Below, piece by piece: positions 1-64,000 of a DNA stretch of 64,000 nucleotides. A model generated the notes under the pieces. That model saw nothing but the letters and a program-made list of their open reading frames with translations, searched no databases and was not told where the DNA came from. The stretch's first letter is position 1, and each line of letters starts with the position of its first letter. A program made the translations under genes and the position numbers. This DNA comes from Vitis vinifera (taxonomy: Eukaryota; Streptophyta; Magnoliopsida; Vitales; Vitaceae), in NCBI RefSeq assembly GCF_030704535.1, contig NC_081808.1, forward strand, positions 18,226,501 through 18,290,500. The letters are read 5' to 3'.

Positions 1-1442
1 CCGAGCTCTTGTCCTGAAAAATACAATGGGATTCATAGAAGATAGCACAACAATTAGAATCTCTAGATAATTTGCTAACAGACAAGAGATTACAAGTAAG
101 TTTAGGAACATGAAGAACAGATTTAAGATCTATTCCCTCAGAGATTTTTATTAGACCTTTTCCTGCAATAGGTGAGAAATTACCATCAGCTATCCAAACC
201 TTTTTATTTCCAGGACACGGTGAATAGGATTCAAACATGTTTGAGGAATTGGTCATGTGGTCGAATGCTCCAGAATCGATTATCCATGGAGTAGATTTAA
301 AACGACAAGATAGAGCATATAATTCATTACCTGTGTGTGCCAAAGAAACACTAGAAGTACCGGATGTCAAGTTGGATTTCAACAGTGCAAGAAAACGCTC
401 ATTTGCTCAATGGTGAAGAGGCTGGTCTCAGCCTCATTAGTAGTAGGAATAATGGCTCGGCCTGGTTTGTCACCTGTTTTTCCTTTCCAATTTGCAGGTT
501 TCCCATGGATTTTCCAACAGTTCTCACGAGTATAGCGAGGTTTGTTGCAAAAATCACACCAAACCCGTGGTCTTTCATCTGATTTGCGCTGAAACGCAAC
601 AACTTTATTATAGCCTCCACCCGTGGTAACCAAGGTTAAACCTTCAATAGCAACTCCAGGTCCCTTCTTGCCCAGCATCACATTCCTCCGACTCTCTTCT
701 CTTCTAACTTCTGAAAAAACTTCACCAATTGAAGGCAAGGGTTGTCTTCCAATGATTCTCCCCCTTACCTCATCAAAATCAACATTAAGGCCAGCTAAGA
801 ACTTGAAGATCTGATTGTCTTCCATGGTCTTCTTATGATGAAGTCCATCCTCGGTAGATTTCCACTCATAGGTCTTGAAGAGGTCAAGGTCTTGCCAGAT
901 CCGCTTCAAGGAGTTGAAGTACTTTGTGACGTTGTCCTCCCCTTGTCGTATCTCACCAAGTTTGAGGGTTAATTCAAAGATCTGTGATTGATTCCCTAAA
1001 TCAGAATACATATGATTTACATTCTCCCAAAGCTCTTGTGGTGTTGGATAGCACATGTAATTAGAGCTAATGTTTTCTTCCATAGAATTCACAAGTCATG
1101 TCATCACCATGGAATTCTCAACATCCCATATAGCATAGTTCGGATCATCCACTACAGGAGCCTTCTTTTCACCTGTCAGGTAGCCCATCTTTCCATGTCC
1201 TCTGATGTACATCCGAACTGATTGAGACCATATCAGAAAGTTGTCACCATTCAAGCAAATCGTGGTGATTTGGACAGAGTGAGATTCTAAGGTAGGATTG
1301 ATTTTTGAAGAATCAATGATGATGGGATTGTTCAGAGAAGGTTGAGGAACAGTAGTGGACTCGTTTGAAATATCCGACATGGTTTCAGAGAATAGGGATT
1401 GAAAGAGAGGAAGAAGGAGGATTTCGGCAAGCAAATTGCAAA

Positions 1443-1453
1443 CTCTGATACCA
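1443..1453 (-). other. Primer binding site of the Copia element
   Basis: The minus strand reads TGGTATCAGAG, the standard plant Copia primer binding site complementary to the 3' end of initiator tRNA-Met. It lies 3 bp inside the LTR end. Confidence 0.85.
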
Positions 1454-1456
1454 AGT

Positions 1457-1616
1457 TGAAGAATAGGGTTTCACGGGAATAATTTTATTTCATTGAGATT
1501 ATTCTTTTATAGAGTTTACATCATATACAAATCCTTCAAATTAGGAAACTAAATCACTTATTAAAAGGAAAGAATAACTCCTAACAATTACTTTCCTAAA
1601 AATACAAAGATTGACA
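1457..1616 (-). repeat. 5' LTR of the Copia element (about 160 bp)
   Basis: On the minus strand it begins TGTCAATC and ends TATTCTTCA, so it has the usual TG...CA termini, and it is followed directly by the primer binding site. About 160 bp is short but normal for plant Copia elements. The partner LTR is outside the window, so the right-hand border rests on the TG terminus and on where SAUR-array homology resumes. Confidence 0.75.
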
Positions 1617-2510
1617 ACTAATAAATAATTTATAGTTTTACGAAGTTATTTTTTTCCATATCAGTTTCGGTTTTCCAACAGAAACCATTAGTAGACCTTC
1701 TGTAATTATTTCAATATAAGATTGCATTAGGCCTACAAAAACATACCAATTTCCTGCCTGCATTTCAAAAGAAACACACACATGCACTCACTAGCTAAAG
1801 TTGAGCAACCTTTAGAGAAGTAGATTGTATTTTTGGTTTGAACAGTCTTTTTCCAAGCTTCATTTTAGGTAATGTGTATCACAAGATCCTGCAGTTCCCA
1901 AATGTCAGCGTTCATAACTTTGTAACTCTAGCTTGTAGTATATATGCTTTCAATCTGCACAGAGTATCAGTTGAGAACTTAAATCCCATGAATTGGCTTA
2001 GTATATTGTAGTTTTCATCATTCATATACCAGAACCAGATGTGCAATAGTCACTTTGAAAATGAACAGCTACCTTGAGCTACAAAAGCCAGAGAAACAGA
2101 GGAAATAGAAGATTTCAATCTCAACCAATCATGGAATACAACCATAGTTTCCACATTCCTACAAATGATTGCTGTAAATTGAAGACATGAATTTAAAGGT
2201 GGCTTCCTGAATATTAGCTGGTGAAGTCTAAGATTTTCAGGACAGAAAGTCTAACATTCCCCTATCTGTTAACTCTCATTCCTCATTTCAAGTATGGCAG
2301 TAAAAAAAAAGTTCAAACTAAAAGAGACAGGGAAAAGAGTCAATGTCCTATAATTTGGAAAGATATGGGAGAAGAGAAGGTATATTGATCTTCTGATTGA
2401 AGGAAAATTCTTTATCACTCTGCCAATTTATGTACATGAACAAAAAATTTACATGGGTCAAAATTTGAATAATAGGCTGAAAGGGATAGAACCCTTTGCT
2501 ATTCCTCTTC
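1617..2510. repeat. Duplicated SAUR-array spacer (copy near 7040-7410)
   Basis: No gene is seen here. The stretch about 1680-2050 matches 7040-7410 in the same orientation. Shared strings include AGATTGCATTAGGCCTA and GTAGATTGTATTTTTGGTTT. It is therefore old array spacer duplicated together with SAUR genes. Nearest SAUR-1, at about 2400-2460, is a conserved 3'-flank block (minus strand GTACATAAATTGGCAGAG) that recurs behind most copies and is probably 3' UTR. Confidence 0.6.
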
Positions 2511-2822
2511 TCATGATGAATTGAATCGAGAAGTGAGATTGATGAAAGCATCTTCCTTGCATGGGATTGTGACACCACCCATTGGATGATTGAATCCAAA
2601 TTCTTCCTCAGCATGACTCAACAATTTCTGGAATGAAGGATTGTTCAAATAAGATATTGGGACCACAAATCGCTTTTTTTCAGCTTCTCCAACATAAACT
2701 GCAAAGTGGCCTTTTGGCACCTCCGCTGCTGTTGCTGATATAGATGATTGGCCTCTAGAAAGAAGAGAGTGCAGCTTGAGAATCTGTTTGGCTTGAATGA
2801 TTGAGGGAAAACGAAAACCCAT
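2511..2822 (-). CDS. SAUR: SAUR-1, SAUR-like auxin-responsive protein
   Basis: A 103-residue intronless SAUR (Pfam Auxin_inducible family). SAURs promote cell expansion, in Arabidopsis by inhibiting PP2C.D phosphatases and so keeping plasma-membrane H+-ATPases active; that role is family knowledge. Visible core: [12 protein letters not shown] at 35-46, [14 protein letters not shown] at 52-65 and [18 protein letters not shown] at 71-88. The variable N-terminus MGFRFPS plus a basic helix-like [10 protein letters not shown] is typical of the SAUR19-24 / X15 / 10A5 group. I chose the ATG at 2820-2822 because all paralogues begin MG[FI]R at this point, although the frame is open further upstream. 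It is the first of twelve same-strand copies. Confidence 0.93.
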
Positions 2823-2943
2823 GGTCTTACTTTGAGATGAAAGTAGGCAATGATCTTGAATGGATCTGATGAGCTTAATGTAGAACAAGAACTGAAGCTT
2901 GGAACACTTGAACTGGATATGAAGATAGATTTAGTTCTCTATG

Positions 2944-2951
2944 TATTTATA
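2944..2951 (-). promoter_or_regulatory. TATA box of SAUR-1
   Basis: TATAAATA on the minus strand, 122 bp upstream of the ATG. The same octamer occurs at nearly the same distance before SAUR-2, -3, -4, -5, -6, -8 and -11. Confidence 0.75.
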
Positions 2952-3055
2952 GAGAAAGAATTGCTTATTTCACAATGATTTCATGATTGGAGGAAATGGT
3001 GGATGCTTGGAGGACCCCTTTCATCAAGGATCACATGGTTTTGCCTCCCTCTCTC

Positions 3056-3061
3056 TGTCTC
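3056..3061 (+). promoter_or_regulatory. AuxRE core TGTCTC upstream of SAUR-1
   Basis: TGTCTC, the canonical ARF-binding auxin-response core, lies about 235 bp upstream of the SAUR-1 ATG in a CT-rich tract. Equivalent sites occur before SAUR-4 and SAUR-8. A six-base match alone is weak; the conserved placement adds support. Confidence 0.5.
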
Positions 3062-3091
3062 TCTTTCTTTTGCAACCCACCTAAGGTGCAT

Positions 3092-3100
3092 CAGCCCCAC
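3092..3100 (+). promoter_or_regulatory. Conserved CAGCCCCAC box upstream of SAUR-1
   Basis: CAGCCCCAC followed by the palindrome CACATGTG. The nonamer recurs 270-312 bp upstream of the ATG of SAUR-2, -4, -5, -8 and -10, with one-base variants at SAUR-3 and SAUR-12. Its function is unknown; it may only reflect shared ancestry. Confidence 0.45.
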
Positions 3101-4377
3101 ATGTGCCTTCAAAGTTGTAGTGATATAAAAGCCTAGGGCCCTATTTCTTGCTCTGAGAAGAGACAAGGAACAAATCCATGTGAGATGTCAGTACTCACAA
3201 AAGCAATTTCAAGGTCATAAGATTTTACACAGGGCCATAAAAGCTGTATCTACTCATCATAAGATTTAAGATCATAATTTTCAGAGACAAGAAAATTGAT
3301 GATCTGAGGGTTCATTCCAATGGGGAAGAGATCTTGTGTCACTATCTCAATAAGCATTCACCTTTGGGCCTAAACAAGAATACTAGTCCCTGACTAATGT
3401 TTTAAAAAAGTACTATCCAAAATTTAGTTCTCTAGTAGAAAGATAGCCAATTTAGTGTTAAAGAATGTGTGTCTATGTCGATGTACATCATTTTGACTCA
3501 GATCCTACCAGCAGAAGCTTTGTTTTGCAAAACATCATGAATGTTTGGCACAAATATCAGCTTGGGGACCTAAAAATGAAGCCCTAGGCATTTTTGAATT
3601 TAGACAGTGATTGATTATGTGTAACAAAAACATTTCTTCTACACTATTGAAACATCTATTAAAGCATATTTCTGGTAAAGAATGTGTAGGTACCTAACTA
3701 GTGATGCTTAAGATGTTCATTTCAACCAAGGAATTTTGTAATTTGAGAAGGTATACTGCCCTTCATGATATGGGCATCCCACCTGACACTCTTAGGTAAA
3801 GACTGTTGATTTATCCATCATCAGAAGAACCATTGACCTGGAAAATAGAGCAAAAATCCCACTTATAGTCATGCCTCATTATCAAGACTGAAGATCAAAA
3901 TTGATTTTTTCCTATAGAACTATTATCTTTGTCTCTTAACAAGTATTGGAATAAGGCATGATTCAAGTAGGATATGGGAAAAGTACCCTTTTTGGAATAC
4001 CATGACTATCAAATGAGGCAGAGGTCAAAGACAATCGTAAATGGTGCGGTGTAGACTGAGGACCAAGAGGATTAACACCATAGGAGTATAAAGATTTTCA
4101 GGATGGAAGATTTTATGTCTCTATCTCATCCACAGGTAGATTGCAGTTAAGAAGTTCAAGATACAGTTTCCAGACGGATGCATCATTGGCATATTGAACA
4201 GTATAGCAACTCAAGTTTCTGCAATTTAAAAAAGGTAGAAGACAAGAATCTCAATGAAATCTGAATTTCATATCCGTCTGCCAATTTATGTACATCTATA
4301 AAATCATTTACATGGGTCAAAATTAGAGACAGTAAACTTGATGTGCCAACTATTTTCCTAACACTTTGTGCCTTCTC
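3101..4377. other. SAUR-1/SAUR-2 spacer
   Basis: No gene is seen. From about 3790 rightward it matches 10,350 onward (GACTGTTGATTTATCCAT at both places), marking the left edge of the two-gene block duplication. The conserved SAUR 3'-flank block lies at about 4260-4320. Confidence 0.55.
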
Positions 4378-4689
4378 TCAGGAGGAACTTAGCCGAGAAG
4401 TTAGATCGATGAAAGATTCTTCCTTGCATGGGATTGTGACTCCACCCATTGGATGATTGAAGCCGAATTCTTCCTCAGAATGACTCAAAAATTTCTGGAA
4501 TGAAGGATTGTTCAAGTAAGATATCGGAACCACAAACCGCTTCTTTTCAGCTTCTCCAACATAAACTGCAAAGTGGCCTTTTGGCACCACTGCTGTTGTT
4601 GCTGATATAGATAGCTGACTTCTGGTAAGAAGAGATTGCAGTTTGAGGATCTGCTTGGCATGAAGAATTGAGGGCATACGGAAACCCAT
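4378..4689 (-). CDS. SAUR: SAUR-2, SAUR-like auxin-responsive protein
   Basis: A complete 103-residue intronless SAUR starting [13 protein letters not shown]. It has the full core, [12 protein letters not shown] then [14 protein letters not shown] then [17 protein letters not shown], and ends in a Ser-rich tail. Small differences from SAUR-1 are AVVPKG for [15 protein letters not shown] for KLLSHAEEE, and KEESFIDL for KEDAFINL. It pairs with SAUR-5 (10,981-11,280): genes and flanks are near-copies produced by a block duplication. The ATG at 4687-4689 is the first in frame after the upstream stop, and it matches the paralogue start. Confidence 0.93.
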
Positions 4690-4806
4690 CTTCTTTGGAA
4701 TGAAATTAGGAAAATAATCTTAAATGAATCTAACAAGCTTTTGTAGAACAAGAATGGAAACTTGGAACACTTGAACTGGATGTGAGGGTTGATTCAGTTA
4801 TCTATG

Positions 4807-4814
4807 TATTTATA
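4807..4814 (-). promoter_or_regulatory. TATA box of SAUR-2
   Basis: TATAAATA on the minus strand, 118 bp before the ATG. A CAGCCCCAC box follows further upstream at 4970-4978. The CT-rich tract that carries TGTCTC in SAUR-1 is present, but the hexamer itself is not. Confidence 0.7.
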
Positions 4815-4978
4815 CAGAAAGAATCCCTTATTTTCCAAGCTTTCGTGGTTGGAGGAAATGATAGTTGGGCAATTGAAGGGCCTTCCTCATCAAGGGGTCA
4901 CATGGTTTTGCCTCCCTTTCCCTATCTCTTTGTATCTTTCTCTTCCACCACCAGCCTAATTAGGTGTATCAGCCCCAC

Positions 4979-6240
4979 ATGTGCCTTCAAAGTTGTTATC
5001 CATGTAAAATCTTATGTCCCTATGGCTACAAATAGTTGGAAACAGACCTCTCCCTTGTGCTGGAAAACGAAAAGAAATAAATCCATGAGAAGGTGATAAG
5101 ATTTACAGAGGGCCATAAAAGCTTTAGATAGCAGACAGACTGATAGAATGACACTGTTTTTCAACAAACCGGTGAGAGACATGAGTAGGTCTTGTGTCAC
5201 TATCTAAGTATAAGATTGAAGTTGCACTAGGACTACACAAGGATGCTAACTCCCAGCATAATGTTCTAACAAGATACTAACCAAACCCAAAAATGCAGAC
5301 ACCTGGCACACATAATGCCGTAGCCAATCAAGTGTGAAGAAACATCATGTTAGTTAAAATGCATTGTAATGTTGTGATTCTAAGCAGTTCTTGAAAGTGA
5401 AAATGTGATAATTTCAAAACTCTAGCTTACAGTTTAAGTATTTATCAGATCAAGGACTCAAAAAATAGGCTTTGAGCACTTGGAAATTTGGAAATCACAT
5501 GCAGCCAAGCGTTCAAACAGTAAATGCTACGAACCAACCTAGAGTTCTAAATCAACGTGAGTCAAGGAAGGTTTGAAACACCAAATATAAGACGCTTCTT
5601 CAAGGTTCAAGGCATACAAGCGTGAAAATACTGAAGATAGCAATGTAGTAGGTAAATCAAGATCTATGATAGGTGACTAGGCTTTGATAATATCATCATA
5701 TCAGTTAATTCTCATGTCTCATCCCTCAGTATATTGAAGGGAAGAGATTGTATATTGATAGCAAACACTAAAACTACTCAACTTTCTACAATTCGAGTGA
5801 GTTGGACAAATGAAGGTATGTTGATCTTCTAATTGAAGAAAGATCATACAGAAGTTAAATGTAATTGCCAGAGTTACATGCTGATAATCAAATGAGATGA
5901 CACTATGACAGTGCTTATTATCGAGTTTGGAGAGATGTAATATACGTATTCCAATAATCTTTTTCTGATTCTGCATCTGGTAGAAAAATTGAACTAAAAG
6001 TTCTTAACTACCATCCTGAATTATTGATCTGGGTGAGTATCAATGGGCTTATACTATCATGCTGGAAGCCACAAGTACTCTAGTCTATGCAACTGGAAAG
6101 AAGTAGGAGAAAAGAAAGTATATTGATCTTATAGCTCTGCCATTTATGTACATCAATGAAATTCATTTACAAGGGTCAAAATTGGAGATAGTGGGCTTGA
6201 GGTCTAACTCTCTACTCTTCTCCTCTCATGATGAATGTAA
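4979..6240. repeat. Spacer of the duplicated block (copy at about 11,580-12,863)
   Basis: No gene is seen. It aligns along its length with the spacer between SAUR-5 and SAUR-6. Shared strings include CTCCCTTGTGCTGGAAAACG, GCAGCCAAGCGTTCAAACAG and AGATAGCAATGTAGTAGG. Differences are mostly single bases and short gaps. The open frames in it are not shared between the copies and show no family resemblance. Confidence 0.7.
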
Positions 6241-6537
6241 TCAAGAAGTGATATCTATGAAAGCATCTTCATTGCAGGGGATTGTGACACCACCCATTGG
6301 ATGATTGAAGCCAAATTCTTCCTCTGCATGACTCAATAATTTCTGGAATGAAGGATTGTTCAGGTAAGATAATGGAACCACAAATCGCTTCCTTTGGCCT
6401 TCTCCAACATAAACTGCAAAATGGCCTTTTGGCACCTCTGATGCTTCTGTTGAGATAGATGATTGACTTCTAGTAAAAGGAGAATGCAATTTGAGAATCT
6501 GTTTGGCCTGAACAATTGAGGGGAAACGAATACCCAT
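6241..6537 (-). CDS. SAUR: SAUR-3, SAUR-like auxin-responsive protein
   Basis: A 98-residue intronless SAUR beginning [13 protein letters not shown]. The core is complete: [12 protein letters not shown] at 35-46, [15 protein letters not shown] at 51-65 and [18 protein letters not shown] at 71-88. It ends ...FIDITS, five residues shorter than SAUR-1 and -2, because a stop replaces the variable tail. The tail is not part of the conserved core, so the protein is probably functional. It is the ancestor or sister of SAUR-6 (12,864-13,160), which shares the MGI start, the TEASEVPKG-like linker and the early stop position. Confidence 0.92.
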
Positions 6538-6658
6538 GGCCTTCTATGGAACGAAGCTAGGAAAAGGATCTTAAATGGATCAAATGAGTTTTATGTAGAA
6601 CAGGAATTGAAACTTGGAACACTTGAAATGGACATGTAGGAGGACTCAGTTGTCTATG

Positions 6659-6666
6659 TATTTATA
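6659..6666 (-). promoter_or_regulatory. TATA box of SAUR-3
   Basis: TATAAATA on the minus strand, 122 bp upstream of the ATG. A variant of the shared box, CTGCCCCAC, lies at 6772-6780. Confidence 0.7.
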
Positions 6667-6780
6667 GAGAATGAGCTGCTTATCTTCTGATGATTTCATG
6701 GTTGGGAGAAATGGTAGTAGGGTACTTGAAGGGCCTCCCTCATCAAGAATCACATGGTCAGTATGGTGCTTCTGCCCCAC

Positions 6781-8295
6781 ATGTTCCACCTCATTATCGC
6801 TATAGTAGCCAGGGCTGGCATGGCTGTGAGTAATTGTAGACAAGCGACTAGCATTTAGGCTAGAAAAAATGGGAAAGACAAAATCATGTGATGATGTTGG
6901 TACTGATAATGCAATGTAAAATCATAAGATTCTAAGACATGGCTATAAAGTTGTTTCAACTCATCATAGAATTCATAATTTTCTGCATTTCTAAAAATGA
7001 TTACAGTAGGTAGAAGATGTGATGATATGAGTGTTGCTTGAACATTAGTAGATTTTCTGTAACTATTTCAATTTAAGATTGCATTAGGCCTAAAAAAACT
7101 TACAATTTTCCAGCCTATATTTAAAAAAAAAAAAAACACTTAGCCAAAGTTGAACAGTCTTTAGGGAAGTAGATTGTATTTTTGGTTTGAACAGTTTTTT
7201 CAAGCTTCGTTTTAGGAAATGGGTATATCACAAGGTCCTCTTATAATTCTCTACTGTTCCCAGATGTCAATGTTCTACGATTTTGTAACTCTAGCTTGTA
7301 CTTTATATGCTTTCAATGTGCAGAGGTATCAGCCTGAGAACTTAAATCCCATGAATTGGCTTAGTATATTGTGGTTTTCATCATTCATATACCACAGCCA
7401 GATAGTTCAATAGTCACTTTGAGTGGAGGGCATCAGTAAACATTGCCTCAATCATCTTGCATGAGGATCGATTTTCTGAACTTCAGATTTCTCTTAATAC
7501 CTGCTATATTTCGTCAAATTTTCCACTCTAAAGGCCTGCTGTTTAATATTGCATTTAAAAGCCTAGATGACATATTACTTATAGCTTACATCCTTACCAA
7601 GAAACTGGTGGTAAAACCCTCACTTATGGTTATTTAGGATCATTATGCTTGATCCCAGAGTTGTATGAATCTGTGTTGTTGCTTCCCAAGGACAATAATG
7701 GGAGTTTCTGTCTACAACAATAGTACAATAAGAAGATTCTCTAAGGAACTTACTCTTAAGGAACCTATATTGTTGAAGTGTTTCTTCAAGTAGACCTGAT
7801 CCAAGACTTGATCTTGTACCATTATCTCAATATAAGATTGTTTTAGGCCTATGGAAGGATATCAATTCTGACCCTCAGATGTGTAAAACCCACCTAAATC
7901 AATTTAGCCCATAATGGGTCCTAACAGTAGATTGTTGGAATGCAAGTTACAGTCCACACTTCAAGCCTTAACACAATATATTGATTCTTAAGAGGCTGCA
8001 ATGGTGGAGTGAGATCGATAATTAGATAATTAGAACGAAGACAAGTCGATACAATTAAACCTTTGAGCAGTTGCATTATGGATCAAACATTGGAATTATG
8101 TAACAGGATCATGGTATTCAACAGCTATTTTTGTATTTTTTTAATTTCTTGGATATCTGCTGACTCTTTACCATCTTATCCACTTATATATATGAGCTCA
8201 CAAAGGGTCTGACTGCCTCAATGCTAATTGGTAAATCTGATGACAATGCTTAAATATCAGGATTGCAGGATTCAAGACACTCTGTATGCATCTCC
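6781..8295. other. SAUR-3/SAUR-4 spacer
   Basis: No gene is seen. 6841-7030 is the end of the block shared with 13,461-13,650. 7040-7410 matches 1680-2050. The rest (7410-8295) is ordinary AT-rich spacer; its short open frames resemble no family I know. Confidence 0.5.
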
Positions 8296-8296
8296 T

Positions 8297-8483
8297 TAAC
8301 AGTATTATTTCTCGTCCCTAGGTACAACTCAGTAAAGGATCAAGATACAGCTTGAGACAGATCTTGGGGACTTGCAATTTGAAAGAGATTAACAGTATTA
8401 TTTCTCGTCCCTACATACAACTCAGTAAAGGATCAAAGATACAGCTTGAGACAGATCTTGGGGACTTGCAATTTGAAAGAGAT
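8297..8483. repeat. 93-bp tandem duplication behind SAUR-4
   Basis: Two adjacent near-identical units, about 8297-8389 and 8390-8483, each running from AACAGTATTATTTCTCGTCC to CTTGCAATTTGAAAGAGAT, with only a few differences. It lies 155-340 bp past the SAUR-4 stop, so it may touch the 3' UTR or termination region. Confidence 0.85.
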
Positions 8484-8637
8484 AGTCGAAAAGAAGTATA
8501 TTGATCTCACAATGAAATATAAATTTCTTATCCCTCTGTCAATTTATGTACATCAAAGGAATGATATAAATGAGTCAAAATTGGAGAAAATGGACTTAAG
8601 GTGCCGACTATTTCCTAACTCTTTACTCTTCCTTCTC

Positions 8638-8949
8638 TCATAATGAATGTAGCCGAGAAGTGAGATCAATGAAAGCATCTTCATTGCAGGGGATTGTGAC
8701 ACCACCCATTGGATGATTGAAGCCGAATTCTTCCTCAGCATGGCTCAATAATTTCTGGAATGAAGGATTGTTCAAGTAAGATATTGGAACCACAAATCTC
8801 TTCTTTTCAGCTTCTCCAACATAAACTGCAAAGTGGCCTTTTGGCACTTCTGCTGTTGTCGCTAATATAGATGATTGACTTCTAGTAAGAAGAGATTGCA
8901 GTTTGAGGATTTGCCTGGCATGAACCATAGAGGGCAAACGGAAACCCAT
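8638..8949 (-). CDS. SAUR: SAUR-4, SAUR-like auxin-responsive protein
   Basis: A 103-residue intronless SAUR starting [18 protein letters not shown]. Full core: [12 protein letters not shown], then [14 protein letters not shown], then [18 protein letters not shown], and a tail DLTSRLHSL. The open frame runs 43 codons further upstream through the 5' UTR, but the paralogue-conserved ATG at 8947-8949 is the likely start, since the extra part matches spacer DNA of other copies rather than protein. It has the best promoter of the array by sequence, with TATA box, TGTCTC and CAGCCCCAC box all present. Confidence 0.93.
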
Positions 8950-9065
8950 GGCCTTCTTTGAAATAGATCTAATGAGCTTAAAGTAGAACAAGGATTGAAA
9001 CTTCAAATACTTGAACTGGATGTGGAGGGAAGCTTTGAGTTGAAGGGATGATTTGGTAGTCTTTG

Positions 9066-9073
9066 TATTTATA
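9066..9073 (-). promoter_or_regulatory. TATA box of SAUR-4
   Basis: TATAAATA on the minus strand, 117 bp before the ATG. Confidence 0.7.
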
Positions 9074-9200
9074 GACAAGGAATCTGGTACTTCCCAATGC
9101 TTTCAGATCTAGTGTGTGGTGACTATAGTAAAGAGGGAATGGCAGTTGGGTGTATACAGGACCAAGCTGATGAACCACCACATGATCTTGCCTCTCTGTT

Positions 9201-9241
9201 TGTCTCCCATCCACCCCCAGCCCATGCTGCATCAGCCCCAC
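9201..9241 (+). promoter_or_regulatory. TGTCTC and CAGCCCCAC boxes upstream of SAUR-4
   Basis: TGTCTC at 9201-9206 and CAGCCCCAC at 9233-9241, in the same order and spacing as at SAUR-1 and SAUR-8. A candidate auxin-response region, by inference. Confidence 0.5.
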
Positions 9242-10980
9242 ATGTTCCTATTGACTTCTTATCAATAGGGTAGCTTCTCTATATACGAGTAATTGCAGAA
9301 AAACAACCACCTTGTGCTAGAAAAGGAAGAGAAACAAATCCAAGTGATGGTGTTGGGTACTGATAATGCAATCTTAAGGTAAGATTTTCGACAAAAGCTA
9401 TAAAAGCTGTCTGGACTTGTCATGAAGTAATAGTTTATGCATTTCTACAAATGATTGCAGTTGCCAGAAGATAGGATGACTGGACTTTTTCTTCATACAA
9501 CTGAGTAGGTTTATTGTCTCTTACATGAGATTCTACCAGGCCTATAAACCGAGAATCATTCCCAGCCTAATGTTCAAACTTAACCAGCCGAGGAATCCTC
9601 TTCCAGACATCACACATTAGGGAACATAAGTCACAATGTTCTAATTGTTTTGGCAGAGAGGATCATATTGTTCTTGTCAGCTTGAGGACTTAAAAACTAG
9701 GTTTAAGGCAGCGGGCACAAGTGCTGGTAATCTGAACAGAAAATGCTACCGGTAGACATGTTGTTGGCTGATTTTTATCATTCATTCAGGCTATCATAAT
9801 ATCAGAGAGCATTGATACATCAGAACCAGCTATTTCAATAAGCACGATGAGTGGAGGGCATCAGTGAAGAAGAACTGACTATGAGCATAGAAATATTGAG
9901 GATCTTTATGCTTGACCTAAGACCATAGTGTCTAAAAGTGCAGAAAATATTCGCTGTCAAAGTTTCCCCTTACCAAGGACCATGGTAAAGCAACAGAAAC
10001 AAGAGTTTCTTCCAAAGATCATTCCCTTGGAACATGGAAGTATTTGTAACATGCCTGAATACAAGCTCCTAAATTGAAGACGGGGCTTTAATATCATGAT
10101 TTGCAGGATACAAGGTGTCATGTTCCTATCTGTGAATACTCGTTTTTCATCCTTTCTTACATTGTCCAAAAAGTTCATACTACAATTCTGAAAGGCCAAT
10201 CAGTGATAGGGGTGAATATCAGTGTAGATAAAATCATCATACTGAATAGTACAACTCGTTTCTTCACTATGAAAGAGATAAGAAACAATAAGGTCTATTG
10301 ATCTTTCAATTGAAGACGATTTTAATCACTCTGCCCATGTATGTACATTAGCATGGTATAGACTGTTGATTTATCCATTATCAGAACAACCATCAACCTA
10401 GTAACTAGAGGAAAAGTCCCACTTATAGTCATGACACCTTATCAAAATTGAAGATCAAAATTGATTTTTGGCTATAGAACTATTCAGTATTTTTATCCCT
10501 TAACAAGTCTTGGAATAAGGCATGATTCAGGTAGGATATGGGAAAAGTACCCTTTTGGAACACCTGCTGTTGTTGCTGATTGACATTTTCTTGGAAGACA
10601 CAGGGGTCAAAGACAATCTCAAGTGGTGTGGTATAGAGCGAGGACTAGGAGGTTTAACACTACAAGAGTATAAAGATTTTCAGCATGCAAGATTTTATGT
10701 TTGCATCTCATCCACAGGCAGATTGCAGTTAAGAAATTCAAGATACAGTTCCCGGACAAATGTTGGTGAATTTCAGTGTATACATAATTGGCATATTGAA
10801 CGGTATAAACACTCAAGTTTTTGCAATTTGAAAAAGGTAGGAGAATAATCTCAATGAAATATGAATTTTGTATCCCTCTGCCAATTTATGTACATCTATG
10901 AAATCATTTACATGGGTCAAAATTAGAGACAGCAGACTTGATGTGCCAACTATTTTCTCAACACTTTGCCACTTCTTCTC
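9242..10980. other. SAUR-4/SAUR-5 spacer
   Basis: No gene is seen. The left 1.1 kb is unique-looking array spacer. From about 10,350 it is the left end of the second copy of the block duplication, including the recurring string GATTCAGGTAGGATATGGGA, which occurs with one change near 3960. Confidence 0.5.
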
Positions 10981-11280
10981 TCAGGATGAATTTAGATGAG
11001 AAGTTAGATCAATGAAAGATTCTTCCTTGCATGGGATTGTGACTCCACCCATTGGATGATTGAAGCCGAATTCTTCCTCAGCATGGCTCAACAATTTCTG
11101 GAATGAAGGATTATTCAAGTAAGATATTGGAACCACAAACCGCTTCTTTTCAGTTTCTCCAACATAAACTGCAAAGTGGCCTTTTGGCACTTCAGCTGTT
11201 GTTGATGATACAGATAGCTGACTTCTGGTAAGAAGAGATTGCAGTTTGAGGATCTGCTTGGCATGAAGAATTGAAGGCAT
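10981..11280 (-). CDS. SAUR: SAUR-5, SAUR-like protein with displaced start codon
   Basis: A 99-residue frame starting [14 protein letters not shown], with the complete SAUR core [26 protein letters not shown] and [18 protein letters not shown]. Its duplicate SAUR-2 starts [13 protein letters not shown]. Here the matching ATG GGT survives at about 11,297-11,299 but is two bases out of frame (ATGGGTTTG-TATGCC against ATGGGTTTCCGTATGCCC), so it opens a short unrelated frame. The next ATG in the SAUR frame is the Met of MPSIL, giving a protein four residues shorter. Translation would need leaky scanning past the out-of-frame ATG. It could be a weakly expressed gene or an early pseudogene; the rest of the frame is intact. 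Confidence 0.8.
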
Positions 11281-11408
11281 ACAAACCCATCTCCTTCTTT
11301 GGAATGAAATTAGGGAAATGATCTTGAATGAATCTAATGAGCTTAATGTAGAACAAGAATGGAAACTTGGAACACTTGAACTGGATGTGAGGGTTGGTTC
11401 AGTTGTTG

Positions 11409-11416
11409 TATTTATA
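11409..11416 (-). promoter_or_regulatory. TATA box of SAUR-5
   Basis: TATAAATA on the minus strand, 129 bp before the usable ATG. CAGCCCCAC lies at 11,571-11,579. Confidence 0.65.
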
Positions 11417-11579
11417 CAGAAAGAATCCCTTATTTTCCAAGCTTTCGTGATTGGAGGAAATGGTAGTTGGGGAAATGAAGGCCCTTCCTCATCAAGGGTC
11501 ACATGGTTTTGCCTCCCTTTCCCTATCTCTCTGTATCTTTCACTTCCACCGCCAGCCTAATTGGGTGTATCAGCCCCAC

Positions 11580-12863
11580 ATGTGCCTTCAAAGTTGTTAT
11601 CCATGTAAAATCTTATGGCCCTATTTCTACAAATAGTTGAAAACAGACCTCTCCCTTGTGCTGGAAAACGAAAAAGAAATAAATCCATGAGAAGGTGATA
11701 AGATTAACAGACAGCCATAAAAGCTTTAGATAGAAGATAGACTGATCTAACGACACTGTTTTTCAACAAACTGGTGAGAGACATGAGTAGGTCGTGTGTC
11801 CCTATTCAAGTATAAGATAGAAGTTGCACTAGGCCTACACAAGGATACTAACTCCCAGCATAATGTTCTAACAAGATACTAACCAAACCCGAAAATGCAG
11901 ACACCTTGCACACATAATGTAGTAGCCAATCTAGTGTGAAGAAACATTATGTTGGTTAAAGTATATTGCAATGTGTGATTCTAAGCTGCTCTTGAAAGCG
12001 AAAATGTTATAATTTCAAAACTCTAGCTTGCAGTTTAAGTATTTATCAGCTTAAGGACTTTAAAAAAATAAAGCTTTCAGCACTTGGAAATTTGGAAATC
12101 ACATGCAGCCAAGCGTTCAAACAGTAAATGCTATGAACTGACCTAGAGTTCAAAATCAACGCCAGTTAAGGAATGTCTGAAACACCAGATATAAGACGCT
12201 TTTTCAATGATCAAGGCATACAAGTGCGAAAATACTGAAGATAGCAATGTAGTAGGTAAATCAAAATCTGTGATAGGTGACAAAGCTTTAATATTTAGAT
12301 TTCTAGGATGTAAGATTTTATGATCCTATCAGTTAGTTCTCATGTCTCATCGCTCTGTAGATTGAAGGGAAGAGAATGTATATTGATAGCAAACACTACA
12401 ACTATTCAACTTTATGCCATTCAAGTGAGTTGGACAAATAAAGGTGTATTGATCTTCCAATTGAAGAAAGATCACACAGAAGTTAAATGTAATTGCCAGA
12501 GTTACATGCTGATAACCAAATGAGATAACAGTGCTTATTATTGAGTTTGGAGAGATGTAATATATGTATTCCAATCATTTTTTTCTGATTATGCATCCAG
12601 TAGAAAAATTGAATTAAAAGTTCTTAACTACCATCCTGAATTATTATTGATCTGGGTGATTATCAATGGACATATACTATCATGCTGGAAGCCACAAGTA
12701 CTCAAATCTATGCAATTGGAAAGAAGTAGGAGAAAGGAAAGTATATTGATCTTATAGCTCTGCCAATTATGTACATCAATGAAATCATTTACAAGGTTCA
12801 AAATTGGAGATAGTGGGATTGAGGTCTAACTCTCTACTCTTCTTCCTCTTATGATGAATGTAA
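11580..12863. repeat. Spacer of the duplicated block (second copy)
   Basis: No gene is seen. It is the counterpart of 4979-6240 in the same orientation. Base changes and small gaps are scattered evenly, as expected for a duplication that is not very recent. Confidence 0.7.
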
Positions 12864-13160
12864 TCAAGAAGTGATATCTATGAAAGCACCTTCATTGCAG
12901 AGGATTGTGACACCACCCATTGGATGCTTGAAGCCAAATTCTTCCTCAGCATGACTCAATCATTTCAGGAATGAAGGATTGTTCCGGTAAGATATTGGAA
13001 CTACAAATCGCTTCCTTTGAGCTTCTCCGACATAAACTACAAAGTGGCCTTTCGGCACCTCTGATGCTTTTGTTGATATAGACAATTGACTTCTAGTAAG
13101 AAGAGGATCTACTTTGAGAATCTGCTTGGCCTGAACAATTGAGGGGAGATGAATACCCAT
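12864..13160 (-). pseudogene. SAUR: SAUR-6, SAUR pseudogene with a premature stop
   Basis: A duplicate of SAUR-3. It starts [17 protein letters not shown] and keeps [12 protein letters not shown] and [14 protein letters not shown]. Then, where SAUR-3 reads [12 protein letters not shown], this copy reads SFLK followed by TGA at 12,958-12,960. Beyond that stop the same frame continues with [10 protein letters not shown] and MGGVTI up to the SAUR-3-equivalent stop, so there is no net frameshift over the 297 bp. The lost part contains the most conserved SAUR motif (EEEFGF..PMGG), so the 66-residue product is unlikely to work. The promoter TATA box (13,282-13,289) is retained. Confidence 0.88.
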
Positions 13161-13281
13161 GGCCTTCAATGGAATGAAGCTAGGAAAAGGATCTTGAATA
13201 GATCCAATGAGTTTTATGTAGAACAAGAATTGAACCTTGGAACACTTGAACTGGACATGAAGGGTGATTCAGTTGTCTATG

Positions 13282-13289
13282 TATTTATA
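13282..13289 (-). promoter_or_regulatory. TATA box retained upstream of SAUR-6
   Basis: TATAAATA on the minus strand, 122 bp before the ATG, identical in sequence and distance to SAUR-3. The pseudogene may still be transcribed. Confidence 0.6.
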
Positions 13290-13763
13290 GAGAAAGAAAT
13301 GCCTTTTTTCTGATGCTTCCATGGTTGGAGGAAATGGTAGCAAGGTACTTGAAGGGCCTCCCTCATCAAGAATCACATGTTCAGTACGGTGCTTCTACCC
13401 CACATGTTCCACTTCATTATCCCTATAGTAGCCAGAACGGCCATGGCTATGAGTAATTGCAGACAGGCGACTAGCTTTTGGGCTAGAAAAAAATGGGAAA
13501 GACAAACTCATGTGATGGTGTCAGTACTGATAATGCAATGTAAAGTCATAAGATTCTAAGACACAGCTATAAAGTTGTCTCAACTCATCATAGTTCATAA
13601 TTTTCAGCATTTCTAAAAATGATTACAGTAGGTAGAAGACATGATGATACGGGTTGAAATAAACATCATTTGTAGATCAACAAAAAGATTTTCATGAGTC
13701 AAAATTGGAGATAAAAAATTTTTGAGGGGGCCAAATATTTCTCTAACTCTTTTCTTCCTTCTT

Positions 13764-14009
13764 TCATGATGCACGTAGTCAAGAAGGGAGATCAATGAAA
13801 GCTTCTTCCTCACAACCCAACTTAAAGAGTCTTGGAATAAGAGATGATTCAAGTAGGATATTGGAACAACAAATTGTTTCATCTGGGACAGTGCCCCTTT
13901 AGGACATCTGCTGTTGTTGCTGATTGACCTGGTGGATTTCTAGTAACAAGAGATTGGCGTTTGAGAATTTGCTTGGCATGAAGAGCCATGAGGGCAAGCC
14001 AATACTTAT
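13764..14009 (-). pseudogene. SAUR: SAUR-7, degraded SAUR copy
   Basis: Recognisable pieces in order on the minus strand: [39 protein letters not shown], then EEEAFIDL-like coding. The expected start codon is ATA, a stop follows LKGHCPR, the reading frame changes before KQFVV, and roughly 60 bp that would encode [15 protein letters not shown] are deleted. It resembles SAUR-9 (MALHPKQ, SYLNH, same upstream ADSH string) more than its neighbours, so these two are remnants of a third subfamily. No function is expected. Confidence 0.85.
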
Positions 14010-14592
14010 GACTATCAGCTGAAGCAGAGGTAAAAGGTTTAATATATAGAACAAGAACTGAGATCTTCACTAGAGGAGAGATTTAGATCAAGTGATAAGA
14101 TGACAAGATAGAAGTTAGACTCATGTGTTGTTTCTTTGTTCAAACCTGAGGCATGAGTTGATCCAGTTACAACCATAGAAGTTGTAAAACCTACCTAAAT
14201 CAATTTACCTTATATGTTCATACTAACAGTAAATAGCCAGTACATTTGATGATAATGCTTTAATATCAAGATTCGCTGGATGCAAGGCATTATATTTGTA
14301 TCTGTTAAAGAATTGTTTCTCATCCAATGGTTTAGAAAGTTCAAGATAAGTTCTGATACAGATCTTGGTGAATCTTAGTATATACATAATGCTCAGATGA
14401 GCAAGTACAAGTATTCAAGTTTCTGGAATTAGAGATGGGAGAAAATAAAGTATATTGATCTCTCAATAGATAATAAATTTATTATCCCTCTTTCAATTTA
14501 TGCACATCAATGAAATGATTTACATGAGTCAAAATTGGCGAAGGTGGAGCTGAAGGGCTGGCTATTTCCCTAACTCTCAACTCTTCCATCAC
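14010..14592. other. SAUR-7/SAUR-8 spacer
   Basis: No gene is seen. It contains the conserved SAUR 3'-flank block at about 14,450-14,540 (TATTGATCTCTCAAT and a GTACATAAATT-like string), belonging to SAUR-8. Confidence 0.5.
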
Positions 14593-14904
14593 TCATATTG
14601 AATGTAGCTGAGAAGTGAGATGAATGAAAGCATCTTCCTTGCATGGGATTGTGACACCACCCATTGGATGATTGAAGCCGAATTCTTCCTCAGCACAACT
14701 CAACAATTTCTGGAATGAAGGATTGTTCAGGTAAGATATTGGAAGCACAAATCGCTTCTTTTGAGCTTCTCCAACATAAACTGCAAAGTGGCCTTTTGGC
14801 ACCTCTGCTGTTGTTGCTGATATAGATAGCTGACTTCTGGTAAGAAGAGATTGCAGTTTGAGGATCTTCTTAGCTTGAATAATTGAGGGCAAACGGAAAC
14901 CCAT
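14593..14904 (-). CDS. SAUR: SAUR-8, SAUR-like auxin-responsive protein
   Basis: A complete 103-residue SAUR starting MGFRLPSIIQAKKILKLQ. The core is intact; notable changes are FVLPISYLNN for [10 protein letters not shown] and KLLSCAEEE for KLLSHAEEE, and the tail is HLTSQLHSI. The ATG at 14,902-14,904 was chosen by alignment with paralogues; the frame is open for 55 more codons upstream, but that part is promoter and 5' UTR (the TATA box lies inside it). It is the rightmost member of the first subfamily. Confidence 0.93.
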   Translation of the reverse strand: MGFRLPSIIQAKKILKLQSLLTRSQLSISATTAEVPKGHFAVYVGEAQKKRFVLPISYLNNPSFQKLLSCAEEEFGFNHPMGGVTIPCKEDAFIHLTSQLHSI

Positions 14905-15037
14905 GGCCTTCTCTGAAATGAACCTAGGACAATGATCTTGAATGGATCTAATGAGCTTGATGTCAAGGGTTGAAGCTTGGAATACTTCAACTGGAAGTGG
15001 GGAAAACTTTTGAGTTGAGGTGATCTGGCAGTCTTTG

Positions 15038-15045
15038 TATTTATA
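15038..15045 (-). promoter_or_regulatory. TATA box of SAUR-8
   Basis: TATAAATA on the minus strand, 134 bp upstream of the ATG. Confidence 0.7.
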
Positions 15046-15170
15046 GATAAGGAATTCGGTATTTCCCAATGCTTTCTAATAGAGTGTGTGGTGACCATAG
15101 ACAGAAGAAATTGCGTTTGGGTGTACGAATAGCCTACCCCATGGGGTATCACATGGTCTTGCCCTCTGTG

Positions 15171-15211
15171 TGTCTCTCACCCTCCCCCAGCCTATGGTGC
15201 ATCAGCCCCAC
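15171..15211 (+). promoter_or_regulatory. TGTCTC and CAGCCCCAC boxes upstream of SAUR-8
   Basis: TGTCTC at 15,171-15,176 and CAGCCCCAC at 15,203-15,211, in the same arrangement as at SAUR-1 and SAUR-4. Confidence 0.5.
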
Positions 15212-16561
15212 ATTTTCCTTTCAATTCATTATTGACATAGTAGCCAAGGGATGCTCTGGAAACAAGTAATTGCAGACAGGCAACTACCATGTGCTAGAAA
15301 GGGAAGAGAAACAGATTCATGTGATGGTGTTAGTAGTGATATGCAAATGAGAAGGTCATACCATTTTAGACACAGTTCAAAAAGCTGTCTCAAGTCTCAT
15401 AGAACATTAAGTTTTCTTCATTTATTCAAATGATCACAATAGATAGGATGTAGAATGATGTGATCATACTGTTTCTTCAAACCATATGTAGATCTGGTGT
15501 CACTATCTCAACTAAGACTGCATTGAGGCCTATAAAAGGATACTGATTTCCAGCCTATGTTTCTAAATCCTACCAGCCAAACTAGAAGATTTAGATTACT
15601 GCTTGTATTGCACACTTGACAAAGTACCCATTACCCAATTCATTGAGAAGGATGGTTTTCTAAGTTGGTCATATTGTTTTGACTCAAACTCAAGCAGCAG
15701 AAGCTGTCTGCTGCCAAGCTCCAAGTTGGGGAATGTAATCACTAGCTTCTGAATTGTCGACAGGCAGAGGTCCTCTCATGATTCTTAGCAGTTTCCTAAT
15801 ATCAGAGCCAGATAGTTCAGTGCAGAGCATTGGTGATCATTAGCTAAACCATATCCTGTGAGGATTGATTTTCAGTACTGAGGAACTCTTTTTTGCATTC
15901 TCATATGTTGGAATCTGACTGATGTCATCCAATGCTTTCACTTTCAGCTGCTGAATGTTGTGCTTTGTGAACTAAAAGACATTTGCCATGACACTTTTGA
16001 GGTAAAGACTTTTGGTTTATCCATCCTAATAATAGCCATTAAGGGTAAAATCCTCACCTATGGTTATCTGAACATTATGATTGAAGAACAACATTATAGA
16101 ACTGTTCAGGATCTTCATGCTTGATCAAAGAGTTGTGAACGACACAGGAGACTATAGCTTCTAAAATTGCAGAAGATGTTGTCAACATTTTTCCTTGTTA
16201 AACGACCATGGTGAAGCATCAGAGATGAGAACTTTTTCCTAGGATCATAATTTGCAGGATGCAAGATATTACTTTCCTCTATCTGTTAATTTCCTTCTCC
16301 CATCCCTTTGTTCATCACAGTCAAAGAGCTCACAAATTACAACTCTGAGGGTGATCATGCACAGCATAATGAAGAGTACAACTCTTATTCTGCAATTTGA
16401 AAGAAATGATAGAAAGGAATATATTTATGTTTCAATTGAAGATGAGTTTAATCACACTGCAAGTTATGTATATGAATGAAAGAATTTACATGAGTTCAAA
16501 TTTGAAGATAGAAAACGTAGAGGGAAGCAACTATTTTGTTAACTCTTTGGTATCCCTACTC
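15212..16561. other. SAUR-8/SAUR-9 spacer
   Basis: No gene is seen. It is array-type spacer with scattered similarity to other spacers (for example TAAGACTGCATTGAGGCCTA, compare 1716 and 7076). The 3' flank of SAUR-9 is at about 16,440-16,560. Confidence 0.45.
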
Positions 16562-16873
16562 TCAGAATGCATGTAGTTGAGAAGTGAGATCATTGAAAGC
16601 ATCTTCCTTGCATGGGATTATCAGGCCATCCATTGGGCAATTGAAGCCAAATTCCTCCTTAACGCAACTTAGGAACTCTTGGAACAAGGAATGATTCAAG
16701 TAGGACACTGAAAATGGATCATTTCCTTTTCTGGATGTCACCAATTTAAACTGCAAAGAGCCTCTTTGGAACATCCCTGTTTTTGCTGATTGAATTGGTG
16801 AGCTTCTGGTAAGAGACTGGAGTTTAAGAACTTGCTTGGGATGAAGAGCCATTGAGGACAAGAGAATACCCAT
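16562..16873 (-). pseudogene. SAUR: SAUR-9, divergent SAUR with an internally frameshifted core
   Basis: The frame is open for 103 codons, starting MGILLSSMALHPKQVLKLQ and ending [24 protein letters not shown]. The middle reads GMFQRGSLQFKLVTSRKGNDPFSVSYLNH, which does not match SAURs. Read one base over, the same DNA gives DVPKRLFAV, a stop, IGDIQKRK and another stop, which matches [18 protein letters not shown]. So two opposite shifts bracket about 20 codons, and the open frame avoids stops only because the core is read out of frame. GHFAVYVG and FVVP are lost and PMGG has become PMDG. It is most likely a pseudogene; a neofunctional peptide is possible but unsupported. Confidence 0.75.
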
Positions 16874-17004
16874 GACTATCAGCTGAAGCAGAGACACAAG
16901 GTAATCTCAAGTGCTTTAGGATGGAATAAGAACCAAGAACATTAACACTAGAGGAGCATGAGGGGGGAAACTTGGAGCTGGAAGCTAATGCAGTCAGCCT
17001 TATG

Positions 17005-17012
17005 AATTTATA
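17005..17012 (-). promoter_or_regulatory. TATA-like element upstream of SAUR-9
   Basis: TATAAATT on the minus strand, 132 bp before the ATG, in the position of the TATA box of the other copies. Confidence 0.5.
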
Positions 17013-18393
17013 GAAATAATACTGCCATGTCTTCAGAAAATTTTGAGATAGTGTGTGGTGATTGGAAACTGTGCTCAGCAAGTTGACAATTGGGCCAGGG
17101 ACCTAGCTCTTCAACAGTCACATGGACTCCCTATGAGACAGAGCAATCTCTCCACCTACGGTGCATTTCCCAACCTGCTTGAAATAATTGTCCAAACCAC
17201 TTCACCTTAAGCTGATATGACCATGGACTTGAAAACTACCAAGCCAAACTATGTGACATTGCTAATGTACAGATAAATTCATGGTGGTATCATCACAAGC
17301 TCAGACCTACCACTAAATCTAAAGGATATTCGGTACTGCAAAACCTTCAACATGGACCGTAATACATAGTTCCTAACAGAAGCCAGAGGTAATTTTCAAT
17401 GTGCAAAGACTGTTTTGTTTTCATTTCCTGGTGTCTTGTTGTCTACTATTTCAGTAATCCTGTTTGATTTATATTATTAGTTTGTATCCAGCCCTTTCTA
17501 CTGTCAAGATCAGCAATTCGGATAATAAGCTCACGTTAGAAAGCCTACCATGTGCTCTTCTCAAGAAGATAATCCATGTGGTGTTGTTCATATATCAACA
17601 AATACAGTGCGAAAGGTGACCTGAGCTTGGACCTACTTCTCCAGCAGAGTATAGACTTGAGAAAGGGTGTGCATGGCTTTAACCTATGTCAGCTATTTAA
17701 TCAAAACTGTAAGCAATGGACTTGTGATGCTAGATCAAATCTTCAATTTGTTTTCTTAGAGAACCTAATGATTTCATCTGCAAATAAAGTAGGAATATAA
17801 GGCATTTATCCAGTGCCCTAAATATTCGAAGATAATCCAGTAAATGCAGGGGGAGACTCTGGGAATTGGTTCTTATAGACTCTTGGCCACATCTCAAATG
17901 TGATGAAGTACTAATCCTAGGTTTGAAGGTAAATTTTTCAAGTAACTGGTCCATGATCATAAAATTGTGAGTTGCATGTAAGCTGCAGATTGTCGACTTG
18001 GCAGAATGCATGCAATCAATAACATTCCCATTGAATGAAAGTCATGCCAGGGCTCCCTAACTTTCAGTTGTACCAGAGGTCATATAGGAGCATGATTTTG
18101 GAAGTTTATGATCGTTCACAATGCTCAGTAGTTTTCAAATCCTTTCGAGTCAAGTGCATAGGATGTAGGTTTCAGAAACAAGCCAGAGAATGAGCCTGAG
18201 AGTCTTGAAGGGAAACTATTTACCATCAGGATCAATTAGAGGATAAAGAACTCCATCTATTGGGGATTGCTATTGCTCCCAGCATTTACATGGAGAAAAA
18301 AATGTACAACATGTTACTACAACTCCTCTATTCTGAGGTAAAAAAAAATTGAGAAAAACAAGAAGGATCAAGAGGATTGCTCTTTTTCATCTG
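17013..18393. other. SAUR-9/SAUR-10 spacer
   Basis: No gene is seen. It contains open frames up to 93 codons (for example 17,730-18,011 minus) with no family resemblance. The 3' flank of SAUR-10 begins at about 18,300. Confidence 0.45.
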
Positions 18394-18687
18394 TTATGAG
18401 GCACTCAATTGAGAAGCAAGATCAATGAAAGTCTCTTCTTTGCAAGGAATTGTTAGACCACCCATAGAATGATTAAATCCAAACTCTTCCTCTGCCTGCT
18501 GCAACAAGTCTTGGAATGAAGGATGATTCAAGTAAGATATTGGTACCACAAATCGCTTCTTCTGAATTTCTCCCACATAAACTGCAAAATGCCCTTTTGG
18601 AACATCCGACTGACTTCTAATATGGACAGACTGCAGTTTGAGGATTTGCTTCGCGTTACTAATCACTGAGGGCAAACGAATACCCAT
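18394..18687 (-). CDS. SAUR: SAUR-10, SAUR-like auxin-responsive protein (second subfamily)
   Basis: A 97-residue SAUR starting [19 protein letters not shown]. Core: [13 protein letters not shown] at 28-40, [18 protein letters not shown] at 45-62, [18 protein letters not shown] at 65-82. Subfamily marks shared with SAUR-11 and -12 are the VI[ST]NAKQ-type N-terminus, a shorter linker, [12 protein letters not shown] and MGGLT[IF]PCKE[ED]TF. The Pro in the usual HPMGG is Ser here. The ATG at 18,685-18,687 is preferred over an in-frame ATG three codons upstream because of the family start MGIR. Confidence 0.92.
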
Positions 18688-18799
18688 GTTTATCACTGAG
18701 GAAGAGGAGGAAATGTAATGAATAGGCTTTTTGAATACAGGACTTATCGACTGATTGTTGAGAGAAGACTTTGGAGTAGGATGATGTATTTGGTCTGTC

Positions 18800-18829
18800 T
18801 ATTTACAGGGACGAGATTGCTATATATAT
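18800..18829 (-). promoter_or_regulatory. Possible core promoter of SAUR-10
   Basis: At the TATA position of the other copies the sequence is TGTAAATA (18,800-18,807), 113 bp before the ATG. A TATATATA run lies at about 18,821-18,828. Either could serve; I cannot decide. CAGCCCCAC is at 18,999-19,007. Confidence 0.4.
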
Positions 18830-19007
18830 CCAATGAGCCAACAAGGTGTCTGGGGTCAGGGTCATGGCAAGTTGGGTCTGAGAGGGCCCCCCTTATCAAT
18901 GTTCTCACTGGCTTTGCTCATTTATCTCAATGACACTCTCTGAGTTTTAGTTTTCTCTCCATTCCCCATTTACCCATCAACTGGCCTATATTCTGCAGCA
19001 GCCCCAC

Positions 19008-20682
19008 CTATGCTTGGTAGTTATCATCCAATTGACCATTCCAGGCTGCTGTCAAGGATGACTCTTCAGACTATGACCTTACACTGGATCTTATGAGCAG
19101 CAGATGCATGTGGCATGTTGGATATAGACAAATGCAGTGAACAAGATGATACAAGTTGGACCTACACAGCTCAAACCAGAAAAGAAACCAAACCGAGTCC
19201 CACATCCAAGCACAGATCAACTAGATGATGCTTTATCTTCATCGTCTTTCAGACCATACATGTTCATACAGTCTGATGATGTATAGCAGAGGACTGACTG
19301 GTCCATCGGTCAACCATTGTCTAGCATAAGTGTATAGCCACATCGATCCAGAAAACATGAATATACCAAGCCAACAACTGGTACCAACATTACCATATAT
19401 CTTCCATCTCAGAAAGGATAAAGCCATCAAGAGAATATCCCACCATACAACTGTCAAGCCAAGTTCATAAAACTCGTAGATTCTTGAGATAGCTGAAATT
19501 TTGATTGGCCTCACAGCATCAATAGTATCATAGTTAGATTCCAGCAATTGCAACATTTTGTATAGGAGACTAAAGGTTTCCTAATCTTATGCCTTCTTTA
19601 GATCTAAAGCAACCAAGACTACCACTGGACACCATATTCCAAAGCAGGTCAAAAAGGTCTCATTTCTCTTTCTCCTTGCCAAATGAGTAATCAAAAAAAC
19701 TAAGAGTCTCCTATATGAAATCACTTGCAGAAGGCATGGCCAACATTTAGGAATTTACGAGAACTGTAGCCAGGGGTCATAGGCTGGTGTTATGATGCGA
19801 ATGAGATCATTTAGGAAACCAAAGATTTCTAACTTTGAGCTGTTCCGGAAGTCATAGCAGCAAGATTTTGCAAGTCTGTGTTGTAGGAAGAGAACCTCAG
19901 TAGGGATCAAAGTACGAGCTCCATAGCAGAATAAGGATTTTAGCATATTTTGCTAGTTCAATAGTGTAAGATCAAGGGGTTATGATCTTGATTAGTGGAT
20001 CGATAAGAAATATTAAGAAGCCATCTGGAATTATTGGATCCTGTAATTTTTCTAAGGAAATTATTGGAAGAGTGTAAAACATTAGACAGGTTTCTACGAA
20101 CACCTTGAAATAATTTTTGATCGACTTACAAGTAGTGTCGTAGGATTTTCTCTTACTCTGTTTATTACACCTTGCAGAGCCTGCAGAAGGCTCTCACCCT
20201 TTAGATATGAGATGCCAGACACATGGTCCTACATTAAAGCTTAACTGTGATTGCTCTATGTAGTTTGCTTGTGTATGGCAGACCTAAGACCGAATCATGT
20301 TTTGACATCATAGGGAGAATCATTGAGAATTTCTCTGAACCACAAAGGTGTTTGACTCAGTCTCCTACACGTTCATGTTGCACACTGTGTTTTGGTGTTC
20401 AAATATTTCCAATCAGCAGAAGACTTGTATACAATGCAAACTGATCATAGTTTTCAGTTCCCTCAGATACAAGGCCAGAGAATCAGCGTGAGAGTTTTGA
20501 GAGAAAACTATTTGTCACCTGGATCAACTTGGGGAGAAACAACTTCATTTATGGGGATTGAACTTAGCATTTACCATACGGGGGTTAACTACAACTCTAT
20601 TTTAGAGGGAAAAAAACGAGAAAAAAAAAAAAACAAAAGAAAATCCCAAGAAATATAGTAGAATATCTCTACTTCCCAGCAG
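19008..20682. repeat. SAUR-10/SAUR-11 spacer with duplicated upstream module
   Basis: No gene is seen. About 19,060-19,560 shows a module (GGACCTACACAGCTCAAACC, ACCAACTAG-like, then a GGTCCAT segment) that recurs at about 21,760-22,020, 22,050-22,380 and 24,680-25,100. It therefore marks the 5' flank of the second-subfamily repeat unit. 20,280-20,640 resembles 18,120-18,330 and is SAUR 3' flank. Confidence 0.55.
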
Positions 20683-20976
20683 TCACAGATGATTCAGTCG
20701 AGAAGCAAGATCAACAAAAGTCTCTTCTTTGCAAGGAATTGTAAGACCACCCATTGGATGATCAAATCCAAACTCTTCCTCGGCCTGCTGCAGCAAGTCT
20801 TGGAATGAAGGATGATTCAAGTAAGATATTGGTACCACAAATCGCTTCTTCTGAGTATCTCCCACATAAACTGCAAAATGGCCTCTTGGAACATCAGACT
20901 GATTTCTAATATGAACAGGTTGCAGCTTGAGGATTTGCATGGCGTTTGTAATCACCGAGGGCAGACAGGTACCCAT
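20683..20976 (-). CDS. SAUR: SAUR-11, SAUR-like auxin-responsive protein (second subfamily)
   Basis: A 97-residue SAUR starting [19 protein letters not shown]. Core [49 protein letters not shown] and tail DLASRLNHL are all intact. The N-terminus differs from the family MGIR (MGTC), and AKQ is AMQ; both lie outside the core. The ATG at 20,974-20,976 is set by alignment; a longer frame of 19 codons upstream is probably 5' UTR. Confidence 0.91.
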
Positions 20977-21081
20977 GAATATCACCAAGGAGGAATGCTC
21001 AAGAATAGACCTTTTGAGTACAAGATTTATCAACTGATACTAGAAGAAGACTTTGGAGTAGGATGGTGGATGTGGTCTATC

Positions 21082-21089
21082 TATTTATA
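21082..21089 (-). promoter_or_regulatory. TATA box of SAUR-11
   Basis: TATAAATA on the minus strand, 106 bp before the ATG. Immediately upstream (21,100 on) the sequence turns into an AT-rich block unlike other SAUR promoters. Confidence 0.7.
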
Positions 21090-21099
21090 AGTACAAGGT

Positions 21100-21720
21100 A
21101 GGCATGGTTGTTAAAAACTTACGACACACAAAACAATACAATGACATTTTTTTATGAAAATCGACACATATCATAATTTATATTTTATTTTAAAATATAT
21201 CTTATGATACATATACAATATACGATACAATATGCGATATTACGATACAACAATACATACATCTTCAACTATTTTCTATGATTTTTTAGAAAAATAATCT
21301 TATTTAAAAAGACTATATTATTGTAGTCAAATGTTACATTAAAAGTCAAGTTAATTTATTTTATCAGAAAATTTTCATTTAAATGATTTGAATGCTGACA
21401 ATAAAAATGATAATGATTAGTGAATAAATTTTTTTACTTAATATATTAGCTTTTTTTTATTTCTTTTTTCGTGGAAAAATAATAATGACGAACTTGAAAG
21501 GCTAGAATTTTGAAGATCACACACACACACATGTATAAATATAAGCCAACAAAACAATAAGTACATAAAACTAATTAGAATTTGGAACTAAAAATCATAA
21601 CTAAAAATTGAATAAATTTATTTTTATGAATTATGTGATAAATCTATATATTAAGATCATATTTTGTCGATTTGAACTTGTCAAAACTCTAATATTCAAT
21701 ATTTTCATACGATATAATAT
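21100..21720. repeat. AT-rich insertion in the SAUR-11 promoter region
   Basis: About 620 bp, very AT-rich, with repeated ATACGATACAATA-like strings and an (AC)n tract near 21,520. It separates the SAUR-11 TATA box from the array-type upstream sequence that resumes at about 21,725; the CAGCCCCAC box is now at 22,038-22,046. The family is not recognised and no clear terminal repeats were found. Probably a transposon remnant. Confidence 0.45.
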
Positions 21721-22383
21721 AAAAGCCATGGCCATACACTGGAAACTTCTGAGCAAAAGATCCGGAAACTTTGGACCCAGACAACTCAAACTAAGAAAGG
21801 CAAGTACAGACCAACTAGGTGGTGCTTTATCATTGTTTTCTGTCAATCTGCACTTGTTGTTACTGTCTGATAATGTAGCATAGAGGAGCGGCTGGTCCAT
21901 GACCATGACATTGTCCACGCGTATAACCTTATTGATCTGGAAAGCATGACTATCCTAACTCAAAAACTTGTCCTAACATCACCTTCTTTCTTTTATTTCT
22001 CAGGAGGATAAGACTATTTAGCTAAATGATGATTGCAGCAGCCCCACATGGCTCTTCAAACTATGGCCGTACAATGGAATAATATAAGCAGCAGATGCAT
22101 TTGATGACAACCTTGGACCTACACACCTCATACCAGAAAGGAGACTGAGAAAGTAAGAAATGCAAGTACAGACCAACTAGCTGATGCTCTACTGTAATTC
22201 TCCGTCGCTCCTTGCATGATGATGTTTCGTAGAGGAGCAGCTGATCCAGGGGTCCAACACTGTCTGGTAGAGAATGTCCTACTATACAACTTTCATCAAA
22301 TTCATAGATTCTTCAACTTCAACTAGCTCAAACATTGGTTGGTCTCACTACATGGTAGATCCATCATTGCTAACATTGTGTGT
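21721..22383. repeat. Two copies of the SAUR upstream module
   Basis: No gene is seen. The module GTACAGACCAACTAG...GAGGAGC(G/A)GCTG(A/G)TCCA occurs at about 21,805-21,900 and again at about 22,170-22,240, with further relatives at 19,200 and 24,745. These are relics of unequal crossing-over in the array. Confidence 0.55.
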
Positions 22384-22846
22384 GTTTAATAAATCAACTT
22401 GATAACTTAAAGTGACTTGATAACTTAAAGTTACTTAATAACTTAATTTAAGTTATTAAGTAAATTACATATATTTTATAAAATAACTCAGTGGTATAAC
22501 TTTAAAGTAAAAAAACAAAAAGTAATAAGTATAAAAAATTAACTTATTTTTAAATTCATATCTTCATTTTACTTTTTTACCCTTATTTGTCTTAGTTACC
22601 TCAGTGATTTTCTTTGCTATTCCACTATCTCTATTATTACTCAACCTCTTTTGCCTTATTTATAATTTATGATTATAAATATGTCAATTTGCTGATTTAA
22701 AATATGTTTTAAATTAATTTTATCAAACAATCTTAATACTTAAAGTAATAATTAAATAATTAGTTTTAAATTAACAATTTAAGTATAATTTAATTTAAAA
22801 TCGATTTAAATTATTAAGTAATAAATATTAAATTTTACTAAACACT
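22384..22846 (-). mobile_element. MITE A (GTATTTGGTAAA-type family)
   Basis: An AT-rich, non-coding unit of about 460 bp with related inverted ends: GTGTTTAATAAATCAACTT at the left, and the reverse complement of the right end reads GTGTTTAGTAAAATTTAAT. It is the same family, in opposite orientation, as the copies at 36,833-37,265 and 37,274-38,201. Probably a hAT-type non-autonomous element. Confidence 0.6.
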
Positions 22847-23090
22847 CCGTAAAGGACTTTTTGTAGCAAGGTTAACAGAAAATAGAAATGGAGATTCCCT
22901 TATCTCATGCCTTTAGCTATTGGCAAGGGTCTATTTAGGTTGCTTGTGATCAAACCAAATGTGTGATTTTGAGAGTCAAACCAAAACTCCGTGTCAAATG
23001 AGTAATCCTAAGAGCTAAGAAGCCGCCTCTATAAAATCAATGGATTAAGGCAATTGACTAAGAGTTTGAAATCCTAAGAGTCATGACTAA

Positions 23091-23404
23091 GGTTATGTTT
23101 GGTTATCAAAATCTATTAAGGAAAGAAAAAAAATATCTAGGAAATAATTTTTTTCATGTTTCATTTTATTATAAAAAAATATCAAGAAAAGTCAAATATA
23201 CTTAAAAATATACATATTTTTAAATTATTTAATCCTTATATCGAAGAGTTAAAACAAGTGAAATGAGTTTAAAATGATGTATAAAAATAATTTATTAATT
23301 TTAAATCTATTTTTTATTTTCCTTCACTTCTTTTTTAATTCTATTTTTCCTCTATTTTCTTTTCCTTACATTTTTCTTCAAATTTTCCACAAACCAAACA
23401 TACC
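23091..23404. mobile_element. MITE D (GGTTATGTTTGGTT-type family)
   Basis: About 314 bp, AT-rich and non-coding, with inverted termini GGTTATGTTTGGTTATCAAAA and (right end, reversed) GGTATGTTTGGTTTGTGGAAAA. Inside are GAAATGAGTTTAAAATGATG and a pyrimidine-rich arm. Related partial or full copies lie at about 34,310-34,555, 35,060-35,260, 35,409-35,685 and 59,015-59,262. Confidence 0.6.
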
Positions 23405-24009
23405 ACAAGGCTTAAGGCTGATATTTTGATGTGCATTGAATCAACAAAAAAACTTTATAATATAATCTTCTAAAGTGAATCTCAGCATGGGGCCCCTGAC
23501 TTTCAATACAACAGCAAGATTTTGTAGAGTCTATGTCGCAGCAGAAAAACTATAGGAGGACCAAAGTATGAGCTCCATAGCAGAATATGGAATTGAGCAA
23601 ATTTTGGAAGTTTGACAGTGTAAGATCATAGGGTTTTAATCTTGACTACTAGAATTGGTAAGAATCATAAATTTAGAACTTTTTTTAGGTGCCTTGTCGC
23701 TTACCAGTGTCTTGTGCCTTAAAGATCATCAAATCAATAATCCTATTTGATTAACAACAAAGGATCAAATCACACTTGACAAATGGACTTGGGTTCACTC
23801 CTAATGTACGAATATGCACAAAAAAAAGCAAGAGAATCCAGCCATAGATTTCTGAAGGAGAATCAAGTATCATCTGAATCACTAGGCATTTACATGGAGA
23901 AAGAATGTATACATGGGTCTGCCATAATTCCTATGCTCTACAAAAGAAAATGGGAAAAGGGCAAAAAGAAAACCCATCAAAATTGCAGGGGATCTCTCTC
24001 TTTCATCTG
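23405..24009. other. SAUR-12 3' flank
   Basis: No gene is seen. It has array-type spacer with similarity to the stretches behind SAUR-10 and -11 (GGCATTTACATGGAGAAAGA, compare 18,280). An 81-codon frame at 23,783-24,028 on the plus strand is antisense spacer without family resemblance. Confidence 0.45.
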
Positions 24010-24285
24010 TTATGAGGCACCCAATTGAGTAGTGAGATCAACAAAAGTGTCTTCTTTGCAAGGAAATGTAAGACCTCCCATTGGATGATCAAATCCAAAC
24101 TCTTCCTCTGCCTGCCTCAACAAGTCTTGGAATGAAGGATGATTCAAGTAAGATACCGGGACAACAAATCGCTTCCTCGTCTCGATATCTCCCACATAAA
24201 CAGCTAGATGTCCTCTTGGAACATCCCTCTGCAGTTTAAGGATTTGCTTCACATTAGTAATCACTGAGGGCAAACGAATACCCAT
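24010..24285 (-). CDS. SAUR: SAUR-12, SAUR-like auxin-responsive protein (second subfamily)
   Basis: A 91-residue SAUR, the shortest intact copy, starting [25 protein letters not shown]. The linker between the N-terminal basic segment and the core is six residues shorter than in SAUR-10. Core [36 protein letters not shown] and [17 protein letters not shown] is complete, with one extra residue in DIETRKR. The start at 24,283-24,285 is the first in-frame ATG and matches the family. It is the right end of the array; no SAUR sequence was found to its right. Confidence 0.92.
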
Positions 24286-24365
24286 GTTTATCAGTCAAGA
24301 GGAAGGAGATAAAGGATGGGCTTTGAGTAGAGGATCTGAATTAGGATGATAGACTTGGCTTGTGC

Positions 24366-24372
24366 ATTTATA
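24366..24372 (-). promoter_or_regulatory. TATA box of SAUR-12
   Basis: TATAAAT on the minus strand (within TTTATAAATG), 81 bp before the ATG, closer than at other copies. A variant box CAGCCCCCCA lies at 24,531-24,540. Confidence 0.6.
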
Positions 24373-24540
24373 AAGCTGGGATTGCTATATATACCTAATA
24401 GAGCCAATGAAGTGTGTGGGATCAGGACTTGGCAACTTGGGTACGCAAAGAGGGACACCTTACCACTGCAACCAATCTTGTTTCCTTCTCTCTATTCCCT
24501 ACATATCCCATCTACTACCCCACTTCCCAGCAGCCCCCCA

Positions 24541-26866
24541 CTTGCTTCTTGGAAGTTATCATCCAATTGTTCACTTGGGCTACCGTCAATGACAACCATT
24601 CAAACTATGACCGCACACTGAAAATATCCAAGCAACAAGTCCATGTGATGAGTAGGGGATTGACAAATTCCGTACAGAAGATGATATGAAATTGGGTCCA
24701 CACGGTTCAAACCATAAAGGAGACAACGAGTGAGAGATGCAAGTACAGCCGGACTAGGCGATGCTTCATCGAGATTTTCAGTAAGTCCGTACGTATTGCT
24801 AGAGTATTATATGATAAGAGGAGCGGCTGCTACATGGGTTTACTACCGGTATATAGCATAAGACTACAACCATATTGACTTGGAAAGTGTTACTATCTCA
24901 AATCAAAAGCATGTCCTATTATCTCCATCTTTTCTTCCTGAAAAGAACAGTCCTACAACACAACTGTAAAGCCAAGTTCATCAAATTCGTAGATTCTTCA
25001 GCTAGCTGAAATTTTTATTTCCCCCACAAGGAAACAGGGAAATCCATGTATTTTGTTATAGTTAGATCCAACTATTGCCAGCGTTTTGCATGGGTCTTTC
25101 CAAAGCCAGGAACATAAAAAATGAGACCGGAGGTCCCCTAGTCTTACGTATTCTTTGGATTTAACAAAGCTGCGAGGATCAGCATAAACTGGAGCATTAA
25201 ACTATAGAACAGTACTGACATTACCATCCCACTAAGACTCCACCGGAATCTATTCAAAGAGGTTTCCCAGTATCATGCGTGATTTCAAGAGCCAAACAGA
25301 ATTATTTTGTATCAAATAAGCCATCCTAAGAACTAGATTACCTCTTTGATGTCACTGGCTGGGGGCCATATAGCACAAGATTTTGGAGGGTTTTGTGACT
25401 AACATAACTAATCTTTACAGGCTGATATTCTGATTTGGAAGCGATCATGTAGGAAACTATTAATCGGTTTCCTAGTCTCAACTTTCTCTCATGGATCACA
25501 GAGGAGGATGCTCTTGGATCAAATTTAGTCCCAGAGAAAATAAAAAATAAATAACCTCCTCCCACAGTTTTCATAAGTTACAGGTTCACTTGAAGAATGG
25601 GAGCATTATGGTTGGCTTTGATTCACAAATCTTTTACTCTATTCCACAAAATCTACACACTGCAACTTGCTAATATCTTGGTTTTGCTTGGATTCAATTT
25701 TCTTGATGGATGATATGGTTAATCAACAAGATTAAGTTGGTTACACTAACATTTTGGCTCAGTAGAAGGGCCTCTCTGTTGCTTTGCCAGCCTACCACTT
25801 AATCTCCATCTCAACTGTAAGCCCTGTGGCACCTTTGGAGAGAACAGTACAAGAAATTTTATGATTTCAGTTTCAATGGTGGTTCCAGATGCTGATTTCG
25901 GTTTCGTTTTGGTTTCAGTTTCAGTTTCTGATTTCGATTTCATTTTGAAGTACTGAACCTTATAGCCAAAACGAATCAAGTTGGCACTGACGTGTACCCT
26001 CAAAATCTATCAATCATCTGGTTTCCCCAAGTGAAATAACTATTCTTATTTGGAACATGTATCTATAACAGACAAGTTTCCTTTCACTGGCTTTGGAAGC
26101 TTTCAGAGTTCTAATTTTGGCTGTCAACTATTACTTGGACCTTAAGGCAATGAACTCGAAGGTTGGAACCTTAGGGTGATGAAGTGAAATCAATACACAG
26201 TAGAGATAAAGGAAACAGGAGACTCACAACTCAGTTTCAACTGATCTAGAAATCCACAAGACCAACAGCACAAACTCTAGTCCTAGAAGCTAATATCCCA
26301 ACCCAGGAGGAAAGAAGAAATCATGATGTCAGAAGCTAACATTTCTAGTAATGGAACAAAGGTTACTTTCTCCTAGATCATACCATGGATTTAACATCAT
26401 TTCAAGATTTTAACCTTTCATCTTTTCGCTTAGCAAGAATGTGAATCTTCTACCCTTTTTTGTTCTTTTAGAGAGGCAAGATTTCCATTCCACCCTCCAT
26501 ATATAACTCGAAAAAATGTGCAATGATAATGAATCCAGGAAAAACAAACCTAAACCATCTAGCTAGGCTATGCAGATCTTTCAGATATACTTCTTGCAGT
26601 ACTTGAATTGTTGACATAGGGCCTGTATTTTTAGACATTTAACCAAAGGCGGAGAAGATTAGAACAAAAAATAGGAAAACACAAGGTAGACATTTATCCA
26701 TGGTGGACAGAACAGCATACTTCCATTATCACATATTTGGAGAATAGTACAAACATCAAGGCTCTGAAGTGAGCTTAAGAACACAAATTTACCAACAAAG
26801 CAATACAATAAAACTTACTTCCCAGAAATAGCTTCATGCAAGTACTGGTCTCAGAGGAAAGGACGC
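24541..26866. other. Right border of the SAUR array, no gene seen
   Basis: About 24,680-25,100 is another copy of the SAUR upstream module (compare 19,140 and 21,760). The rest shows no protein family, RNA gene or clear repeat. 25,850-25,950 has a short GTTTCAGTTTC-like periodic tract. The last 200 bp or so before 26,867 is probably 3' UTR of the RraA-like gene. Confidence 0.5.
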
Positions 26867-27367
26867 TTAGACAGATAACTCAGTTCGGGAAATCAGAATT
26901 CCATCAGTATCTGCATAAAGCCATTCCCCATCGGAGATTCTTGTCCCAGCAATGGCTATTGGTACATGTTTCTCCCCAATCCCCTTCTTATTGGCTTTCA
27001 TTGGGTGGGAGTTCAGAGCTCTTACCCCAATATCACAACCATTGATCTCATCAACATCCCGTATACAGCCATTGACCACTATACCTGCCCATCCATTATT
27101 CTGAGCTTGCACCACAGGATTGCCCCCCAGAATTGCACACCGCATGCTTCCACCCCCATCAACAACAAGAACTCTGCCATTACCTTTCTCCTCAAGAAAC
27201 TCGCGGATCAAGACATTATCTTCAAAGACTTTGAGGGTAACAATTGGTCCAGAGAAGACTGGGCGCCGACCATAAATCTGGAACACGGGCTGCAGTGCCC
27301 GGAGCTCTCCACTAACAATTAGCTGTGGGTTTGCATCACAAACTTCAGCGGTTGTGACCAATGCCAT
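26867..27367 (-). CDS. RraA-like protein / putative 4-hydroxy-4-methyl-2-oxoglutarate aldolase
   Basis: A 166-residue single-exon protein, MALVTTAEVCDANPQL...ISRTELSV, matching in length and along its sequence the plant RraA-like proteins annotated as putative HMG aldolase / oxaloacetate decarboxylase (bacterial RraA inhibits RNase E, but plant members lack proof of that role). Visible marks: VVDGGGSMRCAILGGN at about 68-83, NNGWAGIVVNGCIRD at 90-104 with the substrate-binding Arg103 and Asp104 of the fold, and EWLYADTDGI near the end. I chose the second ATG (27,365-27,367); the ten codons upstream (MSSPEGTWNR) are not family-like and probably reflect 5' UTR. A likely 5'-UTR intron ends at about 27,382. 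Class II aldolases of this fold are trimeric or hexameric and need Mg2+. Confidence 0.93.
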   Translation of the reverse strand: MALVTTAEVCDANPQLIVSGELRALQPVFQIYGRRPVFSGPIVTLKVFEDNVLIREFLEEKGNGRVLVVDGGGSMRCAILGGNPVVQAQNNGWAGIVVNGCIRDVDEINGCDIGVRALNSHPMKANKKGIGEKHVPIAIAGTRISDGEWLYADTDGILISRTELSV

Positions 27368-27959
27368 TCTATTCCAAGTACCTTCAGGGGAGGACACACA
27401 TTGAATTTATTAAGATTCAAACAGGAAAATGATAAAGATTCAGTTTTACCATAAAAATATTAAACACAAACATTTCAGAGAATCTACCATAATGTTTCAA
27501 ACATTTTTTAGCTTTCCTGTTGTGATAGTTAAACCAGAAATTATAAATAACCATCACATCAGTCAGTTTTTAGAAAGGGAGATTTGAGCAAACATCCAGC
27601 AAAGAAAAAGCTATTAACTTATTATTCCCTATTGGATAATATCTCACCATTTTAAAAATCAATTAATAACAAGGAACTTTCAATATTCAAAATAACAAAT
27701 CTCTTCATAATCCTAACCTTAATCTAGTTCTAATCTACCACCACTAATCCACATGCATTACCACCACTGCTGTCTCCAGAAACTCACCACCCAAAAAAAT
27801 TGCAAATTAGAACTCTTTGACGGTTTCTGTTTATGCTACGGTCCTTATTTCTACGGTGTTTTTTCCCCCAGTACAGAAACAATTTGGTGCATGACCCTTG
27901 GCAGAAGAGACAGTAGGAAACAGAGCCTTTCTGAAGAAAGAGGTTTTGAGTGACCAGGT

Positions 27960-30455
27960 AGGAAAAGATGATAAAAGTATAAAAAGATGATAAACCCAAC
28001 CCTAGGGTGTACATAACGAAAGCCAACTAAGCTAGATTATACTCAAAGGATAAGGTTTAAAAATGTTTGTACAATAAGCCCAAAAAAGAAACATTAAAAT
28101 AAAGTTGATCCCACATCATCTCCGACGTCTTCTAAATGTTCTCAAAAATCCTAACATTCCTCTCTCTCACCACACAATCCACAACAGAGAGAGACACATG
28201 ATCCTCCAAAGAATCTTGCCTCTGATAGAATTCTCAAAACACTTGAAAGAAATCACCAACATATCGCAAATACTACTAGGCTGAACTTACTCCATCCCAG
28301 CCTATGAAAAACTTTTATGCCACAATCCCAAAGTAATCGGACAATGCAAGAAGAAATCATCAATCGTCTCTCTGCTCCTCTTACAAAGGATGCACCAATC
28401 AAGGCTAAGGGCTTTGAAAAGCCTTCACAACTGCAGTATGTCATTGGTATTTATCTTTTTATGTGCCACTAACTGAGCAAAAGCCCTGACCTTAGAGGAG
28501 ACTTTTGATTTCCACAAAAGATTAGTTGGGTAGAAAGGAACAAAATTTGAGACAATGGATAAGGCTAAAAAAAATTATTTAACTAAGAAAATTCCCGAAG
28601 AGGACGGTATCCAAGCTTTCGCATCTGGAATTGAAGGAGTCAAATGAACAAGGAAAAGTAAGGACTTTAGTCTTTCAAGATCCACAATCTCCTCATCAGT
28701 TAGATTGCGTCTGAAGACTAGATCCCAAGAAAATGAAGTGTTATTACCCAGAATAGCTTAAATAGGACAAGTTTTAGTAGTGGTGATTTTGAAAAGTCTT
28801 GGAAATTGTAAACAAAGAGGTTAGTCGGCACCATAGATCTTTCCAAAAACAAATTCTAGTCTCATCACCTACCACAAAGCGAATGTATGTAGAAAAGACT
28901 TGAAGAATATGAGCAATGGCCTTTCAGGGGCAACGATGTGACCATCTGATTATATTGCTGGCATCTCATTTATTAGGATATGTCCCATAGATACTCAAGA
29001 TAACATGATGCCAAAGGGCAGAACCTTCCTTAAGGTACCTCCAAAGCCACTTCCCTAATAAAGCTTTGTTCCTTAGAGAGATTTTCTCAAACCCTAAACC
29101 GCCAAATGATCTCTTTTACCCTCCCCAGAACTTGACCATAAAAAATCACTTTGTAATTTCTCAATCCTCAAAACTATTGAAGCTGAAACCTTAAAAAGAG
29201 AAAGAAAATAGCTTGGGATGTGCGACAGACAAAACTGAATTAGGGTGATTCTACCTCCTAAGGACAAAAAGACTTTTTTCCAACCTCCTAGAGACTTTAT
29301 CCAACACTGGATCCCAAAAGGAGAGCGAATTTGGGTTCTCCCCTAAAGGGAGACCCAAATACGTTAAGGTCAATCAGAGACTACACACTCAAGCAGAGAA
29401 GCCAACCTTGTGGTTTGGTCTTGACTAATGTTGATTGCCGAGAGAGTGCTCTTATTTAGATTGATCCTTAACCTTGATAACCGCCCAAACACCAACAAAA
29501 TTAGCTTGAGAGAATGCAACTCTTCAAATGATGCTTTAGAAAAAAAGATGGTGTCATCCGCAAATTGTAAATGAGACACCTTGGTCCTATTTCTACCCAC
29601 TAGAAACCCCTCAAATAAACCTCTCTCCTCCGCTCTCACAATCAATCTGCTTAAAGCATCAACCACCAAGGTGAAGAGAAAAGGAGAGAGGGAATCTCCT
29701 TGTCTTAGGCCTTTGTATGTCTTAACCCACCCCTTAGCATTTCCATTTACTAAGACTGCAAATGTCGCCGAAAATAAGCATCCCCTCATCGAGGACCTCC
29801 ATCTTGAACTAAACCCTTTTCTTTCAAGTACATGGTCCAAAAAGTCTCAATCAACATGATCATATGCCTTTTCAAAATCAATTTTGAAGACTACCCCTTC
29901 CTCCCTTGATCTCCTTTTCTCATCCATCAACTCATTAGCAATCAAAACAGCATCCAGAATTTGTCTCCCCTCAACAAAAGCACCTTGAGTTAAAAAGATG
30001 GTGTCTTGGAGGACTTTACGCAATCGCCCTAATAGAACTTTGGCTATGATTTTGTACAAGCTAGTAACCAAACTAATGGGTCTATAATCTGAGATCATAT
30101 TTGTTTGACTCTTTTTTAGCACTAGAGCAATGAAGGTAGCGTTTGTGCTTTGATTGATTATTCCATTATTGTGAAACTATAAGAACACTCTTAAAAGATC
30201 ATCCTTAATCGTCTCCCAACACTCCTAATAAGAAGCAATGGTGAAACCATTTGGTCCAAGGGCCTTTTCCTTATTTAAATGTCACACAGCATTGTGAATC
30301 TCCTCTTCCGAAAAAGGGCAATCCAACCACTCAGCACTCTTTGCTGAAATAGGAGACCAATCCAAACCTTCAATCCTCCAAGAACCATCTAAAGGCTTGG
30401 CAAATAACTTCCCAAAATGGTGCTTAATCTCCTTCGAAATGCTCTCAAACTTTCA
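27960..30455 (-). mobile_element. L1-type LINE, 5'-truncated and decayed, in the RraA-like intron
   Basis: Minus-strand ORF2 remains. At about 30,455-30,130 is the pre-RT region (CPFSEEEIHNAV, NKEKALGP). At 30,122-29,847 is RT with SDYRPISLVTSLYKIIAK and KIDFEKAYDHVD. At 29,840-29,370 are RQGDSLSPFLF and the catalytic FADDT. At about 29,200-28,060 is the zinc-finger RT-associated C-terminus (IDDFFLHCPI, LGLWHKSFHRLGWSKFS). Several stops and frame changes break it, so it is dead. No 5' region, ORF1 or endonuclease is present. The 3' border near 27,960 is approximate; I could not identify a poly(A) tail or target duplication with confidence. It has the same orientation as the host gene. Confidence 0.88.
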
Positions 30456-31403
30456 AAAGGTCTAGCTTAGCTTCATGAAAGAAAAACAACCATGAAGTAC
30501 CTTGAATGAATGGAGTTTATCAAATATGATAAGGAAAACCACAAGTTCATAAAGAGTTAACCTTCAACAAATTATAAATAAGACCCAACTTAACGCCAAC
30601 AAGGAACATACCAAACCCTCCAAACTATATATCAAAATATGTAAATCTACTAAAGCCACCCACTAATGGACTATCAAATCCCAATACAAAGAAAATCCTA
30701 TACACTCAATTTTTCTAGTCACTGACTCACTGTGCAGCATTAACATGCAACTGGCCTGCATGAGTAAGAAGGAATGAATCTGAATCAATCAGAAGGGGCC
30801 TGTAAAGACAAGGGGAAGCTAAAAAAAAGTGTATGATAAAGTAGTAAGAGAAAACCTAATATGGCATAATGGTAAATTAATAGTTGAGGATGAAGCTTTG
30901 TCCTTTTGCACTGAAAAATGAATAAAAACTTACTTTGAACTAGTCACAAACTCAGCACCTTCACTTTTTTATGGATCGGATAGTTCTGTACCTTTTCCTT
31001 TATGTGTTCATGAAATTGGCATACATAAGACATTTTCATAAAACAGAACTTATCATTATTTTCTCTAAATTTTAACTACTAACAAGTAAGATTTCACACT
31101 CTCCCCAAATCTCACCAAAATTCAACAAATCTAATTTAAATTCAAAGGTCCAATAAAGTCTAATCAATGGCGTCTGATCCATACCCTCACAAAAGATCAA
31201 GATCAGCTGTTCTTAGCCGACTGAGATTAAGCTACAAATTAATTTATGGGCAAAAAAAAAAAATAGAAACCAAGAATCTCAAATTTCAATATCTTTCATC
31301 CTCAAGATCCAAATCTGTCCAAAAAAACCAGCTTTCCAATCAATCCTAATAAGATGCCAAAGATTAATATCCTCACTCTTACTCATCAGAAAAAACAAAT
31401 AAA
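30456..31403. other. Intronic sequence without recognised features
   Basis: No gene or repeat was identified. It is ordinary AT-rich DNA inside the inferred 5'-UTR intron. Confidence 0.4.
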
Positions 31404-31568
31404 TAATATCCTCACTCTCCATTTGGTTCCCAAGAAAAGTTTTAAAAAAACTGAAGTTGAGTTGTGAAAAAGTTCAAAACACGGGATCCTCACTCTCCGT
31501 TTGGTTCCCAAGACATATTTAAAAAGAAAAAAGGGGCTGAAGGTGAGTTGTGAAAAAGATCAAAACAT
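31404..31568. repeat. Tandem duplication, two units of about 80 bp
   Basis: Each unit runs from ATCCTCACTCTCC(A/G)TTTGGTTCCCAAGA to GTTGTGAAAAAG(T/A)TCAAAACA(C/T)GG. Units begin at about 31,404 and 31,485. The string TTTGGTTCCCAAGAAA is a relative of the intron motif described at 31,826-32,296. Confidence 0.75.
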
Positions 31569-31825
31569 GGTATACAGAATTCAATTTCCGATCAACCAAT
31601 TATTCTCTATGGTTGATATCAGTTAGGAGAGAAACCTCCAATCAGCATTACAATGTACACATAACAACAGAGGAACTAGAAATTTCAACTTCAAATATAT
31701 GCATCATCAAGATCCAAGACCGTCCAAACGACTACAAGTTTCCAATCAATCTTACCAGAAAGCTACACATCACTTTCTCGACGACCGTTGGGGCCCGAGA
31801 AAATGTAGAGTAAACTCTTGAAAGA

Positions 31826-32296
31826 AAATTCACTCAAACTCAACTGAGCTGTACAACGCCATAAGATAAGATTAAAAAAAATCTTGATTTATTTTCTTCT
31901 CGATTTTGTCGGCAACCAAACAGAGTCCAAAATCACAAAAGAACAGAAAATTTCACTAGAACTTTAATTGAGCTGTCAAACGCAAAACCATAAGATTCAA
32001 AAAAACTTGATTTATTTTCTTCTCCATTTTCTCGGCAAGCAAACAGAAGCCTAAATCACAAAAGGAAAAGATATTTTCGCTAGAAATTTAATTCAGTGTC
32101 CAACGAAAAAAAAAAACCACTATTCCAGGAAATTCAAATTATTTTCTTCTCCATTTTCTCGGAAATCAAACAGAGATCGAAAGCGCCAAGGAAAAAAAAC
32201 ACTCAAACTCTAATTGAGCTGTCCAACGCAAAACACAAATTTCAAAAAAACATTTTTCCTTTCTTCTCCATTTTCTCGGCAACCAAAACAGAGACA
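31826..32296. repeat. Four imperfect direct repeats of about 120 bp near the 5' end of the RraA-like first intron
   Basis: Each unit contains (C/A)TTTAATTGAGCTGTC(C/A)AACGC-like sequence followed by TTCTTCTCCATTTTCTCGGC and AACCAAACAGA. Motif occurrences are near 31,896, 32,020, 32,145 and 32,262. On the gene's strand the core reads TCTGTTTGGTTGCCGAGAAA. The array ends about 150 bp inside the inferred donor. Confidence 0.75.
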
Positions 32297-32441
32297 AAAG
32301 GAGCTCCAGATCCAAACCAGAACAAAGAATGAAGACAATAATCTGGATTTTAAAAAATAATAAATCTTTTGTGATATCTTCCCGAGAAATCGACCGATCA
32401 ATCAGGACCGACGGAAGGTGATTCGACGGCTGAAATTTTAC

Positions 32442-32580
32442 CTTCCGGCGAACTCTCCAACTGTAGACTGTCGGAGATGAAACGGGTGTCGTTTTTTGGC
32501 TGCGACTTTTGAGGGAGAATTTAGAGAGAGAGAGACCAAGAGGGGCTCGACTTTAAACTGTTGCGAGCGCCCATAAATAA
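32442..32580 (-). other. Probable 5'-UTR exon and promoter-proximal region of the RraA-like gene
   Basis: On the minus strand a CT-rich leader (CTCTCTCTCTAAATTCTCCC) is followed by a GC-richer stretch ending GAGTTCGCCGGAAG|GTAAAA, a good plant donor site. A TTATTTATGG string at about 32,573-32,582 could act as a TATA element. This is the only GC-rich leader-like stretch upstream of the coding exon. The transcription start is unknown. Confidence 0.45.
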
Positions 32581-33466
32581 GAGAGAGAATGTGGATCCGT
32601 GTCACCTGTGGTTGACAGTGAAAAAATTCACAGCCCAATGAACTTGAGCTGTCATTTTCATTTCAACCTCCTTCTTTTCATATCTTGCAATTAAAAATAA
32701 AAATTAGTCATTCTTTTTTATGAATTTTACTAAAAATTAACTAAACTAGGTTGTTTAAATTATTTGTTTTTATCAAATTTAAGAAAAGGTTGTAGAAAGT
32801 AAAAATAATTTTGGTTTTAATAATAAATATTTTAAATATATTTAAATTTTACACCACATTCATTATAATATGTCAATAAAAAAATTAGTAATATGTTTGA
32901 AAATTGTTTTCAAAAACAACTTTTTTTCACTTTAAAATTTTTTTTTATTGAAAATAAAAAAAATTAAAATATTTTGAAAACATATTATTTTTTAAAACGA
33001 ATTTAATAAATTTAAAAGTATTTTTTATAAAGTGCTCTAAAAATAATGAAAAATAATAAAAGTACTTTGAAAACATTTACATTAATATATATTTCATATT
33101 TTCATTCTAAAATGAAATGTTATTATAAATTTTGGTTAAATACATCTAACCCTCGTAAGTTTGTACTTTCATTGTACACCTTCCTTATTTTTAATGAAAT
33201 GGGAGATGAGTGAAAAGAAAAAACGAAAAGGATATGAAAGGTATCTGATGAAGTTTTAAACATGTGAATGTTACATGTATTTAACTAAAACCTCAAATGA
33301 GGTAAATGAAATTAACCCTAAATTTTTAACAACTATTATCAAAATATAAATTTTTTCAATTAACAAATATTCTCTTACTTTTCAAAAACTAATACAAACA
33401 TACTTTTCCTACCAAGTCATGAGCTATTTTTTCTATAACTAAGTATGAAATATATTAATAATGTGG
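32581..33466. other. AT-rich intergenic DNA
   Basis: No gene or structured repeat was identified. About 32,700-33,130 has strings (GAAAACATTT, TTTTATAAAGTGCTC) of the kind found in degraded MITEs elsewhere in this window. Confidence 0.4.
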
Positions 33467-33997
33467 CATCCAGTGGGTGTTGAGTTGTTCAATTAGAGAG
33501 GTCCTTTTGAGCTGTCATGAGTCCTTTATTGGTACAAAAAAAGGAAGAAGGTTTGAAATGTTGCTCTATTGTGTTTGTTTTGGGCTTTATAACAGAAGAG
33601 GAATATGAGGGCATGGGTGTTGAGTTGTTCAATTAGAGAGGTCCTTGAGAACTAACACGAGTCCTTTATTGGTAAAAAGAGGAGGAAGACTTGAAAGGTT
33701 GTTCTTGTGTTTGTTTTGATCTTTATGACAGAAGAGGAATATGATGGCTTTTGACAACTATGACAGTACGGATCAAATAATTAAAAAATTCTTTTTTATA
33801 TATTATTTGGAATTGGGTTGGATTGTACATTGAGGTTGGTTCTTTATAGTTGTTAAACTTTGTGAATTGGGTAGGCTCTCAATAGGGTATAGTAACGCGT
33901 TTTCATGTCTTCGTGCTTTTTTTATCCTTCTTTCTTTGTATATTGCATGTATACTTCTTTTTTTAATACAATTCTTATTTACCTATAAAAAAAAAAG
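33467..33997 (+). mobile_element. LINE 3' tail, 5'-truncated, with target-site duplication
   Basis: The plus-strand 3' end reads TTAATACAATTCTTATTTACC followed by TATAAAAAAAAAAG. It is flanked by TAATGTGG at 33,459-33,466 and 33,998-34,005. The first part corresponds to the end of the LINE ORF2 C-terminus and contains an internal 140-bp tandem duplication (GGGTGTTGAGTTGTTCAATT at 33,475 and 33,615). It belongs to the same family as the reversed copy at 37,503-37,989. Confidence 0.8.
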
Positions 33998-34005
33998 TAA
34001 TGTGG

Positions 34006-36832
34006 AATGAAAGAAGGTATAAAGGAGGCTTATAAAAGGCCTCCTAAGAGAGACAAATACAAATTACTCCCAACCAATCAATGAAATGAGAGAGAGGATT
34101 GTTTTTTTAAAAAAAAATTATATATTTTTTCAAAACCAAAAAGCAATTTCCTAACTCATTTTTTACAAAAAGGAAATTTTAAAATATTTATAATAAAAAA
34201 TTTATTATTTTTCACAACAAATTTTAGGTATTATTAATTTCTTTTATGTCATGTTTTGAGCAATAATTAAAAATATGAGGAATAGATTTGAAACTTTTGT
34301 CCACATAAGTAAGAAAACAAATCCAAAAATAAAAAGAAAGAAAAAGCAAAAGAAAATACAAAATAAACATAAAATTAATAAATTGTTTTATATATCACTT
34401 CAAACTTTTTTCACTTATTTAAACTTTTTATATAAAAATTAAATAATTTTAAAATATATAAAATTTTAATTATATTTCACTTTTCTTTTATATTTTTCAT
34501 ACTGAAAAAAATATATATATTTATTTCCAGAACCAAACATAATTTTAATATAATAAAATTTTCTTGGTAGAATGAAAATAAATGTGAATACTCTTGTGCT
34601 ATGAAAACTAAAATAGTTATTAGTGATTTGATTCAAAACTTATGGAGGGAAGGGTGAAGTTGAGATTGTTGGGCATTGGATGAAGATGGTCCAAATGGTA
34701 GAAATGAAAGGTGGAGGGCATGAGATTGACTTCATTTTCATGGAACAATTATTGCCTTGGCCGCCATGATTTCATCGATAATACCCATTTGATGGTGGAA
34801 TGTGATGTCAATTCCCCAATGACTGACTGGCCGTTCGGTTGTTGATGGTGATATATTATAAAAATGGTAAATATTTTGGTCAATCTACTTGTTTTAAATT
34901 TATTTATTCATATATTTGGTGTCACCCACTTCATTATTTTCTTTTTCAAATAAGTAATCCATTTCTCTTTTCCAAGTCAACTTTGAAGGTGGGGAAAAGT
35001 AGTATTTGAAGTTTGTATTCACATTTATAACAAGATATAAAAACATTTTAATATAAAGAATTGTTTTTTTGGTTGTTATATAGAAGAAAATTAAATATAA
35101 TTAAAATTTATTAGAAATTGACGTATTTTTAAATAATTTGATCTTTATAGTGATGAATTAAAATAAGCGAAATGAATTTGAAGTAACAAATAAATATAAT
35201 TTATCATTTTAATTTTAACAAAAATTTAATTAATATTTCGATCAAATTTAGGTTTCACATTACTTTAAAAATTAAAAGTTGATAAAGGAAAATTAAAAAA
35301 AAAAGGGTGATTTTTGTAATTTATATTATTTTTTATTTTACATCCAATATTTGGAGTTATAAAATTACGTACTAATAGATTATATATTCTAAATCGTCTT
35401 TCTGGGTTATGTTTAGTTCTTAAAAAGAAAAAAAAAGTCAAGAAAAATAGTTTTCTCATGTTTTATTTCACCATACAAAATATGAAAAAAAATTAAATAT
35501 AATTAAAATTAATAAAAAAATTTATACTTTTTAAAATTATTTAAAAAGGTAAATAAACTAAATAAATTTAATGAAGTATATAAAAATAATTTACTAAATT
35601 TAAATTTATTTTTTATTTTCCTTACCTTCTCTTTTCTTTTCATTTTCTTTTCCTCAATTTTTTTGGAAACAAATATAGTATTTATGATATAATAATTCAA
35701 TTTTTTTATTAATGGTAATTTGTGATTTGACACAATTATTTTATTTTATTTTATTTTTTTTAGATTGAAAATTTAATTTTTAGCATAAGATAGAATGACC
35801 CAATAAAAAAAAAAGATTAATTGCAAGTATTTAATTTCATATTATATGTTAGAATGATGACCAAATCTTGAAGTTCATGTGAGTAGAACAAATCTTCATG
35901 ATTCACCATGCTTAAACAAATCAGAAAAGCTTCCATCAAGATCTTTTTTTCTCTTTTTCTCTGTTTCTTCATAGTAAAATATGCCTTCAGTTCTCTACTT
36001 AGATTTAAGAAAAGGTTATTTGTGAAGGGAAGGGACCACTTTCTTTGTTGAAGAGTGGAAGCTTTTTCATTTTTTCTTTTCCTCTTTTTCTTGCCAACCA
36101 AACAGGGTGGTCACTGAAAAGTTGCTTAGATCCGGGATTTAAGATCCATCCCATGTGAGTGGGGAAAGAGTGGTCATGGCAGCATCCGGAAGAAAAGGTT
36201 TTATTTTTTATTTTATTTAAAAAAAAAAAAAAAAAAAAAGGCCTCCACAAAAATAAGGTTGTATTTGACAACTATTATTAAAAATAGTTTTGTATTATTT
36301 AGATTAAAAAATAGTTTTCTATAACAAATTTTTGACAAAAAACCATTTTTTGAGAACTTATTTTTAAAATATTTTATTTTTGAAACAAATTTTCTGTATT
36401 TTAAGTTGTTTTTTATAAAGAATTCTTAGTAATAATTGAAAATATAAAGAATGTTTTGAAAACTTTTATACTTTGCATTAATTGTTTTTATGCAAAATAA
36501 GCTGGAAAGACTATTTTCATATTATTTCTAAAAAGAGTTTTGTTTTTCAAAATAATTTAAAACTGTTTTTGAAAATTGTACTTAAGAATTGTTTCCTAAG
36601 AATTGTTTTCGAAAACATTCTCAAACAAGTCCTCCTTGAATTTTGTGTAATTAGACTCTATTTTTGTTTCTTTTTTCTCTTATTTATCAAGAAAATTTAA
36701 AGCTAAAATGTTATGAGAAATTATTAGTAAAAAACCCCAACAAAATTAAAAACTTGGAATTTGGATAAGAAATTAATTTAAAATAACTTGCAAAGTTTCA
36801 AAATTGATATCAAAATTTTACCCCTAGTAAAG
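34006..36832. other. AT-rich intergenic DNA with MITE remnants
   Basis: No gene is seen. Copies of the MITE D family: partial at about 34,310-34,555 (ends AGAACCAAACATAAT) and 35,060-35,260, and nearly whole at about 35,409-35,685 (starts GGTTATGTTTAGTTCTTAAA, ends GGAAACAAATATAGTA). About 36,250-36,625 is another degraded non-coding repeat (GTTTTCGAAAACATTCTCAA at its right end). A poly(A) run of about 19 lies at 36,220-36,238. The stretch 34,620-34,860 is less AT-rich, but I see no gene in it. Confidence 0.5.
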
Positions 36833-37265
36833 AGGTATTTGGTAAAACTTAATATTTATTATTTAATTATTTAAGTTGATTTTAAGTTAAATTATATTTA
36901 ACTTAAAACTTACTACTTAATTTTTACTTTAAGTATTAAGGTTGTTTGATAAAATTAACTTAAATTTTATTCTAAATTATCAAATTGATATATTTATCCT
37001 CATAAATTATAATTAAGGCAAATGAGGTCACATAATAATGAAGTAGGAAAATAGATCGCGAAAATAATCAGGGCAACTGGTGGTAAAAATGTAAAATGAA
37101 GATGTAGATTTAAGAATAAGTTACTTATTTTTACTTATTATTTAAAATTATTTTTGACTTTAAGTCATGTCATTATGTTATTTTACCAAACATACTTAAT
37201 TTACTTAATAACTTAAATTAAATCATTAAGTCATTTTAAGTTATTAAGTTGGTTTACCAAATATC
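36833..37265 (+). mobile_element. MITE B (GTATTTGGTAAA-type family)
   Basis: About 433 bp. The left end is AGGTATTTGGTAAAAC; the right end, reversed, is AGATATTTGGTAAACC. It is flanked by an imperfect 8-bp target duplication TAGTAAAG / TACTAAAG. Eight-base duplications and these termini fit a hAT-type MITE. It is non-coding. Confidence 0.65.
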
Positions 37266-37273
37266 TACTAAAG

Positions 37274-38201
37274 GTATATTTGGTAAAACTTAATACTTAT
37301 TACTTAATTACTTAAGTTGACTTTAGATTAAATTATGCTTAAGTTGACTTAAAATTGATTAGTGAATACTTACTTTAAGCATTAAGGGTGTTTCATAAAA
37401 TTAACTTAAATTTCATTATAAATCTCAAATTGACATATTTATTCCCATAAATTATAATTAGGGCAAAAGAGATCGAATACCAATGGAGATCATGAAGTAT
37501 GATTTTTATTTTTATTTTTTGATAGGTAAATAAGAATTGTATTAAAAGAAAGAAAATATACACATCGTATATGAAGAAAAAATGACAAAAAGGCATGAAG
37601 ACACGAAAACTCACTACCGCACCCTATCGTGAGTCTACCCAATTCACAAAATCTAATAATGATAAAGATTTGTCCTTAATGTACAGTCTAACCAGTCCCA
37701 AAATAGATACAAAAAAAAAAATTAATTGTTTGATTTGTGCTTTCAAAGTTGTTAAAAGCCCTCCTATTTCTTTCCTACTAGAAAGCCCAAAACGGAACAA
37801 CTTTCCAAGCTTTCTTCCTCTTTTTACCCACAAATGATTCGTGCAAACTTAGAAGGACCTCTTTAATTGAACAATTTTAACACCCACTGAATGCCAAAAA
37901 GTGCAAAGATCAACTGCCACAACAAACGAGCTTTCGAACAATGGATGAGAATGCGGTCACTAGTTTCTTCTTCTTCCTTATAACATTTGAAGATGTGATT
38001 AAGACAAATAAAAATAAAAACGTAAAATAAATATGTGAACTTAAGAATAAGTTAATTATTTTTATTTATTATATTAAAGATGTTTTTTTACTTTAAGTCA
38101 TACAATTAAGTTAATTTATTAAATATACTTAATTTACTTAATAACTTAAATTAAATTATTAAGTCACTTTAAATTATTAAATTGGTTTAGCAAACACTCA
38201 C
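37274..38201 (+). mobile_element. MITE C, same family, split by a LINE tail
   Basis: The left part, 37,274-37,500, matches MITE B from its left end (GTATATTTGGTAAAACTTAAT). The right part, 37,990-38,201, matches MITE B to its right end (TTGGTTTAGCAAACACTC). The middle is the LINE fragment listed next. MITE B and C stand head to tail, separated by only 8 bp. Confidence 0.65.
37503..37989 (-). mobile_element. LINE 3' fragment nested in MITE C
   Basis: On the minus strand it contains the zinc-finger C-terminal coding of LINE ORF2 (EEEETSDRILIHCSKARLLW-like) and ends TTTTAATACAATTCTTATTT followed by ACCTATC and an A-rich tail, the same 3' end as the copy at 33,467-33,997. The flanks GAAGTATGATT and GAAGATGTGATT look like an imperfect target duplication. 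It inserted after the MITE. Confidence 0.75.
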
Positions 38202-40749
38202 CAACTTCTATACTTACACCTCACTCAATTCTTACAAAATGAAATTCCACTAGCTTCTATTCTTGACTCATAAGACATAACTCATTCAAATTCTTAACAA
38301 AATGAAATTCCATGAATTTAGGTTGATTTCTAATTTTAATACCAAAATCATAAAATTTAAATTAAAAATGAATTTACTATAAATTTTCAAATTTAACCAC
38401 TTATGGAAGAACAAAGCCAAGACAAACGAGCTGAAATTTTTAAAATTAGAACTCTAAGACACAATTCACACTCACGTTCATATCCACTAAAATCAATCAT
38501 TCTAGTTCATTCTTAAAATAATAATAATAATAAAATAAATAAAATTAAAAATCCAAAAATTAATAAATTAATTTCAACATCAAAAACATATCTCAATCAC
38601 AAATATATACATTTGAAGAAATACCACATAAAAGTAATCATTAAAACTTAAGTTAAAAACCTTAACAACTAAGGATAATTACCAATTTTTTAATTAATTA
38701 TTATAAAACTTTTGCTATTGTCATAAATTCTAGTATTATGAGATAAAAATATATTAAATTACTTTTTTTAATTATTTCTTAATTATATAAAATAAAATGA
38801 AACATAATAATTAATTTTAGAAAAATTATCAACATATAAAAATAAAAATAAATTTTAAGTAATTAATAATGTTAAGTATTATTATTTATTTATTTATTTA
38901 TTACTTGAGTGTTAAAGCATCTAACTTTAAGACTTCACTCATAAGACAATTTTATCTTTTATTTATTTATTTATTTTTATTTTTGTTTACTTTAGACTTC
39001 ATTCAAAAAGAGTCATTTGAAATATAAAAGATAATTCTAAAATTTTAAAAATAACTTAGATATAAAAAAAAAATATTGTGAAAAATGAATAATTTAATTA
39101 GTAAATCATCTCATGGGGGCACGAATTAGGCGTTAAAAGATGTTTTCAAGATATGATATTCGTTCTAAACCTAAAGAGGACCTTCATGGCTTTAAAATGG
39201 ATGTACAATATACATATATATAATGAAGAACATCACAAACAACCTAATTAACCTAACCTCAAGTTAGTTGAAGTTAACAACACTTGTATTTTTCAAAGTC
39301 TGTGTTTGTAAGACTAGGTTTAGGTTAAACTTTGAATTGGTGAAGCCTCCACCCACCCAATCTTAACATTAAGGCTGCAACTTAGGCAGGTTGATCGGGA
39401 TTCAAGGCTAACCCAAACCCAATCCCAATTAAGAAACAATAAACTTAAGTTCAACCCAATTTGAAGTCTAAACTAAGATACTCAACTTAAGTCCAATCCA
39501 ATCCCATTTTTCTAAAATAGGGTTAAGCTCGAATAGATCGAATTAAAATTAGGTTGCTCGAATAAAACTTAGGTTGCTTGGATTAAACTCAAGTTTATCA
39601 AGCTAAATTCGAATTGGTTGGGTTAATTAGATTGGATTATTCAAAATTTATTCATAGTGGGGTTTCTTTTTCCCTTAAAATTCTACATATTTATACCAAA
39701 ATTTAAATAATAAATAAGACAAAATTTCAAGGTAGCAATAAAAAGTAAAAATAAACTTATACATCTTTTTTTTTTTAAATGAAGAAGTATATGATATAAT
39801 TATAATTTAATATTTTTTTCCTTTAAAATCTAAAAAGAAATGGGTGCAAGATTGAACTCAAAATCTGCAGAAATAAGAATCAAATAAAAAAACAAAAAAT
39901 TAAACCCAAAAATGTAAATAAATGAGATTTTTTCAGAAGGGGATTGTGATTAGATTAGATGTCACTTTTTGATAAGGTAGATAGACAAAAGAAAGAAAGC
40001 AGAAGAAGCAACATGGTGTTCTGTTCTCTGTTCATCCTAGTGAGACAGACTAAAGAGATTTCCAAGCACCCATACAACACTTAGACGACATATGACCGTA
40101 AACAGCATAATTCTCACTAGTTAGTCTATTACAGAGCAATTGTGGATTTGTACTTAAATTTAGCCCCTCAAATATGCTAAGCAGAAAGCTCAATTCAATT
40201 TCCTAATCACAACTTGAATTTTCAACCGAGTGGATGGACTAAGGACTCGTTGAGTTACAAAATTTCAAAGATACTAATTTAGAATGAGCCTAGCCAATAA
40301 ATGAACTAAAAGAATCCTGCATCATGAACTTTGTGCAAAACTTAGTAGGACACTAGAAAATCATTCAAGGGAAGATGAAGAAACAGAAATTGCATATGAA
40401 TGAAAATACAAAGAAATGAAAGGGGCTTGGACTATATTTGCACTCTCACTGAACCCCAAACATCAACAAAAACCATTCAAGATAACGATGAAACTCAAGA
40501 TCACCAATGGTAGGAAAAGAGGCTTCTTCCTGTGGTTGGAAACCACCAAGCCAAATTTGAATTACCAGTTCTCAACAGTTCACAAGATATGACTCCAAAT
40601 TGGACATAACAACATACAGATACGCGTTCATGACAAAATTAGAAAACAAGGAGGATATTCGCACACCTTTGAAAAGAGGGGTTTGGAACTCTTGCAGCCA
40701 AATTTATTCCAAGTTATGTAATAGCACTGAAGGTGGCTGCTCTTTTCCT
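38202..40749. other. AT-rich intergenic DNA, then IDI 3' flank
   Basis: No gene is seen. It is simple-sequence rich (ATTT/TTTA tracts near 38,880-38,970). 39,330-39,650 has a degenerate GGTT/CCAA-rich stretch (AGGTTGCTCGAATAAAACTT-like units), probably a decayed repeat. About 40,400-40,749 is likely the IDI 3' UTR, but no polyadenylation site could be fixed. Confidence 0.45.
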
Positions 40750-48044
<7,295 letters not shown>

Positions 48045-48086
48045 TTGGGTGAGTTTTAAGATTGGAAGCGACCACATCTTAAAAAT

Positions 48087-48095
48087 CTATATATA
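48087..48095 (-). promoter_or_regulatory. TATA box of IDI
   Basis: TATATATAG on the minus strand, 43 bp before the ATG at 48,044. Transcription would start near 48,060, downstream of a further ATG at 48,077, which supports the 48,044 start. Confidence 0.6.
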
Positions 48096-48604
48096 TTATT
48101 TTTATTTGTGACTGTTATTATTATTATTTGGAAATATTGTAAATGTGGATTTGTATGATCTTACTTTCTTAAATTTATTTATTTTTTTGAAAAAAATATT
48201 AATATTATAATTTTTTTATAGAGAGAAATTCTAGGCATGATTGAAAAAATAGTGGGGGAAAAATGATTAAAAGACTTTTCTTATTTTTTAATAATTCCCA
48301 TATTAAATTACTCATACTTTTAAAGTTTAATCCAGTTTTATTTATTTCATTAAAAGTAGAAAAAAATTACAACTTTTGGATATATCATCAAAAATACTAT
48401 TAGAGTCACTCTTTCGTATTCTTAAGTGTTTTTCATAAAAGTGGTATAGAAAAAAACATTTCCAATGAAATTACTTCTATTACAACTACGGCCAAATCGC
48501 CTCTATAAATAATTTTTTAGTAAAAAATGTTCTTAAAATTTATCAAAGACCTATTATTTTTTTTCAAAAACATTTTCTAGGTTACAAGTGCTTTTTAAAA
48601 TTAC
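48096..48604. other. AT-rich IDI upstream region
   Basis: No gene or defined element is seen beyond the TATA box. About 48,400-48,600 has degraded repeat strings (CAAATGAGTTTTTTAAG follows). Confidence 0.4.
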
Positions 48605-49574
48605 TGTCAAATGAGTTTTTTAAGTATTTTTCCAAAACGCTGCAAATAAGTTTTTGTATTGATTTTTTAAAATTTTAAAAATATTTCATAAATTTAACCA
48701 ATCACTTAAAAGTGTATTTGGTAGTGATTAAATTTTTGTATTGATTTTTCAAAATTTTAAAAATATTTCATAAATTTAACCAATCACTTAAAAGTGTATT
48801 TGGTAGTGATTCGAAAAAACGTTTCTAATTTTTTTAACACTTAAATGGTATAAAATTTCAAGTATTAAAAATATTAGAAGTGTTTTCTAAAATCACTATC
48901 AAACATATTCTTAAAGCGCATTTAAGAGTGATTCTAAAAAATATTTTTATACTTTAATGATAAAAAATTTTAAGTACCAAAAATATTAAAAACACTTCAT
49001 AAAATCACTACCAAAAGAACTCTTAATTTAAAAAAAAATATTTTTTTAAAATTAAAAATATTAATTAGAATTGAATCTAAAAATTATTATTATATATTTT
49101 TTAAAATTTATTTCATTTATTTTCTTCAATTACATAAATATTAAATAATTTTAAAATATATAAAATTTTACCTAACTTTAATATTATTTTACTTTTTCAT
49201 ATTTGTTTAATAATGAAATGAGAAAATGATTTTCTTTAACATTCTTTTTTTCTGAAGTACTTTTCGAGAAATAGCAGCATTAAAAAACTCTTTCAAATAT
49301 GATTTAAAAATAAGAATAATTTAAAAGACTTTAATATTTTAATTAAATAAAAATATTTTTCTTATTTTGTATTCACGCACTGATTCTTTCTAAACATAAA
49401 TGAGAGAAGTATAAAACTCACGTTTATCCAAATATTTTTCAATGTTCAAAAAAATAGTTATTTTTATGAATAAAATTAATTGTTATTTTTATTAACTTAT
49501 TAAAAATGAGTATTTTAATGTTGAAAAAAAAGAGTATATTTTCAAAAATTCCCAAAGAAATGTCTTAATCACAA
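48605..49574 (+). repeat. Interspersed AT-rich repeat, copy 1 (copy 2 at 60,958-61,866)
   Basis: The copies align from TGTCAAATGAGTTTTT to AAGAAATGTCTTAATCACAAA in the same orientation over about 0.9 kb. Copy 1 has an extra 82-bp tandem duplication (48,651-48,729 and 48,733-48,811; unit TTTTTGTATTGATTTTT to GTATTTGGTAGTGATT). It is non-coding. The family is not recognised; probably a non-autonomous transposon. Confidence 0.7.
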
Positions 49575-49747
49575 ACCCTAGAAGAAGCTTAAAGCTTCCT
49601 TCTTGTCATTTTTGGGATCCAGTCCATGGTATCTTTGGATTCGTCTATGTATGGAAGAGAGAGATCCACTCGAAGCGCATGGAAGAGAAGACACAAATGA
49701 AATGTAGAAACAAAAATGAGAATAAATAAGGAACCATTTCTAGAAGA
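49575..49747. other. Short unique stretch left of the hAT element
   Basis: No feature is seen. The minus-strand open frame here crosses the transposon end and is not a gene. Confidence 0.4.
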
Positions 49748-49755
49748 AGCCCTCT
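49748..49755. repeat. Left target-site duplication of the hAT element
   Basis: AGCCCTCT, identical to 58,632-58,639. Eight bases is the hAT hallmark. Confidence 0.92.
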
Positions 49756-49985
49756 TAGGATTGGCAACGAGGTGGGTTTGGGCCGGGCCACCCTTGCCCC
49801 ATTCCCGTCCCAATTATCTGAATCTCTTCCCCATCCCCGTCCCAAACCCGGGGCGGGTTAATGTGTCCCGTTCCCGTTTAGAATAGACTTGATAATCCCA
49901 TCCCCGTACCAAATGTGTTTTCGGGGCGGGGCGGGGCTCGGGTTCGGGTTCGAGTTCGGGTATTGGGTTTTTCCCAGTTTGAAAA
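49756..49985. repeat. hAT left terminal and subterminal region
   Basis: The terminal 12 bp TAGGATTGGCAA is followed by GC-rich repeats of the type CCCCATCCCCGTCCC and GGGGCGGGGCGGGGCTCGGG, which contrast sharply with the AT-rich surroundings. Such subterminal repeats are likely transposase binding sites (inference from hAT family). Confidence 0.75.
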
Positions 49986-50820
49986 ATTCTGTGACATAGG
50001 TTCCATGGTTATTTTGCTGTCTTATTCAACATCACAATGATATAGATTGCAACTCTTAAAAACATCAACAATTAGCATTTTCTTCACATACTATTTAGCA
50101 TTCAGTCAATGTGGCAAAACACAAATTTATTTTCAATAAATATACAATCTTTTGAATCTGTTTTTCTATGGCAAAAAACACAACCTAAATAACAAACACA
50201 ACCACTACATGTGCCCACTCAGCAACATTCTTCTAGTGATACTCCTTTCTGCTAAAATTCCACTGTCACCTGATAAACAATTAACGAAATGGCTAATTGT
50301 GATGTTGCCCTACCACTTCAAACCTCTGAGATATAAAATAGTCAAGTAATTAAACTTCCAGTGGCCATTCAAATGGTGACCACAATGGATGACTCTGTAG
50401 CAACTGCAACCCACCTCTGTTATGCAGAAAATACTTCAGAGTTGGGTAACATTGGAAATCGGCATCACCTACATCCTTATACGATTACTTGTCCACTGTG
50501 CAACATCCACCAATAGCAATGTGCAGAAGATGAGCATAAAGCTTCAGATGCGTAATGTACATGTCTACATCAATTTGCCTTTGGGAATTGGGAAAAAGTG
50601 CAGCCTTAACCAAAGACATTAAGTTTATGGTTTTTTTGTTTCTTGTCCCAGAATATATGGCTGGAACTTAGACCATTTGAAAGAAAAATGGAACATTCTA
50701 TACGTTACTCAAACTAACAACAGAATGCAGCTAATTCTCCACAGGGCACATCTGAATACAAGTAAAATGCATTTTATTAGTGACATCAACAGAAGTGCAG
50801 TGTAGCTACATTGCACAAAC
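49986..50820. other. Inside hAT: unassigned segment beyond the pfkB fragment
   Basis: No coding homology was recognised. It could be intron or 3' region of the captured pfkB gene, or transposon DNA. Confidence 0.35.
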
Positions 50821-51168
50821 CTCTCTTCCACATTTTGCAAGGCATCTATTAGAACCTAGTCTCACCACTGCCCATTGGCAGTGCTTAGCAAGAAATTCAA
50901 GAGCAGCCTCAGGACTAGCATTTTCGTCATCTCTACAACCATCATAAGAGAAATTAGCACCATTTACCACAAATTGCACCAAAAATTTTAAGCTGGATGA
51001 GGAGGATTAATTCTCTTTCATCACCGATTGTTTTAGCATGATAGGTTAGGAAAAATCAATTGGCAATCACCTTAACAGCTCTCTTGTTTCATCCTCATTG
51101 GCAAAGCAAAGATCTATATCCCCTGATTGCAGTAACTCTAGAAGAGGTCCTCTAAAGTTCCGAACCAT
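50821..51168 (-). pseudogene. Captured pfkB-type carbohydrate kinase fragment (two exons)
   Basis: Minus-strand exon 51,168-51,071 (MVRNFRGPLLELLQSGDIDL...) is joined by GT-AG (AAG|GTGATT ... TTGTAG|AGATGA) in frame to exon 50,932-50,821 (NASPEAALEFLAKHCQWAVV...CGREV), followed by a further donor-like GTTTGT. The string FANEDET..LL and the following WAVVRLGSN match the middle of plant pfkB-family fructokinase/ribokinase-like proteins. The N-terminal substrate-binding part and the C-terminal GAGD catalytic motif are missing. With introns retained, it was copied from DNA, not from mRNA. The frame is undamaged, so capture is fairly recent or the piece is conserved. Confidence 0.8.
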
Positions 51169-51826
51169 CTGGCCAAGGTAAAAAAAAAAAAAAAACAATG
51201 GTTAAAAGAGACAATTCCTCACCCAGTAATTCAGAACAAGTCTATTCCAGTGCATGAGTAGGATATTGCAGTCAAGATTTATTTCCTTAGCAGTGGCTGG
51301 AGCATAAAAAAGAACATGTCGAAGTAGCAAATGCAACAAACATATTATCCTAATAATGCATTATAAAATGAAGCCAATAAAATCACTAAAATGCAACAAA
51401 TGGAATGATAACTAGTATCAGCAATTGAAGGGGCATAATAGCTAAAAATTTTAAATCCTAAATATCAGTAGTAACAAGTAAATCGCATCTCTAGAATGAG
51501 CATCCAATCTGACATAATGCATAGTTCTACAGTGACTGCTTCACAAAATGACAGCATCATTATCTTATCTGCCAAATATTATCATCACAACTGGGCAAAG
51601 TGGTTTTAATACAGTTACCACAGCCTGATCCTGTCAGAATGAAGATGTAAAAACAGGCCGCCTCTATAAATGTCACATAGATGCCACTTAAGCATTATTC
51701 ATTTGGGAAGCCAAAGTATGGCTCCACTTTCAAACAGGATTATATTATGTAGAAAAACAGGGTGCCTTAAGTATACTTAATTGTTAAACATCACATTATG
51801 CACTCAAACCATCTAACAATAAGTAC
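51169..51826. other. Inside hAT: junction between captured pfkB and CRK fragments
   Basis: No coding homology is seen. It should contain the join between two source genes (or flanking introns of each), but the exact breakpoint is not visible. An A-run of about 17 lies at 51,181-51,196 on the plus strand. Confidence 0.35.
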
Positions 51827-53969
51827 CTTCTAGCTTCTTCATCTCGTACTTTTGCATCAAACTCTTTACTGTGAGGATACTTAGGCAAGCTTGAAGGATC
51901 ACAAGGAAGTGGCTTTACTGTAAAGAACTGGGAAACATAAATCAAAACAAGTCAAGAACTACTACAAGAGAGAGAGAGAGGAGAAATCAATTAAAAAAGA
52001 AGGAAAGGGCTCCCAAAGGACCCAATTTCTCCAGAATTTCATACCTCACTTTTAAGAGCAGAGGCTGCAGATCCACGATCAGTAGGATCTATGGAAAGAA
52101 GTGTTTCCATAAGCCCTAATGCAGGTGTAGGAAAGTCTTTAAATTTTTCTGCAACACAGCGCCTATAAGGCTGTTGGGGCTTAAATATGGTTGCATGTGG
52201 CAACTTTGATTTTCTCCAATAATCCTCAGATGGAGAGCCACAAAGCTTGAAAATTTTATGCAACTGTTCCACCTACAAAGGAGAAGAACCAAACTTAATG
52301 AGGACATCCTAAAGTTGAAGAAGTAGATGGAGATGTTACTTGATTAGTGGCAGGCCCAACGAAATAATTAAATAGAAAGAATGGGGGCATAGATTCAAAA
52401 TTCTTCAATGAAGATAAGCAAAAATAGAATGAACAGACTCACAATAGAATATAAGAATGAAATTTTTTCCCTTCAATTCATTAGTTATAATGGGCTAGAC
52501 TATAATTTAAACCAGCCCACATCCTATAGAGTCTACAGCTGCCAACTCCACCATCTCCACCAATAATAGCACCCCCACTAACAGAAGCATCCTTACCATT
52601 ATCAACCACCAACCACTGTATTGCCACCATGTCAACCCATAACATGAACTTCCTTCACCACCAGGCAACCACCACCAACCATCATACTACCAGCACCACC
52701 AACATTGCACTACCTCTAAGCCCACTTCCCACCTACACACCATCACAACCTTAGTTGTTAAAATCCTACAATGTACCATTCACAACCTATAATTGCAAAG
52801 TGAAACTCAACTGGATTATTTGATTCCAGATCTAAACCGTTTTTTTCCAAGAACTACTTCAAACCCCTCCTTAATTTTACAATGATATAAATCCTAACTG
52901 CCATCAATAATTCTGACTTTAATTGAAAGCCAAGTGGTATTGTTTTGTACAAAATAATAGACTCTAATTCTCTTTTTTTTTTTTTTTTTTTTTTTAACTT
53001 TTTCCTTTTTATAGCAAGAAGATGGATTAATTGACAAAACCGCATGTTCATGCTAATAAATTGTAAACTCCAAACACTGAAATCTGTTCCTAGCATCCAA
53101 TGTGAAATAATTCCAAAGCAACTTCAATGTAAAGTGATGAACCCAAAGATAAGCCAAGTCTTTGGAAACTATCTCCAATTTGCACCATAATCTGCCACAA
53201 TTTTTGCATTTTGGAAACCATTCCAACATGAGAATCTCACTTTTAATCTGAAATTTATAACGGAAATTTTCATAATGATTGAGACACTATTTCACAGTTT
53301 ATAAATGTGATATAAAAAATCTTCTATGCAGATTTTGTACCACTAGAAACTTCAAGGTGTTGCAAGGGAAATTCATCACCCAGCAGCATAAGTGAGGGCA
53401 AGTTTGGGGCTTGGACTTTATCGTTTAAAATCACATAGGTAGCAAACTTCAGCTGGATTGTTGAGCCTCATTTTCAGTGAGACTAAAAAAAAAGAGTGAT
53501 TATTATAACATGTTACCTAACACAAATTAAAATGGAAAGTTTCAGTGTTCAGCACTAGTTTGCCATCAAACAGCCATTAAGAGTAAACCTCTTTTCCAAC
53601 ATTTTAGTCATGATCCTGAGATGAATGTCACCATTTTTATTTTTTTTATTTTTTTCATATGCCTGAAAGTAAGCAGGTAAAATCAGACTCAATTACTGTT
53701 AGTATTTTACATCCAATATTATGTTCAAAACAGAACTCTAATAACAACAAATGCTAGGTGTTTTTTCCAAAGAGAAAAAATATGTAGATTGCACAATCAT
53801 GATTCCATGAATAACAGGCAGTACTCTGCACATCTTGTGGGAAATAAATAAGCATAAATGATACCTCTGTTCTTCCTGGCATTATAGGCTTGCCAGCATA
53901 TAGTTCAGCCAGTATACAACCAGTGCTCCATAAATCCACAACAGTCCCATAGTAAGTGGCTCCAAGTAA
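51827..53969 (-). pseudogene. Captured Cdc2-related (CRK/CDK9-12-like) kinase fragment (three exons)
   Basis: Minus-strand exons: about 53,969-53,865 ([20 protein letters not shown]...IMPGRTE), 52,272-52,045 (VEQLHKIFKLCGSPSEDYW...GSAASALKSE) and 51,927-51,827 (FFTVKPLPCDPSSLPKYPHS...VRDEEARR). Joints are GT-AG and in frame. The sequence follows plant Cdc2-related kinases from the end of the activation segment to the end of the kinase domain; the P-loop, catalytic Lys, HRD and DFG are absent, so no kinase activity is possible. Introns include a T-run of about 25 (52,973-52,996) and a CCACCA-rich stretch (52,540-52,740). At the upstream border a 17-bp sequence is duplicated, suggesting repair-type joining. 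Confidence 0.88.
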
Positions 53970-54017
53970 GAGCACACAAGCCTGTTACCATCCAAAGCAC
54001 TAAGAGCACACAAGCCT
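53967..54017. repeat. 17-bp direct repeat at the edge of the CRK fragment
   Basis: TAAGAGCACACAAGCCT occurs at 53,967-53,983 and 54,001-54,017. Kinase homology stops within the first copy. It looks like filler DNA made when double-strand break repair joined captured segments. Confidence 0.7.
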
Positions 54018-54805
54018 CTCAATAAAGTTAATGCCTCAGGCTTTAAACCCAATCCAACATATTAAAGCACATTTTTACAGTCATATTGAAATCATTCCAT
54101 CATAAATTATTCTTCAACAAAATTGCTTCTGAAAACAATGCAAACAATAAAATAAAATAAAATAAAAACTTCAACCTGATTTGTTGTTGCTAGTGTTCCT
54201 CAAAGATTCTTAGGTGTTATTTCAGCAATAAAGACTGGTACCTGTTCATCCAGAGGAAGAGAGAGATGTTTAATGCTTCTTAAGTTGAATAATTATTGGA
54301 ACTTCATATCCAAGAAGAGAAGCTTCTCATAAAAGCATACCACATAAGAAAGAACACCAATTCCATATAAGATGAAGAAATCTCCTAAAATAAAGGGAAA
54401 AAGATCCCTACATTGAAACATCCAGAGGGTAAAACATGAAGAAAAGCATATACAAATATATCAAAATTATAATTGAAAATTGGAGATATCCTACAAAAGA
54501 TAAAGTAGATTGTGAGCCATCCTGCTATACAGATCATGGATGACATCCCCATGGCCTGATTCCACCCACAAAGAAAGCAAGTTGTGAGAGAAGGTTTGTG
54601 TAGGAAAAATGCTCAAATATGAACAATCTTGACAGAATATCCTCCATCTTACCCCTTTTCGACCACAACAATCTGCCCACTTATGATAGCACCAATCATT
54701 ACCCCTTTTTTGACTAATAGAGTGGGTTAGGATTCGAATGAACAGGGCATAGAAAATAATAACAATAATGTAGTCACTGAAACAAAAATGATTACAAGTT
54801 CTTAC
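54018..54805. other. Inside hAT: unassigned segment between captured kinases
   Basis: No clear coding homology. At about 54,640-54,710 the minus strand reads MIGAIISGQI in one frame and GRKGVRW in the next, faintly like the start of a sugar transporter signature; too weak to call. Confidence 0.3.
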
Positions 54806-54867
54806 CTCAGGTGCCCGGAAGCCCTTGGTTCCAACACAAGGGCCCTCTCTCTTTTGCTTTCCATTTC
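54806..54867 (-). pseudogene. Captured CDC7-like kinase exon
   Basis: A 62-bp minus-strand exon with an acceptor TTCCTAG|GAAATG and a donor CACCTGAG|GTAAG, encoding NGKQKREGPCVGTKGFRAPE. The string GPCVGTKGFRAPE is the activation-segment / APE motif of plant CDC7-type kinases (which activate replication origins with Dbf4). Only this exon is recognised; the following exon is not present downstream. Its small size leaves some doubt, but the match is specific. Confidence 0.75.
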
Positions 54868-54934
54868 CTAGGAACAAATTAAATGTGATTGACTCTAGAA
54901 GAAAAGATAGATTTATCAACCCAAATCATCCAAG

Positions 54935-55117
54935 TTATTTAGGCAGTATACCTTTGTTCTTTAATAATCTAGCACCAGCAACAACAATTCCGAGAGGCAT
55001 TGGAGAAATATAAACACTAATGCCCCAACAAGCAGCCCCAACATCTTCATTTACTGCAATTAGGTCAGCAATAATGCCTTCTTTGCCAAAAAATACAACT
55101 TTGATGCTTAATACCAT
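54935..55117 (-). other. Unidentified possible captured exon
   Basis: An open stretch on the minus strand (VVFFGKEGIIADLIAVNEDV, GAACWGISVYISPMPLGIVV, AGARLLKNKG) has protein-like composition and a hydrophobic segment, and ends near a GTATAC donor-like site. I do not recognise the family. It lies just upstream of the CDC7-like exon and may come from another captured gene, or be chance. Confidence 0.3.
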
Positions 55118-55518
55118 GGATATAACAATATAAATTATAACATTAAGATAAAAATGAAAAATAAATAAATATCACAACTACAACATATAAAAATAGAAAA
55201 TCTCCATGGATATGGCAACATTAAAAAAAAACATTAAACATAAAGTCTTCCCAACATATTCATACATATAACCACATTAAGATTAAAAAGAGCATTAAAA
55301 TAAAAAGTGTATCTTGGGTCCCAAAATATATCTCCAATACCAACTTCACTTCAAGAAAAGAACCTACAGCAAGAGTGATTCATCATCTTCATCCATGATT
55401 GTGAGTTTGCCCCCTGGGTTAACAAGCAAAGAATCACCCAATAAAAGTAAGAATAACAAGAAACAACTTTATTAAAAAATTCAACATAGTTGTTTCATAA
55501 GATTGAAAATATTTTAGA

Positions 55519-57573
55519 TTAACTACCTTCCATTTCATTTCCCAACCAACTTTGAGCACACATTAAGGCCTCCAAAGTATTTGGATGGAGTCTACTACGA
55601 TGTTTTGATACCATCCTACCACCCGTACTGAAGGCTGACTCAGATGCAACTGTAGATACTGGAATGGCATAGATATCTCGAACAATCATTTGTAAAGTCG
55701 GATACTTAATACCATTTGTTTTCCACCAACTCAAAACATCAAAATCTAAAATCCTTGGCAAAACAGTTTCTTCTAAGTAGTAGTCTAACTCCGACTTCGC
55801 ATGACCTTCTTCACTAGTACTATGAACAAATAAGTCAAACTTCGAAAGAGGATCTTGTTCGTCATAGGTCAACTCAAAGAGATTTGAAACTGATGAAGCA
55901 CCATGAGATGAAGTTTGTTGACCCATCTTAGACTTTGATTGGTACTTAGAAAGCAAATCATAACATAGTTGACGAATTTTTCCAATCTCACTTGAAGCTT
56001 CAGACCCATACATTATCGGAAAATAAAATTCTAAAATCTTCATCTTGTATCTTGGGTCCAATACAACTGCTATTGCCATTACAATATGACATCCACTCCA
56101 ATACTTGTCAAATTTTTCTAACATACTTGATGTCATTGTGCTTACAACTTCATTTGAGCAAATCAACCAATCATACAATGCTTCTTTAATCTCACACACT
56201 TTGATGAAAAATGTATTCGCAGTGGGATAATTTCGCCCTGAGAACAACTTTGTTATATTATAAAACAATTTCAGCCTTTCACATATTTCTCCTGCTAAAT
56301 TCCATTCTTCCTCTGATGGCACTATGGTGTAGAGCTTTTCACGTTGCTTCAAACACGGGAACACATCTTTATAAGTTATAGCTATTGATAGCATCAAGTA
56401 TGTAGAATTCCATCGTGTTTTACAATCAAGGCATAGCTTCTTGTTACATGGAAGACGCAATTGGCGAGCTGCATCTTCAAACTTTTCCACTCTTGATGGT
56501 GTTGCTGACCAATATGCAACACTCTCACGAATTTTTTCAATTTCTACTCTAATGACATCTAGACCTTCCTTCACAATCAAGTTCAAGATATGTGCTGCAC
56601 ATTGCATATGAAAGATTTTTCCATTTAATAAAAGTGAACCACTTGAAGATAATTTCTCTGAGAGGATATCAATCATGCCATCATTACTTGAGCAATTATC
56701 CACGGTGATTGTAAATAGTTTCCTATCCATATTCCAATCCAATAAAAAATCTAATAACACATCAGAAAGAACTTCTTTTGTATGTGGAGGAGGCACATAA
56801 ACAAACCTACATTAAACGATATATAAAAACATATTATTAATATAAGTGACATCATTAAATGATAATAAAATAAAATAAAAATTGAAAACTTGAACAAATA
56901 ACATATCTAACCTTACAATATGATGATGTAGTAACCAAGACTCATCAATGTAATGCACAGTGATAGCCATGTAACCTTTCTTCTGATTAGATGTCCACAT
57001 ATCAATTGTGATAGCCATTCTAGTTTCAAGCTTTTCCAAGTAGCTACTCATTTTCCCTTTCTCAAACTCATAAATCTTCATTATGTCATCCTTAATTGTA
57101 TTGCGGGAAACCATCTTAAACAAAGGTTGAAGGCTACTAGCAAAATCTCTAAAGCCTGCATGGTCAACAATTGAAAGAGGGTACTCATGCAATATAATTG
57201 CACATGCAAGCTTCTCTCTTGAGATATCTTGATCAAATGTGAAACCACCAATTTGCACTTTTCCATAGCCTTTTCTCTCTATTGCTAAAAATTGTTGCTT
57301 AATATCAACATTTCTCCGTTTGATGCACCTATCTAAATGTACATGCAAATGTTTAGTCCCATTCTTACTATCGACCTTGAGTTTTGATTTACAATGCTTA
57401 CAAATAGCATAATCTTGTCCATCTATTATGACTTTCTCAAACTCATTCCAAACAATTGAAGTCAGCTTTCTTTTTTTACATGTCAATGATCCATCAGTAG
57501 TTGAAGTACTACCTGTAGCTGTATTAGAACCAGTACTTGGCATGAAAAAAATTTCCTCCTCTTCTGATGTCAT
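55519..57573 (-). CDS. hAT transposase (BED zinc finger, RNase-H fold, hAT dimerisation domain)
   Basis: Two exons, 57,573-56,912 and 56,806-55,519, joined by AAG|GTTAGA ... ATGTAG|GTTTGT in frame into 649 residues. Residues 37-83 form a BED zinc finger (Cys58, Cys61, His75-His79, Cys83). The RNase-H-like catalytic core shows the hAT acidic triad by motif: Asp191 in ITIDMWTS, Asp257 in TITVDNCSSND and Glu610 in VASESAFSTGGR. A CxxH signature (QCAAH, 290-293) and DPRYK are also present. The C-terminal dimerisation domain covers about 560-646 (LDYYLEE, LSWWKTN, YPTLQMIVRDI, LEALMCAQSWL). No stop or frame damage. It excises and inserts the element by cut-and-paste, leaving 8-bp duplications. The start Met is followed by an acidic EEEE tract. 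Confidence 0.95.
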
Positions 57574-58054
57574 TTTGTTGAATCCTTAGGATATTCCGAA
57601 ATAGTTTGAAACCAATTTAACCACAATAAAATTCTATTTGTATGTTTCTGGAAGCATGAATAATATGTTTCCAGAAGTTGTTTAGAAAAAAAAAATAGGG
57701 TTTTCATCTATGAAATTAGATCATTCTCTTATAACAACTTGTTTATGCAAAAACATGAATACCAAAATTGAACCCTAAAATAATGAAATTATAACAACTT
57801 GTTTCTGCAAAAACGTGAATACCAAAATTGAACCCTAAAATAATGAAAAACCCATAAATCATCATTCTTATTTGTATAAACCCCAAAAATCAGTTTATAT
57901 GTGGATGAAATTGATTTGGACAGGGTGAAAAATAAAGTCAGAAACATGAACAATAAGAGCCAAAGACGAAAGTTGATTCAACTGAAAAATACATATAAAA
58001 CGAAGACCAAGAGTGCATATAAATTACAAATCTACTGATAAACAATTGAAAAAA
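57574..58054. repeat. hAT 5' leader with a 60-bp tandem duplication
   Basis: Non-coding DNA upstream of the transposase. Units 57,729-57,788 and 57,789-57,848 (ATAACAACTTGTTT(A/C)TGCAAAAAC...) are nearly identical. Probably 5'-UTR intron. Confidence 0.7.
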
Positions 58055-58500
58055 CCTCAAACTCATAAACTAAAACCAAAAAAAAAATTGAAAAACAAGC
58101 CAAATTTTAACAAAGCTTCAAAAGTTAAGGTTTTCTTACCTGGAAGGAAGAAATCCACAAGAACTCCAATAATCACTTGTTTACGAGATTGAAAATCTGG
58201 TTTTTAGAACAAAGATTTTGATTTTAAGGCCACTCGAACTGAGAAGATGAAACCTTTCTTCCAAGAGAGAAAAACCCTAAACCCATAAACTAAAACCAAA
58301 AAAAATTTGAAAAACAAGCCAAATTTTTAACAAAGCTTCAAAAAATTAGGGTTTTCTTACCTGGAATGAAGGAATCCACAAGAACTCCAATAATCACTTG
58401 TTTATGAGATTGCAAATCTGGTTTTTAGAGCAAAGATTTTGCTTTCAAGGCCGTTCGAACTGAGAAGACGAAGTCTTTCTTCCGAGAGAGAAAAACCCTA
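58055..58500 (-). repeat. 220-bp tandem duplication of the hAT transposase leader/promoter
   Basis: Two units, about 58,055-58,279 and 58,280-58,500, both carrying AAACAAGCCAAATTTT, GGTTTTCTTACCTGGAA and AAGAACTCCAATAATCACTT. On the transposase strand each unit contains TTCCAGGTAAGAA, a good splice donor, so the first (untranslated) exon appears duplicated. Confidence 0.8.
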
Positions 58501-58559
58501 AAACTCTAGGAAGGATAAATTATATATACAGAGGAGATTTTGGGTATTTTATAATATTT

Positions 58560-58631
58560 AAGGGCAAATTGGTAATTCTAATTCCGGGGCGGGGCGGGTG
58601 ACCCGATTGACCCACGAAATTGCCATTCCTA
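58560..58631. repeat. hAT right terminal and subterminal region
   Basis: GGGGCGGGGCGGGTGACCCG lies at about 58,586-58,605, followed by the terminus TTGCCATTCCTA, which pairs with TAGGATTGGCAA at the left end. Confidence 0.85.
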
Positions 58632-58639
58632 AGCCCTCT
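58632..58639. repeat. Right target-site duplication of the hAT element
   Basis: AGCCCTCT, a perfect copy of 49,748-49,755. Confidence 0.92.
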
Positions 58640-58765
58640 CTCTCTCTCTCTCAATTTTGCTAATAAAAGGAATCCACCCAAATTCTCTTTCTCTCTCTCT
58701 CTCTATGCCATCTCTCTCTCAATTTTGCTAATAAAAAGGAATCCGCCCAAATTCTCTCTCTCTCA
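58640..58765. repeat. CT-rich tandem duplication
   Basis: The unit TCTCTCAATTTTGCTAATAA plus AAGGAATCC(A/G)CCCAAATTCTC occurs twice, about 65 bp apart, within (TC)n microsatellite sequence. Confidence 0.7.
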
Positions 58766-60957
58766 TTTACTTAAAATATCTTATTTTTCTCTTTCTCCCA
58801 CTCTATTTACCTTTCTCGAATAAATATTACACATGAATCATATTTCAAAACGTCTTATTTATTAAAGTGATATTTATTTTTATGACTAAATAGAAAAAAT
58901 CAAATAATTTATTATTAATAAATTTAATTTGCTTATGTTAATTTATATTAATATATTACTTTTAACTGAATAAATAAAATAAAATATTTTAAACCATAAA
59001 ACAAATATTATCTAAGACTATGTTTGATTCTTAGAAAATATAAGAGAAAACATTAGGGAAAAAATATAAGAAAAGAAAAAAAATAAAGAAAAATAAAATT
59101 TTGATTTAAAGTCAATAAATTATTTATAATTTATTTTACTTATTGTAATTGTTTTATAGGATGATTAAATAATTTTAAAATACATAAAAATTTTAACTAA
59201 TTTTAATTATATTTAATTTTCTTTGATATTTAATACCATTTTCTAAGAGTTATCAAAATTATTATGAATGTTAAAAAATATATAAAAGTTATTTGTGATA
59301 ATTTAAAATTTTAGAAAAGTTGATAATTTAGAATCCATTTGGATACATTTTCTATTTTTGTTTTTAAAATAGGAAACTACTATATAAAAAATTAAAAATT
59401 AAAAATACAACATCTTATAAAAAAATTAAAATTTTGAGATCATAATTTTTTTTAATACTAAATTTTTAAGAGTTTTAATATTATTTTTAAATTCTAAAAC
59501 TAGATAAACATAAAAGTGTAGACATCGAGAAGGTATAGGGCTTGTTTGGTAATTATGTTTTAAAATAGTTATGAAAAACAATTTTTTAGAATAGTTTTTG
59601 AAAATCGTCATGTGATGTTTTGTAGAGCAAAAGTTTGATTGAAAATATAAAATGTTTTTAACTTATTTTTAATATTCTTAAATATGTTTTAAAATTATTT
59701 TTTATATTATTTTATTTTTAATTATTTTACATGTTTATATAATTATTTTTTAAAATAATCATAAAAAAAAGAATAAAAACAATTAAAAGATATTATCTAA
59801 AAACATCATATTTTTTGTTATTAAGAACTAAAAACAAAAAATAATTTTTAATTATCAAATGTGTTTTTGGTTTTTGGTTTTTGGTTTTAATAAATAAAAA
59901 ACTATTCTTTAAAATAGTCACCAGGCCCATAATATGTTATGATTTTTTCTAATAAAAAAAATAAATTGAATTATAAAATTATTTTAAAATACATTTTTTT
60001 TGTATGTAAAGGTTTGAAGAAATATAAGGTTCAATATTATGTAATTATTATTTTACAATATTATGTAATTATTATTCATTTTATTTTAATTATAATGCCC
60101 TTTAATAGTTTATTTGACTTTTTGGTGGAGTGATTAAGGTTAAATCAATCAAGAAAAATCTAATATTTCATTTGAGATAATCCACTTGCAAATCTTGGTT
60201 TGTCTTATCATATCCAAAATAATTAAATAATTAAATAATTATTAAAAATGGTTTTTTTTCTTTTCATTTTTTAATTTAAATTTCCATTTTTATATTTCAA
60301 AATTCAAATTTTTATTTCAGTCAAACACATCCAAATTTGATATAAAAATAAATAAAAATGAAATTAATGAATTTGGATTTTATTTCCAAATCCAACAAAA
60401 AATAATTGCATTAATGACTTTTCTCAAATTAATAAATTAGGCAAGGACGGGTAGGTGTGTGTGAATGATATTAAAACAACTTCAGGGCCTTCTATGATAT
60501 TCTATTCAATTTGATGATACAGTGACGGCGGAAAAGCGGCAATCAGAATGACAGCCCACTCAAAGTCTTCGTTTTCCGGGAGGAAGCTTTGACTGGGTAA
60601 GTTTTCCACACCATGGACGGCTCATGATTTAGCTGTGGTTGTTAAAGATGGCATAATGCTGTCGTGGTAGCGTATATCAAGTTTTTGACGATAAGACTCG
60701 TGGGACACGAGCACCGGATTTCTTTTTGGTTGCATGTGGCGTGTCCTAATGAATGGACACGTGGGATGCGTTGGTAGAATAATTTTGATTTCCGATAACT
60801 AAAATCGCACATGTTATGCACGTGATTTGGATGCCACGATGGATTAGGAACATCATATCAGTTCAACAAGTTGGCATTTAAATAAAATGTCACGTGCAAT
60901 ATACACGATTTTAATAATTAAAACAACCTAAAAAAACATGATTGTTATTAAAACCAT
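58766..60957. other. AT-rich intergenic DNA with MITE copies
   Basis: No gene is seen. About 59,015-59,262 is a MITE D relative (ACTATGTTTGATTCTTAGAA at one end). About 59,538-59,929 is another MITE with inverted ends GGGCTTGTTTGGTAATTATG and, reversed, GGGCCTGGTGACTATTTTAA. 60,440-60,860 is less AT-rich, with CACGTG at about 60,770 (GGACACGTGGGA), but contains no recognisable coding sequence. Confidence 0.5.
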
Positions 60958-61866
60958 TGTCAAATGAGTTTTTTTAAGTATTTATCCAAAACACTATAAA
61001 TAAATTTGGTATTGATTTTTCAAAATTTTAAAAATATTTCATAAATTTAACCAATCACTTAAAGTGTATTTGGTTGTGATACTGGAATAGATTTTTAATT
61101 TTTCTAACGCTTAAATGATAAAAATTTTCAAGTATTAAAAATATTAGAAGTGTTTTTTAAAATCATTATCAAATATATTCTTAAACTGTATTTGAGAGTG
61201 ATTCTAAAAAATATTTTTAATATTTTTAATACTTTAATGATAAAAAATTTTAAGTATAAAAAATATGAAAAATGGTTTTTACCATCACTAATAAATGAAC
61301 TCTTAATTTTTTTAAAAAAACATTTTTTAGATTAAAAGTATTAATTAGAATCACTATGAAAGGAATCAAAAAATTATTGTTATATATTTCCTTAAATTTA
61401 TTTTATTTATTTTCCTCAATTATATAAATATTAAATAATTTTAAAATATATAAAATTTTACCTAACTTTAATTATATTTTATTTTTTCATATTTGTTTAA
61501 CAATGAAACGAGAAAATCAATTTTTTTAACATTCCTTTTCTCTTGAGTACTTTTTGAGAAATAGCAACATTTAAAAAACTCCTTCAAATATTATTTAAAA
61601 ATAAGAATAATTTAAAAGACTTTAATATTTTAATTAAATAAAAATATTTTTCTTATTTTGTATTCACACACTGATTATTTCTTAACATGAATGAGAGAAG
61701 TATAAAACTCATGTTTATCCAAATATTTTTCAATGTTTAAAAAATAATTATTTTTATGAATAAAATTAATTGTTATTTTTATTAACTTATTAAAAATGAG
61801 TATTTTAATGATGAAAAAAAAAAGTATATTTTCAAAAATTCCCAAAGAAATGTCTTAATCACAAAG
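60958..61866 (+). repeat. Interspersed AT-rich repeat, copy 2
   Basis: It matches 48,605-49,574 in the same orientation, minus the 82-bp tandem duplication. The 0.9-kb copies end at the same string CTTAATCACAAA and then diverge. Confidence 0.7.
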
Positions 61867-62892
61867 GCAGATCCATGTTATTCCTGGTTCCTCTACATCA
61901 AAATAATTCAAGAAAGCGCTTTAAACCTTCTCCACATGCCCTCGTGTTCCCATGTGCCTTGTTTCACATCACTCTCTCTCCCTAATTGGGATTCTTCAAC
62001 CATAAAGTTTTTTTTTTTTTTTAATATCAAGTAGTTATTCTAGATGCTTATCAGCTCTCACTGATCTGAACCCACCAATTATAATTTATTTTGTTTCCTC
62101 GTTACTTTCCCAATATCAAACATCCACAGCATTTAACATTTGATAAAAATTAAGGTGTGGCACTCTTTATAGTTGACTAATTTTAGTGGTTGGTTGTTGT
62201 TAGAAGTTGTGTAAATCAAGTTAAGGATAATCAAATCTGCAACTACTTTTACCTTAATTTTGATATCCGTTTTTACATTTTTATTTAGTCCTTTTTACTC
62301 ATGTATCTTTACATTGATCATAGGATATATGTATGAATTCTGCATGTTTCATTGCAGATAAATGAGTGGTTATTCATAGGACAGTGCATTGTAATGACAG
62401 CCTCCATATCATCTTAGTTCGTTCAAAACATTGAATAGTTTATTATAACATCCTTTTTAGTGCAGGATTACCGATTAGAGAGAAGAGTTATTTTATTTTA
62501 TTTTATTTTTTTGCTTATTCTGAATAAGTTTGTAGGGTAATTCTAGGTTTTCCAGATTTCTTCTCTTTTTATCACACTCAATCTATTAATTTAGCTGGAG
62601 GTTACCTAAGCATCATTGTTACTCGTCTTTTTAAGGGAGGAAGAATTCTTGTACACAATTCCAAAATAGCTGAGATTTAAGGCTTTGTTGTTATTTTACA
62701 TGCCACAGTTTTTCTAGTGGGACCCTTAATGGCACATCTTAATTGCAAAAACTCAGAACATAACTGAGCGAGGAGAAAAAGTTGAGTGGATGCTAACTAG
62801 CAATCCACAATTCAACCTAGCTGGAACATAATTATTATTTTGATTGTAACATTTAACCTATTTACTGGAAAATGACTTCTTAAATATATCTT
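61867..62892. other. Intergenic DNA, nothing recognised
   Basis: No coding sequence, RNA gene or structured repeat was identified. A T-run lies at about 62,008-62,021. Confidence 0.4.
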
Positions 62893-63524
62893 TGTAGGGA
62901 CCCCTCCCCTGATGACACGTGGCACGCATTTCTATCCGAATCAGCTCCATCCGGATCTCCCCAAGAGGACACGTGGCGCACCTCCCTTATCCGGACTCCC
63001 TCAGGGAAAGACACACGACACTCTCAAACATTACATCCGGACGACCGACATATCCTATCCGGATATGTTTGTCCAGATCGTTGACTAAAGTAAGCAAGTC
63101 TTACTACATCATTCCGACAGCCTGTCACGGCCCACGTTCCGCCGCCTACAGAGCGAAAGGACATGAATGATGGCAAGTCACTTCCCACAATCTCTGTCAG
63201 CCGCCCGTAGGGTGATGATGACCCTGCCACCACCTAAAGGCATCATGACAAGCCAAAAAGTCTCCCTACCATTAAAGAGGGAGACAGAGCTTCTGATACT
63301 ATATATAAAGACCTTCACACAAGGAGGAAGGTAAGCTTGTTATACCTAGTAAAAAGCCAATTGCTTAATCTCTCTAACCATGACTGACAAAACCATCGGA
63401 GGGTGTGTCCGGACACCCTGTTCGGACACCTTTTGCAGAGACGACTGAACCAAAACTCTATCTTGGTTGAAAGCGTGCGTCCATTTGACAGTTATGTGGA
63501 TCATTGGGACGCATGGCCTCAACA
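62893..63524 (+). mobile_element. Solo LTR of an LTR retrotransposon (fossil)
   Basis: 632 bp with TGTAGGG...CTCAACA termini (TG...CA) and a perfect 5-bp target duplication ATCTT on both sides (62,888-62,892 and 63,525-63,529). It is GC-richer than its surroundings, contains a TATATAAA box at 63,302-63,309 that sets the strand as plus, and has repeated (A/T)TCCGGA(C/T) motifs. No internal region is attached, so it arose by recombination between the two LTRs. Superfamily uncertain; Gypsy-like by length and composition. The intact target duplication suggests a moderate to young age. Confidence 0.85.
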
Positions 63525-63529
63525 ATCTT

Positions 63530-64000
63530 CAACCTTGAAAATGGAGAAGTGAAGTCTTAAACAAACATGTCATAGAGTGACTTTTTTCTTTTAGTTTTGT
63601 ATTAAATATATCTCCAAATATTTAAACTGGTCATGCTGCATCAAGAAGACAATTAGAGGAACCGGTAGAGTTTGCAAAGGCAAATGGATCAATCTTTGAA
63701 TGAGATTGATATCTTTCTACCAATCTACTCCAAGAGTTCAATTTTTGTTTTTCTGAAAATTTTTTATTATTCAACAAATTGATAACCATTTAACACAAGT
63801 TATTGATTTTATTTTCGTACCATTTATTTTTTTTTGCTTTTTTTTCATGGTTAACAAAACAAAAGAAAATGAATTCTTTTTTTTTTTTTTTCCTTTGAAT
63901 ATTCCATGAATAACCAAACAAGTGAAAAAATTTATATTCATTTTCTTAACTTTTTCTTTCCTTCCTTTTTTCCTCTCAATTTTCTTTTTCTCTCATTTTT
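63530..64000. other. AT-rich right edge, nothing recognised
   Basis: No gene is seen. T-rich runs and an AACCAAACAAGTGAAAAAAT-like string near 63,913 may be the edge of another MITE cut by the window end. Confidence 0.35.

Follow-up and report, generated by a model that had tools for sequence, protein, structure and literature searches.

A grapevine hAT transposon that probably carries pieces of host kinase genes beside a complete-looking transposase of its own

When the ends of a DNA transposon enclose pieces of host genes together with what looks like a working transposase, it has to be asked whether these parts really belong to a single element, and whether that element took up the host pieces itself. 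A stretch of 64 kb of grapevine DNA, analysed here at its full length and referred to as the window, raises this question. Our reading, which we hold to be very likely, is that it contains an 8.9-kb hAT cut-and-paste transposon with a complete-looking transposase, intron-bearing pieces of a CRK (CDK-like kinase) gene and of a pfkB gene, and another kinase exon, all of them captured from DNA.

The hAT element itself is real, and its limits are given by the following features:

49756-58631: hAT element, 8,876 bp
49748..49755, no strand: left target-site duplication AGCCCTCT, adjoining the left terminus
49756..49767, plus strand: left terminal inverted repeat (TIR) TAGGATTGGCAA
58620..58631, minus strand: right terminal inverted repeat, which reads TAGGAATGGCAA on this strand
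58632..58639, no strand: right target-site duplication AGCCCTCT
49922..49935, plus strand: subterminal 14-mer CGGGGCGGGGCGGG, left end
58585..58598, plus strand: subterminal 14-mer CGGGGCGGGGCGGG, right end

The duplication is a perfect 8 bp on both sides, the termini form 12-bp TIRs with one mismatch (11/12 bases identical), and the subterminal DNA is GC-rich. These three traits had been put forward in the original prediction and are indeed seen at both ends, to which we can add the end-specific 14-mer, present in the window at 49922 and 58585 only. A third copy of AGCCCTCT lies at 47270 in the window, with 1.23 expected by chance. If the final A of the right-hand TIR is assigned to the duplication instead, one gets an alternative of 9 bp, AAGCCCTCT, at 49747-49755 and 58631-58639. 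We scanned the whole window for pairs of ends within 20 kb of each other that have an 8-bp duplication and inverted termini with a match of 11/12 or better; the single pair found is the hAT element, and because 7 of 20 Markov-resampled windows also yield such a pair, the plain form of this test is weak. Requiring hAT-type end letters, a condition set after the element had been seen, leaves the one observed pair against none in any of 60 resampled windows. The 8-bp duplication, the short hAT-type TIRs and, within the encoded protein, an RNase-H-like core followed by a C-terminal dimerisation domain are those of the hAT superfamily. We take both ends to come from one family, a single element being the simplest reading.

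The surroundings hold other repeats and genes. A pair of direct repeats (48731-49575 and 61002-61865, 88% identical over 868 aligned positions) flanks the element, coming within about 180 bp of the left terminus, and shows weaker similarity out to about 48592 and about 60945. Since no TG..CA ends are visible by eye, these are probably two copies of another repeat rather than LTRs. A GC-rich segment at 62.9-63.5 kb, in which CCGGAT/CCGGACAC words recur, resembles a portion of a retrotransposon LTR. Between 2.5 and 24 kb lies a tandem gene array (repeat family D2, 11 copies with a spacing of 1.7-3.3 kb), whose genes read as SAUR by their motifs. Grapevine SAUR clusters are reported on chromosomes 3 and 4 (PMC8584205). 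An apparently complete isopentenyl-diphosphate isomerase (IDI) gene occupies 40.7-48.1 kb on the minus strand, its hand-joined exons matching a PDB entry at 1.5e-74, and the hAT element sits some 1.7-1.9 kb upstream of the possible IDI starts. The VvIDI gene of grapevine is given as VIT_04s0023g00600 (PMC11197285). Together, the two loci make chromosome 4 the probable place of the window in the grapevine genome.

The transposase gene of the element is made of two exons:

56912..57573, minus strand: transposase exon 1, with a BED-type Cys/His set and the first Asp of the presumed triad
56807..56911, minus strand: transposase intron, 105 nt, GT..AG
55519..56806, minus strand: transposase exon 2, with the hAT-like RNase-H and Dimer_Tnp_hAT domains

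An undamaged transposase of 649 aa had been predicted, and this holds for the open frame and for the hAT domains, provided that the 105-nt intron is removed; unspliced, the gene consists of two minus-strand ORFs of 253 and 425 aa, and splicing joins them into 649 aa without stops. Four splice options leave the frame open, the 649-aa version being the one with the best donor by eye. Pfam recognises hAT-like_RNase-H (PF14372, 5.2e-31) and Dimer_Tnp_hAT (PF05699, 1.7e-30); zf-BED stays below its cut-off (0.0077), although the Cys/His set is present. Hermes, the hAT transposase of the housefly, is related to this protein by sequence: its chains make up four of the five PDB matches among those listed (best 7.2e-19), two of the four being labelled only 'transposase' within the same match group. 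Hermes is not known to carry captured genes. The presumed D, D, E catalytic residues are D191, D257 and E610. The last of these aligns with the Hermes ASER motif inside the main significant stretch, D191 aligns solely in a further, short stretch lacking significance of its own (i-Evalue 20), and D257 was placed by the motif TVDN alone. A comparison of the 425-aa part with viral contigs gave ten pattern matches, none of which was confirmed. Judged from its sequence, the transposase looks intact, and we infer that the element would be able to move with its own enzyme, now or recently. The stretch from the start of the transposase gene to the right terminus also contains a 60-bp tandem duplication (97%) and one of about 220 bp (80-91%), at 57729-57848 and 58050-58502, perhaps a duplicated promoter region.

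The host pieces that we recognise are all found on the left side of the element, ahead of the transposase gene, with which they share their orientation. They look like truncated scraps that stem from two, perhaps three, ordinary genes of a plant:

53865..53981, minus strand: CRK fragment, exon 1, 5'-truncated, its 5' acceptor being a guess
52273..53864, minus strand: CRK fragment intron, 1,592 nt
52045..52272, minus strand: CRK fragment, exon 2
51928..52044, minus strand: CRK fragment intron, 117 nt
51827..51927, minus strand: CRK fragment, exon 3
53967..54017, no strand: exact local duplication of 17 bp (53967-53983 and 54001-54017) where the CRK homology breaks off on its 5' side
51071..51168, minus strand: putative pfkB sugar-kinase fragment, exon 1
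50933..51070, minus strand: intron of the putative pfkB fragment, 138 nt, GT..AG, frame continuous
50821..50932, minus strand: putative pfkB fragment, exon 2, the 3' boundary of the piece being approximate
54806..54867, minus strand: 62-nt exon, very probably of a kinase activation segment (GTKGFRAPE), encoding NGKQKREGPCVGTKGFRAPE

Three kinase genes had been named as the sources, and they fared differently. The CRK piece is strongly confirmed: its three exons (51827-53981), once spliced, encode 148 aa of a CDK12/13-like C-lobe with matches to Pkinase in Pfam (2.3e-11) and to CDK13 (3.4e-24) and CDK12 (5.9e-24) in PDB, and both introns retain GT..AG. The pfkB identity of the two-exon piece is weakly supported by a Pfam match under the curated cut-off (3.3e-4) and by PDB matches to adenosine kinase (5e-6) and a sugar kinase (1.9e-5). 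The CDC7 identity stays putative: the 62-nt exon alone has no match in Pfam or PDB, and it is called CDC7-like after a motif, GTxGFRAPEV. That it is kinase-like follows from what happens when it is joined to the CRK exons: the junction is in frame, the Pkinase score rises from 44 to 55.8 bits (+11.8) and the profile extends upstream. When a short part of the CRK sequence is added to it, the exon can be aligned with the activation segments of CDKs, each of the three alignments shown having an insertion of 3 residues; it very probably represents a kinase activation segment.

An exact-motif scan of the six frames of the 64 kb, which intron-split copies escape and which was run without a positive control, found neither HRD..K..N nor GAGD, which we take to be the kinase catalytic loop and a pfkB motif, respectively. 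The pieces thus look like fragments, the remaining parts leaving no sign nearby. The introns kept in the CRK and pfkB pieces point to capture from genomic DNA and not from mRNA, while capture as such is suggested by the truncation of the pieces and by their context. The 17-bp duplication at the CRK edge exceeds the longest one (13 bp) in 30 resampled sequences and is possibly a repair scar, a reading that is kept at the level of a suggestion because, of ten other tiles taken from the window, seven have local duplications of at least 16 bp. Another open stretch of 78 aa, IADLIAVNEDVGAACWGISVYISPMPLGIVVAGARLLKNKG (54938-55171, minus strand), is coding-looking and could be a further captured exon; as a captured gene it matched no Pfam family up to an E of 1. 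Ten more stop-free segments between 50756 and 55010, a selection from those listed and not strictly the longest ten, were compared with Pfam: nine had no match and one a sub-threshold zinc-finger match (0.0096), taken as chance. The ratio of observed to expected CpG is 0.08-0.22 by segment over the captured part (50101-55518; captured exons 0.18), against 0.37-0.39 in the transposase (exons 0.37), 0.58-0.82 at the element ends and 0.33 in the window, the IDI gene having 0.47 in its approximate exons and 0.21-0.35 in its introns. The low values of the cargo could reflect a greater age of the pieces, or a methylation unlike that of their carrier, or just that they are intron-rich.

A hAT with an intact-looking transposase enclosing host gene fragments, as had been proposed, is therefore supported by the ends, the duplication, the hAT domains and the truncated, intron-bearing pieces. 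The at least three separate captures that had been predicted are a possible count, one of the fragments being 62 nt long, and the fragments may or may not have been spread by their own carrier. It had also been implied that such captures occur mainly in elements without transposase, which would make this one a novelty, and here the proposal fails because Benjak et al. (2008) described Hatvine-6 (hAT-6_VV) of grapevine, in which the transposase and TIRs are common to the copies, whereas what lies outside them is frequently unique to a copy and frequently shows high identity to host genes, exons as well as introns (PMC2528002). Potentially functional ORFs are reported there in 17 of 35 copies, of variable length, with a TIR of 13 bp and a duplication of 9 bp in the table, compared with 12 bp and 8 bp here (9 by the alternative reading). 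The likeness, drawn from the published description, lies in an own, intact-looking transposase accompanied by host exons and introns. The element studied here thus adds a well-preserved example to a kind that had been described before.

Other hATs resemble it in part. A study of maize found gene fragments in two Ds2 and nine Ds-l4 among 903 Ds-related elements, and its authors termed capture rare for hATs and were aware of no previous account of it (Du et al., 2011, PMC3260210), a statement that speaks for the original prediction and against hAT capture as a commonplace. Maize Ds2-22 and Ds-l4-354 share with the grapevine element the hAT ends, the 8-bp duplications and the presence of host fragments with introns still in place, which were thus captured from DNA, but Ds elements are non-autonomous (PMC3260210). 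The same difference holds for the Pack-hATs surveyed in rice and maize, which likewise have host coding fragments between hAT TIRs: they are non-autonomous by definition, so that the grapevine element, with its intact transposase ORF, is not one of them (PMC8903248). Metazoan Pack-TIRs, described as carrying fragments acquired through template switching or gap filling and with hATs accounting for 208 of 370, are found in animals, and four multicopy cases are mentioned (PMC8277862). The main text of a 2026 review of plant gene capture does not contain the word hAT (PMC13317346), and among the matches listed in a literature search by title, none names this particular grapevine element.

Our preferred history starts with a break or an excision gap opening in the hAT element; during the repair that begins there, template switching would copy host fragments into the element from DNA, not from mRNA. 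Template switching and gap repair have been put forward for TIR elements, hATs among them (PMC3260210, PMC8277862), and ours may belong with the capture-prone Hatvine-6 type. An identical, perfect target duplication would be left if the hAT had inserted without the kinase pieces and later gap filling had added them in situ, in which case the cargo never moved. The single-copy Pack-TIRs of 100 animal genomes are mostly ascribed to such transposition-independent gap filling (PMC8277862), whereas captures by the grapevine family Pifvine-3 are in some cases common to multiple copies and the variable region of Hatvine-6 is often unique or common to few elements (PMC2528002). Both histories thus occur in related elements, and we regard in-situ patching as possible but rather unlikely here. 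The arrangement of the cargo, between the left end and the transposase, is also what would be seen if a short element on the left and an autonomous one on the right had been joined, that is, if two neighbouring insertions of one hAT family had fused their outer ends as one unit around the enclosed DNA, a neighbour model that has been set out for Pack-TYPE elements (PMC8903248). A scan of the element's interior for inverted ends flanked by a duplication of 7-10 bp, however, found no such pair, and pieces of different genes would need prior adjacency or several rounds, which makes a composite origin improbable.

The lack of such an internal pair bears as well on a second mobile element that had gathered the kinase pieces before it inserted itself into an autonomous hAT of the plain sort. 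Collecting fragments of several genes is classically the work of Helitrons and Pack-MULEs, but the longest inverted repeat in 49.6-58.8 kb is an A/T-rich one of 42 nt and 71% (among the best 25 of 137 pairs) and the long direct repeats (among the best 20 of 49 families) are confined to 57.7-58.5 kb and so fall beyond the cargo, so we consider this very improbable. Least credible of all, and given hardly any weight, is that host genes of the locus decayed into the kinase pieces and that the left terminus is a chance match: that the three pieces are all on one strand would fit, yet the exact duplication, the 11/12 ends and the shared subterminal 14-mer contradict it, as does the result of the exact-motif scan of the window. 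Most likely, the fragments are passengers that have no function as proteins.

A more daring version of capture would have the element assemble an in-frame, exon-shuffled kinase, in which the 62-nt exon, with APE at its end, would be spliced onto the truncated CRK exon, both being oriented like the transposase. We deem this highly improbable. If it were true, and the product transcribed, an autonomous hAT would make and spread a chimeric kinase C-lobe, a possible decoy for CRK partners; with no catalytic-loop motif it would hardly be an active kinase. A single continuous chimera of all three parts was rejected, CRK exon 3 leading into pfkB exon 1 out of frame. The phase-compatible junction of the kinase exons is an unproved extra of this example.

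Elements of this kind matter for how gene capture is counted. In the packFinder pipeline a transposase match leads to the label 'autonomous', and only the remaining elements are scored for captured genes (PMC8903248), so that self-driving carriers are under-counted. An element like this one would escape such capture counts; Benjak et al. made a similar point on detection (PMC2528002). The insertion upstream of the IDI gene makes its presence or absence among cultivars of interest. The locus offers a case, clean and open to annotation, in which a hAT that looks autonomous carries host cargo.
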